Shown here: one piece after another, positions 1 through 46,758 of the stretch
Position numbering within the stretch: position 1 is the first letter of the stretch
Layout: each line of letters starts with the position of its first letter
Source: Sphingorhabdus sp.
GTDB taxonomy: Bacteria > Pseudomonadota > Alphaproteobacteria > Sphingomonadales > Sphingomonadaceae
NCBI GenBank assembly: GCA_023262005.1
Contig: JALREL010000154.1
Coordinates: forward strand, 1-46,758
Length of the DNA: 46,758 bases
Direction: 5' to 3'
Program-made: the position numbers and the translations under genes
Notes under the pieces: generated by a model
The model's input: only the letters and a program-made list of their open reading frames with translations
Databases searched by the model: none
What the model was told of the DNA's origin: nothing

Positions 1-180
1 ATCGTGCCACCGATGGACGGGGATAGTGTGCTGGTTTCGCCTGCTCCATCGCAATTGCACCTGATGATCGCAGCGATGGGCGGCTTTGTGCATGCCCATG
101 CAGGGTTACGCCGCGTCGTGCATGGCCCTGCATTTCCCGACTGGCAAATTCTCGATCGCTGGCGTGTAGTGGGAGGTTGA
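1..180 (+). CDS. C-terminal end of GTA-type NlpC/P60 peptidase (partial)
   Basis: The first 59 codons are open and end in TGA at 178-180. The peptide includes QLHLMIAAMGGFVHAHAGL followed by RRVVHGPAFPDW, which resembles the C-terminal end of the NlpC/P60 cell-wall peptidase (gp14) of RcGTA-like gene transfer agents; the catalytic Cys would lie upstream of the window. In such particles the enzyme is thought to open peptidoglycan during DNA delivery. The next gene starts one base after this stop and is the gp15-like tail protein, the order expected in GTA clusters, which supports the call. Inference rests on a short fragment plus synteny. Confidence 0.7.
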   Translation: MVPPMDGDSVLVSPAPSQLHLMIAAMGGFVHAHAGLRRVVHGPAFPDWQILDRWRVVGG

Positions 181-181
181 A

Positions 182-2356
182 GTGGCGACACTGGTTTTGA
201 CCGCGTTGGGCACGGCGATTGGCGGGCCCGTCGGCGGTGCTGTTGGGGCCATGCTTGGCCAGCAGCTCGATCGCGCTATAGTTGGAAATGGCCCCCGCCG
301 CGACGGCCCGCGCCTGCAGGAACTGGAACTGCAAACGTCGAGTTATGGCACTGCAATTCCAGCGATATTTGGTACGATGAGGGTTGCTGGCACGGTTATA
401 TGGGCGAGCGATTTGATCGAAAGGCGGACTGTCAACGGGGGTAGCAAAACCCGGCCCGCGACAACGACGTATAGCTATTCTGCCAATCTTGCGGTCGCCG
501 TGTCGAGCAAACCGATCGCGCGCATTGGCCGGATATGGGCGGACGGGAATTTGCTGCGCGGCTCTGACGGCGCGTTGAAGGTCGAGGCTGTGTTGCGCAT
601 GTATAATGGTTGGGATGACCAGGCGGTCGATCCCTTGCTGGCGTCCAGCGAAGGAATGGCGTTGTCGTCGGCGCATCGCGGCCTTGCTTATGTTGTTATC
701 GAAGATCTGCAGCTCGCCGACTTTGGTAACCGCATACCGTCATTGACCTTTGAAATTTTTGAACGTGATGTGCCGGCTGCCGTCAGCGAAATACTGCACC
801 ATGCGTCTCGTGGTTTGATTGAGGGCATCTCGAACGAGACGGTCGATGGATTTGCTGTACAGGGAAGTGACCAACGCACATCGATCGCGCCGCTTACAAA
901 CAGTTTTCCGATAATATTACGACCAAATGGCCGTCAGTTGCATGCCGAGGATTGGTTTTCTCCCACTGCCAATGCTGTGGCTTACGAGCCTGTATCGGCC
1001 ATTGATGGCAGGGCCATCGAGCGCCCCGCCAAAAAGCGCGGTGCGAAGTCGAAATCCTCTGCTTCGTTTGCGGTGCGCCATTATGAGCCGGCGCGCGATT
1101 ACCAAATCGGCCTTCAGCGCTATGGAGGCTCATCTGATGTGGGGCGCGATATTCAGATCGACCTGCCGGTATCGCTCTCAGCCTCTAAGGCGAAACGTAT
1201 AAGCACATTGTTGAGCATTCAGGATGCGAGTGCTTCAATGCAGTCGGCTGCAACATTGGCATTGAGGCCGGACATACCCAAGTTGGGATCATTTGTTCAA
1301 TCGAACCAGAAGCTTACTGAAATCGAATATCAGAAAGGCGCATTTCGGATCAGTACCAGCGGATGGATTTCGCAATCGGCCGTGCCTGATCTAGCCATCG
1401 ATGCCGGACGCGACGTAGCTGCTCCCGATTTGGCAATAGGGGAAACATTGCTGCACCTGGTAGACCTTCCAGCAATTGCAGCGCCACTTCCGTTGGAACC
1501 TAAACTGGGAGTTATTTCGGCTGGAACAGGCGAGGGATGGCGCAAAGCTGCGCTTTCATTACGCGACGGCAACTCGCTGATCGAAATCGGGCGGACAGCA
1601 CCGCCAGGCACTATAGGCACATTGATCGCTCCGTTTGCCGAAGGGCAGGCGCAAAGGATTGACCGAAAAAGCAGGCCGGTCATCCGGATCACGCATCCCG
1701 GAATGAGCCTGCTGCCAGGCAATGGGGATCCGCTTTGGACCAACGCTCCCGTGCTTCATATCGCTGGCGAATTTGTCAAATATGGAAATTGCCAACAGAT
1801 CTCAGCGACCGACTATTGGTTGTCGGATCTGGTACGCGGCTGTTTCGGAACCGAGCACAACATGGCCGCGCACGGTGCAGGACATACTATTGCGGTGGTC
1901 AATGCAGAGCAGATTGCGGTTTTCGACAGTTTGGCGCTACCTGTTGGAGCTCCGGTTTCGATCGAGGCTGTCGGACTGGGCGATACACAACCAGTTTTAG
2001 CGTCCATCACATCGGTCGGATTAGCATTGCGACCCCTTTCGCCAGTGCATTTGCGGATATCGCGCAACGAAGCCCTTGACCTGAAACTTGAGTGGAAAAG
2101 GCGTAGTCGCCTCGACACAGGATGGTGCGATTTTGTTGATCTTCCGTTGGACGAACCGCAGCCGCTCTTTCGTGTAAGCTTAGAAGCCTCCGGCATATTA
2201 ATAAATGAATATCAAGTGGATAGCGAGGTACTCGAAATAGCGGCATCGACCGTTTCGAGCTGGCAACTCGCGGCAGGAACGCTCTTGCATTGCGCGGTTC
2301 GTCAGGTTGGTGCCGGAGCTGTTTCACTCCCTTGCGTCAGGCAATTTGTCGTCTGA
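182..2356 (+). CDS. GTA/phage tail protein, gp15-like (host-specificity type)
   Basis: A 724-residue protein starting at GTG 182, with GGAGG about six bases upstream inside the end of the preceding gene. The N-terminus is a Gly/Ala-rich hydrophobic stretch (residues 1-28, GGPVGGAVGAMLGQQ) typical of the tail hub/fibre proteins at the distal end of RcGTA-like clusters. The ELELQTSSYGTAIPAIFGT segment (about 45-64) and the later phage-tail region (about 230-400) fit the Phage-tail_3 class. RcGTA gp15 is much longer (about 1,300 residues) and has a TIM-barrel-like insert. That insert is absent here, as in what I recall of the shorter sphingomonad forms. Its neighbours are a peptidase upstream and a DUF2793 protein downstream. 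Role inferred: baseplate/tail component contacting the recipient cell. Confidence 0.8.
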   Translation: MATLVLTALGTAIGGPVGGAVGAMLGQQLDRAIVGNGPRRDGPRLQELELQTSSYGTAIPAIFGTMRVAGTVIWASDLIERRTVNGGSKTRPATTTYSYSANLAVAVSSKPIARIGRIWADGNLLRGSDGALKVEAVLRMYNGWDDQAVDPLLASSEGMALSSAHRGLAYVVIEDLQLADFGNRIPSLTFEIFERDVPAAVSEILHHASRGLIEGISNETVDGFAVQGSDQRTSIAPLTNSFPIILRPNGRQLHAEDWFSPTANAVAYEPVSAIDGRAIERPAKKRGAKSKSSASFAVRHYEPARDYQIGLQRYGGSSDVGRDIQIDLPVSLSASKAKRISTLLSIQDASASMQSAATLALRPDIPKLGSFVQSNQKLTEIEYQKGAFRISTSGWISQSAVPDLAIDAGRDVAAPDLAIGETLLHLVDLPAIAAPLPLEPKLGVISAGTGEGWRKAALSLRDGNSLIEIGRTAPPGTIGTLIAPFAEGQAQRIDRKSRPVIRITHPGMSLLPGNGDPLWTNAPVLHIAGEFVKYGNCQQISATDYWLSDLVRGCFGTEHNMAAHGAGHTIAVVNAEQIAVFDSLALPVGAPVSIEAVGLGDTQPVLASITSVGLALRPLSPVHLRISRNEALDLKLEWKRRSRLDTGWCDFVDLPLDEPQPLFRVSLEASGILINEYQVDSEVLEIAASTVSSWQLAAGTLLHCAVRQVGAGAVSLPCVRQFVV

Positions 2357-2386
2357 GCGAATTTCTGGATTGGATGGGATATCAGG

Positions 2387-2827
2387 ATGAACACCCCTCG
2401 ATTTGAGTTGCCAAACATCATGGTCGGCCAAGCGCATAAGGAAATTACGCACAACGAAGCGCTCGTTCGGATCGATGCGCTGCTGCATATGTCGGTGGTT
2501 GCAACAGCAACAAATCCGCCAATTCTGAATGTTTCGGATGCAGGGAAATCCTGGATTGTTGGAGCGGGAGCAACTGGCAGATGGATGGGTCAGGATCTGG
2601 CTGTTGCGACATGGTCTGGAGCGGATTGGGATTTTTTCCGGCCCGCAGAGGGTATGGCAGTGTGGGACCAGGGTAACAGTGTGGAACTGCGATATGTTGA
2701 TGGAATCTGGCAGTCGCCATCGGCCGTCCCATCCCCCCAAGGTGGTGGAGTAATCGATACCGAAGCGAGGTCGGCTATAACGCAATTGCTGATGCAATTG
2801 CGACTATCGGGAATCATCGGCCAATAA
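2387..2827 (+). CDS. DUF2793 domain-containing protein
   Basis: A 146-residue protein whose N-terminus (FELPNIMVGQAHKEITHNEAL, about residues 5-25, then RIDALLHM) is the DUF2793 signature. The family is often found beside alphaproteobacterial GTA or phage tail genes and is thought to be an accessory tail or receptor-binding component; its exact role is unknown. It follows the tail protein by 30 bases on the same strand, so it probably belongs to the same transcript and ends the cluster. Trp/Gly-rich repeats (GRWMGQDLAV, WSGADWDFFRPAEG) suggest a beta-rich fold. The ATG at 2387 fits the start of the conserved domain. Confidence 0.82.
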   Translation: MNTPRFELPNIMVGQAHKEITHNEALVRIDALLHMSVVATATNPPILNVSDAGKSWIVGAGATGRWMGQDLAVATWSGADWDFFRPAEGMAVWDQGNSVELRYVDGIWQSPSAVPSPQGGGVIDTEARSAITQLLMQLRLSGIIGQ

Positions 2828-2939
2828 CATCCGACCCGGTTCGACAAGTTCGCGGTTAATCGCTGTAAACCTTTGCCCTTTTTTTCCGCAATAACGATGA
2901 AAGGCGACATTTTGGCAACAGTTTGCGGGCAAAGTAAGC

Positions 2940-2967
2940 TTGCAACACAGCACGATAGGGGTTAGAC
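2940..2967 (+). promoter_or_regulatory. Possible promoter of the OmpA-family gene
   Basis: TTGCAA (2940-2945) and TTAGAC (2962-2967) are spaced by 16 bases in the 186-base gap before the porin gene, a fair match to a housekeeping -35/-10 pair. The rest of the gap (2828-2939) has a T-run (2876-2884) but no convincing hairpin. Consensus reading only. Confidence 0.3.
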
Positions 2968-3013
2968 CTTTTACACCAATTTTTCATTCCTAAGATAGAA
3001 AAGGGGAAAGTTG

Positions 3014-4144
3014 ATGCGTAAGTTGGCCATTGGTTTGGCACTCGCTTCCACTGCTCTGGCAACACCGTCGATGGCCCGTGATGGCCAGTGGTATGTCGGA
3101 GTCGACGGCGGTGCCATGATTGTTGAAGATTTGAAAGCTGATGTCGGACCTGTTCCGCTTGAAGCTTCGCTGGATACCGACACCGGTTATGATTTCGGTG
3201 CAGTTGTAGGTTACGATTTCGGCGGCTTCCGTCTCGAAGCCGAAACTTCCTATCGTAATGCAGACGTCACCGGTACCTCGAGCTCTGCAGCGTTGATGCC
3301 GAGCGGTGCAGGAACTGCGTTGCAGTCGGCTGGCAGCTATGACACTGCTGGCGGTGCGAATGCCCTCAGCTTCATGCTCAACGGTGTTCTCGATTTCGGC
3401 GAAGATGATGGCCTGCAGGGCTTTGTCGGCGGCGGCGTTGGTGTTGCTCGCGTTGACGTTAAGAACATCTTTGCTGCACCCGCTTGGCTTGACGATTCCG
3501 ACACCGGTTTCGCATGGCAGGCAATTGCTGGCATTCGTGCTCCGCTCAGCGACAGCTGGGATGTTGGCCTGAAGTACCGCTTCTTCAACGCTCCTGGCGT
3601 TGATCTGGTGGATCGCCTTGGTCGTGACGTAAGCACCCGCTTCCGTTCGCACTCGCTGATGGGTAGCCTGGTTTACAACTTCGGTGGTGAGCCTGAGCCC
3701 GAGCCCGTCGCTCCGCCGCCGCCGCCGCCGGTCGTAGCACCGCCGCCGCCGCCGCCGCCGCCACCACCCCCGCCGCCGCCGCCGGCTCCGGTTTGCAACA
3801 CTGGTCCGTACATCGTGTTCTTCGATTGGGATAAGTCGAACTTGCGTCCTGACGCTGCTTCGACCCTCGATAACGCGGTTGCTCAGTATGCAAATTGCGG
3901 CAACGCTCGCGTCATGCTTGCCGGCCACGCCGACAAGTCGGGTGCAGCAAGCTACAACGTTGGCCTGTCGCAGCGTCGTAACGCAACCGTTCGCTCGTAT
4001 CTCGAGTCGAAGGGTGTTCCGGGCGGCGTGATCAGCACCGAAGCATTCGGTGAAACTGCTCCGCTGGTGCAGACCGCCGACGGTGTTCGCGAAGCGCAAA
4101 ACCGTCGCGTTGAAGTGACTTACGGTCCGGGTTCGGGCATGTAA
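3014..4144 (+). CDS. OmpA-family outer membrane protein
   Basis: A 376-residue protein. I chose ATG 3014 over the in-frame TTG at 3011 because AAGGGGA (3000-3006) is well spaced for it. Residues 1-22 form a signal peptide ending ATPSMA before RDGQWYVG. Residues 23-226 are an alternating beta-barrel region (GYDFGAVVGYDFGGFRLEAE and similar strands). A Pro-rich hinge follows (about 227-257, including 15 consecutive Pro), then an OmpA C-terminal peptidoglycan-binding domain (about 260-376) with VFFDWDKSNLRPDA, LAGHADKSG and QRRNATVRSYL, and the NRRVEV end. It anchors the outer membrane to peptidoglycan. It is a single gene with its own terminator. Confidence 0.93.
   Translation: MRKLAIGLALASTALATPSMARDGQWYVGVDGGAMIVEDLKADVGPVPLEASLDTDTGYDFGAVVGYDFGGFRLEAETSYRNADVTGTSSSAALMPSGAGTALQSAGSYDTAGGANALSFMLNGVLDFGEDDGLQGFVGGGVGVARVDVKNIFAAPAWLDDSDTGFAWQAIAGIRAPLSDSWDVGLKYRFFNAPGVDLVDRLGRDVSTRFRSHSLMGSLVYNFGGEPEPEPVAPPPPPPVVAPPPPPPPPPPPPPPPAPVCNTGPYIVFFDWDKSNLRPDAASTLDNAVAQYANCGNARVMLAGHADKSGAASYNVGLSQRRNATVRSYLESKGVPGGVISTEAFGETAPLVQTADGVREAQNRRVEVTYGPGSGM
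3713..3784 (+). repeat. CCG codon repeat encoding the poly-Pro hinge
   Basis: Six proline codons (3713-3730), a Val-Val-Ala break, then fifteen proline codons (3740-3784), mostly CCG. The triplet repeat leaves the complementary frames free of stops, which explains the long false antisense ORF here. A run of this length is expected to depend on EF-P for translation and may vary by slippage. Confidence 0.85.
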
Positions 4145-4172
4145 TCACTTTCGCGATTGCGAAACAGAATGG

Positions 4173-4200
4173 GGGCCGGCTTAACAGTCGGCCCTTTTTC
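4173..4200 (+). terminator. Rho-independent terminator after OmpA gene
   Basis: GGGCCG (4173-4178) pairs with CGGCCC (4189-4194) around a 10-base loop, followed directly by TTTTTC. It lies 28 bases after the porin stop codon, pointing in the plus direction. The facing glnD gene ends at 4244. Confidence 0.85.
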
Positions 4201-4243
4201 TTTGCGTTTTCTCGGGTTTGTTATGGCCGTTGAGACCGCATCC

Positions 4244-7003
4244 TCAAGCTACGGCTTGAACATTTTCCTGTGTCATACCGGATGCTGCTTCGAGCATCCG
4301 TGCTTCCAGCGCTTTCAGCCGTGACTTGTTTTCGATTTTGCCACCAAACAGGTCGGTGACGTAGAAAGTGTCGACTGCGCGCTCACCATAAGTGGCGATA
4401 TGCGCGCTGTGCAACGTCACTTTGGATTGGAATAAGGCCAGCGCCAAATTGTTAAGCAGCGCAGGACGGTCTGCCGCACTGACTTCGACGACCGTGAATC
4501 TGTTCGAAGCCTTGTTGTCGATCAGCACCGAAGGAGCAATACGGAAGGCATCCGCACGTCGAAGCGCAACGGGCTTAGCCATGAGCCTGGGCGAGAGTTT
4601 GCTGCGATTGGCGAGCGCGTCCCCAATGGACTGCTTGAGCCTCTGAATCTGGTCCGCTTCCTGGAATGGCCGTCCCCATGGATCCTGAACCAGGAAATTG
4701 TCTACCGCCAAGCCATCGGTGCTTGTGTGGATACGCGCATCGATAATGTTACCGCCAGCCAAATGGATTGCGCCGGCGATGCGATAGAAGAGACCCGGAT
4801 GGTCAGCAGCCAGCACGGTAATCAAAGTGGCGCCGCGATCCGGATAATAACAGGCGTCAATTGCCAGTGCTTCCTGCGCATTGTCCATGAGCAACCGCAG
4901 ATTGCGAATGATGATGTCATCGGGTTCCGCAATCCAGTAGGATTCGGGCATCCGCTTTGCCAATCGCTGGAATTTCTCGGCTGGCAGGGCAAGCTCGCTT
5001 TGAGCGGCAGTTTTCTTGCTCGCGATGCGTTCTTCGCGCCCCCTCTGTTTATGGCCGAGCCGCAAAACCTCTTCTGCCGCTTCAAAAAGATCGGATAGAA
5101 GCTGCCTCTTCCAACTGTTCCATACGCCCGGTCCGACCGCCCTTATATCGACCACGGTCAGCACCAGCAGCAATCGCAATCGCTCGATGGAGGTGACGAC
5201 CTGCGCAAAATCGAGGATGGTTTTGAAGTCTGCCAAGTCGCGTTTGAAAGCAGTAGCCGACATCAGTAGGTGGTGCCGCACCAACCAGGCAACGGTTTCT
5301 GTTTCGGCCTCTGATAATCCAAGCCTGGGGCACAGTTTGAAGGCAACCTCAGCCCCCAAAACGCTATGATCACCGCCGCGTCCCTTTGCGATATCGTGCA
5401 GCAGAACGGCGACGTAAAGCACCCTGCGGCTTAGAATCTGCTTCACAATTGCCGATGATAGCGGGTGGTCTTCGCGATGGTCGCCGCGTTCGATTTCTGC
5501 AAGCAGGCCAATGGCGCGGATCGAATGCTCGTCCACTGTGTAGTGGTGGTACATGTCGAACTGCATTTGCGCGACAACGCGCCCAAAGTCGGGGATGAAC
5601 CTGCCGAAGACCGTGGCTTCATTCATCCACCGCAACACCGATTCGGGATTGCGGGCCGAACAAAGCATTTCGAGAAACAGTTCGTTCGCCCGCGGGTCCA
5701 ACCTGACTTTGTTATCGATCAACCGCGCATCGCGGCGTGCCGCACGCATCGCCAACGGATGGATTTCAAGCGCATAAAGATCAGCTAGCTGGAACAGCTC
5801 GATCAACCGCACCGGGTCTTCGCGGAAAAATTCGTCGCTTGGCAGCGCCAACCTTCCGCGATCCAAGACAAAGCCGTGCAGTTTCCTCGGTTTCCTTGAA
5901 AAGCTTGGGAGGAAACGGCGTCCCTTTTTTGCATGGGCTTCATCTAGATGAGCTAAGAATAGCCCGGTCAGATCACCAACCGTTTTGGCATTCAGGAAAT
6001 AGAGCTGCATGAACCGCTCGACGGCCGACTTACCCGGGCGGGCGGCAAATCGCATGCGCTCAGCGACATCGCGTTGTAGGTCAAAAGTCAAACGATCTTC
6101 GGCGCGACCGGCAAGGTCGTGCATGTGGCAGCGCACGGCCCACAGGAAATTTTCAGCCTTTTCGAAGTTGCGATATTCTTCTTGCGTTAGTAGCCCAACA
6201 TCGACCAACGCGGCCGGCGAGCGCACGCGATGCACATATTTGCCGATCCAATAGAGCGTGTGCAAATCGCGAAGACCGCCTTTGCCATCTTTTATGTTGG
6301 GTTCCACAACATAACGGCTGTCGCCCATGCGTTTGTGGCGATCATCGCGCTCTGCCATTTTCTGGGCAACGAAATCGGGTCCCGTTTTAGCCGCGACTTC
6401 GCTCCAGAAACGTACGGAGGTTTCCTCATAAACCTCCCGGTCGCCCCAAACGAAGCGGCCTTCTAACAGGGCAGTCCGGATAGTCAGGTCTTCGAGCGCC
6501 ATCCGGATGGTTTCGTCGATCGAGCGGCTCGATTGTCCGACCTTCAAGCCGAGATCCCAAAGCAGGTAGAGCATCGCCTCCACCACTTGCTCGGTCCATC
6601 CGGTCCGCTTGTAGGGGGTGATGAATGCGATATCGACGTCGCTATACGGCGCCATCTCGCCTCGCCCATATCCGCCCACTGCAACAATCGCGAGCTTTTC
6701 GGCAGACGACCTGTTGGCCACGGAGAACATCGAATTGGTAACGAAGTCGTAGGCCAGCCGGATGATCTGGTCGATCAGGAAGGCCTGATCCTTGGCGCAA
6801 CTTCTACCATGCGACGGCTGATCCAAGAGGCGCCTGGAAATTTCTGCCTTGCCATCGCGCAAAGCCGCCTGGAGCAGCGACAGGACTTCGGCACGCAATT
6901 TTGCCCCGTCCAGATCCGCGCAAAGGGCAGAGATTTCCTCTGCCAACTTTGCACGGTCGATGATGTCGCGCTGCCGACTTCTGTTGGGAGACGTCCCGTT
7001 CAT
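4244..7003 (-). CDS. glnD: [Protein-PII] uridylyltransferase / uridylyl-removing enzyme
   Basis: A 919-residue protein, the usual GlnD length. It uridylylates PII when glutamine is low and deuridylylates it when glutamine is high, and so controls nitrogen assimilation. Residues 110-124 hold the nucleotidyltransferase motif GGYGRGEMAPYSDVD. The metal-binding HD domain has LLHDIAKGRGGDHS near 530-545. Two C-terminal ACT domains follow, one around LITVLAADHPGLFYRIAGAI and one around VVEVSAADRPALLNNLALAL; these sense glutamine. It lies 39 bases downstream of an acyl-CoA synthetase gene on the same strand and may be co-transcribed. It is convergent with the porin gene. Confidence 0.97.
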   Translation of the reverse strand: MNGTSPNRSRQRDIIDRAKLAEEISALCADLDGAKLRAEVLSLLQAALRDGKAEISRRLLDQPSHGRSCAKDQAFLIDQIIRLAYDFVTNSMFSVANRSSAEKLAIVAVGGYGRGEMAPYSDVDIAFITPYKRTGWTEQVVEAMLYLLWDLGLKVGQSSRSIDETIRMALEDLTIRTALLEGRFVWGDREVYEETSVRFWSEVAAKTGPDFVAQKMAERDDRHKRMGDSRYVVEPNIKDGKGGLRDLHTLYWIGKYVHRVRSPAALVDVGLLTQEEYRNFEKAENFLWAVRCHMHDLAGRAEDRLTFDLQRDVAERMRFAARPGKSAVERFMQLYFLNAKTVGDLTGLFLAHLDEAHAKKGRRFLPSFSRKPRKLHGFVLDRGRLALPSDEFFREDPVRLIELFQLADLYALEIHPLAMRAARRDARLIDNKVRLDPRANELFLEMLCSARNPESVLRWMNEATVFGRFIPDFGRVVAQMQFDMYHHYTVDEHSIRAIGLLAEIERGDHREDHPLSSAIVKQILSRRVLYVAVLLHDIAKGRGGDHSVLGAEVAFKLCPRLGLSEAETETVAWLVRHHLLMSATAFKRDLADFKTILDFAQVVTSIERLRLLLVLTVVDIRAVGPGVWNSWKRQLLSDLFEAAEEVLRLGHKQRGREERIASKKTAAQSELALPAEKFQRLAKRMPESYWIAEPDDIIIRNLRLLMDNAQEALAIDACYYPDRGATLITVLAADHPGLFYRIAGAIHLAGGNIIDARIHTSTDGLAVDNFLVQDPWGRPFQEADQIQRLKQSIGDALANRSKLSPRLMAKPVALRRADAFRIAPSVLIDNKASNRFTVVEVSAADRPALLNNLALALFQSKVTLHSAHIATYGERAVDTFYVTDLFGGKIENKSRLKALEARMLEAASGMTQENVQAVA

Positions 7004-7042
7004 GATACAGCGCTTAGAATATGCTCCGCATGGGAGAAAGGC

Positions 7043-8749
7043 TTATTCTTCGAGCGCTTTCACCTTTGCGTTATATTCCCGCCGCAACGTTACCCGGTCG
7101 ATTTTCTGGGTGCCGAGGCGGGGCAATGGTTCGGGGACACGCCAAAAGTGGACGGGAACCTTGAACGGAGCCAGCTTCGCCTGAAGGAAGGATTTGAGCT
7201 CATCGGGTGAAAGTTCCGTTCCCTCCTTGGTGTAATATACAAGGCCGGGCACCTCACCATAACGATCATCGGCAATTCCGAAGACCGACAATTCGGCTAT
7301 CGCATTATGTTCATAGGCAGCAGCTTCGACTTCGGGGCAGCTGATATTCTCGCCGCCGCGAATGATGATGTCTTTTTTGCGATCGACGATAAAAAGATAA
7401 CCGTCTTCATCCAGATAGCCGATATCACCCGTACGGAAATAGCCATCATCGGTGAATGCGGCTTTGGTGGCTTCATCATTGTTCCAATAGCCATTGAAAT
7501 TGGCGATCGAGCGGATGCAGACTTCGCCGCGTTCACCTTGCGGCATTTTGTTGCCGTCATCATCAAGGATTGCGAGATCAACTAGCGGCTTGGTCGCCGG
7601 GCCGGTGCTGGAGGGTTTGGCGAGATAATTCTCGGTAAAATTGCCGCAGCCCACACCATTGGTTTCGGTCAATCCGTAACCGAGGAGCGGGAAACCCCAT
7701 TCCATTTCCTGCTTGATGCGTTTGACATGTTCGACCGGGCGCGGAGCGCCACCCGCAGCAAATGCGGTGCACGATGTCAGATCATATTTGAGGCGATTGG
7801 GGTGGGTTGCAATTTCGATGCTCATCAGCGGCACGCCAACGAAGTAGGTGATCTTCTCCTTCTCGATCAACTGCATGGCATGCTCGGCATCCCATTTGGG
7901 CATGAGCACCAGCTTTCGACCAATAGCGAAGCTCTGTAAAAGGACAGGCACCGCCGCGGTGACGTGGAACAATGGAACGTTGAGCAGAGTTGCCGGTTGC
8001 ATTTTTGGAGCTTCGCCAGTCGAGGCGAGAATTTCGAAGAAGACCAAGGTCTGTCCGACATAGCTCATTGTGCCTTGGACAACCCCGCGATGGTCGGACC
8101 ATGCGCCCTTTGATTGGCCCGTCGAGCCGGAGGTGTAAAGTATGGTTGCAGCATCGAGCGGGTCAATCGCGGGCAGTTCGGTTTCGGTGCCACCGCCCTT
8201 GGCTAGCAGCGCCTTCAACCCCTCCAACGGGGCGACATCATGATCGAATAGGATCAATTCCGCGCCGCCAATGTCCTCGCCTTGCAAACGAGCAGCGCGC
8301 TGCGCATCGGCGAGCACGAAGCGGCAATCAACCATTCGGATGCCGTCTGCCAGCTCACCGCCTTGCCACCAGCCATTCAACAGGGTGGCAACACCGCCTG
8401 CCATCAATATGGCCATATAGGCGATGATCCAGTTCGCCGAATTGCGGGCTGCAATGCCGACACGCTCTCCAGATTTGAGGCCATGGCCTTCTACAAGGCC
8501 GCCCGCCAGTGCGCGCGCAGCGCTGTGACATTCGGCAAAAGTAAGCCGCTGGTCGCCATCGATCAGGAATTCCTTCTCAGCATTCATGGCGCAGAAAAAC
8601 GCGAAATAATCTCGCAGATTGCCGGGTGCTTTTGCAATTGCAGGGATCTGGACGCCATATTTTTCGACATAGTTGACAGCCAATGGGCCATCATCGGCCA
8701 TCAAACGTGCAACGGTGCTTTCAATTGCCTGGTCCAAAACCGTCGGCAT
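7043..8749 (-). CDS. Acyl-CoA synthetase (class I adenylate-forming enzyme)
   Basis: A 568-residue AMP-binding enzyme. The P-loop ILYTSGSTGQSKG lies near residue 200. LGYGLTETNGVG is the A5-like motif. YFRTGDIGYLDEDGYLFIVD and RKKDIIIRGGENISCPEVE form the hinge and A8 region, and the C-terminal GTQKIDR carries the catalytic Lys. Such proteins activate fatty or aromatic acids to acyl-AMP and then acyl-CoA; chain length cannot be told from sequence. The start at 8749 (MPTVLDQAIESTVARLMADDGP) has AGGAG just upstream (GGAGAG on the minus strand). It is divergent from lgt across a short AT-rich gap with an inverted repeat and precedes glnD on the same strand. Confidence 0.88.
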   Translation of the reverse strand: MPTVLDQAIESTVARLMADDGPLAVNYVEKYGVQIPAIAKAPGNLRDYFAFFCAMNAEKEFLIDGDQRLTFAECHSAARALAGGLVEGHGLKSGERVGIAARNSANWIIAYMAILMAGGVATLLNGWWQGGELADGIRMVDCRFVLADAQRAARLQGEDIGGAELILFDHDVAPLEGLKALLAKGGGTETELPAIDPLDAATILYTSGSTGQSKGAWSDHRGVVQGTMSYVGQTLVFFEILASTGEAPKMQPATLLNVPLFHVTAAVPVLLQSFAIGRKLVLMPKWDAEHAMQLIEKEKITYFVGVPLMSIEIATHPNRLKYDLTSCTAFAAGGAPRPVEHVKRIKQEMEWGFPLLGYGLTETNGVGCGNFTENYLAKPSSTGPATKPLVDLAILDDDGNKMPQGERGEVCIRSIANFNGYWNNDEATKAAFTDDGYFRTGDIGYLDEDGYLFIVDRKKDIIIRGGENISCPEVEAAAYEHNAIAELSVFGIADDRYGEVPGLVYYTKEGTELSPDELKSFLQAKLAPFKVPVHFWRVPEPLPRLGTQKIDRVTLRREYNAKVKALEE

Positions 8750-8782
8750 GGCGAATCTCTCCTTTGTTCTTTTTTATGTTTC

Positions 8783-8818
8783 CCTTTTGGCTATATAGTG
8801 CCGCAAATCCAAAAGGGG
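8783..8818. promoter_or_regulatory. Inverted repeat in the divergent acyl-CoA synthetase/lgt gap
   Basis: CCCTTTTGG (8783-8791) and CCAAAAGGG (8810-8818) are perfect 9-base inverted arms, 18 bases apart. A TATATA (8793-8798) that could serve as a -10 element lies between the arms. The position suggests an operator or a 5'-UTR hairpin; no T-run follows, so it is not a terminator. Confidence 0.4.
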
Positions 8819-8864
8819 ATGCAAATTGTACATTGCAACCGCGGCCGCTGCTGCCAGTGAGTAT

Positions 8865-9695
8865 ATGAAATTCACCGATTTGGGCATTGGCCCTGTGGCT
8901 CTCGATCTCGGAATATTCGAATTGAGATGGTATTCGCTCGGATACTTGTTCGGGATATTGCTCGGTTACTGGTGGCTCACCAAGTTGATCCGCAAGCCCG
9001 GTTCGCCAATGTCGCGCGAGCATGCCGACGACATGATTTTATACGCAACTCTTGGTATCATCTTGGGTGGACGCATCGGTTATATCCTGTTTTACCAGCC
9101 AGGGATGCTCGCAACCCCGCTTGAGATATTCAAGCTATGGGAAGGCGGAATGTCGCTGCATGGTGGCACTCTTGGTACGATTTTCGCCATCTGGTTGCTC
9201 GCGCGTCGATATAATCTCTCGTTCCTGCGCGTTTGCGATTACATTGCCTGTTGCGTTCCTTTCGGGCTGTTCCTTGTCCGCCTCGCCAATTTCGCGAACA
9301 GCGAATTGTGGGGGCGCGTCACCGATGCCAAATGGGGCATGATATTCCCCAATGGCGGCGATCTGCCCCGCCATCCCAGCCAATTGTACGAAGCCGGGGC
9401 TGAGGGTTTGCTGATGGCAGCCATTTTGTGGCCGCTCTTTTTCAAGACCGATGCCCGGTACAAGCCCGGCTTCCTTTTCGGCATGGCAGCGCTGATCTAC
9501 GGAACGGCGCGGTTCATGATTGAATTTGTCCGCGAGCCCGATGCACATCTGCAGCATGTTGTCGAACAGACCGGACTGAGCATGGGGCAATGGCTGACTG
9601 TTCCTATGCTGTTGATTGGTTTGTTCCTGGTACTGACAGCAAAGGGTCGTCGTCAGCGGGTCGAACCTGTCGCCGGTGCGGGCAGTGTCGCCTGA
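8865..9695 (+). CDS. lgt: Phosphatidylglycerol:prolipoprotein diacylglyceryl transferase
   Basis: An inner-membrane enzyme that transfers diacylglycerol to the lipobox Cys of prolipoproteins, the first step of lipoprotein maturation. From ATG 8865 the protein has 276 residues. His99 lies in LHGGTLGTIFAIW, and the family signature reads FLVRLANFANSELWGR (136-151) with Arg139, Asn142 and Glu147. RHPSQLYEA follows at 169-177. Several hydrophobic membrane segments alternate with these motifs. The reading frame is open back to TTG 8826, but those 13 extra residues (YIATAAAAASEY) look non-native. The 3' end overlaps the next gene, implying translational coupling. Confidence 0.95.
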   Translation: MKFTDLGIGPVALDLGIFELRWYSLGYLFGILLGYWWLTKLIRKPGSPMSREHADDMILYATLGIILGGRIGYILFYQPGMLATPLEIFKLWEGGMSLHGGTLGTIFAIWLLARRYNLSFLRVCDYIACCVPFGLFLVRLANFANSELWGRVTDAKWGMIFPNGGDLPRHPSQLYEAGAEGLLMAAILWPLFFKTDARYKPGFLFGMAALIYGTARFMIEFVREPDAHLQHVVEQTGLSMGQWLTVPMLLIGLFLVLTAKGRRQRVEPVAGAGSVA

Positions 9696-10761
9696 TCCAA
9701 CCAATCTGGCGGCTTTGCTCGCCAAGCAGATCGAGCAAACTGGACCGATAAGCGTTGCAGACTTCATGCGCGCTGCGAACGAGGCTTATTATGGCAAGGG
9801 CGATCCGCTCGGTACCAGTGGAGACTTCATAACCGCGCCAGAAATCAGCCAGATGTTCGGAGAACTCATCGGGCTTTGGCTCACCGATATGTGGATCCGC
9901 GCCGGGCGACCCGACGATTGCGTTTATGTGGAATTGGGGCCGGGCAGGGGCACTCTGGCCGCAGATGCGCTGCGTTCAATGCGCCGATTCGGTTTCGCGC
10001 CACATGCGCATTTCGTCGAAACCAGCGAAGCTTTGCGGCAGTTGCAGTCGAATGCTGTCCCCGGCGCACAATTTTCATCGACGGTCGATGATCTGCCTGA
10101 CGATGTTCCCTTGCTGATCGTTGCCAACGAATTTTTCGATGCCTTGCCCGTAAGGCAGATGGTTTCGACCCATGCCGGCTGGCGCGAACGTGTGGTCGTG
10201 CGCAATCAAGGCATGAAGTTCATGGCGACGCCCGGAATGCATCCGATGGACGAACTGGTCCCGCCAGAATTCCGCAATGCCCCAAGTCCGAGCATTTACG
10301 AAACCTGCCCGGCGGCAAGTGCCATCATGTATGAACTCGCTGGACGTATCTCTTCTCAAGGTGGAGCAATGCTGATCGCGGATTATGGATATACCATGCC
10401 GGGCATTGGCAGCACGCTACAGGCTGTCCGTGCGCACCAGTTTGCCGATCCGTTTGAAAATCCGGGGCACCATGATTTGACTGCACATGTCAATTTCGTG
10501 GAGCTCGCCAATCTCGCCCGTATGCGCCACCTTCGTGTGAACGGCCCGGTCGAGCAGGGCGAATGGCTCAAGGCTCTCGGAATTGATGCGAGAGCTCAGT
10601 CTCTCTGCACGAACCAACCGGAAAAAGCCGAGCAGATCCTGGCGGCACGCGAACGCTTGGTTGAGCCCGCTGGCATGGGCAGCCTTTTTAAGATTCTGGG
10701 TATTTCGAGCGAAGAGTGGCCGGAACCCGAAGGCTTTGGAGCCAGCCAACGCCTGGGCTGA
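9676..10761 (+). CDS. Class I SAM-dependent methyltransferase, MidA/NDUFAF7 family
   Basis: A 361-residue protein of the family that includes mitochondrial NDUFAF7, which methylates an Arg of a complex I subunit; bacterial substrates are less clear. It shows GDFITAPEISQMFGELIGLW near residues 50-69, the SAM-binding stretch VYVELGPGRGTLAADALR (about 83-100), LIVANEFFDALPVRQ (about 145-159) and late GFLF-type ending motifs. GTG 9676 overlaps lgt by 20 bases; GTG 9685 is an equally possible start. The lgt-methyltransferase pairing is common in sphingomonads, usually followed by pgeF. Here pgeF lies 7 kb away instead. Confidence 0.88.
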   Translation: MRAVSPDPTNLAALLAKQIEQTGPISVADFMRAANEAYYGKGDPLGTSGDFITAPEISQMFGELIGLWLTDMWIRAGRPDDCVYVELGPGRGTLAADALRSMRRFGFAPHAHFVETSEALRQLQSNAVPGAQFSSTVDDLPDDVPLLIVANEFFDALPVRQMVSTHAGWRERVVVRNQGMKFMATPGMHPMDELVPPEFRNAPSPSIYETCPAASAIMYELAGRISSQGGAMLIADYGYTMPGIGSTLQAVRAHQFADPFENPGHHDLTAHVNFVELANLARMRHLRVNGPVEQGEWLKALGIDARAQSLCTNQPEKAEQILAARERLVEPAGMGSLFKILGISSEEWPEPEGFGASQRLG

Positions 10762-11376
10762 TTAGAGAGCAGCCAGCCAGGCCGCGACGTCGCTGGCCAC
10801 TTTATTCGCTGCGCTGTTGAGCGCTTCACCCGCCGGACGGGGCTTTATTTCCCCCATAGCTTCGCGCGCTTCGAAGCGGCGCTTCTCGATTGACCCACCC
10901 TTGCGGATGTGGACGGCGTCGAAAATGGCGACCGCTTCCATGCCGGCTTCATCGACGCCGAATTCAACCAACTGACCGGACAGATAGCGCTCTGCCTTGC
11001 CCGCAGTTTCGACTTCGTTGAGTATCAATGTGCCGTTCTTCGCCGCTACTGTCTCGGCCAGCAATTGCTGGACGAGGATGGCCGGCTTGTCGGTCCAGAC
11101 ACTGTCTTTGAGATAGGCGATATTCCCGGCATCGATTTGCACTGGCACGCGATTGGTATCGAGCTTGCGCGGCACTTCCGGGGTCAGGACTACCAACGCA
11201 TCCTTCGCCAATCCGCTTTTGCTAGCACCGGTCGCGACACTTGCGTCTGCAGACAGGGTCAGAAGCGACGCAGGCGCCTTGCTACCAAAGCTGACGCAGC
11301 CCGATAGCGCTGCCGCTGCAACAACAGTTAGTGCGATCGATTTCGCAGCGCGGATCGAAACAAATTTCGACATCAT
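10762..11376 (-). CDS. ABC-type transport auxiliary lipoprotein (PqiC-like)
   Basis: A 204-residue lipoprotein. The N-terminal signal sequence ends in the lipobox LSGC at about residues 24-27, so it is lipidated after export. The body (TLSADASV, VVLTPEVPRKLDTNRVPV, DSVWTDKPAILVQQLL) matches the ABC_trans_aux family found with MCE transporters, where such proteins connect the periplasmic MCE ring to the outer membrane. The start at 11376 is fixed by an ATGA overlap with the stop of the MCE gene. The second ATG (11373) is also possible. It is the last gene of a four-gene transporter operon. Confidence 0.88.
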   Translation of the reverse strand: MMSKFVSIRAAKSIALTVVAAAALSGCVSFGSKAPASLLTLSADASVATGASKSGLAKDALVVLTPEVPRKLDTNRVPVQIDAGNIAYLKDSVWTDKPAILVQQLLAETVAAKNGTLILNEVETAGKAERYLSGQLVEFGVDEAGMEAVAIFDAVHIRKGGSIEKRRFEAREAMGEIKPRPAGEALNSAANKVASDVAAWLAAL

Positions 11377-12347
11377 TTGCTCCTGCCCGGTTCGTAATCA
11401 GGTAATTTGGGTGCGGTGACAATTCCGCCAATGCCCTGCTGGTCGAGCCGTTCGGTGACCGACTGCAGCGATGCTGAAAGCCTCCGCAAATCCCGGGCAA
11501 GTTGGTTCACTTCGGGCAACGTTTGCGAATTCAATGTTTCCAGCGCGGGATTGGCATTGTTGAGCGATGTCTCCAGCGCGGCAAGGCTGCCATTTGCAGA
11601 ACGCAAAGTCTTGCGCAGTTCGGCCATCATCGGTCGGCCCTCGGCATCGAGCAATGTGTTCGCGCTTGCCGTCAGGCCGGACAATTGTTCTGCAGCATTT
11701 CCAACCTTGTTCAGCGCGACGCGCGATTCCTGGATGGCAGCGCGCAGATCGGGGGCTTGCGTTGCCAGAGAACCGGACAGGCTTTCCACATTGTTGAGGA
11801 TTTGCTCGATCGATTGCTGGTTCTTGTCGGAAAGGACGATGTTCAACCGTTCGGTCAGTGTCGAAAGACGTTCGACCAGCAATGGCGCATTGTTCAGGAT
11901 TTCGCCAAGTGCGCCGGGCTTGGTCGGGATTACAGGGCGGCCCGCAGGGCACAGGCTTTTAGGATTCTGTTCGGGGCAGTTGATCGGAGGCGCGCCTTTG
12001 ATGGCGCCATCAAGCTGGATCTCGGAAACGCCCGTAAAGCCGACCCCGCTGATGGTTGCCGTGGTGCCTTGCAAGATTGCGGTGTCGGAATCGATGGCGA
12101 TACGCACGCGAACGAAATCCGGATCAGGACGCCACAATTTGATATCCTGCACCTGGCCTACGGGTACACCTGCAAAAGTGACGCCGGAGCCCTTGGCAAT
12201 TCCGTTTACCGATTGCTGGAAAAAGATATCATATTCCGATTTCGCGCCATCGCCGATCCGCGAGAGCCAGACGGTGAAACCCGCCACAATTGCAAGCAGT
12301 GCAAGCGTGACGGCACCAACCAGGACATAATGCGATTTGGTTTCCAT
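11373..12347 (-). CDS. MlaD-family MCE protein
   Basis: A 324-residue periplasmic substrate-binding subunit of a phospholipid/lipid ABC transporter. Residues 8-30 form a single N-terminal membrane anchor (YVLVGAVTLALLAIVAGFTVW). The MCE domain follows (about 38-120) with SVNGIAKGSGVTFAGVPVG and a beta-rich region ending ISGVGFTGVSEIQLDG. The rest is a long helical coiled region (about 165-310) typical of proteins that form a tunnel through the periplasm. It overlaps the lipoprotein gene by ATGA and follows the ATPase gene by 51 bases. Confidence 0.92.
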   Translation of the reverse strand: METKSHYVLVGAVTLALLAIVAGFTVWLSRIGDGAKSEYDIFFQQSVNGIAKGSGVTFAGVPVGQVQDIKLWRPDPDFVRVRIAIDSDTAILQGTTATISGVGFTGVSEIQLDGAIKGAPPINCPEQNPKSLCPAGRPVIPTKPGALGEILNNAPLLVERLSTLTERLNIVLSDKNQQSIEQILNNVESLSGSLATQAPDLRAAIQESRVALNKVGNAAEQLSGLTASANTLLDAEGRPMMAELRKTLRSANGSLAALETSLNNANPALETLNSQTLPEVNQLARDLRRLSASLQSVTERLDQQGIGGIVTAPKLPDYEPGRSK

Positions 12348-12398
12348 TACGTGCCTTATGGCCCTTCCCGGCGTTGGTTGTCCATGCCCATTCCCATT

Positions 12399-13187
12399 TT
12401 ACCCATTCTGTCTTTCGTGGCCCAACCGTGCGGCACGACCACGCGGGCCAGTGAAATAGTCATGTATCCATGGGTGGTCGGTCGCCAGCAATTCGTCGAT
12501 CTTGCCTACTGCGATAACCTTTTTGTCTGCAATCACGGCGACCCGATCGCAGATGGCATAAAGCGTATCCAGATCGTGGGTGATCAGGAATACGGTCAAG
12601 CCCAATGTTTCCTGCAGATTGCGGGTAAGCTCATCGAACATCGACGCACCGATCGGATCAAGCCCCGCAGTCGGCTCGTCAAGGAACAGCAATTCCGGAT
12701 CCATGGCGAGTGCACGGGCGAGGCCTGCGCGCTTCTTCATCCCTCCCGACAATTCTGACGGATATTTATACGCAGCCTCTGGCGGAAGTCCGCTCAGATG
12801 TATTTTGAACCGGGCGATTTCATCTAGTAACTGGTTGTCGATCTGCGGATAGAATTCGCGCAGCGGCACCTGGACATTTTCCGCAACGGTCAGCGTCGAG
12901 AACAGCGCACCGCCCTGGAACATCACGCCCCAACGGCGTCGGACTTCAAACGCTTCATCCTCTTCCCTGCCGCGCATCGGCGTGCCGAAAACGCTGACTT
13001 CGCCGGCCTCGGGCTCTTGCAAGCCGATGATTGCCCGCATCAGCACAGACTTGCCCGTGCCCGATCCACCGACAACACCCAAAATCTCGCCCTTGCGAAC
13101 ATCAAGATCGAGATTGTCGTGAATGACCTGTGCTCCAAAAGCGGTGCGCAGGCCACGAACCGAGATAACGGATTCTTGTTCCGCCAT
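12399..13187 (-). CDS. MlaF-like ABC transporter ATP-binding protein
   Basis: A 262-residue ATPase that powers the MCE lipid transporter. It shows Walker A GGSGTGKS (40-47), signature LSGGMKKRAGLARAL, Walker B LLFLDEP and the switch His in LITHDLDTLYAICD. The open frame continues upstream to 13328, but the true start is ATG 13187 (MAEQESVISVRGL), which overlaps the permease stop as ATGA. The upstream part is a shadow of the permease gene. Its position between permease and MCE protein is the standard arrangement. Confidence 0.94.
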   Translation of the reverse strand: MAEQESVISVRGLRTAFGAQVIHDNLDLDVRKGEILGVVGGSGTGKSVLMRAIIGLQEPEAGEVSVFGTPMRGREEDEAFEVRRRWGVMFQGGALFSTLTVAENVQVPLREFYPQIDNQLLDEIARFKIHLSGLPPEAAYKYPSELSGGMKKRAGLARALAMDPELLFLDEPTAGLDPIGASMFDELTRNLQETLGLTVFLITHDLDTLYAICDRVAVIADKKVIAVGKIDELLATDHPWIHDYFTGPRGRAARLGHERQNG

Positions 13188-14296
13188 CAGTCCCACCCGA
13201 TTTCGGTGAAGAACACCGCGAAGAAGGCATCGAGCACAATGACGAGAAAGATTGCCTGAACAACGGCAGCAGTTGTCTTGCGACCAACCTCTTCCGAGTT
13301 GCCATGCACGCGCATACCTTGGAAACAACCCGCCAGCGCAATGATTGCGCCAAAGACCGGGGCCTTGACCATGCCGACATAAAAGTCGGTCAAGGGCGTC
13401 ACTTCGCGAATACGCTGTACAAAAGTGGCGGGCGGAATGTCGAGTGTGAGCCAGCAGAACAGCCCTCCACCGATTATAGCCACAAGTGATGCATAAAGCC
13501 CGAGCAGCGGCATCATGATCACTGTCGCGATGATCCGCGGCAGGACAAGCGCTTCAACTGGCACGACACCAATTGTGCGCATCGCATCGACTTCCTCGGT
13601 TATCTTCATCGTGCCGATCTGCGCGGCAAAGGCCGAGCCCGATCGGCCTGCGACCATGATGGCGGTCATCAACACGCCGAGTTCGCGCATGGTAAGGCGG
13701 CCGATAAGGTTCACCGTCCAAACTTCAGCGCCGAACTGACGGAGCTGCACCGCGCCTTGCTGCGCAATCACGATACCGATCAGGAAACTCATCAGGCCGA
13801 TAATGCCCAATGCGCGCACGCCGACAGTATCGAAATGCTGCACAATCGCGTGGAATCGCAAACGCCCCGGATGCAGGATCAGGTTGAGTGCGCCTTTTAC
13901 GCATTGGCCGATGAAAGCGATAAACTCCACAAAGGTCCGGGCAGTGCTGATGACCGCTGCACCTAGTTCATGGAGCACGAACAGTGCGGGAGAACCCTTC
14001 GCAGGCGCTGTTGCAACATCATCGGCACCTTCGATTGCCGCGATCAATCTCTGCGCATCCGAATCCGCACCCGTGATTTCGGCCCCATGATCGCGCGCGG
14101 TCCGGTGGACCAGCCATGCACCGATGGTGTCGATATGATCGATTTGTGAAATATCGACCTGTGTCACATTTGCCGAAACCGCGCGTAGTCGTTCGTCCAA
14201 ATCACCCAGTCTGGCTATAGCGAGCGCACCGGAGAAGCGCAGCGCTGTCCCCCCATCGGGCAATTGCTCTTCGGTAAAGTCAGCAGGTTGCGCCAT
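13187..14296 (-). CDS. MlaE-family ABC transporter permease with N-terminal STAS domain
   Basis: A 369-residue membrane subunit. Residues 1-100 form a STAS (MlaB-like) domain fused to the permease (DISQIDHIDTIGAWLVHRTA). The MlaE permease region (about 125-369) has several hydrophobic helices and the conserved RLTMRELGVLMTAIMVAGRS followed by GSAFAAQIGTMKITEEVDAM. Start ATG 14296 (MAQPADFTEEQL) was chosen over the longer frame to 14332 because the extra residues are unlike the family. It is the first gene of the operon, which probably moves phospholipids between inner and outer membranes. It is divergent from the HAD phosphatase gene. Confidence 0.93.
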   Translation of the reverse strand: MAQPADFTEEQLPDGGTALRFSGALAIARLGDLDERLRAVSANVTQVDISQIDHIDTIGAWLVHRTARDHGAEITGADSDAQRLIAAIEGADDVATAPAKGSPALFVLHELGAAVISTARTFVEFIAFIGQCVKGALNLILHPGRLRFHAIVQHFDTVGVRALGIIGLMSFLIGIVIAQQGAVQLRQFGAEVWTVNLIGRLTMRELGVLMTAIMVAGRSGSAFAAQIGTMKITEEVDAMRTIGVVPVEALVLPRIIATVIMMPLLGLYASLVAIIGGGLFCWLTLDIPPATFVQRIREVTPLTDFYVGMVKAPVFGAIIALAGCFQGMRVHGNSEEVGRKTTAAVVQAIFLVIVLDAFFAVFFTEIGWD

Positions 14297-14376
14297 TACC
14301 CGATGATAGGCGCATTCGTGCACGCATAACAAGGGTGAAGGCTTTGCAAATTTGGAACGCGCCTTATGCTGGGGGC

Positions 14377-15081
14377 ATGGACAGGGAAAACAAGATCCGC
14401 ATCGCGATCTATGACATGGACAAGACAGTTACACGCAGGGCCACATATAATGGCTTCCTGATGCATATGGCTTGGAACAAGTCACCATGGCGGCTGCTGA
14501 TGCTTCCTGTCTTGCCACTGGGATTGATGCTCTATGCGCTGAAAATCTGGAGCCGGAGCCAGTTGAAGCAGTTTTCGCAGAGCCTGTTGATCGGTCGCAA
14601 GGTTCCCCGCGTCCAATTTGCGCGCCATCTTGAACGCCATGCCGACCTGGTGCTTGGCAAGAATGTCTATCAAGAGGCGAAATGGCGGATCGATGCGGAA
14701 AAGTCGGACGGATATCGCCACGTGATCGCGACTGCATCGTACCGCTTATATGTCGAAGCGATTGCCGCCAAGCTGGGGTTTGACGATGTCATCGCAACCG
14801 AACTCGCCACCGATGATAGCGGCCATGTCCTCGCGCGGATCGATGGCCATAACTGCTATGACGAAGCTAAGCTCGACCGAGTGAAAGCATGGATGGCGGA
14901 AGTGGGTCTGGAACGGAATCAATGCTATATACGCGCCTATTCAGACCATGTGTCCGATGCTCCCTTGCTCTCTTTTGCCGACGAAGCCTTTGCCACCAAC
15001 CCACACCCGCCTCTCGAGCGGTTGGCGCGGGAAAAGGGATGGCAGATCCTCGATTGGCGCGACGGCGACCCCGCGACCTGA
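14377..15081 (+). CDS. HAD-superfamily phosphatase, subfamily IB
   Basis: A 234-residue protein with the HAD motif I DMDKT (13-17), a basic cap region (GRKVPRVQFARHLERHADLV), motif II/III VIATASYRLYVEAIA and motif IV AYSDHVSDAPLLSFADEAFA. These resemble phosphoserine-phosphatase-like or glycerophosphatase-type enzymes of subfamily IB. The substrate cannot be assigned. ATG 14377 has a GGGGG stretch just upstream; the frame is open to GTG 14335 but those residues look non-native. The 3' end is convergent with the next minus-strand gene, leaving three bases between them. Confidence 0.85.
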   Translation: MDRENKIRIAIYDMDKTVTRRATYNGFLMHMAWNKSPWRLLMLPVLPLGLMLYALKIWSRSQLKQFSQSLLIGRKVPRVQFARHLERHADLVLGKNVYQEAKWRIDAEKSDGYRHVIATASYRLYVEAIAAKLGFDDVIATELATDDSGHVLARIDGHNCYDEAKLDRVKAWMAEVGLERNQCYIRAYSDHVSDAPLLSFADEAFATNPHPPLERLAREKGWQILDWRDGDPAT

Positions 15082-15084
15082 TTG

Positions 15085-16380
15085 TCAAACCTGGTCGAGT
15101 GCCTGTTTGAAATCGGCAATCAGATCATCCGGGTCCTCGATGCCGATCGAGATGCGGACTAGGTTGTTGGTGATGCCCAATGCCTTTTTGCGTTCCTCAG
15201 GAACTGACAGGTGGGTCATCGCGGCCGGATGGCTGGCGAGGGTCTCGGTTCCGCCCAGGCTGACCGCCAACTTCGCGATTTTGAGAGCGTCGAGGAAGCG
15301 AAAGCTCTCCTTCTCGCCGCCCTTGATAAAGACCGAGAAGGTCGAGCCAGCGCCGCTACAATGGCGGTTATAGATATCCTGCTGCGCAGGATCGTCGATC
15401 ATTCCCAGATAGCCAAGGCCGACAACCTTTGGATGCGTTTTCAGGAAAGCGCAGACCTTTGCCGCATTTTCCCCCGCGCGCGTCATCCGCAGTTCGAGTG
15501 TTTCGAGGCTGCGGAGCAACATCCATGCAGTGTTGGGATCGCAGATTGTGCCGATGGTGTTGCGCATCGGACGGATGGTATCGATCAGTGCTTGGCTACC
15601 GCAGACGCCGCCTGCCACTAAGTCCGAATGCCCGCCTGCATATTTGGTGAGGCTGTAAACAACCAGTTCTGCGCCCTGCTTGATCGGTTGCTGCCAGAGC
15701 GGGCCGAGGAAGGTGTTGTCGATGGCAATAGCCGGCTTTTGCTCACCCGGGAAAGCGGCATCGCGTGCAGCGCGGACCGCCTCTACATCGACTAGGGCGT
15801 TGGTCGGGTTGGCAGGGCTTTCGAGATAGACCAGCGCGACCTTCCCACCCTTTTTCTTGGCCAGTTTTTGCGCCTCGACAAGGATCTTATCGAGTTGTTT
15901 GCGATTGGCTCCAGCGGGAAAATCGACAAAAGAAACGCCAAAGCGCGAGAGGATACGCGCGATCAAGGACTCGGTCGCCGCATAGAGCGGACCCGAATGC
16001 ACGATCACGTCATTCTGGCTGACCAGCGCAAGCAACAACGTAGCAATCGCGGACATACCGCTGGAAAACACCAGAGCATCATCGGCGCAGTCCCATACCG
16101 CGAGGCGGTCTTCCAGGATTTCCTGATTGGGCCCGTTGAAGCGCGAGTAGACGAGGCCGTCTGCCGGCCCTTTGCGTTTGCCAGTAATATGTTCGAAAAA
16201 GCGTTTGCCCGCGGCAGCGTTTTCAAACGCAAAGGTTGATGTCAGGAAGATAGGTGGCTTGAGCGCGCCTTCGGATAGCACTGGATCGAAGCCATGCCCC
16301 ATCATCAATGTCGAAGGTTTGAGGGTACGGCCGCCGATTTTCTTGATCGGTGATTTACCCTTGCGGCGTGGTTCGGTCAT
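15085..16380 (-). CDS. Cystathionine gamma-synthase family PLP enzyme
   Basis: A 431-residue Cys/Met-metabolism PLP-dependent enzyme. The PLP lysine is Lys246 in VVYSLTKYAGGHSDLVAG, with Asp221 (AIDNTFLGP) and the SSGMSAIATLLLAL phosphate-binding segment (106-119). YSRFNGPNQEILEDRLA near 79-95 is typical of the family. Such enzymes act on homoserine esters, cystathionine or methionine; which one cannot be told here. The Lys/Arg-rich first 20 residues are an extension over the core fold. An operator-like dyad lies about 40 bases upstream. No SAM riboswitch was recognised in the short leader. Confidence 0.9.
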   Translation of the reverse strand: MTEPRRKGKSPIKKIGGRTLKPSTLMMGHGFDPVLSEGALKPPIFLTSTFAFENAAAGKRFFEHITGKRKGPADGLVYSRFNGPNQEILEDRLAVWDCADDALVFSSGMSAIATLLLALVSQNDVIVHSGPLYAATESLIARILSRFGVSFVDFPAGANRKQLDKILVEAQKLAKKKGGKVALVYLESPANPTNALVDVEAVRAARDAAFPGEQKPAIAIDNTFLGPLWQQPIKQGAELVVYSLTKYAGGHSDLVAGGVCGSQALIDTIRPMRNTIGTICDPNTAWMLLRSLETLELRMTRAGENAAKVCAFLKTHPKVVGLGYLGMIDDPAQQDIYNRHCSGAGSTFSVFIKGGEKESFRFLDALKIAKLAVSLGGTETLASHPAAMTHLSVPEERKKALGITNNLVRISIGIEDPDDLIADFKQALDQV

Positions 16381-16416
16381 GCATCAATCTCCTTGATGCC
16401 GACCTTAGCAAAATTT

Positions 16417-16430
16417 GTTTCATTTGAAAC
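16417..16430. promoter_or_regulatory. Operator-like dyad upstream of the cystathionine gamma-synthase gene
   Basis: GTTTCA-TT-TGAAAC is a perfect 6+6 dyad with a 2-base spacer, in the 64-base gap between the transporter and the PLP enzyme, 37-50 bases before the enzyme's start. The form fits a site for a dimeric winged-helix repressor such as a MarR-type protein. That reading is inference. Confidence 0.4.
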
Positions 16431-16444
16431 TAAATTGCGCGCCT

Positions 16445-17848
16445 TCAATGGAAGGTTGCGACGAACCAGACCACACCCACGATCAACGGCACGCCAAAAA
16501 GGTCGATCAGCAAGCCAGCCCTCAACATCCTTGGCAGCGCGACATGGCCGGTGGCCCATGCAATTGCATTCGGTCCGGTTCCTGACGGCATCATGAAGCC
16601 CCAACTCGCTGCGACCGATGCACACATTGCAAGCAGCCAGGGATCGGAACCTGTTGCCGCAACCAGCCCTGCAACCACGGGCATTACCCCGCTCGCAGTG
16701 GCAACGTTGCTGGCAAATTCTGTAATCAGGATAACGAGCGCCGTGACCGCCGCTGCTATGATCAATGGATGCACGCCCGCGAGCGGTTTCAACGCTTCGC
16801 CCAACCAGTCGGCAAGCCCGGATTCGCTGATCCCGGCGGCGAGCGCCAAGCCACCCCCGAACATCATGATCACGCCCCAAGGCGCGCGGTCGGCCTCTTT
16901 CCAGACAAGCAACGGACGGCCGCTGCCGTCGGGAAGCAGGAACAGCAGAAGCGAGCAGGCAATCGCAATCGAGCCGTCGGTGACCGAACCTTTCGGCAAA
17001 ATGGATTCGAGCTGCGGCTGTGCCAGCCAAAGCGCTATCGCCAAAAGGATCACCGGCAAAAGCCGCTTTTCCGCAGTGGTCCAATCACCCTGCTTGCCTA
17101 TAGCTGCGCGCGCCGCTTTCGGATCGAATTCGGTCGCTTCGATTTTCTGGACCTTGGCGAGAATAAGCGCAGCCATCGGCACCGCGACGAGCAGGATCGG
17201 GATACCGAACGAAGACCAATCGGCGAAGCTGATATCCATGCCGACCTGCTTTTCGATCAGGCCAACCGCAATCGGATTGGTCGGCGAACCCACCAATGTG
17301 CCGAGCCCGCCCAGCGAAGCTGCAAAGGCAACACCGAGTACCAATGCACCCGCCATGCCGTTAGTGTCTTCTTCCCTTACGCCGCCGGCGCCCAACACGG
17401 CCAAAGCGATGGGCATCATGATTAGCGACGTCGAAGTATTGGAAATCCACATCGAGATGAAAGCGGTTGCTGCCATGAAGGCGAGAAGGAGGCCGAACCG
17501 GCTTTGGCCGGCAAAGCCGAGTATCCAGAGCGCAATCCGGCGATGCATACCGGTGCGCTCGACTGTCAGCGCGATGAATGCGCCGCCAAGTATCAGGAAC
17601 AGGATCGGCGAATAATATTCCTTGGCGACATCGCCCGCGCTCAGGATCCCCATCAGCGGTAGGGCCAGGAAAGGCAATAATGCGGTGACGGTTAGCGGGA
17701 AAGCCTCTGTCATCCACCAAATGGCCATCAGAACCGTCAACGCGGCGACATGCCATGCAGGTGCCGCCATAGATGCGGGCGGTCCGACCAGCAGCATCAA
17801 CAGGAAAGCAGCAATCCCGCCCCAAAGTCCCCCGGTTTTTGCTTTCAC
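16445..17848 (-). CDS. SLC13/DASS-family sodium-coupled anion transporter
   Basis: A 467-residue inner-membrane protein with about eleven to twelve hydrophobic segments. The SNT-type motifs of the DASS family are visible: ISMWISNTSTSLIMMPIAL (about 130-148), GTLVGSPTNPIAVG (about 190-203) and a second repeat with ITEFASNVATASGVMPVVAG near 375-394. Members import C4-dicarboxylates, citrate or sulfate with sodium; the substrate is not clear here. It lies two bases downstream of pgeF on the same strand, so the two are likely co-transcribed, and 64 bases upstream of the PLP enzyme. Confidence 0.9.
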   Translation of the reverse strand: MKAKTGGLWGGIAAFLLMLLVGPPASMAAPAWHVAALTVLMAIWWMTEAFPLTVTALLPFLALPLMGILSAGDVAKEYYSPILFLILGGAFIALTVERTGMHRRIALWILGFAGQSRFGLLLAFMAATAFISMWISNTSTSLIMMPIALAVLGAGGVREEDTNGMAGALVLGVAFAASLGGLGTLVGSPTNPIAVGLIEKQVGMDISFADWSSFGIPILLVAVPMAALILAKVQKIEATEFDPKAARAAIGKQGDWTTAEKRLLPVILLAIALWLAQPQLESILPKGSVTDGSIAIACSLLLFLLPDGSGRPLLVWKEADRAPWGVIMMFGGGLALAAGISESGLADWLGEALKPLAGVHPLIIAAAVTALVILITEFASNVATASGVMPVVAGLVAATGSDPWLLAMCASVAASWGFMMPSGTGPNAIAWATGHVALPRMLRAGLLIDLFGVPLIVGVVWFVATFH

Positions 17849-17849
17849 A

Positions 17850-18632
17850 TCAGCCCCGCAATCCGATCAGAGAAATTTCGCGCCCATAGCCGGGTTCGCT
17901 GCGATGGCAGCTACGCCGATAGCTGAAAAAGCGATCGGGCTGCGAATAGGTGTCTTCGCCGAGGCATTCGACTTTGGTCACCCCGGCCTCGGCCAGCCGC
18001 GCGGCGACATAGCCTTCGATATCAAACTGCCAATGGCCGGGTTTGCCGTCGGCAAAGAAACGCTCATTCTCGTCCGCTTCCTGAACGAAGCGTCGGTAAA
18101 AGCCGTCATCGACTTCATAGCTTTTCTGCGCGATGCATGGACCAACGGCGCAGACGATACGCGCGCGATCAGCCCCCAAAGCCTCCATCGCATTGAGCGT
18201 ATTGTCGGTGACGCCGGTGATCGCGCCTTTCCATCCGGCATGCGCGGCCCCAACCACTCCAGCTTGCAAATCGGCAAACAGCACCGGAACGCAATCTGCG
18301 GTCAGGATGCCGAGCAAGATGCCCGGCCGGTCGGTCACCATCGCATCGGCGTGCGGACGCGCATCGATTGGCAAAACCTCGTTCACGGTCACAACATCAG
18401 GTGAATGGACCTGATGGACGGTTGCCAGCTCTGCCCCAGGCATAACCGCCGTCACAGCCCGTCGGCGGTTCTCCAAAACGGCATCGCGGTCATCGTCAGA
18501 CCCTAGCCCCACATTCAGGCCAGCATGGATACCATCGGATACGCCGCCCTTGCGACCGAGAAAGCCGTGCGGCACCCCTGCCAGCAGGCGGCTGCGCACG
18601 ATTTCGACCGGGTCTTGGCTTGGGCTCTCCAT
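17850..18632 (-). CDS. pgeF: Peptidoglycan editing factor PgeF (laccase-domain/YfiH family)
   Basis: A 260-residue protein of the YfiH/multicopper-like family. E. coli YfiH hydrolyses misincorporated L-Ser in peptidoglycan precursors; family members also act on purine nucleosides. The metal site residues are visible as His76 (TVHQVHSPDV), Cys114 (TADCVPVLFAD) and His131 (GAAHAGWKG). ATG 18632 (MESPSQDPVEIV) was chosen because the longer frame to 18767 only shadows the divergent SDR gene. In many sphingomonads pgeF follows lgt and the MidA methyltransferase; here it is separate and paired with a transporter. Confidence 0.93.
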   Translation of the reverse strand: MESPSQDPVEIVRSRLLAGVPHGFLGRKGGVSDGIHAGLNVGLGSDDDRDAVLENRRRAVTAVMPGAELATVHQVHSPDVVTVNEVLPIDARPHADAMVTDRPGILLGILTADCVPVLFADLQAGVVGAAHAGWKGAITGVTDNTLNAMEALGADRARIVCAVGPCIAQKSYEVDDGFYRRFVQEADENERFFADGKPGHWQFDIEGYVAARLAEAGVTKVECLGEDTYSQPDRFFSYRRSCHRSEPGYGREISLIGLRG

Positions 18633-18707
18633 GGCGCTCTCTTCGCATTGCCCCTTGTGCTTGGCAACATGCTTGACGCTGGCACTGCAAGATTGGAGAG
18701 ACGGGGC

Positions 18708-19532
18708 ATGACGGGAAAGATGCTGATCTTTGGAATGGGTTATACAGCCAGCCGCTTGGCGCAACATTTGCGCAAGCTCGGTTGGGAAGTGGTGGGCACA
18801 AGCCGCAGCGCAGTCATGGGCGCGTTTCGCTTCGACGATGATGAGCGTGTGATGGCCGCCATGTCAAATGCCACCCTTATACTCTCTTCGGTCCCGCCCG
18901 CGCGCGAAGGTGGCGATCCGGTGCTGGAACGTTATGGCAGCGCGCTGCAAGCTGCGCCTGCCAAGTGGATCGGTTATCTCTCCTCCACCGGTGTCTATGG
19001 CGATACGGGCGGTGCCTGGGTCGACGAAAGCGCGCCAATTGGTGGTGGTCGGCGTAGCGCACGCGCCGCGGCGGATCTCGAATGGCAAAAGCTCCGTGAT
19101 GATGTGTCAGTGTTTCGCTTGCCTGGCATCTATGGCCCAGGGCGTTCCGCGCTGGACAGGGTGCGCGAAGGAAAAGCGCATCGTATCGATATTCCAGACC
19201 AGGTCTTCAGCCGCGTCCATGTCGACGATATTGTGTCGGGCATAGTTGCCAGCTTTGCCGGGCCAAGCGGCATCTACAATTTGGCCGACAATCTGCCCTG
19301 CAGCCAGAATAACGTTATAGAGTTTGCTTGCACCCTGTTGGGGATGCAGCCCCCGTTGCTGCAAACGCTTGAAGAGGCGCAGCTTTCACCCATGGCGGCG
19401 GCATTTTATGCGGAAAACCGCCGGGTTTCTAACCTCAAGGCACAGCGACTGCTCGGATGGAAGCCCGACTATCCTGATTATAAACAAGGGCTTACCGCAT
19501 TGTTACACAGCTTAGGTGAAAAAGCGGATTGA
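18708..19532 (+). CDS. SDR-family NAD(P)-binding protein (epimerase/dehydratase-like)
   Basis: A 274-residue protein with an N-terminal Rossmann motif MLIFGMGYTASRLAQHL (5-21), YLSSTGVYGDTGGAWVDE (the YGDTG segment replaces the usual YxxxK context of extended SDRs) and FRLPGIYGPGRSALDRVR. The set matches the YeeZ-like group of atypical extended SDRs, whose substrate is unknown. The real start is ATG 18708 after GGAGAG; the open frame upstream to 18525 shadows pgeF. The 3' end lies 70 bases before the next hydrolase gene. Confidence 0.87.
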   Translation: MTGKMLIFGMGYTASRLAQHLRKLGWEVVGTSRSAVMGAFRFDDDERVMAAMSNATLILSSVPPAREGGDPVLERYGSALQAAPAKWIGYLSSTGVYGDTGGAWVDESAPIGGGRRSARAAADLEWQKLRDDVSVFRLPGIYGPGRSALDRVREGKAHRIDIPDQVFSRVHVDDIVSGIVASFAGPSGIYNLADNLPCSQNNVIEFACTLLGMQPPLLQTLEEAQLSPMAAAFYAENRRVSNLKAQRLLGWKPDYPDYKQGLTALLHSLGEKAD

Positions 19533-19602
19533 CGGCGACTCCCGCTTAGGTCAGCCTCCTGCGATAAATCCGGCGCAGAACCGGCATAAAGTTCGCAGGA
19601 GA

Positions 19603-20394
19603 ATGCTTTTGGCAACTGCCGCTATTGAAGACGTGTCGCGTCCCTCGCTGTTTCTCGCGCTGACCGAGTTTCCCCGTGCCATGGCCGAGTTCGGTTCGAT
19701 GACCTGGGCCAGCCCGCTTCTGATGCAAGCGCCCAAGGGCGATGGCCATCCGGTGCTTTTGCTCCCCGGTTTCATGGCCACCGAATTTTCGATGAAGCCG
19801 CTGCAAACCTATCTCGACAAATTGGGCTATAACGCTTTCCATTGGGAACTTGGCCGCAATCTTGGCCCCAAGGCCATCGGACATAATGGCGAGCATTTGA
19901 TCGCGCGGCTGGAGCAGATCCATGCCGAAACCGGTCGCAAAGTCAGCCTTGTCGGCTGGTCGCTTGGCGGAACGCTTGCGCGTCAATTATCGCGGCGTCG
20001 CCCGGATATGGTGCGGCAGGTGATTTCATTGGGTTCACCCATTGTTGGCAGCCCCAAATCGACCAATGCGTGGCGGGCTTACCAGATGCTTACGGGTCAC
20101 AAGATTGATGACCCCAATGTGCAGGCGCAATTGGCCGAAAGCCATGATGTTCCACCCGTACCTTCGACCGCAATCTACTCGCAGCAAGATGGTATTGTTG
20201 CATGGCAGAACAGCCGTGAACCAAAGGCGCCGCATACCGACAATATCGAAGTGAAAGGCAGCCATTGCGGCTTGGGCGTCAACCCGACCGTGCTTTGGGC
20301 GATTGCGGATCGCTTGGCTCAGCAAGAGGGCCAATGGAAACCGTTTGAGCGTGGCGGCATTCGCAGCCTGCTTTATCCGTCCAGCGGCCACTGA
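19603..20394 (+). CDS. Alpha/beta hydrolase (lipase-like)
   Basis: A 263-residue hydrolase with nucleophile elbow GWSLGG, an acid residue likely in IYSQQDGIV and a late His in GSHCGLGVNP. HPVLLLPGFMATEFSMKPLQTYL is the lid-proximal N-terminal part, similar to triacylglycerol-lipase-like hydrolases. Start choice is open: ATG 19603 is only two bases from AGGAG (19596-19600), while TTG 19609 is ideally spaced. An earlier GTG (19516) would overlap the SDR gene. It converges on the WS/DGAT gene, so it could act on the neutral lipids that enzyme makes; that link is inference. Confidence 0.84.
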   Translation: MLLATAAIEDVSRPSLFLALTEFPRAMAEFGSMTWASPLLMQAPKGDGHPVLLLPGFMATEFSMKPLQTYLDKLGYNAFHWELGRNLGPKAIGHNGEHLIARLEQIHAETGRKVSLVGWSLGGTLARQLSRRRPDMVRQVISLGSPIVGSPKSTNAWRAYQMLTGHKIDDPNVQAQLAESHDVPPVPSTAIYSQQDGIVAWQNSREPKAPHTDNIEVKGSHCGLGVNPTVLWAIADRLAQQEGQWKPFERGGIRSLLYPSSGH

Positions 20395-20416
20395 TAACCT
20401 ATTGTGGAATTTGAAG

Positions 20417-20450
20417 GGGGTCCCGGCATTGCCGGGGCCCCTCATTTTTT
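20417..20450 (+). terminator. Rho-independent terminator between hydrolase and WS/DGAT genes
   Basis: GGGGTCCCGGC (20417-20427) pairs with GCCGGGGCCCC (20431-20441), one G-T wobble, three-base loop, followed by TCATTTTTT. It clearly stops plus-strand transcription. The T-run lies inside the last codons of the facing acyltransferase gene, whose stop is at 20442-20444. Confidence 0.87.
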
Positions 20451-22031
20451 GGCTTTGACCTTGGGCTTCGCTGGTGCCTTCGCTTTTGGCGTTTTGGCTT
20501 TCGAGGCAGCGGCTTTTTTGACTGGCTTGGCAGCCGCGGGTTTCGCGCTCACTGTCTTCGCTTTTGTTGCCGGCTTGGCCTTGACTGGAGCAGCTTCTTT
20601 CGCCTTCACCTCTGCCTTGGGCACCGCCCGCAGCAATTCGTCAAAGGATTGGCGCAGCGCCGCCGCGTAATTGGCGGGATCAGGAATCATGTCCCGATCG
20701 CTGGTAAAGGAAATCGCGATTTCGGGGCCATAGCTGTAGATCGTATTGATCAGGCCCATGCCATCAAAAACAGGGCCGGTACCCATCATTCGCACCATCT
20801 TTGCCCCGGCAAAATAGAGCGGCACGCGCGGGCCGGGGACATTGGTGGCAACGCAGTTGAACACCGGCGAGTGCAGGTTTGAAACGCCCAGCCTGGTGTA
20901 AAGCCGCGCGCCCAACCCGGCGAGGCCCGACGGGATGAACTGGCTATAGTCGGTGAGGGTGCGTGCACCTACGGCGTTGGTCATCGCCTTGGAATTTACG
21001 GCTTCTTTGCGCACCCAGGCGAGCCGTTCCATTGGGTCTTCGATCTGGGTGCCGATCTGGACCAGCATCGCCGAAACAAGGTTGCCCAGCGCCTCCTTTT
21101 CGCCTTCGGCTCGCACCGAAATGGGGGCCATGACTTGCAGGCTCTCTTTCGGCAAATTCTTCCGCGACAGCAGATATTTGCGCAGGCCGCCGCCGATGAT
21201 CGTCAAAACCACGTCGTTGACGGTCGCACCTTCGATCCGATCCTTGATCGCCCGGATGTCGGAAAGCTGGAATACGACGCCATCCCATACGCGGTGCGGC
21301 CCAACCTTGCCGTTGAGCAAAGTTTGCGGCGCCATGCGCGCGCCTTTCAGCGATACATCACCCCCTGCGACTTCGCGAATAAGCCGGGCTGCACCTGGCA
21401 CGGTCTGCGCCAGCGTTTTGGCAAACTTCACGGGCTGGGTTACCGAATTCAGCCATGTTCGCATCAGCATTTCGGTAACTGCGGGCTCGTTTTCGCCCTT
21501 CCATTTTGCTTTCTTCGTCCGGTCGACCGGCACCGGCTCTATATCATGGACCGCGGCGGAAAGTTCGACGCCTGACATGCCGTCAATCGCCGCATGGTGC
21601 ACCTTGGCGACCAGCGCGAAGCAACCTTTGGGTAGCCCTTCGATATTGTCGAGGCCTTCGACAATGTTGAACTCCCACAGCGGTTTTGAAAGATCGAGCC
21701 CGCGCGCGTGCAGCCTCGCCACCTGGATACACAACTGCCGCCAGTCGCCGGGCTGGGGCAGGGCAATGTGGCGGACGTGAAATTCGAGGTCGAAATTGGG
21801 ATCGTCGATCCAATAGGGATGGTCGAGATCGAATGGAACGCGGACAAGTTTCTGGCGAAAGCTGCGTGCCTTGTCCAAGCGGCTTTCTATGTGCGCCAAT
21901 ATGTCCTTGAACCTTACGAACCCCCCGGGTGCGGTCGACGGGTCATAGATCCCGACCGAGCCGATATGCATCGGCGTATTTGGGGTGTCGAGATAGACGA
22001 AACTGGCATCCTGCCCACTAAGCTGCTCCAT
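20442..22031 (-). CDS. Wax ester synthase/diacylglycerol acyltransferase with H1-like tail
   Basis: A 529-residue WS/DGAT-family enzyme, which joins acyl-CoA to a fatty alcohol or diacylglycerol to give wax ester or triacylglycerol storage lipid. Residues 145-151 read HHAAIDG, matching the catalytic HHxxxDG; PLWE at 117-120 is also typical. LSGQDASFVYLDTPNTPMHIG at 4-24 is the classic N-terminus. Residues 471-529 are extra: a low-complexity tail with about 20 Lys in 59, mostly Lys, Ala and Pro, resembling histone H1 or PhaF tails. The Shine-Dalgarno sits in a hairpin. It is downstream of an EamA exporter gene, 53 bases away. Confidence 0.93.
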   Translation of the reverse strand: MEQLSGQDASFVYLDTPNTPMHIGSVGIYDPSTAPGGFVRFKDILAHIESRLDKARSFRQKLVRVPFDLDHPYWIDDPNFDLEFHVRHIALPQPGDWRQLCIQVARLHARGLDLSKPLWEFNIVEGLDNIEGLPKGCFALVAKVHHAAIDGMSGVELSAAVHDIEPVPVDRTKKAKWKGENEPAVTEMLMRTWLNSVTQPVKFAKTLAQTVPGAARLIREVAGGDVSLKGARMAPQTLLNGKVGPHRVWDGVVFQLSDIRAIKDRIEGATVNDVVLTIIGGGLRKYLLSRKNLPKESLQVMAPISVRAEGEKEALGNLVSAMLVQIGTQIEDPMERLAWVRKEAVNSKAMTNAVGARTLTDYSQFIPSGLAGLGARLYTRLGVSNLHSPVFNCVATNVPGPRVPLYFAGAKMVRMMGTGPVFDGMGLINTIYSYGPEIAISFTSDRDMIPDPANYAAALRQSFDELLRAVPKAEVKAKEAAPVKAKPATKAKTVSAKPAAAKPVKKAAASKAKTPKAKAPAKPKVKAKK

Positions 22032-22036
22032 GAATT

Positions 22037-22056
22037 TCTCCTCTCCGTAGAGGAGA
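22037..22056 (-). promoter_or_regulatory. Hairpin sequestering the ribosome binding site of the WS/DGAT gene
   Basis: On the minus-strand transcript TCTCCTCT (22056-22049), ACGG loop, AGAGGAGA (22044-22037) form a perfect 8-base-pair stem. AGAGGAGA is the Shine-Dalgarno, five bases before ATG 22031. No U-run follows, so it is not a terminator. Folding would block initiation. Confidence 0.55.
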
Positions 22057-22084
22057 TTAACGTGGAAGCGAGCGGTTGGCGAGT

Positions 22085-23008
22085 CTAACGCGTGCGCATC
22101 GCGACAACGAGGCCGACTGACGCGAGAATCGCCCCGCTAGCGGCCAGCGCGGTCCAGGCATAGCCTTCGAAAAGCGTCGACAGCAGCATTGCCACAACGG
22201 GTATCAGCACGCTTGTATAGGCCGCCTTGCCGGGACCGATCTTGCGTATCAGATCGAAATAGAGCGGGAAGGTGACGACTGAACCGATGATGCCGAGATA
22301 AAGGACGCCGCCCAGATAGCCCGCGCGCATTTCGATGATCGGCGGGCCATGGTTGATGAATGACCATGCAGCGTTGAAAAGCGCGCCCCAAAGCATTGAC
22401 CAGGCAAGGATGGTCGTCGTTGGAAAGCGACCTACCGAGGGTGCAACCTGCATCACATTCGAAACCGATGCGCAGAGCACGGCGATGAGGGTGAGCGCGG
22501 TTCCCACGATTACCTCTTGTCCTCCCACGGGAGCGACCTTGTATTCCTGCACCATCAGCAGTGCGACGCCTGCACTCGCAATCAGCGAACCGATGATGAA
22601 ATTGCGGCTGAAGTCACGCCCCAGCCACCATTTGCCGAGCAAGGCGTTGGGTACGATCAGCAAGGCGAAGATGACCGCGACAAGGCCGGAGGTGATATGG
22701 TGCTCGGCCGCATAGACAAAGTTGAAGTTGAGCGTGAATTGCATCAGCCCAAGCAGGACCGTCCATTTCAGGCCATTGGCGTCAATCCGCAGCGATTGTC
22801 GTGTGATGGCAGACAGCAGGAACATGCCAACGGCAGCGACCGCAAAGCGGTAACAGACTGACCAACTCGCAGGCACAGTTCCCAATTGGTCGCGAATAAC
22901 CAGCCATGTCGAACCCCAGATAAGCGATACCACCAAGAACGGGATCGCCACGCGCGGGTTCAAAAGGCTCTGATCCGAAGCCTGAGTGGGTGGATCGGCG
23001 CGATTCAC
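22085..23008 (-). CDS. DMT-superfamily EamA transporter
   Basis: A 307-residue membrane protein with about ten hydrophobic segments in two EamA repeats. The first has SLIWGSTWLVIRDQLGTVPA near residues 32-51 and the second has GIIGSVVTFPLYFDLIRKIG. GKAAYTSVLIPVVAMLLSTLF is the usual end of the fold. Members export metabolites and amino acids; the substrate cannot be assigned. GTG 23008 overlaps the stop of the threonine aldolase gene (GTGA), so the two are translationally coupled. Threonine or another amino acid is a reasonable guess as cargo. WS/DGAT follows downstream. Confidence 0.9.
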   Translation of the reverse strand: MNRADPPTQASDQSLLNPRVAIPFLVVSLIWGSTWLVIRDQLGTVPASWSVCYRFAVAAVGMFLLSAITRQSLRIDANGLKWTVLLGLMQFTLNFNFVYAAEHHITSGLVAVIFALLIVPNALLGKWWLGRDFSRNFIIGSLIASAGVALLMVQEYKVAPVGGQEVIVGTALTLIAVLCASVSNVMQVAPSVGRFPTTTILAWSMLWGALFNAAWSFINHGPPIIEMRAGYLGGVLYLGIIGSVVTFPLYFDLIRKIGPGKAAYTSVLIPVVAMLLSTLFEGYAWTALAASGAILASVGLVVAMRTR

Positions 23009-24006
23009 AGTGCAGCTATGGCATCGGCGAGGGGGCGGACATGGACGTCTTCATGCTGCCAACTGGTCACCAGACGTGCAGCGCCTTCACCCCAGTCGTA
23101 AAAGTCAAATCCTTGGGCGCGCAACTGGGCGGCTTCTGCCGCCGTCAATCTGATGAATATCTCATTGGCTTCGACCGGGTGCAAAAGCCGGCCTTGAGCG
23201 GCCCCTGCGATTATGCTGGCTGCTGCGTTTGCTGCCCTTCCATTTTCCAGCCACAGCTCGTCCTCGAGGAACGCCAGCAACTGTGCCGCCAGGAACCGCC
23301 CCTTCGAAAGCAGGTGCCCGGCCCGTTTCCGGCGGTATCGGGCGGCATCGGCCATTTCGGGGTCGAAATAGACCAACGCCTCGGCATTCATCCCGCCATT
23401 TTTGGCAAAGCCGAAACTCAATACGTCAACGCCAGCACGCCAGGTCACATCGGCCGGTTTGCATCCCAGGGTGGCCATTGCATTGGCGAAACGGGCACCA
23501 TCCATGTGCAGACCCAATTTCCTGCTTTTGCAAAGCTCGCCCAAGGCGGCTACCTCGTTTGGGCGGTAAACAAGTCCATATTCGGTTGCATTGGTGATCG
23601 AAACTGCTGCAGCTTGCACCTGGTGCACATCCGGACGGATCGTGCCGAGCAATTCCTCTACCGCTTCGGGCGTGATTTTGGCGCCTTCGCCCTCAAGGTG
23701 CATCAGCTTTGCACCACCGGTGTAGAAACCCGGCGCGCCACACTCGTCGACCTCGATATGCGCTTCGCGGTGGCAGACGATGCCCTGATGCGGTTGCACC
23801 ATTGAGGCCAGCCCCAGGCAGTTGGCGGCAGTACCGGTCGACACCCAAAGCACGGCGACCTCGCGCTCGAACAGTTCCGAAAAAGCGGCGTCGAGCTTCT
23901 GGCTCCACTGATCGCCGTCATAAGCGGTATCGACGACATTGGCGTCGGCAATGGCTTGCAAGACTTTCGGGTGAACCGGAGCGGCGTTGTCGGAAAAGAA
24001 GCGCAT
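23005..24006 (-). CDS. Threonine aldolase family protein (PLP beta-eliminating lyase fold)
   Basis: A 333-residue enzyme that cleaves L-threonine or allo-threonine to glycine and acetaldehyde in known members. MRFFSDNAAPVHPKVLQAI is the conserved N-terminus, AYDGDQWSQKLDAAFSELF the substrate region, GLHMDGARFANAMA carries the PLP-contacting Asp169, and SFGFAKNGGMNAEA carries the PLP Lys202. ATG 24006 was chosen because the open frame to 24225 adds non-homologous sequence overlapping the divergent synthetase gene. It is coupled to an EamA exporter by a 4-base overlap. Confidence 0.92.
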   Translation of the reverse strand: MRFFSDNAAPVHPKVLQAIADANVVDTAYDGDQWSQKLDAAFSELFEREVAVLWVSTGTAANCLGLASMVQPHQGIVCHREAHIEVDECGAPGFYTGGAKLMHLEGEGAKITPEAVEELLGTIRPDVHQVQAAAVSITNATEYGLVYRPNEVAALGELCKSRKLGLHMDGARFANAMATLGCKPADVTWRAGVDVLSFGFAKNGGMNAEALVYFDPEMADAARYRRKRAGHLLSKGRFLAAQLLAFLEDELWLENGRAANAAASIIAGAAQGRLLHPVEANEIFIRLTAAEAAQLRAQGFDFYDWGEGAARLVTSWQHEDVHVRPLADAIAAL

Positions 24007-24147
24007 GCACGATGCACAAGGCGAAAACCGGCTGCACGTCAAGACGCACGAAAAGCCGTGGTTCGACAAATTGTTGCAAGCCGTCCGACTCTCGAACAGG
24101 ATGGCATTGTTACACGGAGAGAGAATCACGAGGAGGACGGTGTCGAA

Positions 24148-25773
24148 ATGACCGAATGGACATATGCAACGCAGTGGGAATCTGTGGCCAAGGCGGTCGC
24201 AGACAAGCCTGCCATCGTGCAGCAAGACAATGTCATGTCATGGCGCGAATTCGACGAAGCAGCCAACGGCCTTGCGGAATATTTGGTGCAGTCTGGATTG
24301 GGCCGACAGGCCAAAGTTGCATTATATGCCCGCAACTGCCCAGAATATCTTGTCGGCACCTATGCGGCGTTCAAGGCCAGCCTGGTGCCGTTCAACGTGA
24401 ACTACCGCTATGGTAATGATGAATTGCTCTATCTATTCGAGAATGGCGACGCCGAAGCGGTCATCTTTGAAACCGTCTATGCGGAACGGATCGATGCAAT
24501 CCGTTCCCGCTTGCCGGGTGTCAAACGCTGGATAGCCATCGAGCGGCCCGGTTTTCCCTTGCCCGGCTGGGCGGTTTCCTATGCCGATATTCGCCCCTGT
24601 GAAAACGCACCCACGGGTAATGGTCCGCGCCGCAGCGAAGACCTGATGTTCATCTACACGGGCGGAACGACCGGGATGCCCAAGGCCGTGATGTGGCAGC
24701 AGGGAGACCTGATCGGCAAAGGCGGCTATGGGGCAAACCCGCTGCTCGGTCTTGAACCCATGAAAGGTCCCGAAGAGGCCGGGGATAGGGCCAAGGCGAT
24801 GCCCATTCCCGTTCGCATGCTGATTGCGCCGCCGTTGATGCACGGCACCGGATTGCTCTCTGCCTTTGCAGCGCTTTCCGTCGGCGGAACCGTGCTGCTG
24901 AACCGGCCTGACCATTTCAACGCGATTGAAACACTCGACCTGGCTGAAAAGTGGCAAGCAACATGGATGATCATTGTCGGCCAGCCTTTTGCCCAACCGC
25001 TGCTCGATGCGCTGGATGCGGAGCCCGGTCGCTGGAACCTGCAATCTATGCTGTTTTTCACCTCATCGGGCGCGATGTGGAATGAAGAAAACAAGCGCGG
25101 CTTGCTGCGTCATATGCCGCAGGCAGCATTGATGGATGCTTTCAGCTCGTCCGAGGCGTTGGGGTTGGGATCTTCGGTCATGACCTCTGCCGACACGGTT
25201 CACACGGCCCAATTTGCCTTGGGCGAAGATTGCGCCGTTTTCGATGAAGAGGGCCGGCGTGTTGAACCAGGATCCGAAATCAGGGGTCGCGTCGCGGTCG
25301 GCGGCTTCATCCCGGTCGGCTATTACAAGGATCCGGTGAAATCAGCGGCGACATTCATCGAGATCGAAGGTCGCCGGTGGTCGATGCCCGGCGACTGGGC
25401 GCTGGTGAATGCAGACGGCTCGCTTACGCTGCTCGGGCGCGGTTCGCAATGCATCAACACTGGTGGCGAAAAGGTCTTCCCCGAAGAGGTAGAGGAAGCG
25501 CTGAAGCGCCACCCTGCGGTCGTCGATGCTGCGGTGTGCGGAATGCCCGACCCGCGTTTTGGCGAACGCGTAGCGGCGGTGGCATCGCTAAAGCCAGGAA
25601 TGTCCGCTGATCCTATGGAACTGGTCGATCATGTACGCGGTGAGCTGGCCCACTATAAAGCCCCGCGCCATTTGTTGTGCGTGGAAAAGGTTCCGCGCGC
25701 ACCCAACGGCAAGATGGATTATGCCGAAGTACGCCGCATGGTGACCGAGGCTTTCGCCATCAATCAGCCGTGA
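24148..25773 (+). CDS. Acyl-CoA synthetase (AMP-binding)
   Basis: A 541-residue adenylate-forming ligase. FIYTGGTTGMPKAVMW is the P-loop, MDAFSSSEALGLGSSV the A5-like region, and GRGSQCINTGGEKVFPEEVEEAL the A8 region. VPRAPNGKMDYAEVRR carries the C-terminal catalytic Lys. The GGTTG P-loop and the overall pattern fit the fatty-acyl/steroid-CoA ligase group common in sphingomonads. ATG 24148 follows AGGAGG (24131-24136); the longer frame to 23956 shadows the divergent aldolase gene. It converges on the PilZ gene 13 bases away, and no terminator was seen between them. Confidence 0.9.
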   Translation: MTEWTYATQWESVAKAVADKPAIVQQDNVMSWREFDEAANGLAEYLVQSGLGRQAKVALYARNCPEYLVGTYAAFKASLVPFNVNYRYGNDELLYLFENGDAEAVIFETVYAERIDAIRSRLPGVKRWIAIERPGFPLPGWAVSYADIRPCENAPTGNGPRRSEDLMFIYTGGTTGMPKAVMWQQGDLIGKGGYGANPLLGLEPMKGPEEAGDRAKAMPIPVRMLIAPPLMHGTGLLSAFAALSVGGTVLLNRPDHFNAIETLDLAEKWQATWMIIVGQPFAQPLLDALDAEPGRWNLQSMLFFTSSGAMWNEENKRGLLRHMPQAALMDAFSSSEALGLGSSVMTSADTVHTAQFALGEDCAVFDEEGRRVEPGSEIRGRVAVGGFIPVGYYKDPVKSAATFIEIEGRRWSMPGDWALVNADGSLTLLGRGSQCINTGGEKVFPEEVEEALKRHPAVVDAAVCGMPDPRFGERVAAVASLKPGMSADPMELVDHVRGELAHYKAPRHLLCVEKVPRAPNGKMDYAEVRRMVTEAFAINQP

Positions 25774-25785
25774 CGGGATTTCAAG

Positions 25786-26475
25786 TCAACGACCGGTCCA
25801 GCTCGACAGTTCCTCGATGCTCAAAGTGCGATGGAACTCGACGCCGATTGAGTCGCTGGCTTGCCATTTGACGCTGCCAGAAATCGGACGCAGTGCATCA
25901 TAGCTTATTTGCACGCGCGTATCGATCGGAAGGAAGCGGTCGAACTTCAGCTTCGCTCCGCGCTGAGAAAGGTCGCAGATCCGTGCATCGGCGAGGTAGC
26001 CGCCCACCCGAAGGGTGACAGGCAGATCGAGGACGATCCTGGGCGCGCGGGGCTTGAAGCCATGGGGTGTCTCCGAGCCGCGGTTCAGCGCCTGCTCCAC
26101 TGACACCCAGTCGAAAAATTTGATGCCGAACGAGTTGCCATCCTGCCAGACGACCTCGCCTTCGATCCGGTCTCCATCGGCGAGCGATACGGCGACATGC
26201 TCGCCATTTTCGAAACCCAATTTGGTTTCGACTTGCATTCCGTCCTCCGAAATATTGCGAACGATGGCAAGACCTTCGACATCGTGGATGCGGCTGGAAA
26301 GTCTTGCGGCTCTGAATATCGTGCGATCGCGGGGCGACGTGCGATAATCTTCCGCACTCTTTTCATCGATCGTGGTTTCCGAGTTTGTTTGTTCGCCAGT
26401 CGCCTTTGAAAGCTTGCGACTGCTGTTCTTCTGGAATCCACCGAAAGTGCGAGACAGAATTTCGCGCATCTTCAT
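25786..26475 (-). CDS. Double PilZ-domain protein
   Basis: A 229-residue soluble protein with two PilZ-like repeats. The first (about 50-130) has RAARLSSR and NISEDGMQVETKLGF, ending in GNSFGIKFFD. The second (about 145-222) has PRAPRIVLDLPV and DLSQRGAKLKFDRF, ending in SIGVEFHR. The RxxxR and D/NxSxxG elements that bind cyclic di-GMP are recognisable but not perfect, so binding by either repeat is uncertain. The first 45 residues are polar and Lys/Thr-rich. It starts on the stop codon of the exported-protein gene (TAATG) and is the last gene of a three-gene set, so it likely senses c-di-GMP for that system. Confidence 0.85.
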   Translation of the reverse strand: MKMREILSRTFGGFQKNSSRKLSKATGEQTNSETTIDEKSAEDYRTSPRDRTIFRAARLSSRIHDVEGLAIVRNISEDGMQVETKLGFENGEHVAVSLADGDRIEGEVVWQDGNSFGIKFFDWVSVEQALNRGSETPHGFKPRAPRIVLDLPVTLRVGGYLADARICDLSQRGAKLKFDRFLPIDTRVQISYDALRPISGSVKWQASDSIGVEFHRTLSIEELSSWTGR

Positions 26476-27032
26476 TACTCCATTCTCATCCGGTAGCGCA
26501 GGATAAAGCTTGATGTCTGGGGTCGATCTGGCTGAATGTCAGGTTTTAGGCGAAAGCGAACATGAGTGATGTTCGGATCAAAGCCTTCGCGATCAGGCGT
26601 CGGACTGTAATCAAAACTCGCTCCGCCATTATCTGAGAATTCGACGCAATCTGCCGGGTTGGAAAGCGACTCAAATTTGCAGTCGAAGCCGCTACCGCCA
26701 TTTGCAGGCTCATAGGCGAAGGGCCCGCTGCCCATGCCAATATCTCCGACGAAGAGGCTCAATTCATCGGGAACGGGGTTTGCTATTACCGGACCGCGCT
26801 GTTCGGCAAGGTCGCTGGGTATATTGGAAACGCGCATTTCATATTCCAAGACAGCGTCCGGAATGGCCTTTGGGTTGGATGCGCTGATGCCGTCAGAAAT
26901 GATTCGGCTGGATATATCGATGCTGGGTGCGAGCAGTTGAGCTGCGGCAACGCTATCAAAGCCTCCCATCGCGCCGATCAGCGCGACAACATATGCCCCT
27001 TGCGGCAATGTGGCTTTGGTAAAAATGCTCAT
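26475..27032 (-). CDS. Predicted exported protein with DUF11-like domain, function unknown
   Basis: A 185-residue protein. Residues 1-31 contain a hydrophobic stretch (GAYVVALIGAMGGFDSVAAA) that could be a signal peptide. The rest resembles a single DUF11-type beta-sandwich: SNPKAIPDAVLEYEMRVSN, IANPVPDELSLFVGDI, then SDNGGASFDYSPTPDREGFD and a closing FILRYRMRM strand. In other alphaproteobacteria such modules occur in secreted or surface proteins; no activity is known to me. Two Cys (FDCKFE and PADCVE) could form a disulfide. It is coupled on both sides: ATGA with the upstream small gene and TAATG with the PilZ gene. Confidence 0.7.
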   Translation of the reverse strand: MSIFTKATLPQGAYVVALIGAMGGFDSVAAAQLLAPSIDISSRIISDGISASNPKAIPDAVLEYEMRVSNIPSDLAEQRGPVIANPVPDELSLFVGDIGMGSGPFAYEPANGGSGFDCKFESLSNPADCVEFSDNGGASFDYSPTPDREGFDPNITHVRFRLKPDIQPDRPQTSSFILRYRMRME

Positions 27033-27337
27033 TGATAATCGACGATCCAGTATTCCTGACTTTTGCTTGCTCCACCGTCTGACACGATCCGACGTTTGGA
27101 TTTTGGTGCGTTCCGGCTTTGCGGGTTTTGGGAATTCGGCTTTGCCTGCACCTCGCGTTCAACGTCTGAGGTGGCATCAACTATTTCGACTTGCGCCGCT
27201 GCTGGTTGGGAAAATGTGCTCTGCGCCGGCGCTGATGTGTGTGGGCGTAGCGCCGGCGCAGATAAGGAAACGGGACTGCTCATCAGGGCCAAGCTCTGGA
27301 CCAGCACAAGCTTAGCCACGAGACAGGTCGCTTCCAT
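27029..27337 (-). CDS. Small predicted exported protein, function unknown
   Basis: A 102-residue protein without recognised homology. The N-terminus (LVAKLVLVQSLALMSSPVSLSAPA) looks like a signal peptide. The remainder is polar and disordered, rich in Ser, Pro, Gln and Asn, with a basic KSKRR patch and an aromatic end (EYWIVDYQ). It is supported as a gene by the ATGA overlap with the next gene and by its position directly after an AT-rich promoter-like region. The Shine-Dalgarno is weak. It is probably the first gene of a set with the DUF11-like and PilZ proteins. Confidence 0.6.
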   Translation of the reverse strand: MEATCLVAKLVLVQSLALMSSPVSLSAPALRPHTSAPAQSTFSQPAAAQVEIVDATSDVEREVQAKPNSQNPQSRNAPKSKRRIVSDGGASKSQEYWIVDYQ

Positions 27338-27387
27338 GACGTTACATTCGCAGGAAATTAGACAGATTATCAGTTTGACACCGTCTC

Positions 27388-27414
27388 ATGCATATAAATA
27401 CTACATATATGCAT
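27388..27414. promoter_or_regulatory. Inverted repeat upstream of the small exported-protein operon
   Basis: ATGCATATA (27388-27396) and TATATGCAT (27406-27414) are perfect 9-base arms with a 9-base spacer, about 50-80 bases upstream of the start at 27337. The surrounding sequence is much more AT-rich than the genes. Likely a regulator site or promoter element. Confidence 0.45.
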
Positions 27415-27428
27415 TTCAGGCAGTTTTA

Positions 27429-27444
27429 ATACTATATATAGTAT
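27429..27444. promoter_or_regulatory. 16-base perfect palindrome
   Basis: ATACTATATATAGTAT reads the same on both strands, with no spacer. It lies 14 bases beyond the preceding inverted repeat in the same AT-rich gap and contains TATA-type -10-like sequence on both strands. Confidence 0.5.
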
Positions 27445-27460
27445 ATCGCAGTAACAGAAG

Positions 27461-27482
27461 TTAACGGGTGTTAAGGGTGTTA
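27461..27482 (-). promoter_or_regulatory. TTAA-N6-TTAA and tandem GGGTGTTA repeats
   Basis: TTAA at 27461-27464 and 27471-27474 are six bases apart, close to the CtrA form TTAA-N7-TTAA. GGGTGTTA occurs twice in tandem (27466-27473 and 27475-27482), 9-base period. The second copy overlaps the stop codon of the upstream regulator gene. Assignment to CtrA is inference; the spacing is one base short. Confidence 0.3.
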
Positions 27483-29138
27483 CATGGGGTTTTGAGCTGT
27501 TTGACTGGGTTGAACCAGCACTTTTTGCGCCACGAGGAACGATATTATGCGTGAGCGGATCTGCTGCGAAACAACGATATGATTCAAGACTTCTTCGGGG
27601 TCATCAGGACGGCTTCCCACGATTTTGGCGAGGGAGTTCCAATGGGGTTTTGCACGCTCGGTATTGCCTTGAGATGCAGCAATCAAAGCCTCGCACAGAT
27701 GATAGTAAGCAGGGCTGAAACTGATTCCGTCTGCCGGGGAAGAGGATAGAGCAATCAGCCGTTCCTGATCGTTTCGCCTTATGCTTGCGAGGATAAGGGT
27801 TAGCCGTGAAAATGTTTCGCCAGGTGTCCTCTGATCAAAAGCCTGATCGATCAGTAATTCGGCACCGGGCATTCCACATTCCGATGCGAAATTACCCAGG
27901 ATCGCCAACAGCACCGGATCATACGGATTGGCTTCAACCGCGTGGGTTGTGTGCGCGTTGCCGGCTTCGCATCGACCCATTACATAATGGAGGCGGGCTT
28001 CAGCAAAATGGGTGTAAGCTTCTTTGGGCTCATTCGCGACCGCTCGCGACGATAGGGCCTGGGCTTGTTTGAAACGGGCAGCCCTGTTTTCCGGGGTGGA
28101 TGTTTCAATCAGGAAAAAGCTTCGAATAGCCAGACGCACCGCATCCAATCGGGAATCGTCAATCGAGGATTTCAGGCACTTATCAAGTGCCGGCCTCATA
28201 GCGAGATCCTGGGTCCTTAGATAAGTGACATAGCGCATCAGGCAGGCGTAACCATATTGATGGTCGTCCACAGTCCGCTCTGCTTCTCGCTTGGCAATGA
28301 TCCCGAATGGGCTTGCCAGTTGCGCGATGCTCGGTCCTAAATTTGCCGGTGCATCCTTTTCCGGTTCCAGCCAAGCGGTTGATGACCAAACAAGTTCAGA
28401 TGAGCGTGTTTCGGTCAACCGCAGATAAAGCGGGTGACGGCCCTCCCGCAATTTGCCGAGCCTCGCCTGCAGTTGATAATCCGCTTTGGCCTTCTGGCTG
28501 GCTTGATCCGCCTTTTCCTGCTGCAAGTGTATGCGTACGGCCCATGAACGTCCCAGGCCGTCGACCAGTTCGGCGAACACGTCATCGGCAGCAGCGACGG
28601 TTTCCGCGTCATCCGATGATTGAATGGCGTTGACCAGAATGGTGGGAACAACGGCTGTCCTGGGCGGCTGGGCCCTGGCAACGTCCGAATGGTACATTCC
28701 GCTCAGCCAATAATAAGCGGCGGCTACGACCATCGTAATTGCGAAAGAAAATGCGAGGATTGAGGCAATTTCTATCCCGACTTTGGGTTCAGCGTCGTCA
28801 AATGGTTCAGCAGGTTTCGGTGTTGGTTCGGGTTCCCCCGACGCGTCGTCCATGACTGGATATGGCGTTGGGCGATTGGTGGATAGCGGACGGAACAATT
28901 CGGGATAGGCCGTTTCGGGTGGGCCCACGCGAACCTTGTAACTCCCTGCGACCATATATAGGCACAGCCCATCCGAAGGCAGGTTCTTTGAATAAAAGGC
29001 TTCGAGCAGTTTTCGCAGCCGCATGGTCTGGACACGAGGGTAACTGTCCGATTTCGCATCAAAATCGGGACTCTTGCCTAGGCAATCAACGGCGACGGTA
29101 TAGCTCTTCAGCTTGTCCGTCGTCAGAACATTTGGCAC
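27480..29138 (-). CDS. Membrane regulator with TPR-like region, probably 5'-truncated
   Basis: A 552-residue protein from GTG 29138. Residues 10-72 (KSYTVAVDCLGKSPDFDAKS, then DSYPRVQTMRLRKLLEAFYS) match the end of a winged-helix-like domain found before adenylate-cyclase or TPR regions in alphaproteobacteria. Homologues as I know them carry about 35-45 more residues before this point, which are missing. A Pro-rich linker follows, one membrane segment (121-145) and a helical TPR-like region (about 330-530: EAYTHFAEARLHYVMGRCEA, NPYDPVLLAILGNFASECG). The IS element begins 38 bases upstream and no other in-frame start lies between. It probably once controlled the exported-protein set downstream. 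Confidence 0.65.
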   Translation of the reverse strand: MPNVLTTDKLKSYTVAVDCLGKSPDFDAKSDSYPRVQTMRLRKLLEAFYSKNLPSDGLCLYMVAGSYKVRVGPPETAYPELFRPLSTNRPTPYPVMDDASGEPEPTPKPAEPFDDAEPKVGIEIASILAFSFAITMVVAAAYYWLSGMYHSDVARAQPPRTAVVPTILVNAIQSSDDAETVAAADDVFAELVDGLGRSWAVRIHLQQEKADQASQKAKADYQLQARLGKLREGRHPLYLRLTETRSSELVWSSTAWLEPEKDAPANLGPSIAQLASPFGIIAKREAERTVDDHQYGYACLMRYVTYLRTQDLAMRPALDKCLKSSIDDSRLDAVRLAIRSFFLIETSTPENRAARFKQAQALSSRAVANEPKEAYTHFAEARLHYVMGRCEAGNAHTTHAVEANPYDPVLLAILGNFASECGMPGAELLIDQAFDQRTPGETFSRLTLILASIRRNDQERLIALSSSPADGISFSPAYYHLCEALIAASQGNTERAKPHWNSLAKIVGSRPDDPEEVLNHIVVSQQIRSRIISFLVAQKVLVQPSQTAQNPM

Positions 29139-29175
29139 AACTCGCGGCGTAGGTTTGCGGAGTGCGGGCCTCGTC

Positions 29176-29195
29176 TGAGGTTTGATGTTAGGCGG
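29176..29195 (+). repeat. IS left terminal inverted repeat
   Basis: TGAGGTTTGATGTTAGGCGG aligns with the right-end repeat when one gap is allowed. It begins 12 bases beyond the orfB stop. Confidence 0.55.
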
Positions 29196-30168
29196 CGAGC
29201 CTGCGGTGTTGCAAGCGCCGATGTTCGAGTGTCTTTCGCTTGATCCTTTCTCTTCGTTTGATGATGGCAGGGGCCCTGCCGAAGTAGGTATCGGCAGGTG
29301 TCACATTGTCGAGGCTCTCGTGGTATCGGCAGTGGTTGTAATGCTCGACGAAGGCCTCGATCTGCTGGTGGAGATCGCCGGGCAGGAAGTAGTTCTCTAG
29401 CAGCACGCGGTTCTTCAGGGTCTGGTGCCAGCGCTCGATCTTGCCTTGGGTCTGTGGGTGGAAGGGTGCGCCGCGCACGTGGCTCATCTTGTTGGCCTCG
29501 ATGTATTCGGCCAGTTCGCCAGCGATGTAGCTGGGGCCATTATCGCTGAGCAGGCGGGGCCTGTGCAGCACGTTGGCGTGATCGCAGCCTGAGGCTGCTA
29601 GCGCCATATCGAGCGTGTCAGTGACGTCCTCGGCTCGCATGGTGGTGCAGAGCTTCCATGCAATGATGTAGCGCGAGTAATCGTCGAGCACGGTCGACAG
29701 ATACATCCAGCCCCACCCGATGATCTTGAAGTAGGTAAAGTCTGTCTGCCACATCTCATTCGGGCGCGTGGTCTTCGTGTGGAACGCCTCTGCCGCCTTG
29801 ATCACCGTATAGGCCGGGCTGGTGATGAGGTCGTGGGCCTTGAGCAGGCGGTAGACCGTGGCTTCGGACACGAAGTAGCGCTTCTCGTCGGTGAAGCGCA
29901 CCGCCAGCTCTCTCGGCGATAGCTCGCTGTGTTCCAGAGCCATGTCGACGATCTGATCCTGAACCTCGGGCGCGATCCTGTTCCACACCCGGCTCGGCGT
30001 CGATGGCCGGTCTGCCAGCGCTTCGGGCCCGCCTTCAAGGTAGCGATCATACCAGCGGTAGAAGGTCCGGCGAGCAACGCCGAGCTGGTCCAGCGTGCGC
30101 TTGGCGGGCAGGTGCGATTGCTCGACGATCCGGATGATCTCGAGCTTCTCGGATGCGGGGTATCTCAT
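29188..30168 (-). CDS. IS3-family transposase OrfB (DDE integrase core)
   Basis: A 326-residue frame from ATG 30168. The catalytic triad is Asp143 (WQTDFTY), Asp209 (LLSDNGPSY) and Glu245 (GKIERWHQT); 35 residues lie between the second Asp and Glu, the classical DD(35)E spacing. A helix-turn-helix lies upstream (about 10-45, VARRTFYRWYDRYLEGG). The frame overlaps orfA as ATGA. The functional transposase is expected to be an OrfAB fusion made by -1 frameshifting. The catalytic residues are intact, so the element may be active. Confidence 0.93.
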   Translation of the reverse strand: MRYPASEKLEIIRIVEQSHLPAKRTLDQLGVARRTFYRWYDRYLEGGPEALADRPSTPSRVWNRIAPEVQDQIVDMALEHSELSPRELAVRFTDEKRYFVSEATVYRLLKAHDLITSPAYTVIKAAEAFHTKTTRPNEMWQTDFTYFKIIGWGWMYLSTVLDDYSRYIIAWKLCTTMRAEDVTDTLDMALAASGCDHANVLHRPRLLSDNGPSYIAGELAEYIEANKMSHVRGAPFHPQTQGKIERWHQTLKNRVLLENYFLPGDLHQQIEAFVEHYNHCRYHESLDNVTPADTYFGRAPAIIKRRERIKRKTLEHRRLQHRRLAA

Positions 30169-30539
30169 TCGTCGCCTCCCCCATCCGCGATCATGCTTTT
30201 TTTGAGCAAGCGGTTCTCCAGGGTGAGGTCGGCCACGCACTCCTTCAGGTCGCGGGCCTCACGGCGCAGGTCCTTCACCTCGTCCGTGGTCGCAGCGCGG
30301 GCCGTGTCACCGGCGAGGCGACGCTTGCCAGCCTCCATGAACTCTTTGGACCAGGTGTAATACAGGCTCTGGGCGATACCCTCGCGGCGGCAAAGCTCGG
30401 CAATGGAGTCATCGCCTCGTAGCCCATCGAGCACGATCCGGATCTTGTCTTCCGCTGAGAAGTGTCGGCGGGTCTTGCGGCGGATGTCCTTTACCACCTG
30501 TTCGGCGGGCTTTTTGGAGCTTGAGGATTTGGGCTTCAT
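30165..30539 (-). CDS. IS3-family transposase OrfA (helix-turn-helix)
   Basis: A 124-residue protein. Lys-rich N-terminus, then an HTH_Tnp_1-type domain (RRHFSAEDKIRIVLDGLRG, SIAELCRREGIAQSLYYTW; about 25-65) that binds the IS ends, then a leucine-zipper-like helix (LRREARDLKECVADLTLENR; about 91-110). Near its end a run of seven A precedes G at 30203-30196, with the frame reading AAA AAA AGC. A slip of -1 on the A-run enters the orfB frame at AAG. Confidence 0.92.
   Translation of the reverse strand: MKPKSSSSKKPAEQVVKDIRRKTRRHFSAEDKIRIVLDGLRGDDSIAELCRREGIAQSLYYTWSKEFMEAGKRRLAGDTARAATTDEVKDLRREARDLKECVADLTLENRLLKKSMIADGGGDE
30196..30203 (-). other. A7G slippery site for -1 frameshift
   Basis: Seven A followed by G on the minus strand, 29 bases before the orfA stop codon. 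The -1 frame is that of orfB. This fits the programmed frameshift used by IS3-family elements. Confidence 0.7.
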
Positions 30540-30574
30540 CTTCGTTCCTTCGTCACTACGACGAAGCCCAAATC

Positions 30575-30594
30575 CTCCTTAAATCACAACCTCA
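30575..30594 (-). repeat. IS right terminal inverted repeat
   Basis: Read inward on the minus strand it is TGAGGTTGTGATTTAAGGAG, matching the left repeat imperfectly. It lies 36 bases upstream of the orfA start. Confidence 0.55.
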
Positions 30595-30660
30595 AATCTG
30601 TGCCATTGGCGCTGACGGGGGACACAGGATTTTGTCGGATTCCTTGCCGATTATCTCAAA

Positions 30661-31293
30661 TTGCGTGATTGCAATTGTAGCATCTACGGGTCTGCAGAGT
30701 CGCTCTTGCAATCGGGCGGTGTCGACCAATACGACTTTTTCATTCTTGATCTCGGATTGCCTGGAATTGACGGCGTGGATCTGACGACGTTGATCCGGGC
30801 GCGAAGCACCGCTGGGATACTGATCGTGAGCGGCCGGCTAGGCCCCGATGCCTTTAACTCGGCATTGGCCGCAGGAGCGGACATGTTCGTCAACAAGCCG
30901 GTTCGCTTTGACCAAGTTTACCATGCAATCCAGTCGATCTGGCGCCGCTTTGCCGAACCGCGTGCACGCGCGAGCAATTGGATGATATCTTTCGATCATT
31001 CCAAACTCATTTCTCCGCTCGGCAATCAAGTGTCGTTGACCCCGGTGGAAGGGCGATTGATCCAATGCTTGCGCAAGGCAGCCGGAAACCCGGTGTCGCG
31101 GGCAGAACTTGCAGATGCTGCTGGTATCGCTGCCAGCCAGGATCACCGCAATCTCGATGCTGCCGTATTCCGTTTGCGCCGCAAGATTGAACGCGACGCG
31201 CGTTGTCCGTCGCCGTTTCGCACGGTGCATGGCATCGGTTATCAACTAAGCGAAGAAATCGAAGGCGGTAACGCGGGATCCGCAGCAGGATGA
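30661..31293 (+). CDS. OmpR-type response regulator lacking its N-terminal end
   Basis: From TTG 30661 there are 210 residues. The receiver retains the phosphate-accepting Asp30 (FFILDLGLPGIDG) and Lys79 (GADMFVNKPV). It lacks the first beta strand with the paired acidic residues. The frame is open back to a stop at 30613, and codons 30628-30660 read DFVGFLADYLK, the expected first helix, so the gene once began further upstream. Residues 105-200 form a winged-helix DNA-binding domain (SLTPVEGRLIQCLRKAAG; AVFRLRRKIERD; FRTVHGIGYQL). It overlaps the kinase gene by ATGA. The missing 5' end faces the IS element, so this copy is probably crippled. Confidence 0.8.
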   Translation: MRDCNCSIYGSAESLLQSGGVDQYDFFILDLGLPGIDGVDLTTLIRARSTAGILIVSGRLGPDAFNSALAAGADMFVNKPVRFDQVYHAIQSIWRRFAEPRARASNWMISFDHSKLISPLGNQVSLTPVEGRLIQCLRKAAGNPVSRAELADAAGIAASQDHRNLDAAVFRLRRKIERDARCPSPFRTVHGIGYQLSEEIEGGNAGSAAG

Positions 31294-32675
31294 ACATCCC
31301 CTACGCGATAGGATTCAGCTATCTCTATATGGGGCACATAGTTGCCTTCTCGATTTGTTACATCCTTCTCGAACGTGTAAATGCACCGGTCGTTATTTGG
31401 CTGCTGTCCAATGTGATAACGACTTCAGGGTTCGTGCTGGCATCGACCCAACTCTTCGAAAACAAGGATCTTGGCGCCCTGATATGGGCGGTCTTGTTTT
31501 TATCCGGCAGCGCATTGAAAACCGCTGCATTCAGCGATCGTCGGCTGTTCAGAAAATCAAACAGACTGCCGCATGCGTTGCTCGTTTGCGGATTATTGGT
31601 TTCGATGTCGTTGCTGATCGACGTGCAATCGCCTTACCGACTGCTGCTAATCTTGGTCTGCGGGATATTGTTTTGCATCAGCGGTATCCTTTTTCTTTTG
31701 CGCAATCGTGCCTGGAAGGGATTGCGACCCACCAATTTGACAATTTGGGTTCTCACAATTTCAGCCGCTGCACTTTCGACGCAGTTGCCGAATGCCTATC
31801 CCTTTGGCGACATGACCAGGTTCGCTGGTCGGATCAATTTGCTTGCGGTTATCATCCTGTCCTTCCTTTTTGAAATCGCCTTTTTCGGGATGATCGTGTC
31901 GCGTCAGGTTCGCGATCAATTGCTCCAGTCCAAACGTGCGAACCGGCTGCAACGCCAGGCGATCCAGCTGAAGGAGAAGGGGCAGATCAGCGCAGAACTT
32001 GCGGACGAACGCTATCATTTGTTGAAGATGCTAACACACGAAGTACGGCAACCTTTGAACACCGCGCAAGCTGCGCTGCAGACGGTGCTTCAGGAAATCG
32101 CGGGCGGAAAGGGAAAACCTGATATCATCCGCTCGGCCGTCGATCGCGCCAGCATCACGCTGAATTCGATCTCACTCTCGATATCCAATTCGATCCTCGG
32201 TGCCACGCTTATTACCAAGGGACGTGCTGCCCAATTCGAGTTGATCGATTTATGTGCGGTATCGCAGCTGGCACTTTTGGATATCAATCCGCGTGACCGT
32301 AACAGGGTCGTGACGCGTTATGATCAGGAGATAGTCTATGCGGAGGCGGATCCTATCGTCCTGCGTTTGGCGCTCAGGAATTTGCTCGAAAATGCGATCA
32401 AATATTCGGTTCCCGGTTCCACGGTGAATTTCGAAATCGTTCTCTGTGAAGATGAGTTGTCGACTTCGTTCAGGGTTTCCAATCTGGTGAAAGACGCATC
32501 GATGATGGAAGGAAACATCATCGAACGTAACAAACGGGGTGTGGATAGCCGGTATGAGGGCTACGGGCTTGGCCTGTACATCGTCAAAGAAGTGGCGAAT
32601 CTGCACAAGGGGCAGTTGAAATATGATGTAGGTGAGGATTCGATCGTCACCTTTGAAATCATAATTCCGAGCTAG
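31290..32675 (+). CDS. Membrane histidine kinase
   Basis: A 461-residue sensor. Residues 1-205 hold about seven to eight hydrophobic segments with only short loops, so the ligand is probably sensed in the membrane or relayed by a partner. The dimerisation/phosphoacceptor domain has His250 (KMLTHEVRQPLN). The ATPase domain has the N box NLLENAIKYS (364-373) and a G box GYGLGLYIVKEV (424-435). A D-x-G-x-G G1 box is not obvious. It is coupled to the truncated response regulator by a 4-base overlap and is most likely its partner. No terminator was seen after it. Confidence 0.9.
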   Translation: MNIPYAIGFSYLYMGHIVAFSICYILLERVNAPVVIWLLSNVITTSGFVLASTQLFENKDLGALIWAVLFLSGSALKTAAFSDRRLFRKSNRLPHALLVCGLLVSMSLLIDVQSPYRLLLILVCGILFCISGILFLLRNRAWKGLRPTNLTIWVLTISAAALSTQLPNAYPFGDMTRFAGRINLLAVIILSFLFEIAFFGMIVSRQVRDQLLQSKRANRLQRQAIQLKEKGQISAELADERYHLLKMLTHEVRQPLNTAQAALQTVLQEIAGGKGKPDIIRSAVDRASITLNSISLSISNSILGATLITKGRAAQFELIDLCAVSQLALLDINPRDRNRVVTRYDQEIVYAEADPIVLRLALRNLLENAIKYSVPGSTVNFEIVLCEDELSTSFRVSNLVKDASMMEGNIIERNKRGVDSRYEGYGLGLYIVKEVANLHKGQLKYDVGEDSIVTFEIIIPS

Positions 32676-32812
32676 GTTTATCTTCCAGAAAATTGCGGTT
32701 CAAACTCGGTCGCCGCCGGTTGGCATTGCACGCAATTGACACGCATGAAATGCCCTGCAGTCTGCAGAGATTCCATCGTTTTCTGGCGCTTGCGATTATC
32801 AGGAAAAATTAG

Positions 32813-32887
<75 letters not shown>

Positions 32888-32970
32888 GCCGGGAAGGCGG
32901 CCCTATGCTTAGCGGAGCATCGCTTGTCAAGCCGCTTGCACCCAATACAGTCCTTTGGCATCGGCATTTT

Positions 32971-33111
32971 ATGGAAAAGGCAGGAAACAAGTCGCGCGAG
33001 GAACGTTTGGCAGAAGCTTTGCGAGCGAATCTGCGCCGCCGAAAAGCGCAAAACAGCGATGCCCGGGTATCGAAACCCGCTGATTCTAACTCCCCGAAAT
33101 CAACGGACTGA
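32971..33111 (+). CDS. Small basic protein, function unknown
   Basis: A 46-residue ORF from ATG 32971. The centre (SREERLAEALRANLRRRKAQ, about 7-26) is a basic amphipathic helix resembling short conserved proteins that I recall in other sphingomonads, where no function is known. The rest is polar. The frame is open upstream, but that part reads through the tRNA antisense strand. Its 3' end overlaps the AraC pseudogene by 26 bases on the opposite strand. The similarity to other species is from memory. Confidence 0.55.
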   Translation: MEKAGNKSREERLAEALRANLRRRKAQNSDARVSKPADSNSPKSTD

Positions 33112-33940
33112 CTTTACCGTCGAGGGTGCTGCGGCCCGCCATTGTTGCCTGTGTCAGTTTGGATTTGCCTGTGCGAAGTTCGCCAGGGGTGAGCCCGGTG
33201 AATTGTTTGATCTCGCGGGTCAGATGCGATTGGTCGTAAAAGGCAAGGCCCAGTTCAGTATCGTCAAGGCTGTCTCCATGTGCGATCCGGCTGGCAGCGC
33301 GGAGCGCCCGATATTTGCGCGCAAGTTTCTTGGGCGGCATGCCATAGTAGCGCTTGGTTATCCGCTCCAACTGGCGCACCGAAAGGCCTGACTCGGCAAT
33401 TAGAGTATCAATATCGGGGTCATTGTTTTCGACCAACCACCGATCCACCATCGCGGTGAATTCAAACGGCGCGCCTTGCATCTTGCGATAGATTTCCGTC
33501 GCCGCCCTGTTGCCAATACGAAACTGCTCTTCAGCGCTGCCTGCACCGATCAGTTGGTTTTAAAGCTCGATCACCGAATCCCCGAAAATCTGCCTCGCAT
33601 CGAACGCCCTGTCGATCCAGTTTCCGGCCTCTGCTCCCATCAACGCAGCCCAGCCTGCGGGCAGCATTCCCCAACCGAAAACGCATATCGGCCCCTTGGA
33701 ACGCGATTGGAACGGTTTGGTGGTCGGTCCGATTATGGTGACAGGATAAGAGGGGATTTCGTTATCGCCAAAACGGTACCATCCATCGCCGCTCAATGTG
33801 ACCCGAAATTGTGCGCGGTCGGCGCGCTCGACTTCGTTGAGCGCTTCCCCCCGATAATCGAAGCGATAGAATGACGACACCAATGGCTGCAGAGCCTTGT
33901 CTGGTGCCTCATAAGCAAGGTCTATCATTTGCGCAGTCAT
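33086..33940 (-). pseudogene. AraC-family regulator interrupted by one in-frame stop codon
   Basis: One continuous frame runs from ATG 33940 (MTAQMIDLAYEAPDKALQPL) to 33086 except for TAA at 33562-33560. The N-terminal part (126 residues) is the sensor domain typical of this AraC group. After the stop the same frame resumes NQLIGAGSAEEQFRIGNRAA and continues into the DNA-binding domain (ESGLSVRQLERITKRYYGM; YDQSHLTREIKQFTGLTPGEL). A CAA-to-TAA change would explain it, giving IELQNQLIG. The C-terminal part could still be made from an internal start such as ATG 33481. TAA excludes selenocysteine or pyrrolysine readthrough. Confidence 0.85.
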
Positions 33941-33972
33941 GGTCCTGACCGGATGATATACCAATGGCGGGC

Positions 33973-34001
33973 AAAAAAAAGGCCTGCCGAAGGCAGGCCT
34001 T
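33973..34001 (-). terminator. Strong rho-independent terminator, minus strand, with no gene before it
   Basis: AAGGCCTGCC (33979-33988) pairs perfectly with GGCAGGCCTT (33992-34001) around GAA. On the minus strand the stem is followed by a run of T (33978-33973). It lies 33 bases upstream of the AraC start, so it ends a short transcript or acts as an attenuator. Confidence 0.85.
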
Positions 34002-34090
34002 AAAAGGTAAAGAACTCTTGTCTCACGACGTCGAGCCCTTCGGGTCGCAGGGGAGGTATGCACCAATTTGGTGACATTTTCTTGCATGGA
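33973..34090 (-). ncRNA. Candidate small RNA or leader upstream of the AraC pseudogene
   Basis: The strong minus-strand terminator has no annotated gene before it. The sequence upstream (34090-34002) holds an ACCTCCCCT stretch complementary to ribosome binding sites, as in some alphaproteobacterial small RNAs, and a CCCGAAGGG mini-hairpin. An Arg-rich frame from ATG 34087 (TRRARRRETR within) is also open but reads through the terminator. No clear promoter was identified. Confidence 0.25.
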
Positions 34091-34208
34091 ATCGTCATAA
34101 CATGACGTTACTTTTGACATTTTCGGCCAAGCTTTGGACCAACTGCGCCAAAACAAGACGTTATAACGATTGCAAGTTTACATCGGCGGCTGCCATAGCG
34201 ACTCGGTG

Positions 34209-35246
34209 ATGTACAATTTGGCCCGTCCGCTGCTGTTCGCCTTCGACGCCGAGTCGGCACATGGTTTGTCGCTCGCTGCGTTGCGCCTTTTGCCCATAAG
34301 TTCCGCCCGCCGATCCCCGCCGGAATTAAGCGTCAATTTCGCAGGTTTGCATTTTCCTTCGCCAGTCGGGCTGGCGCCAGGTTATGACAAGAATGCCGAG
34401 ATTTTCGCCAAAGCCTATGGCATCGGCTTCGGCTTTGTTGAAATCGGCACCGTCACACCATTACCGCAAGCCGGCAACCCCCGGCCCCGGCTGTTCCGGC
34501 TGGTGGAAGATCGTGCCGTCATCAATCGCATGGGCTTCAACAATGAAGGGATGGAGGCTGCTGCGAGCCGGATCGGAGCCATAGCGCGCCAGCATCGCGT
34601 CGGGCCGCTTGGAATCAACATAGGAGCCAACAAGGACAGCGAAGATCGTATCGCCGATTATGAAAAAGCGATGGCCCGTCTGGCGCCATTGGCGGATTAT
34701 GTGACCGTCAATATCAGCTCCCCCAACACACCAGGTTTGCGCGCGCTTCAGGATAAGTCGGCACTTGATGATTTGCTGCTGCGGGTTCGGGCAGTGGCAC
34801 CTGACGGTCCGCCGCTGTTTCTGAAAGTTGCTCCGGATCTGGAGCCCGCAGACATCGATGATATTGCCGCCGTTGCCATCGAACGTGGCATCGATGCTCT
34901 AATCATCAGCAATACGACTATCACCCGACCCCCGCTGCAATCATCGCATGCCACCGAAGCCGGTGGGCTCTCCGGCGCGCCCTTGAAATCGCTGGCACAG
35001 CAGCGCCTGACCGATTTTCGCAAGGCCACCGGTGGACGCATCGGTTTGATCGGGGTGGGGGGCATTGCTTCAGCCGAAGATGCCTATGCCCGCATCCGTG
35101 CCGGGGCGTCGCTGGTACAGCTATACAGCGCACTCGTTTACGAAGGCCCATATCTGGCGCGACGGATCAACAAGGGTTTGATCGAGTTGCTACGCCGGGA
35201 TGGATTCGCCAACATTTCCGAAGCAGTCGGGGTTGATGTCGATTGA
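34209..35246 (+). CDS. pyrD: Dihydroorotate dehydrogenase (quinone), class 2
   Basis: A 345-residue membrane-associated flavoprotein that oxidises dihydroorotate to orotate, passing electrons to ubiquinone, in pyrimidine synthesis. It shows the N-terminal helix domain (MYNLARPLLFAFDAESAHGL) of class 2 enzymes, VGLAPGYDKNAEI, VINRMGFNNEGME, TVNISSPNTPGLR with the catalytic Ser, LIISNTTITRP and LIGVGGIASAEDA for FMN phosphate. ATG 34209 is preferred over TTG 34170. The 268-base gap before it holds two small palindromes and the orphan terminator on the other strand. It is followed by ggt 40 bases on. Confidence 0.97.
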   Translation: MYNLARPLLFAFDAESAHGLSLAALRLLPISSARRSPPELSVNFAGLHFPSPVGLAPGYDKNAEIFAKAYGIGFGFVEIGTVTPLPQAGNPRPRLFRLVEDRAVINRMGFNNEGMEAAASRIGAIARQHRVGPLGINIGANKDSEDRIADYEKAMARLAPLADYVTVNISSPNTPGLRALQDKSALDDLLLRVRAVAPDGPPLFLKVAPDLEPADIDDIAAVAIERGIDALIISNTTITRPPLQSSHATEAGGLSGAPLKSLAQQRLTDFRKATGGRIGLIGVGGIASAEDAYARIRAGASLVQLYSALVYEGPYLARRINKGLIELLRRDGFANISEAVGVDVD

Positions 35247-35286
35247 TGCCTTGCCAAGCAGCGTGCGGGGATTACGGAGATTAACG

Positions 35287-37035
35287 ATGAGAAAATTGAT
35301 CCTCTTTGCTGTCGCCCTTTTTGCCGTTGCATCGTCGCCCGCCACTGCGCGGAGCCAAGCCATTGCCAGTTCGGCCGATCCTCGCGCTACCGCTGCGGGG
35401 GCCGAGATTTTGGCGAAAGGTGGCTCGGCTGCCGATGCGACAATGGCGATGATGCTGGCACTCACAGTCGTTGAACCGCAGTCCAGCGGTATCGGCGGTG
35501 GCGGCTTCCTCGTCCATTATGATGCCGAAGGCGGGAAAATCAGCACGATCAATGGCCGCGAAACCGCGCCTGCGGCTGCGACGCCCCAGCGTTTCACCGA
35601 TGCAAATGGCAAGCCCATTCCGTTCCTGCAGGCGTTTCCGGGCGGGAAATCTGTGGGTGTTCCCGGCAATATCCGCCTGATGGCAGAGGCGCATCGTAAA
35701 TGGGGCAAGCTCAAATGGGCGGAGATTTTCAAGCCCGCCATTCGCCTTGCCGACAAGGGTTTTGTCGTCAACCGCACGCTGGAGTCGCGACTGGCGATGA
35801 TCCAGCGCCTGTGGCCGCAGTTTGAAACCGCACGTTCGATCTACTGGGTGGATGGAAAGCCCGCAAAGGCCGGGATGACCCTGCGCAATCCCGAACTTGC
35901 CAAGACCTTGCGGTTGATCGCCAAGAAAGGGCCCGATGCCTTTTACACGGGTGCGATTGCAAACAGCATCGTCGATACCGTCAATAAAAGCGTTGTTGCC
36001 CCCGGCGACATGACGCTGGCCGATCTGGCCGCCTATAAAGCGGTCGAACAAAATGCCGTTTGCGCGCCCTATCGCGTGTATGTCATCTGCGGCATGGCAC
36101 CGCCATCCTCGGGCGCGACCACCGTGATCCAGATTCTCGGAACGCTCGAGCGTTTCGACATGAAGGCGCTCGGCAAGGATGATCCTAAGTCTTGGTTCCT
36201 GATCGGTCAGGCGATGCAACTCGCTTATGCCGATCGCGAAAAATATCTCGGCGATGCATCCTTTGTGCAGGTTCCGGTCACCGGACTGATCGACAAAGCC
36301 TATCTGGCCGAACGCTCTGCCCTGATTGATCCATCAAAGGCGCGGGCAGACTATCCGGCGGGTAATCCCCCGGGGGCGATGCCGCGAACTGCTGCGATTT
36401 CGGGCGAAGTTGCAGGAACCACCCACTTTTCCGCGGTCGACGCCAAGGGAAGCATCGCCAATATGACCTCGACCATTGAGGGACCGTTCGGCAGCCAATT
36501 GATTGCCGGGGGCTTCTTCCTCAACAACGAACTCACTGATTTCACTTTCGCACCGGAAAAAGACGGCGCGCCGGTTGCCAACCGCGTTGAAGGCGGGAAA
36601 CGCCCCTTGTCATCCATGGCGCCAACCATTGTGTTCAACCGCGAAGGAAAGCCTGTGCTCGCGCTCGGATCGGCCGGTGGTAAGCGCATCATCATGCACG
36701 TGACCAAGACGCTTGTTGGCGTGCTTGATTTCGGCCTCCCGCTCAAGGAAGCGATTGCGCTTCCGAATATCTATTTTGGCGGCGGTGCTTTGCTGGTTGA
36801 GGAGAATACCACACTCGCCACCATGGCACAGCAACTGGCCAATTTCGGCCAACCTGTGAAGCCTGAGGATCTAGGGTCTAAGGTAAATGGCTTGCAGCTT
36901 ATCGATGGGCAATGGACGGGTGCAGCCGATCCGCGCAGCGAGGGCAATGTAGTCGCTGTCGACAAAAAGGGTAAGCAGACGGTAATTGACGGCAATCAAA
37001 TCAAGGATGGAGCGCCAGCTGCCAGCGTGGGCTGA
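35287..37035 (+). CDS. ggt: Gamma-glutamyltransferase (glutathione hydrolase)
   Basis: A 582-residue periplasmic proenzyme that cleaves glutathione and gamma-glutamyl peptides. The signal peptide runs to about residue 22 (LILFAVALFAVASSPATA). The substrate-binding NGRETAP is at 90-96. The autocatalytic cleavage site is before Thr378 in GTTHFSAVD, the new N-terminus and nucleophile of the small subunit. TIEGPFGSQL and KRPLSSMAPTIV are also conserved. ATG 35287 follows GGAG (35276-35279); the longer frame to 35200 overlaps pyrD. Length is usual for the family. Confidence 0.96.
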   Translation: MRKLILFAVALFAVASSPATARSQAIASSADPRATAAGAEILAKGGSAADATMAMMLALTVVEPQSSGIGGGGFLVHYDAEGGKISTINGRETAPAAATPQRFTDANGKPIPFLQAFPGGKSVGVPGNIRLMAEAHRKWGKLKWAEIFKPAIRLADKGFVVNRTLESRLAMIQRLWPQFETARSIYWVDGKPAKAGMTLRNPELAKTLRLIAKKGPDAFYTGAIANSIVDTVNKSVVAPGDMTLADLAAYKAVEQNAVCAPYRVYVICGMAPPSSGATTVIQILGTLERFDMKALGKDDPKSWFLIGQAMQLAYADREKYLGDASFVQVPVTGLIDKAYLAERSALIDPSKARADYPAGNPPGAMPRTAAISGEVAGTTHFSAVDAKGSIANMTSTIEGPFGSQLIAGGFFLNNELTDFTFAPEKDGAPVANRVEGGKRPLSSMAPTIVFNREGKPVLALGSAGGKRIIMHVTKTLVGVLDFGLPLKEAIALPNIYFGGGALLVEENTTLATMAQQLANFGQPVKPEDLGSKVNGLQLIDGQWTGAADPRSEGNVVAVDKKGKQTVIDGNQIKDGAPAASVG

Positions 37036-37118
37036 AGCAAACTTGCCTAGCCCGCACCGGAAAGCTAGCGTTTGGTATAGAGCGAGTCCGAAAACGGGCC
37101 GCCCCCGGGAGAGTATTG

Positions 37119-38924
37119 GTGGACGATAACTTCAACGATTTTGAATCGATTCCGAACCTGGTGAGCATGTTCCTGTCGCGTGCGGAACTGCGCGGCGACC
37201 GGCCATTTCTGGGGTATAAGCATGGCGACGAGTGGCGCACCATCAGCTGGGCCGAAACCGCGCGCCGCGTGGCCGGATTGGCCAAAGCGCTGAAAGCCAT
37301 GGGCTTGAAGAAAGGCGACCGGGTGATGCTGGTTTCCGAAAACCGGCCCGAATGGTGCATCGCCGATCTTGGTATCATGGCGGCAGGTTGCGTCACCGTG
37401 CCCACTTATGTCACCAATACCGAACGCGACCACCAGCACATACTCGACAACAGCCAGTCGCGCGCAGTGATCGTGTCGACTGCAAAGCTGGCGCAGCAAT
37501 TGATGCCTGCCGTGGTCCGTTCATCCGAATGCGAATTTGTCATCGGCATGGAGCCGCTGAAAGTAAGCCAGCGCGGCCAGCAGAAGCACCATGATTGGGC
37601 CGACCTGGTGCAAGGCACCGATGCCGATGTCGCAGCGCTGAAGGAAGAAATGGCGAAGGTCGGCAGGAACGAACTGGCCTGCATCATTTACACCAGCGGA
37701 ACCGGCGGCGCACCACGCGGCGTGATGCTGCATCATGGATCGATTATCTGCAATGTCGACGGTGCTGCCGAAGTGCTGCGTGAGGATTTCGGCCTCGATA
37801 ATGAGCGCTTCCTCTCCTTCCTACCATTGAGCCACGCTTATGAGCATTCGGGTGGGCAGTTCCTGCCTATCGGCGTGGGTGCCGAGATTTACTATTCGGA
37901 GGGGCTGGAGAAGCTCGCGAGCAATATCGAGGAAACCCAGCCTACGATCATGGTCGTCGTGCCTCGTCTGTTTGAGGTGCTGCGCCAGCGCATGATCAAG
38001 AATGTCGAAAAGCAGGGCAAGTTCCCGACCTACCTGCTCGACAAGGCGCTGAGCATTGGTGAGCGCGACTATGGCGGCAAGGGGCGGTTCCGCGATGCAC
38101 CGATGAAGCTGCTGCTTTCGCGGACCCTGCTGCCGAAAATCCGTGCCCGCTTTGGTGGCCGTATGAAGGCGATGGTATCAGGCGGTGCGCCGCTCAATCC
38201 CGATATCGGTATCTTCTTCCAGTCGCTCGGAATCACTTTGCTGCAAGGCTATGGGCAGACCGAAAGCGGCCCGGTGGTCAGTTGTAACCGCCCGCAAATC
38301 GGCCTCAAGATGGACACAGTCGGCCCGCCGCTGAAAGGTGTTGAGGTCAAGATTGCGGAAGATGGCGAAATCCTTGTGCGCGGCGAACTCGTCATGCTCG
38401 GTTATTGGCGCAATGAAGCTGAAACCGATCGCGTGATCAAGGACGGCTGGCTGCACACCGGTGATATCGGGCATCTCGATGAAAAGGGCCGGATCAAGAT
38501 TACCGACCGGAAGAAGGACATCATCGTCAACGACAAGGGCGACAATGTCGCACCGCAAAAGGTGGAGGGAATGCTGACGCTGCAGCCCGAAATTCTACAG
38601 GCGATGGTTTCTGGCGACAAGCGGCCTTACATTGTCGGTCTGGTTGTCCCCGATCCCGAATGGGCGCTCGATTGGGCACGCGAGCAAGGCATGAAATATG
38701 ACTTTGCCGAGTTGCAGGATAATCCGCAATTTCGCGCAGCGGTTCGCGCCGCTGTCGATCGGGTGAACAAGGATCTGTCGGTGATCGAAAAGGTCCGCCA
38801 GTTCGAATTTGCCGATGAACCCTTCACGATCGAAAATGGCGAAATGACGCCTAGCATGAAGATCCGCCGCCACATGATCCGTGATCGCTACAAGGATCGC
38901 CTCGACGGGATGTATAAAGCCTAA
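37119..38924 (+). CDS. Long-chain acyl-CoA synthetase (FadD/ACSL-like)
   Basis: A 601-residue AMP-forming ligase. The P-loop reads [13 protein letters not shown] (near residue 190), with Arg where Lys is usual. [14 protein letters not shown] is the A5 region, [21 protein letters not shown] the A7 region and [20 protein letters not shown] the A8 region. [16 protein letters not shown] carries the C-terminal Lys. This eukaryotic-like ACSL pattern suits long-chain fatty acids. Start: GTG 37119 has GGGAG at a good distance; TTG 37116 is the alternative. The 3' end overlaps ung by four bases, convergent. Confidence 0.92.
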
Positions 38925-39607
38925 AGCGCAGGGAGCGCCCAGTCGATGGGCGCCAAACCCTTGCTTTCAAGGAAGGCGTTGCACTTTGAAAAGTGCCGGC
39001 AACCAAGGAAGCCATTATGCGCGGACAAAGGCGAGGGGTGCGCAGCCTTGAGCACCAGATGCTTGGACGTGTCGACAAACGCCGCCTTCTTTTGCGCATA
39101 AGCGCCCCAAAGCAGGAAGACGACCGGATCGTCCTTTGCATTCACCAGCCGGATGACCGCATCGGTAAAGCGTTCCCACCCCTTGCCCTGGTGTGACGCG
39201 GCTTTCGCCATTTCAACCGTGAGCACGCTGTTGAGCAACAGCACACCCTGATTGGCCCAATGTTCAAGGAAGCCATGGCGCGGCCGTTCGATGCCTAAGT
39301 CCGACTGCAGTTCCTTGTAGATGTTGACCAGGCTCGGCGGCGGACGGACGCCGGGTTTGACGCTAAAGCACAGCCCATGCGCTTGTCCCGGGCCATGATA
39401 AGGATCCTGCCCCAGGATCACGACGCGCACCTTGTCGAGCGGCGTCAGGTCCATGGCCCGGAACCATTCTCCGCCCTTCGGAAAAATATGCTTTCCCGAT
39501 GCCTTTTCCGCGATAAGGAAGGCGCGCAATTGCGCCATGTAATCGGCTTCAAATTCGGGCAGCAATGGCGCCTTCCAGCTTTGGTGGAGGGCGATATTGT
39601 CCGTCAT
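38921..39607 (-). CDS. ung: Uracil-DNA glycosylase
   Basis: A 228-residue family 1 UDG that removes uracil from DNA. The water-activating motif GQDPYHGPG (66-74) contains the catalytic Asp68. The Leu-loop [18 protein letters not shown] contains the catalytic His. [12 protein letters not shown] is the conserved core strand with the uracil-binding Asn region upstream. Start ATG 39607 overlaps the gltX stop (ATGA), so the two genes are translationally coupled. The neighbour on the other side is convergent. Confidence 0.97.
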
Positions 39608-41115
39608 TCGGCTGCTTCAGCCTTGGCCAATGCTGCAGTCCAAGCTTCGGTTTCCTTTTTGCTGGCAGGACCCAATAATTCCATCGCGTGGCGCAGGCGT
39701 TCGCGCAATATGTCGCGGCCAAGATGGGTGATTGCGTCGAACAAAGGAACGCCCTGTGGAGCGCCCAATACGGCAAGGTAGAAGGCGCGGATCATGTCCT
39801 TCAGTTTGATCTCAAGCGCAGCGGCTGTCTTGCGCAGCGCGGCATCGACGCCATCCTTGTTCCACTCGATCATCGCGTCAAACTGTTGCAGGGCAAGCGT
39901 ATAGGCCGCACGTTGCTGGTCGGGTTCGATCTTCACCCCGTCGCGGAGTTTTTCGGCCGTCAGGCTTTCGATGCGGTTCATGAAGAAGGGCGCTACAAGC
40001 GCACCCAGATCGCCCAACTTCACGATGCGGCTTTGCGCCATTTCTGCGATCGGCGTCAGATAGGAGTCATTGAGCGCCCATTTGCGCACTTCGCCGAGGA
40101 ATTGTTCGGTGGTCAGCTCTTCACGCATGTAGCGTCCGTTGAGCCAGTCCAATTTCGAGGTGTCGAACACTGGCCCGCCCAGCGAGATATTGGCGACGTC
40201 AAACCCGTCGATCAGTTCCGGCAGAGAGGTCTTTTCATCCTCTTCACTCGCGCTCTTGATAAACAGGCCGAGGAAATTTTGCATCGCCGCAGGCAGATAT
40301 CCGGCGCGTTGATAATATAGGATGCTCGTCGGGTTCTTGCGCTTTGACAACTTGGACCGGTCGGCATTGCGCAACAATGGCAGGTGCGTGAGCACCGGCG
40401 GCTCCCAGCCGAAATATTGATACAGCAACAGATGCTTGGGCGCCGACGAAATCCACTCCTCGCCGCGCATCACATGGGTGATGCCCATCAGGTGATCGTC
40501 CACAACATTGGCGAGGTGATAGGTCGGCAAGCCGTCCGACTTCATCAGCACCTGCATGTCGACGACCGAATATTCGAACTCGATCGGCCCGCGCAGCGTA
40601 TCCTGCACAACGCAAACGCCCTCATTGGGCACCATCATGCGCACGACATGGCTCATGCCTTTGGCGTCGCGCTCGGCGCATTCGGCTTGGGTCAGTTTTG
40701 CGCAGCGCCCATCATATTTCGGCGGCTGCTTTGCCGCCATCTGCTGCGCGCGCATGCTCGCCAGCTCTTCGGGCGTGCAATAGCATTTGAAGGCGTGGCC
40801 ATCGTTGAGCAGCCGGTTGCAATGCTCGGTATAGATCGCACTGCGCTCCGACTGGCGATAGGGGCCGTGTGGACCGCCGACATCGGGGCCTTCATCCCAG
40901 CTGAGGCCCAGCCAGCGGAGCGAATCGAGAATCTTTTCTTCGGATTCGCGCGTCGAACGCACCTGATCAGTGTCCTCGATACGCAGCAGGAACTGCCCAC
41001 CATGCTTCTTGGCAAAGCAATAGTTGATCAGCGCGATATAAGCGGTGCCAACATGCGGGTCGCCGGTGGGCGAGGGGGCTACGCGGGTGCGGACGGGCTT
41101 GGTGATTTCAGTCAT
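39604..41115 (-). CDS. gltX: Glutamate--tRNA ligase
   Basis: A 503-residue class I aminoacyl-tRNA synthetase. The HIGH-type motif appears in [17 protein letters not shown] (13-29), and the KMSKS-type motif in [10 protein letters not shown] near 250. The enzyme charges tRNA-Glu and, in bacteria without GlnRS, may also charge tRNA-Gln; the sequence does not decide that. ATG 41115 ([12 protein letters not shown]) was chosen over the upstream 41133 start because the domain begins there. ung follows with a 4-base overlap. The opposite strand carries a long false frame. Confidence 0.96.
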
Positions 41116-41199
41116 GCGGCGGGCCTCTACCAAGCTGCAACCATCTTGTCATCTTTGCGGTTCATCGGCACATCATTGCAAAGGACAAGAGGACTCAGA

Positions 41200-42543
41200 A
41201 TGCAAATCAGCCGCCGCCAGTTTAACTTCGGTTTGGGAAGCATTGCTTTTGCCGGGATAGCGGCGCGTGCCTATAGCCAGATACCGCCACAGGCCCGCAG
41301 CGAAGTTCCCGGATATGGCGCGCTTGTGCGCGATCCGAATAATTTGATCGATCTACCCAAAGGCTTCTCCTACCGCGTGATCTCTCGTTTCGGGAACATC
41401 ATGGATGATGGTTTCCTTGTCCCCAGCGCGGGCGATGGCATGGGTGCGTTTGCGGCAGGCAAGGGCAAGGTCGCGCTGGTTCGTAACCATGAACTCAATA
41501 TCCGCGATGGTCGCTTCGGGCCATTTCCGGGCAAGGTGGCTGATGATTTTGCCGCCTATGATCGCGGCAAGGATGGGATGCCGCTTCCGGGCGGAACCAC
41601 GACGCTGATTTATGACCTAAAATCGCAGCGCGTGGAGAAACAGTGGCTCAGCCTCTCTGGAACGCTTCGCAACTGTGCAGGCGGGATTACGCCATGGGGC
41701 AGCTGGCTCACCTGTGAGGAAAATGTGACCCGCGCCGGCGATACCGTAGGCAAGGATCATGGCTATATTTTCGAAGTGCCATCGGGCCATATGGGCTTGG
41801 TCAATCCAGTGCCGCTCAAAGCGATGGGCCGTTTCAATCATGAAGCGGCATGTATCGATCCGCGGACCGGCATTGCCTATCTGACCGAAGACCGCGACGA
41901 CAGCCTGCTCTATCGTTTCCTGCCCAATGCCAAGGGAGAGCTTGCCAAGGGAGGCAAGCTCGAGGCGTTGGTGCTCGATGGCATCGGCGATAGCCGGAAC
42001 TGGAGCGAAGCAACGGTTGTTCGGGACAAGTCCTATTCTGCACGCTGGATCCCGCTCGACAACCCGGAGGCGCCTGAAGATGATCTGCGAAAGCGCGGCG
42101 CGGCGAGGGGGGCCACATTGTTTGCGCGCGGTGAGGGTATCTGGTGGGGCAATGGCGAGCTTTACTTCACCTGCACTGATGGAGGTGCGGCCAAATTTGG
42201 CCAGATTTTCCGCTTGCGGCCGGGTGTTGCGGGCGCAGCAGACAAGCTTGACCTGTTCTATGAGTCGACCGATGGCGGTGCTTACAACTATGGTGACAAT
42301 CTATGCGTGATGCCGACGGGGCATCTGATGGTCTGCGAAGACCAATATACCGATATCACCGACAACCACCTGCGCGGTATCACCCCCGCCGGCAAGGCCT
42401 ACACCTTTGCCAAGAGCCGGGTGCAGACCGAATTTGCCGGCGCCTGTTTTGCGCCCGACGGATCGACGCTGTTCGTCAACCTGATGTGGCCGACGATGAC
42501 GCTGGCGATTACGGGGCCGTGGAGGCGGGTGAAGGCCAGCTAA
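41200..42543 (+). CDS. PhoX-like phosphatase (DUF839), Tat-exported
   Basis: A 447-residue protein. The N-terminus has a Tat signal, SRRQFNFGLGSIAFAGIA (4-21). The body fits DUF839/PhoX beta-propeller phosphatases: GTLRNCAGGITPWGSWLTCEE, GRFNHEAACIDPRTGIAYLTED, TCTDGGAAKFGQIFRL, DNLCVMPTGHLMVCED and EFAGACFAPDGSTLFVN. Known PhoX enzymes are calcium- and iron-dependent alkaline phosphatases. ATG 41200 follows AGAGGA; the long open frame upstream of it is antisense to gltX. It is convergent with the PhoD-like gene six bases beyond. No Pho box was found by eye. Confidence 0.9.
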   Translation: MQISRRQFNFGLGSIAFAGIAARAYSQIPPQARSEVPGYGALVRDPNNLIDLPKGFSYRVISRFGNIMDDGFLVPSAGDGMGAFAAGKGKVALVRNHELNIRDGRFGPFPGKVADDFAAYDRGKDGMPLPGGTTTLIYDLKSQRVEKQWLSLSGTLRNCAGGITPWGSWLTCEENVTRAGDTVGKDHGYIFEVPSGHMGLVNPVPLKAMGRFNHEAACIDPRTGIAYLTEDRDDSLLYRFLPNAKGELAKGGKLEALVLDGIGDSRNWSEATVVRDKSYSARWIPLDNPEAPEDDLRKRGAARGATLFARGEGIWWGNGELYFTCTDGGAAKFGQIFRLRPGVAGAADKLDLFYESTDGGAYNYGDNLCVMPTGHLMVCEDQYTDITDNHLRGITPAGKAYTFAKSRVQTEFAGACFAPDGSTLFVNLMWPTMTLAITGPWRRVKAS

Positions 42544-42549
42544 GCTGGC

Positions 42550-44187
42550 TTAAGCCAGTTTCCGCGTCCCGTGCTGGGCCGTCATCCGGTGCAAGCCGGC
42601 GAGGTTTGGTTTGCGATCCTTCACCGTTTCGACAAAGCGCCATTCACTCGTGGCGCGTTCGGCAGTCAGTTCGACCAGCATGTAACCTCGGCGGCTGCTA
42701 TCCATCCACTTCAGACCGTTGTTGCGCTCGACTACGCCCTTGGCGACGGTCGTTGGCGGCGCGCCTGTGAAATAGGCTTCGAAGCCGGGTGAACTGACGC
42801 TTTGGCCCGCCAGTTCCACGCCTGCGGCCTTGCCATCGTGCTGCAAATCGAAAGCCCAGGCATTGTGGCTGTCGCCTGTCAATACGACCAGATCGGCGTT
42901 GGAATTCTGCGCAGCCGATAGCGAGCGTGCACGTGCCGCCGGATAACCGTCCCACGCATCGAGATTGGCCGGGATTCCTGCCTTCGCCGCCATCGCCCCG
43001 CGTCGCACGCGCGCTTTGGCAAAATCTGGAGCATCGGGCGCCAGCCAGTTGACTGTCTCGTCGGGCTGCAGGATCGTGCCCATGATTGTTTGTTGTGCCC
43101 AGATATTCCACTTGGCCTTGCTGCTTTGGAATCCTCGGCTCAACCAATCTTCCTGGCTTGTGCCCAGCATAGTGCGGTCTGCCGACTGCCAATCACCTTG
43201 GGTGAACGCCTTGATTGCGGCCAATGTGCCCGCTTCGTCGACGCCCCTGAGGATCTGCAACTCGGCAGGTTTGGATCGTGCGCCGATGCGGCTTTCGGTC
43301 ATGAAGATTTCAGCGAGGTCGCCGATGCGATAGTTGCTCCACCGCTTGCCATCGTCGATATCGCGCACGGGCATCCATTCGCGCCAAGCTTTCTCAGCCG
43401 CGGCTTTGCGCGTCTGCCAATCGCCTTCATCGGCCTGATGATTTTGTGCGCCATTTGCATAGGCATCATTGGCAAATTCATGGTCATCCCACATGCATAG
43501 CATCGGCGCGCGCGCGTGGATCGCCTGCAAATCCGGGTCAGCGCGATAGCTGGCGTAGCGCAGACGATAATCGGCCAGGCTTACAATTTCATTGGCCGGC
43601 TCGATCAAACGTCCGGCTATCGCATCCTTTACGGATGGGTAATCGCCGCGCTGATATTCGTAGATATAGTCGCCCAAATGCAGAGCGATGTCGAAGTCGC
43701 CGGTTTGGGCTGCATGCGCATAGGCGTTGAACCAGCCAAAAGGCATGTTCGAGCAAGAGAAGACTGCCATCCGGTACCGCTTGATACCTTTGGTCGGCAA
43801 CGTTCGTGTGCGCCCGATGGGGGATATGCTGCCATCGGGCGCGACGAAGCGGTAATAGTATGCGCGCCCCGGCTTCAGGCCGCGCAGGATGGTTTTGGCA
43901 GTATAGTCGCGATCCGGCGTAGCGACGGCTTCTGCCCCCGCGACGATTTTCCGGAAAGTGGCGGTTTCGCTGATTTCTGCCTTCAATCTGGTTTCGGCAA
44001 GGTCGGACACAAAACGCGTCCACAATAGGATCGAATTTTGCGAGGGCTCACCGCTAGCTACGCCATGGCTGAAACCCTTGGTGAGCGCCGCCTGCATTGC
44101 CGCCATGGCGCCGCCAGGCAAGCTGAGCGCGCCCAGCCCGAAGGCGCCAGTTTTGAGCAAAAGGCGGCGGTCGATCGGAGCAGTCAT
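42550..44187 (-). CDS. PhoD-family alkaline phosphatase, Tat-exported
   Basis: A 545-residue phosphodiesterase/monoesterase of the PhoD family. The Tat-type signal is DRRLLLKTGAFGLGALSLPG (6-25). FSCSNMPFGWFNAY, LGDYIYEYQRGDY, MLCMWDDHEFANDA and VLTGDSHNAWAF carry the Asp, Asn and His metal ligands. A fibronectin-like N-terminal domain (about 30-130) is typical. ATG 44187 (MTAPIDRR) was chosen over the frame to 44208. The DUF3667 gene ends four bases upstream of it, so the two are probably co-transcribed. Confidence 0.93.
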   Translation of the reverse strand: MTAPIDRRLLLKTGAFGLGALSLPGGAMAAMQAALTKGFSHGVASGEPSQNSILLWTRFVSDLAETRLKAEISETATFRKIVAGAEAVATPDRDYTAKTILRGLKPGRAYYYRFVAPDGSISPIGRTRTLPTKGIKRYRMAVFSCSNMPFGWFNAYAHAAQTGDFDIALHLGDYIYEYQRGDYPSVKDAIAGRLIEPANEIVSLADYRLRYASYRADPDLQAIHARAPMLCMWDDHEFANDAYANGAQNHQADEGDWQTRKAAAEKAWREWMPVRDIDDGKRWSNYRIGDLAEIFMTESRIGARSKPAELQILRGVDEAGTLAAIKAFTQGDWQSADRTMLGTSQEDWLSRGFQSSKAKWNIWAQQTIMGTILQPDETVNWLAPDAPDFAKARVRRGAMAAKAGIPANLDAWDGYPAARARSLSAAQNSNADLVVLTGDSHNAWAFDLQHDGKAAGVELAGQSVSSPGFEAYFTGAPPTTVAKGVVERNNGLKWMDSSRRGYMLVELTAERATSEWRFVETVKDRKPNLAGLHRMTAQHGTRKLA

Positions 44188-44191
44188 TCGG

Positions 44192-45307
44192 TTATCCCAA
44201 CATACCAAGGAAGAGCAGAATCGAAGCGAACAATATCAGCACCATCCAGATGAAGAATGACAGGATAATTAAACGGATCAGCGCCCCCGGTCGTGTCAAC
44301 GAATAGGCGTGGCGCAACTGTTTATAGAGGTGCAGCGGCGGTATCAGGACGAATGCAAGCCCCAAAGCGTTCTCGGACACACCAAGCTTGCCCAAAATCG
44401 CGAAAATCAGGAACAGCAGGCACATGAACGAAATCGAATAAGTGGTGAACACCGCGTGGTCGTAAAATGGATGACCACGTACGCCCAACGTCGCCAGCCA
44501 CACAAAAGGCAATGACAGCGGGATCAGCAGCCAGGCGAATTTATATCCATTGGATTGCAGCTTGTAGAAAGCGAGGCTTGGGTTTGCGACCATCTTTTCA
44601 CCGCCCTTGCGAACAGCATTGTCCAACCAGTCTATCCCCGTGACCGATCCTTCGATTACCGAAACCTTCGCACCGGATGGGGTGCTGTTGCGAATGTTGT
44701 TGTCGGGATAAAGTGGCTTGCCGGTTTGGGCGAAGGCTATTCCGTTTCGATCCGACTTCAAATCGTTCAATTTTGCCTGCAACCCCAGTTTGGCTGCTGG
44801 CGGAATCTTGACGTCGGCCAGCTTTGCTTCGGTTTCACGAATTTCTTTGTCGAGTTTCGCTGCTTCTGAATTGAAATCGCGCTGCACGGCGTCTGGAACG
44901 CTGCCTTCAGCGTTCGAAAAGGGGCCACCCGTAAAGCTGAACACGGCGAACATCAGGAAGATCGAAAACAGGAACAGCGCCATCGGCGAAACGAATTTTG
45001 CGCGCTCTCCATGGACATAGCGGCGCGTTAGCTCACCTGGTTTGAAGAGCAGCATCGGAAGCGTGCGCCACATCTTGCCATCGAAATGCAGCACCGAGTG
45101 GAGGATGTCGTGCCAGATCGCTGATAAGGTCCGGTGTACATGCGCTTTTTGACCGCAGGCGGAGCAAAACTGACCGTTCAAAACCGAACCGCAATTCAGG
45201 CAGTTTGTCGCGCCCACTGGCTGCGCATTCCCATGCGCAGGTTCCACCGCCGCACCAAGCAAGGCCCCCTCGATTGCCGTTCCGGTTGCGTCCAATTCCC
45301 CTGACAT
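44192..45307 (-). CDS. DUF3667 domain-containing membrane protein
   Basis: A 371-residue protein. It has an N-terminal zinc ribbon with Cys36, Cys39, Cys48 and Cys51 (CLNCG, CSACG). After it comes the DUF3667 core: HDILHSVLHFDGKMWRTLPML, LFKPGELTRRYVHGERAKFV and then membrane segments (FLFSIFLMFAVFSF, and four or so near the C-terminus). A coiled-coil-like stretch of Glu/Lys (about 150-180) lies between. The function of the family is unknown. It is divergent from an esterase gene with about 120 bases between the starts and probably leads the PhoD-like gene. Confidence 0.9.
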   Translation of the reverse strand: MSGELDATGTAIEGALLGAAVEPAHGNAQPVGATNCLNCGSVLNGQFCSACGQKAHVHRTLSAIWHDILHSVLHFDGKMWRTLPMLLFKPGELTRRYVHGERAKFVSPMALFLFSIFLMFAVFSFTGGPFSNAEGSVPDAVQRDFNSEAAKLDKEIRETEAKLADVKIPPAAKLGLQAKLNDLKSDRNGIAFAQTGKPLYPDNNIRNSTPSGAKVSVIEGSVTGIDWLDNAVRKGGEKMVANPSLAFYKLQSNGYKFAWLLIPLSLPFVWLATLGVRGHPFYDHAVFTTYSISFMCLLFLIFAILGKLGVSENALGLAFVLIPPLHLYKQLRHAYSLTRPGALIRLIILSFFIWMVLILFASILLFLGMLG

Positions 45308-45427
45308 ATGAATGTTCTATCACTGCAACTGTCCACTGCAAAGCCAGCCTGTCAGTACAAATATTGCGGGCTTGCCTTTTGCACGCTTTTGGGCAGTTTA
45401 AACTGCATCGGGGAAGGGGGAGTTGCC

Positions 45428-46318
45428 ATGCCAAGTTTGACCGCGCGTTTGATTGCGTCGCTGTTCCGGATGACGGGTTCGTTGCGCAAACGCTATTCGG
45501 ATGGACCCGATTTCCTCAACAACATCGAACAGAGCCGGACGGAGCAGCAATATCCGGGTGCAAAGTTGCGCAAACGGGTCGACATTCGGGAAAGCGAATT
45601 CCAGGGGCGAAAAATCATCCGATTTGCTCCCAAGAATGGGAAAGCCACAGGCCAGCTGCTCTACTGGCATGGCGGTGGCTATGTATACCCAGCGGTCGAT
45701 ATCCACTGGCAGTTTCTGGCGCATATGGCCGATAAACATGGTATCGTCACCACAGCGCCACTCTATCCACTTGCGCCCGAGGCGTCAGCGAAAGACGCTG
45801 TTGCATGGGCCATGAACTTTTACCGCGAGTTCACGCCCGACCGCGCAGGTCCTTTCATCATGGGGGGCGATTCGGCCGGCGGTGGGCTTTGCGCTGCGGT
45901 TGTGCAGCAGGCCCGCGATGAAGGCCGCATCCTTCCCAAGGCGCTGATCCTGATCTGTCCATGGCTCGACATATCGGTTTCGCATCCTGACCAGCCTGCA
46001 ATCGAACCGCGCGATTGCGTGCTGACGATTAACGGCGCGCGTGCAGCAGGGCGGCTCTATGCGAGAGATTTGCCGCTCGATGATCCAAGGGTCAGCCCGT
46101 TGTTTGGAAACTGGGATGGTTTGCCGCCGATCCTTTCTTTCGGTGGCGGGGACGACATCTTGCTTCCCGATGCACGCCGCTTGAAAGAAAAGCTGCCTGC
46201 GATCGAGTATATCGAAGAGGCAGTGATGATGCACGACTGGCCGATCTTCTTCTTGCGGGAAAGCCGGACGGCTCAGGCCCGGATGGCGAATTTCATTGCA
46301 GCGCATTATGGCGATTGA
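45428..46318 (+). CDS. Alpha/beta hydrolase, hormone-sensitive-lipase-like esterase
   Basis: A 296-residue esterase. HGGGY (81-85) is the oxyanion-hole motif, GDSAGG (147-152) holds nucleophile Ser149, FGGGDDILLPD supplies the acid and MMHDW the His. Members hydrolyse short to medium acyl esters. ATG 45428 is preceded by a GGGGAAGGGGGAG stretch; the frame is open back to 45308, but those 40 residues are Cys-rich and overlap the promoter of the divergent DUF3667 gene. It lies 216 bases before rpsL with no clear terminator. Confidence 0.9.
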   Translation: MPSLTARLIASLFRMTGSLRKRYSDGPDFLNNIEQSRTEQQYPGAKLRKRVDIRESEFQGRKIIRFAPKNGKATGQLLYWHGGGYVYPAVDIHWQFLAHMADKHGIVTTAPLYPLAPEASAKDAVAWAMNFYREFTPDRAGPFIMGGDSAGGGLCAAVVQQARDEGRILPKALILICPWLDISVSHPDQPAIEPRDCVLTINGARAAGRLYARDLPLDDPRVSPLFGNWDGLPPILSFGGGDDILLPDARRLKEKLPAIEYIEEAVMMHDWPIFFLRESRTAQARMANFIAAHYGD

Positions 46319-46345
46319 GCAACGCCGCTGCGGTTTGCTTCACGC

Positions 46346-46374
46346 TTGACCTAAAAATGCATTGCCGCTAAGGG
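46346..46374 (+). promoter_or_regulatory. Likely promoter of the str operon
   Basis: TTGACC (46346-46351), about 16-17 bases, then CTAAGG (46368-46373) followed by a GC-rich discriminator (GCGCGCC). This resembles strong, stringently controlled ribosomal promoters of alphaproteobacteria. A leader of about 150 bases would precede rpsL. Confidence 0.5.
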
Positions 46375-46534
46375 CGCGCCTTCCTTGGGGTGGACTGCGA
46401 TTCCCGCAACGCTTCAGGGAAAATCTACATAGGCTGAACATCATGTATCAGGCCGGGCGGATCAAAGGCTGAGCCTCCGTCGCAAAAACGGCTTGTGTAT
46501 ATGGAGTAACCGCTTGTCTTTTTAAGGTGAAGAT

Positions 46535-46758
46535 ATGCCGACTATTAACCAGCTGGTCCGTAAGGGCCGCACCCCGCAGAAGGCCAAGTCAAAGGTCCCT
46601 GCAATGGATCAGAACCCGCAAAAGCGTGGTGTCTGCACGCGTGTCTACACCACGACCCCGAAAAAGCCGAACTCAGCCCTGCGTAAGGTCGCCCGAGTGC
46701 GCCTGACCAACGGGTACGAGGTCATCAGCTACATTCCGGGTGAGGGCCACAACCTGCA
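46535..46758 (+). CDS. rpsL: 30S ribosomal protein S12 (5' part)
   Basis: The first 74 codons of S12 are present and the gene runs off the window. [39 protein letters not shown] and [15 protein letters not shown] are diagnostic. The Lys of TPKKPNS (about 43) is the usual site of streptomycin-resistance mutations and is wild-type Lys here. S12 sits at the decoding centre. GGTGAAG lies upstream of ATG 46535. rpsG and fusA are expected downstream. Confidence 0.97.

Follow-up and report, generated by a model that had tools for sequence, protein, structure and literature searches.

We think it moderately likely that the stretch of Sphingorhabdus sp. DNA analyzed here (46,758 nucleotides, hereafter the window) holds two separate surface-related accessory systems, one of them an operon joining a PilZ protein with a surface protein, and that their facing regulators were cut at an insertion sequence (IS) by deletion or recombination. 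Each of the two regulator genes lacks its 5' end at the IS. The minus-strand operon is the real find, probably a c-di-GMP-linked surface-protein module as far as its function can be predicted from sequence. All the domains involved are of known kinds and the novelty is their combination, of which a literature search with partial coverage returned no description. A single IS-associated event that removed the beginnings of both regulator genes would be a natural case of surface-gene rewiring. The coupling of a PilZ receptor gene with that of an exported Ig-like protein, seen in two genera, offers a candidate c-di-GMP route to a surface protein. The features of the region are the following.

25786..26475, minus strand: double-PilZ protein P0001, 229 aa (Pfam PilZ, two stretches)
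26475..27032, minus strand: probably exported stand-alone DUF11-like protein P0002 (P2), 185 aa (18-row alignment)
27029..27337, minus strand: small exported-protein candidate P0003, 102 aa (hydrophobic N-terminus, ATGA overlap)
27338..27479, minus strand: gap of 142 bp upstream of P0003, possibly the promoter of the operon
27480..29113, minus strand: 3' part of the membrane-anchored regulator gene P4 (alignment with intact relatives)
29114..30624, no strand given: IS3-family insertion sequence between the arms, 1511 bp, ends TGTCC...GGACA
30165-30539 and 29188-30168, minus strand: transposase ORFs of the IS3-family element
30625..31293, plus strand: OmpR-type response regulator gene, 3' part only (aligned with 5 intact relatives)
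31290..32675, plus strand: histidine kinase with several membrane passes, 461 aa (intact reading frame)
32813..32887, minus strand: tRNA-Thr (GGT), right edge of a variable slot, beside pyrD in 5/5 genus-mates fetched

Truncation of both facing regulators at the insertion sequence

The preliminary description had presented this region as a two-armed regulatory locus. All six reading frames are present as it claimed (minus strand 25786-26475, 26475-27032, 27029-27337 and 27480-29138; plus strand 30661-31293 and 31290-32675). The two arms are separated by the IS, and at its ends the two regulators that face each other lack their 5' parts, so that the locus cannot be called intact. The ends of the element were set by homologous copies in other genomes. 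Its transposase reached 189.3 bits against the IS3 model NF033516 (cut-off 160) and 213.7 bits against the IS481 model, slightly below the cut-off of the latter (224). The sequence abutting the element on both sides consists of codons of two oppositely oriented genes, each without its 5' end, which rules out one simple insertion. Loss of the 5' part in both genes calls for deletion or recombination at this element, and with both ends removed neither regulator is intact in this genome. By one of these routes, the element would have taken out the DNA between the arms together with the 5' ends of both regulators. There is no target-site duplication at the window IS. PMC11708052 describes IS copies that lack a target duplication following deletion or recombination next to them, cases that resemble ours in the missing duplication and the missing adjoining DNA but differ in that other copies of our element mostly lack the duplication too. 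One of seven other full copies had a duplication (8 bp) and 6/7 had none, so that its absence in the window carries little information, and we have dropped it as a proof of deletion by itself.

In the case of the response regulator, 14-22 residues were lost at the IS, comprising the N-terminal strand and the acidic pocket of the receiver. The remainder opens at 'DFVGFL', the Asp cluster being located just before this point in the five relatives, and the Response_reg match starts at model position 14. The frame meets a stop four codons before the end of the IS, and no ATG, GTG or TTG is found ahead of residue 13 of the remaining sequence. The C-terminal DNA-binding domain scores 51.2 bits with Trans_reg_C (cut-off 26.2). 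As for P4, the called frame (552 residues) starts with a GTG at 29138, inside the IS, and at least 46 codons of the DNA-binding region were lost, intact relatives having 46-65 residues before the junction. The N-terminal winged-helix part is absent, Trans_reg_C gives no match, and a single transmembrane segment (residues 141-159 of P0004) follows the DNA-binding part. In layout, the P4 type resembles the CadC/ToxR-type one-component membrane regulators, sharing with that class an N-terminal DNA-binding region, one transmembrane segment and a C-terminal TPR-like part. It differs in that neither the intact paralogue L088 nor the P4 of genome G089 gives a Trans_reg_C match, and the window copy lacks the N-terminus; the TPR-like region reported for it before is weak, with Pfam TPR_17 at E 0.082, below the cut-off.

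The genome behind the window is a MAG, 82% complete and in 234 contigs, and its assembly could have fused two loci at the IS repeat, creating truncations that the organism does not have. A single DNA copy of the IS, that of the window, was assembled, so further copies could be collapsed in it, and the missing target duplication would also fit. Against this, both sides of the IS are located within a single interval whose synteny is kept in G369 and G438, and we regard such an artefact as quite improbable. In both genomes the gene order matches that of the two window flanks, with the lyase-side genes at the left of the interval and tRNA-Thr and pyrD at the right. The two accessory gene groups would occupy a variable slot of the chromosome next to tRNA-Thr. 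Both arms (compared by a gene set without P0003) are missing from the corresponding stretches of 5/5 genus-mates fetched. In G532, also of this genus, the acyl-CoA synthetase is found on a contig of 5.1 kb, in a different context and with the arms absent. An Rfam scan of positions 25000-34000 gave the tRNA as the sole entry reaching the gathering score.

A probable PilZ and surface-protein operon

The minus arm would be an operon of three genes: one codes for a small exported protein, the second for an exported protein with a single Ig/DUF11-like domain, and the third, translationally coupled to the second, for a cytosolic double-PilZ protein. The chaining of these genes claimed before is present in the sequence: an ATGA overlap joins the 102-residue and 185-residue genes, and TAATG, an overlap of one base, joins the 185-residue gene to that of the PilZ protein. 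P0001 is the double PilZ protein that had been described (two stretches, E 5e-21, 75.4 bits against a cut-off of 22.5). RxxxR and [D/N]xSxxG within one domain are the c-di-GMP motif of PilZ receptors. The first domain of P0001 has kept RxxxR and NxSxxG, and R45, R49, N74, S76 and G79 (in the alignment numbering of P0001) are invariant in 9/9 aligned sequences. The protein is thus like the PilZ-domain c-di-GMP receptors in its PilZ match and complete first-domain motif. It differs from them in having a second PilZ domain, where the motif is only partial, and in the translational coupling of its gene to that of an exported Ig-like protein. Judging from these residues, P0001 would bind c-di-GMP through the first domain. 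A PilZ protein that does not bind the nucleotide and has only a protein partner would leave the module outside c-di-GMP control; the second domain, in which RxxxR is absent by eye from the nine aligned sequences, fits such a reading, whereas the presence of both first-domain motifs in 9/9 argues against it, and we find it unlikely.

The probably exported protein P0002 had been called DUF11-like. This stands through its relatives, 14 of the 18 aligned matching TIGR01451 at E <=0.1 (best 3.5e-6), and not through the protein itself, for which no Pfam or NCBIfam model, TIGR01451 included, gave a match. P0002 resembles the DUF11/TIGR01451 surface repeats in aligning with C-terminal domains of larger proteins; it differs from them in being a single domain over its whole length, without an HMM match of its own and paired with PilZ. 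Its AlphaFold model (pLDDT 81.4) found nothing at 0.001 or better with Foldseek, and VIA gave a middling best Z of 7.5 (under 8), to adhesin/pilin domains. A PDB profile search with the family returned nothing below 0.016. In the plasmid search P0002 was unmatched at 1e-5, and PilZ had three matches with 24-31% identity.

For the 102-residue exported-protein candidate P0003, the reading frame and the hydrophobic N-terminus were found as described, and the codon signal is weak (0.044 per codon, versus -0.028 for the antisense ORF). The gap upstream of P0003 had no site on the minus strand in a promoter scan that gave four sites against 4.3 in shuffles; across the scan, promoter- and terminator-like sites were as numerous as in shuffles. 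Beside the operon would have stood a winged-helix regulator, anchored in the membrane and TPR-like in its C-terminal part, which would set transcription. Here, expression of the operon would come from its own promoter or from IS read-through, without the native regulator. P0001 would tune the export or surface display of the Ig-like protein made with it, an adhesion-type output.

Gene sets of the same kinds in another genus

We have found a gene set of the minus-arm type in 9 of the 32 genomes from the G089 genus, a count that leaves out one short frame in G564 (38% identity). The nine loci have the small exported protein and the double-PilZ protein in 9/9 cases, and a P4-like gene nearby in all eight that could be tested. 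The spacing between P2 and PilZ genes is 0 bp in eight and 1 bp in one. This coupling is fixed in the genus. Its presence in 9/9 loci with a close stand-alone P2 supports the suggestion that the exported protein is made together with a PilZ protein of the c-di-GMP type. A check of co-occurrence had been proposed, and its outcome is divided. The exported proteins accompany PilZ in the nine loci, but most relatives of P0002 among the matches listed belong to larger proteins that have different neighbors (neighbors were read for the best 29-30 places that became loci in each relative search). The 185-residue type is not always found with PilZ either, as three other stand-alone forms (G245, G114 and G029; G244 was left out of this survey) adjoin very large exported proteins of about 1,670 residues without a PilZ neighbor. 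For the 102-residue protein the check came out negative, in that P0003 and the small protein of the G089 genus show no detectable relationship (hhalign probability 0.1, one family compared); we do not count their homology as shown.

The phylogenetic trees were built without the duplicates L082, L090 and L108 and without L127, and those of PilZ and P2 without two of the nine module loci (L230 and L233). In the P4 tree, in which long branches were flagged, the window P4 joins the paralogue L088 (100/99) and the 15 module P4s form a group of their own, so inheritance of P4 in linkage with this module is unsupported. The window P2 groups with those of the G089 genus only at 84/65, and the placement of the window PilZ relative to theirs lacks resolution. 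Since P4 is apart, PilZ and P2 are weakly placed and P0003 shows no homology by this test, the two sets may be separate assemblies. That the same kinds of genes were assembled repeatedly, with no single inherited module, is a serious possibility, though short of an even chance, and the gene order also favors it, with P4 upstream in the window and downstream in the G089 genus. Against it stand the identical P2-PilZ coupling and the best-scoring other relative of P0002, which is the stand-alone P2 of G089, with the grouping already given. A putative common descent of the minus arm with the G089-genus module is weakly supported. Only tentatively, and with slightly less conviction than repeated assembly, can we propose that the minus arm represents an undescribed c-di-GMP output system in a second, diverged form, in which a double-PilZ receptor and a coupled exported Ig/DUF11-like protein would have membrane-bound winged-helix regulators alongside and the coupling would set how much receptor is made relative to the surface protein.

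P4-like genes had a double-PilZ gene within 1.5 kb at 5/29 loci, in three further genera, and only 1/29 PilZ loci had P4 in the flanks. The P4 search matched 80/249 genomes, its own included, a count that contains matches to the IS end because the query begins with 28 IS-derived residues.

The two-component pair and its relation to the minus arm

The many-pass membrane kinase of the preliminary description is confirmed by six hydrophobic segments in a simple hydropathy scan and by HATPase_c (1.7e-10, 41.8 bits, cut-off 26.4). HisKA scored 20.6 bits, below its cut-off of 26.9, and H250 in LTHEVRQP is invariant in 7/7 aligned sequences. An ATGA overlap joins the response regulator and kinase genes. 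Kinase relatives were found in 4/248 other family genomes, with 4-6 candidates scored per genome, and the order sample may not include G035 or G228; in plasmids, the kinase was unmatched at 1e-20.

The two arms occur apart elsewhere. Searching with tblastn at 1e-5, the response regulator or kinase appeared in 0/9 module loci of the G089 genus, and minus-arm genes in 0/4 long loci of the two-component pair; no intact version of the window locus was found. These counts, with the truncated regulators, do not support the joint control by the two-component arm that had been proposed. The arms are close together and divergent, the kinase frame is intact and the remainders of both regulators are free of frameshifts, as would be expected of a single working locus in which the facing two-component system directly controls the exported and PilZ proteins. 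However, the response regulator is without its acidic pocket or a normal start, P4 is without the beginning of its DNA-binding region, and each arm is missing from the loci of the other, making a single locus very improbable. Two separate systems remain the reading that we prefer, in which the plus arm would be a rare type of response regulator/kinase pair, with three relatives facing adhesin-type operons.

This adhesin link comprises three loci (G228, G106 and G172), those of G035 and G579 not being counted. Through these relatives the window pair resembles two-component pairs that adjoin chaperone-usher or holdfast-anchor genes, and it differs from them in being without such an operon and with its regulator truncated. 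In G228 and G106, pilin-like, chaperone and usher-like genes diverge from the regulator of the kinase pair; the two operons are nearly identical, with usher-like proteins 88% identical. The usher-like assignment is tentative, Pfam Usher reaching just 0.058, in a relative, and a PDB sequence search with the protein found nothing. PDB sequence matches of the chaperone were nine unrelated dehydrogenases and were discarded, its identity being settled instead by its model (pLDDT 72.3), which matched PapD-type chaperones with Foldseek (4.1e-10, prob 1.00, TMq 0.40). In G172, the gene facing the kinase/regulator pair codes for a CsgG/HfaB-type protein.

The insertion sequence between the two arms

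All the open reading frames listed in the preliminary description are present in the window, which belongs to a metagenome-assembled genome of 2.55 Mb (82% complete, 234 contigs). In Pfam, the 229-residue protein matched PilZ over two stretches, the plus-strand regulator matched Response_reg and Trans_reg_C, and the kinase matched HATPase_c; the exported proteins of 185 and 102 residues had no Pfam match. Between the arms lies one further feature:

29188-30539, transposase domains (Pfam)

The IS3 model of NCBIfam scored above its cut-off here. The ends of the IS, 29114 and 30624, were set by comparison with its copies elsewhere, in other genomes, and the assembly contains a single DNA copy, that of the window. 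At the base preceding it the minus-strand gene (P4, a membrane-anchored winged-helix regulator with a TPR-like C-terminal part) resumes at 'LKSYTVAVDCLG', and at the base following it the plus-strand gene resumes at 'QDFVGFLADYL'. Five intact response regulators carry 14-22 extra residues at this junction, including the conserved Asp cluster. Five intact relatives of P4 have 46-65 residues ahead of the P4 junction, part of a DNA-binding region, though their annotated starts may be too far upstream. The frame of the response regulator meets a stop inside the IS, and what is left of it offers no ATG, GTG or TTG ahead of residue 13. A single insertion is ruled out, since it could not truncate two opposed genes, and deletion or recombination is needed. 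No target duplication flanks this copy; it is also missing in six of the seven other full copies, so that its absence in the window proves little by itself. Among those seven (L093-L095, L098-L101) only L098 has a duplication, of 8 bases. Such a length is unusual for an IS3-type element. PMC11708052 documents for other elements that a missing duplication frequently stems from an adjacent deletion or from recombination.

In two genus-mates (G369 and G438) tRNA-Thr(GGT) and pyrD come no more than about 5 kb after a lyase gene and a transporter gene, both named by eye. The window has the same lyase and transporter left of the locus and tRNA-Thr(GGT) and pyrD on the right. Judged by this gene order, both sides of the IS therefore lie in their expected place, which speaks against a misassembly. 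The slot is variable, and the locus is an accessory load within it. The corresponding DNA holds other genes in all five genus-mates fetched, and the arms (queried with proteins other than P0003, the 102-residue one) had no match there at 1e-8. Kinase, P4 and PilZ protein had no match in four genus-mates at the limits used, nor had the kinase profile in the seven listed. By eye, the DNA upstream of tRNA-Thr(GGT)-pyrD (window 32813-32887 and upstream; L165-L169) differs in each of the five fetched, and L166 has a gene resembling a serine recombinase.

The arms in other genomes

Relatives of the kinase were found in 4 of 248 other genomes of the family (1e-25), and an order-wide profile scan at 1e-45 gave 2 of 395 others; within the genus of G228 they occur in G228 itself and in G579 (2/13). 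The genes opposite the regulator in G228 and G106 encode a pilin-like protein, a chaperone and an usher-like protein of 927 residues, along with one more small gene. The chaperone model (pLDDT 72.3) matches PapD/Caf1M-type chaperones at 4.1e-10. The genes facing the regulator in G172 include one for a CsgG-family protein, whose match to HfaB is strong but lies below the cut-off (184.5 bits, cut-off 300). This comparison of facing genes leaves out the loci of G035, with its ambiguous neighbours, and G579, of which too little is visible. Minus-arm genes were absent from the four long plus-arm loci. A tandem kinase pair of the same family with one response regulator was seen in G172, G106 and G579 (L075 7890-10845, L076 7520-10395, L228).

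A stand-alone P2 (relative of the 185-residue protein) with a double-PilZ gene after it was seen first in G089; counting G089, 9 of the 32 genomes in that genus have it. In all nine a small exported protein precedes P2 and the PilZ gene lies directly behind it, at 0 bp in eight and 1 bp in one (the window has a one-base overlap); P4-like genes follow downstream in the eight loci long enough to tell. The response regulator and kinase are found in none of the nine. Elsewhere, a double-PilZ gene lies no more than 1.5 kb from the P4-like gene in 5 of 29 loci, these five belonging to three further genera, and P4 accompanies 1 of 29 PilZ loci. Three loci with this gene set of the G089 genus, L229 (4314-5876), L230 (5092-6654) and L231 (5907-7481), encode an extra P4-related protein, convergent with PilZ, whose N-terminus resembles by eye a canonical winged-helix domain.

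The two-armed locus of the preliminary description is real in its parts, but joint control by both arms is unsupported, the regulators being truncated and the arms separate elsewhere. We favour, with moderate confidence, two separate accessory groups, both facing regulators truncated at the IS, the minus arm being a PilZ-coupled surface-protein operon.

Origin and possible role of the minus arm

In the P4 tree the window protein joins a paralogue encoded in the same genome (100/99), then stands near the PilZ-adjacent P4s of the three further genera (94/87) and apart from those of the G089 genus, with a program warning of long branches. The PilZ tree left the window protein unplaced, P2 joins its counterpart in that genus at 84/65, and P0003 had no detectable relationship to the small protein there. 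Tree support for a common module being weak and P0003 not detectably related, either one module has undergone extensive divergence or genes of these kinds were assembled more than once. Separate assembly seems to us a possible but less probable origin; this weak support, with the lack of target duplications in most IS copies, raised it and slightly lowered our confidence in two accessory groups with a PilZ-coupled operon.

Both RxxxR and NxSxxG are present in the first PilZ domain and do not vary among nine aligned proteins from five genera, and the protein likely binds c-di-GMP. The P0002 model is a beta-rich domain (pLDDT 81.4) that resembles, to a moderate degree, Ig-like domains from adhesins and pilins of the cell surface (best Z 7.5). 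Receptor and exported protein may be made in a fixed ratio, as the conserved stop-start coupling suggests. c-di-GMP would adjust export or display of the surface protein and the membrane-bound regulator would set transcription; both this regulator and the response regulator are cut short in the genome of the window. As a new combination of known domains, the minus arm merits further study.

Of 248 other genomes of the family, 62 contain P0002-like sequence, which in most of the cases listed belongs to a longer frame; some such frames adjoin an exported protein of 1.7 kilo-residues. In the genome of the window itself, DUF11-like exported proteins of 347, 157, 348 and 1,696 residues are encoded in a row (G000:C215 3526-11296, L170). 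Similar runs in G096, G077 and G002 end in a member of 580-770 residues with a P0002-like domain, and in G035 (L078 7657-13290) proteins of about 610 residues with such C-terminal domains stand in three tandem copies.
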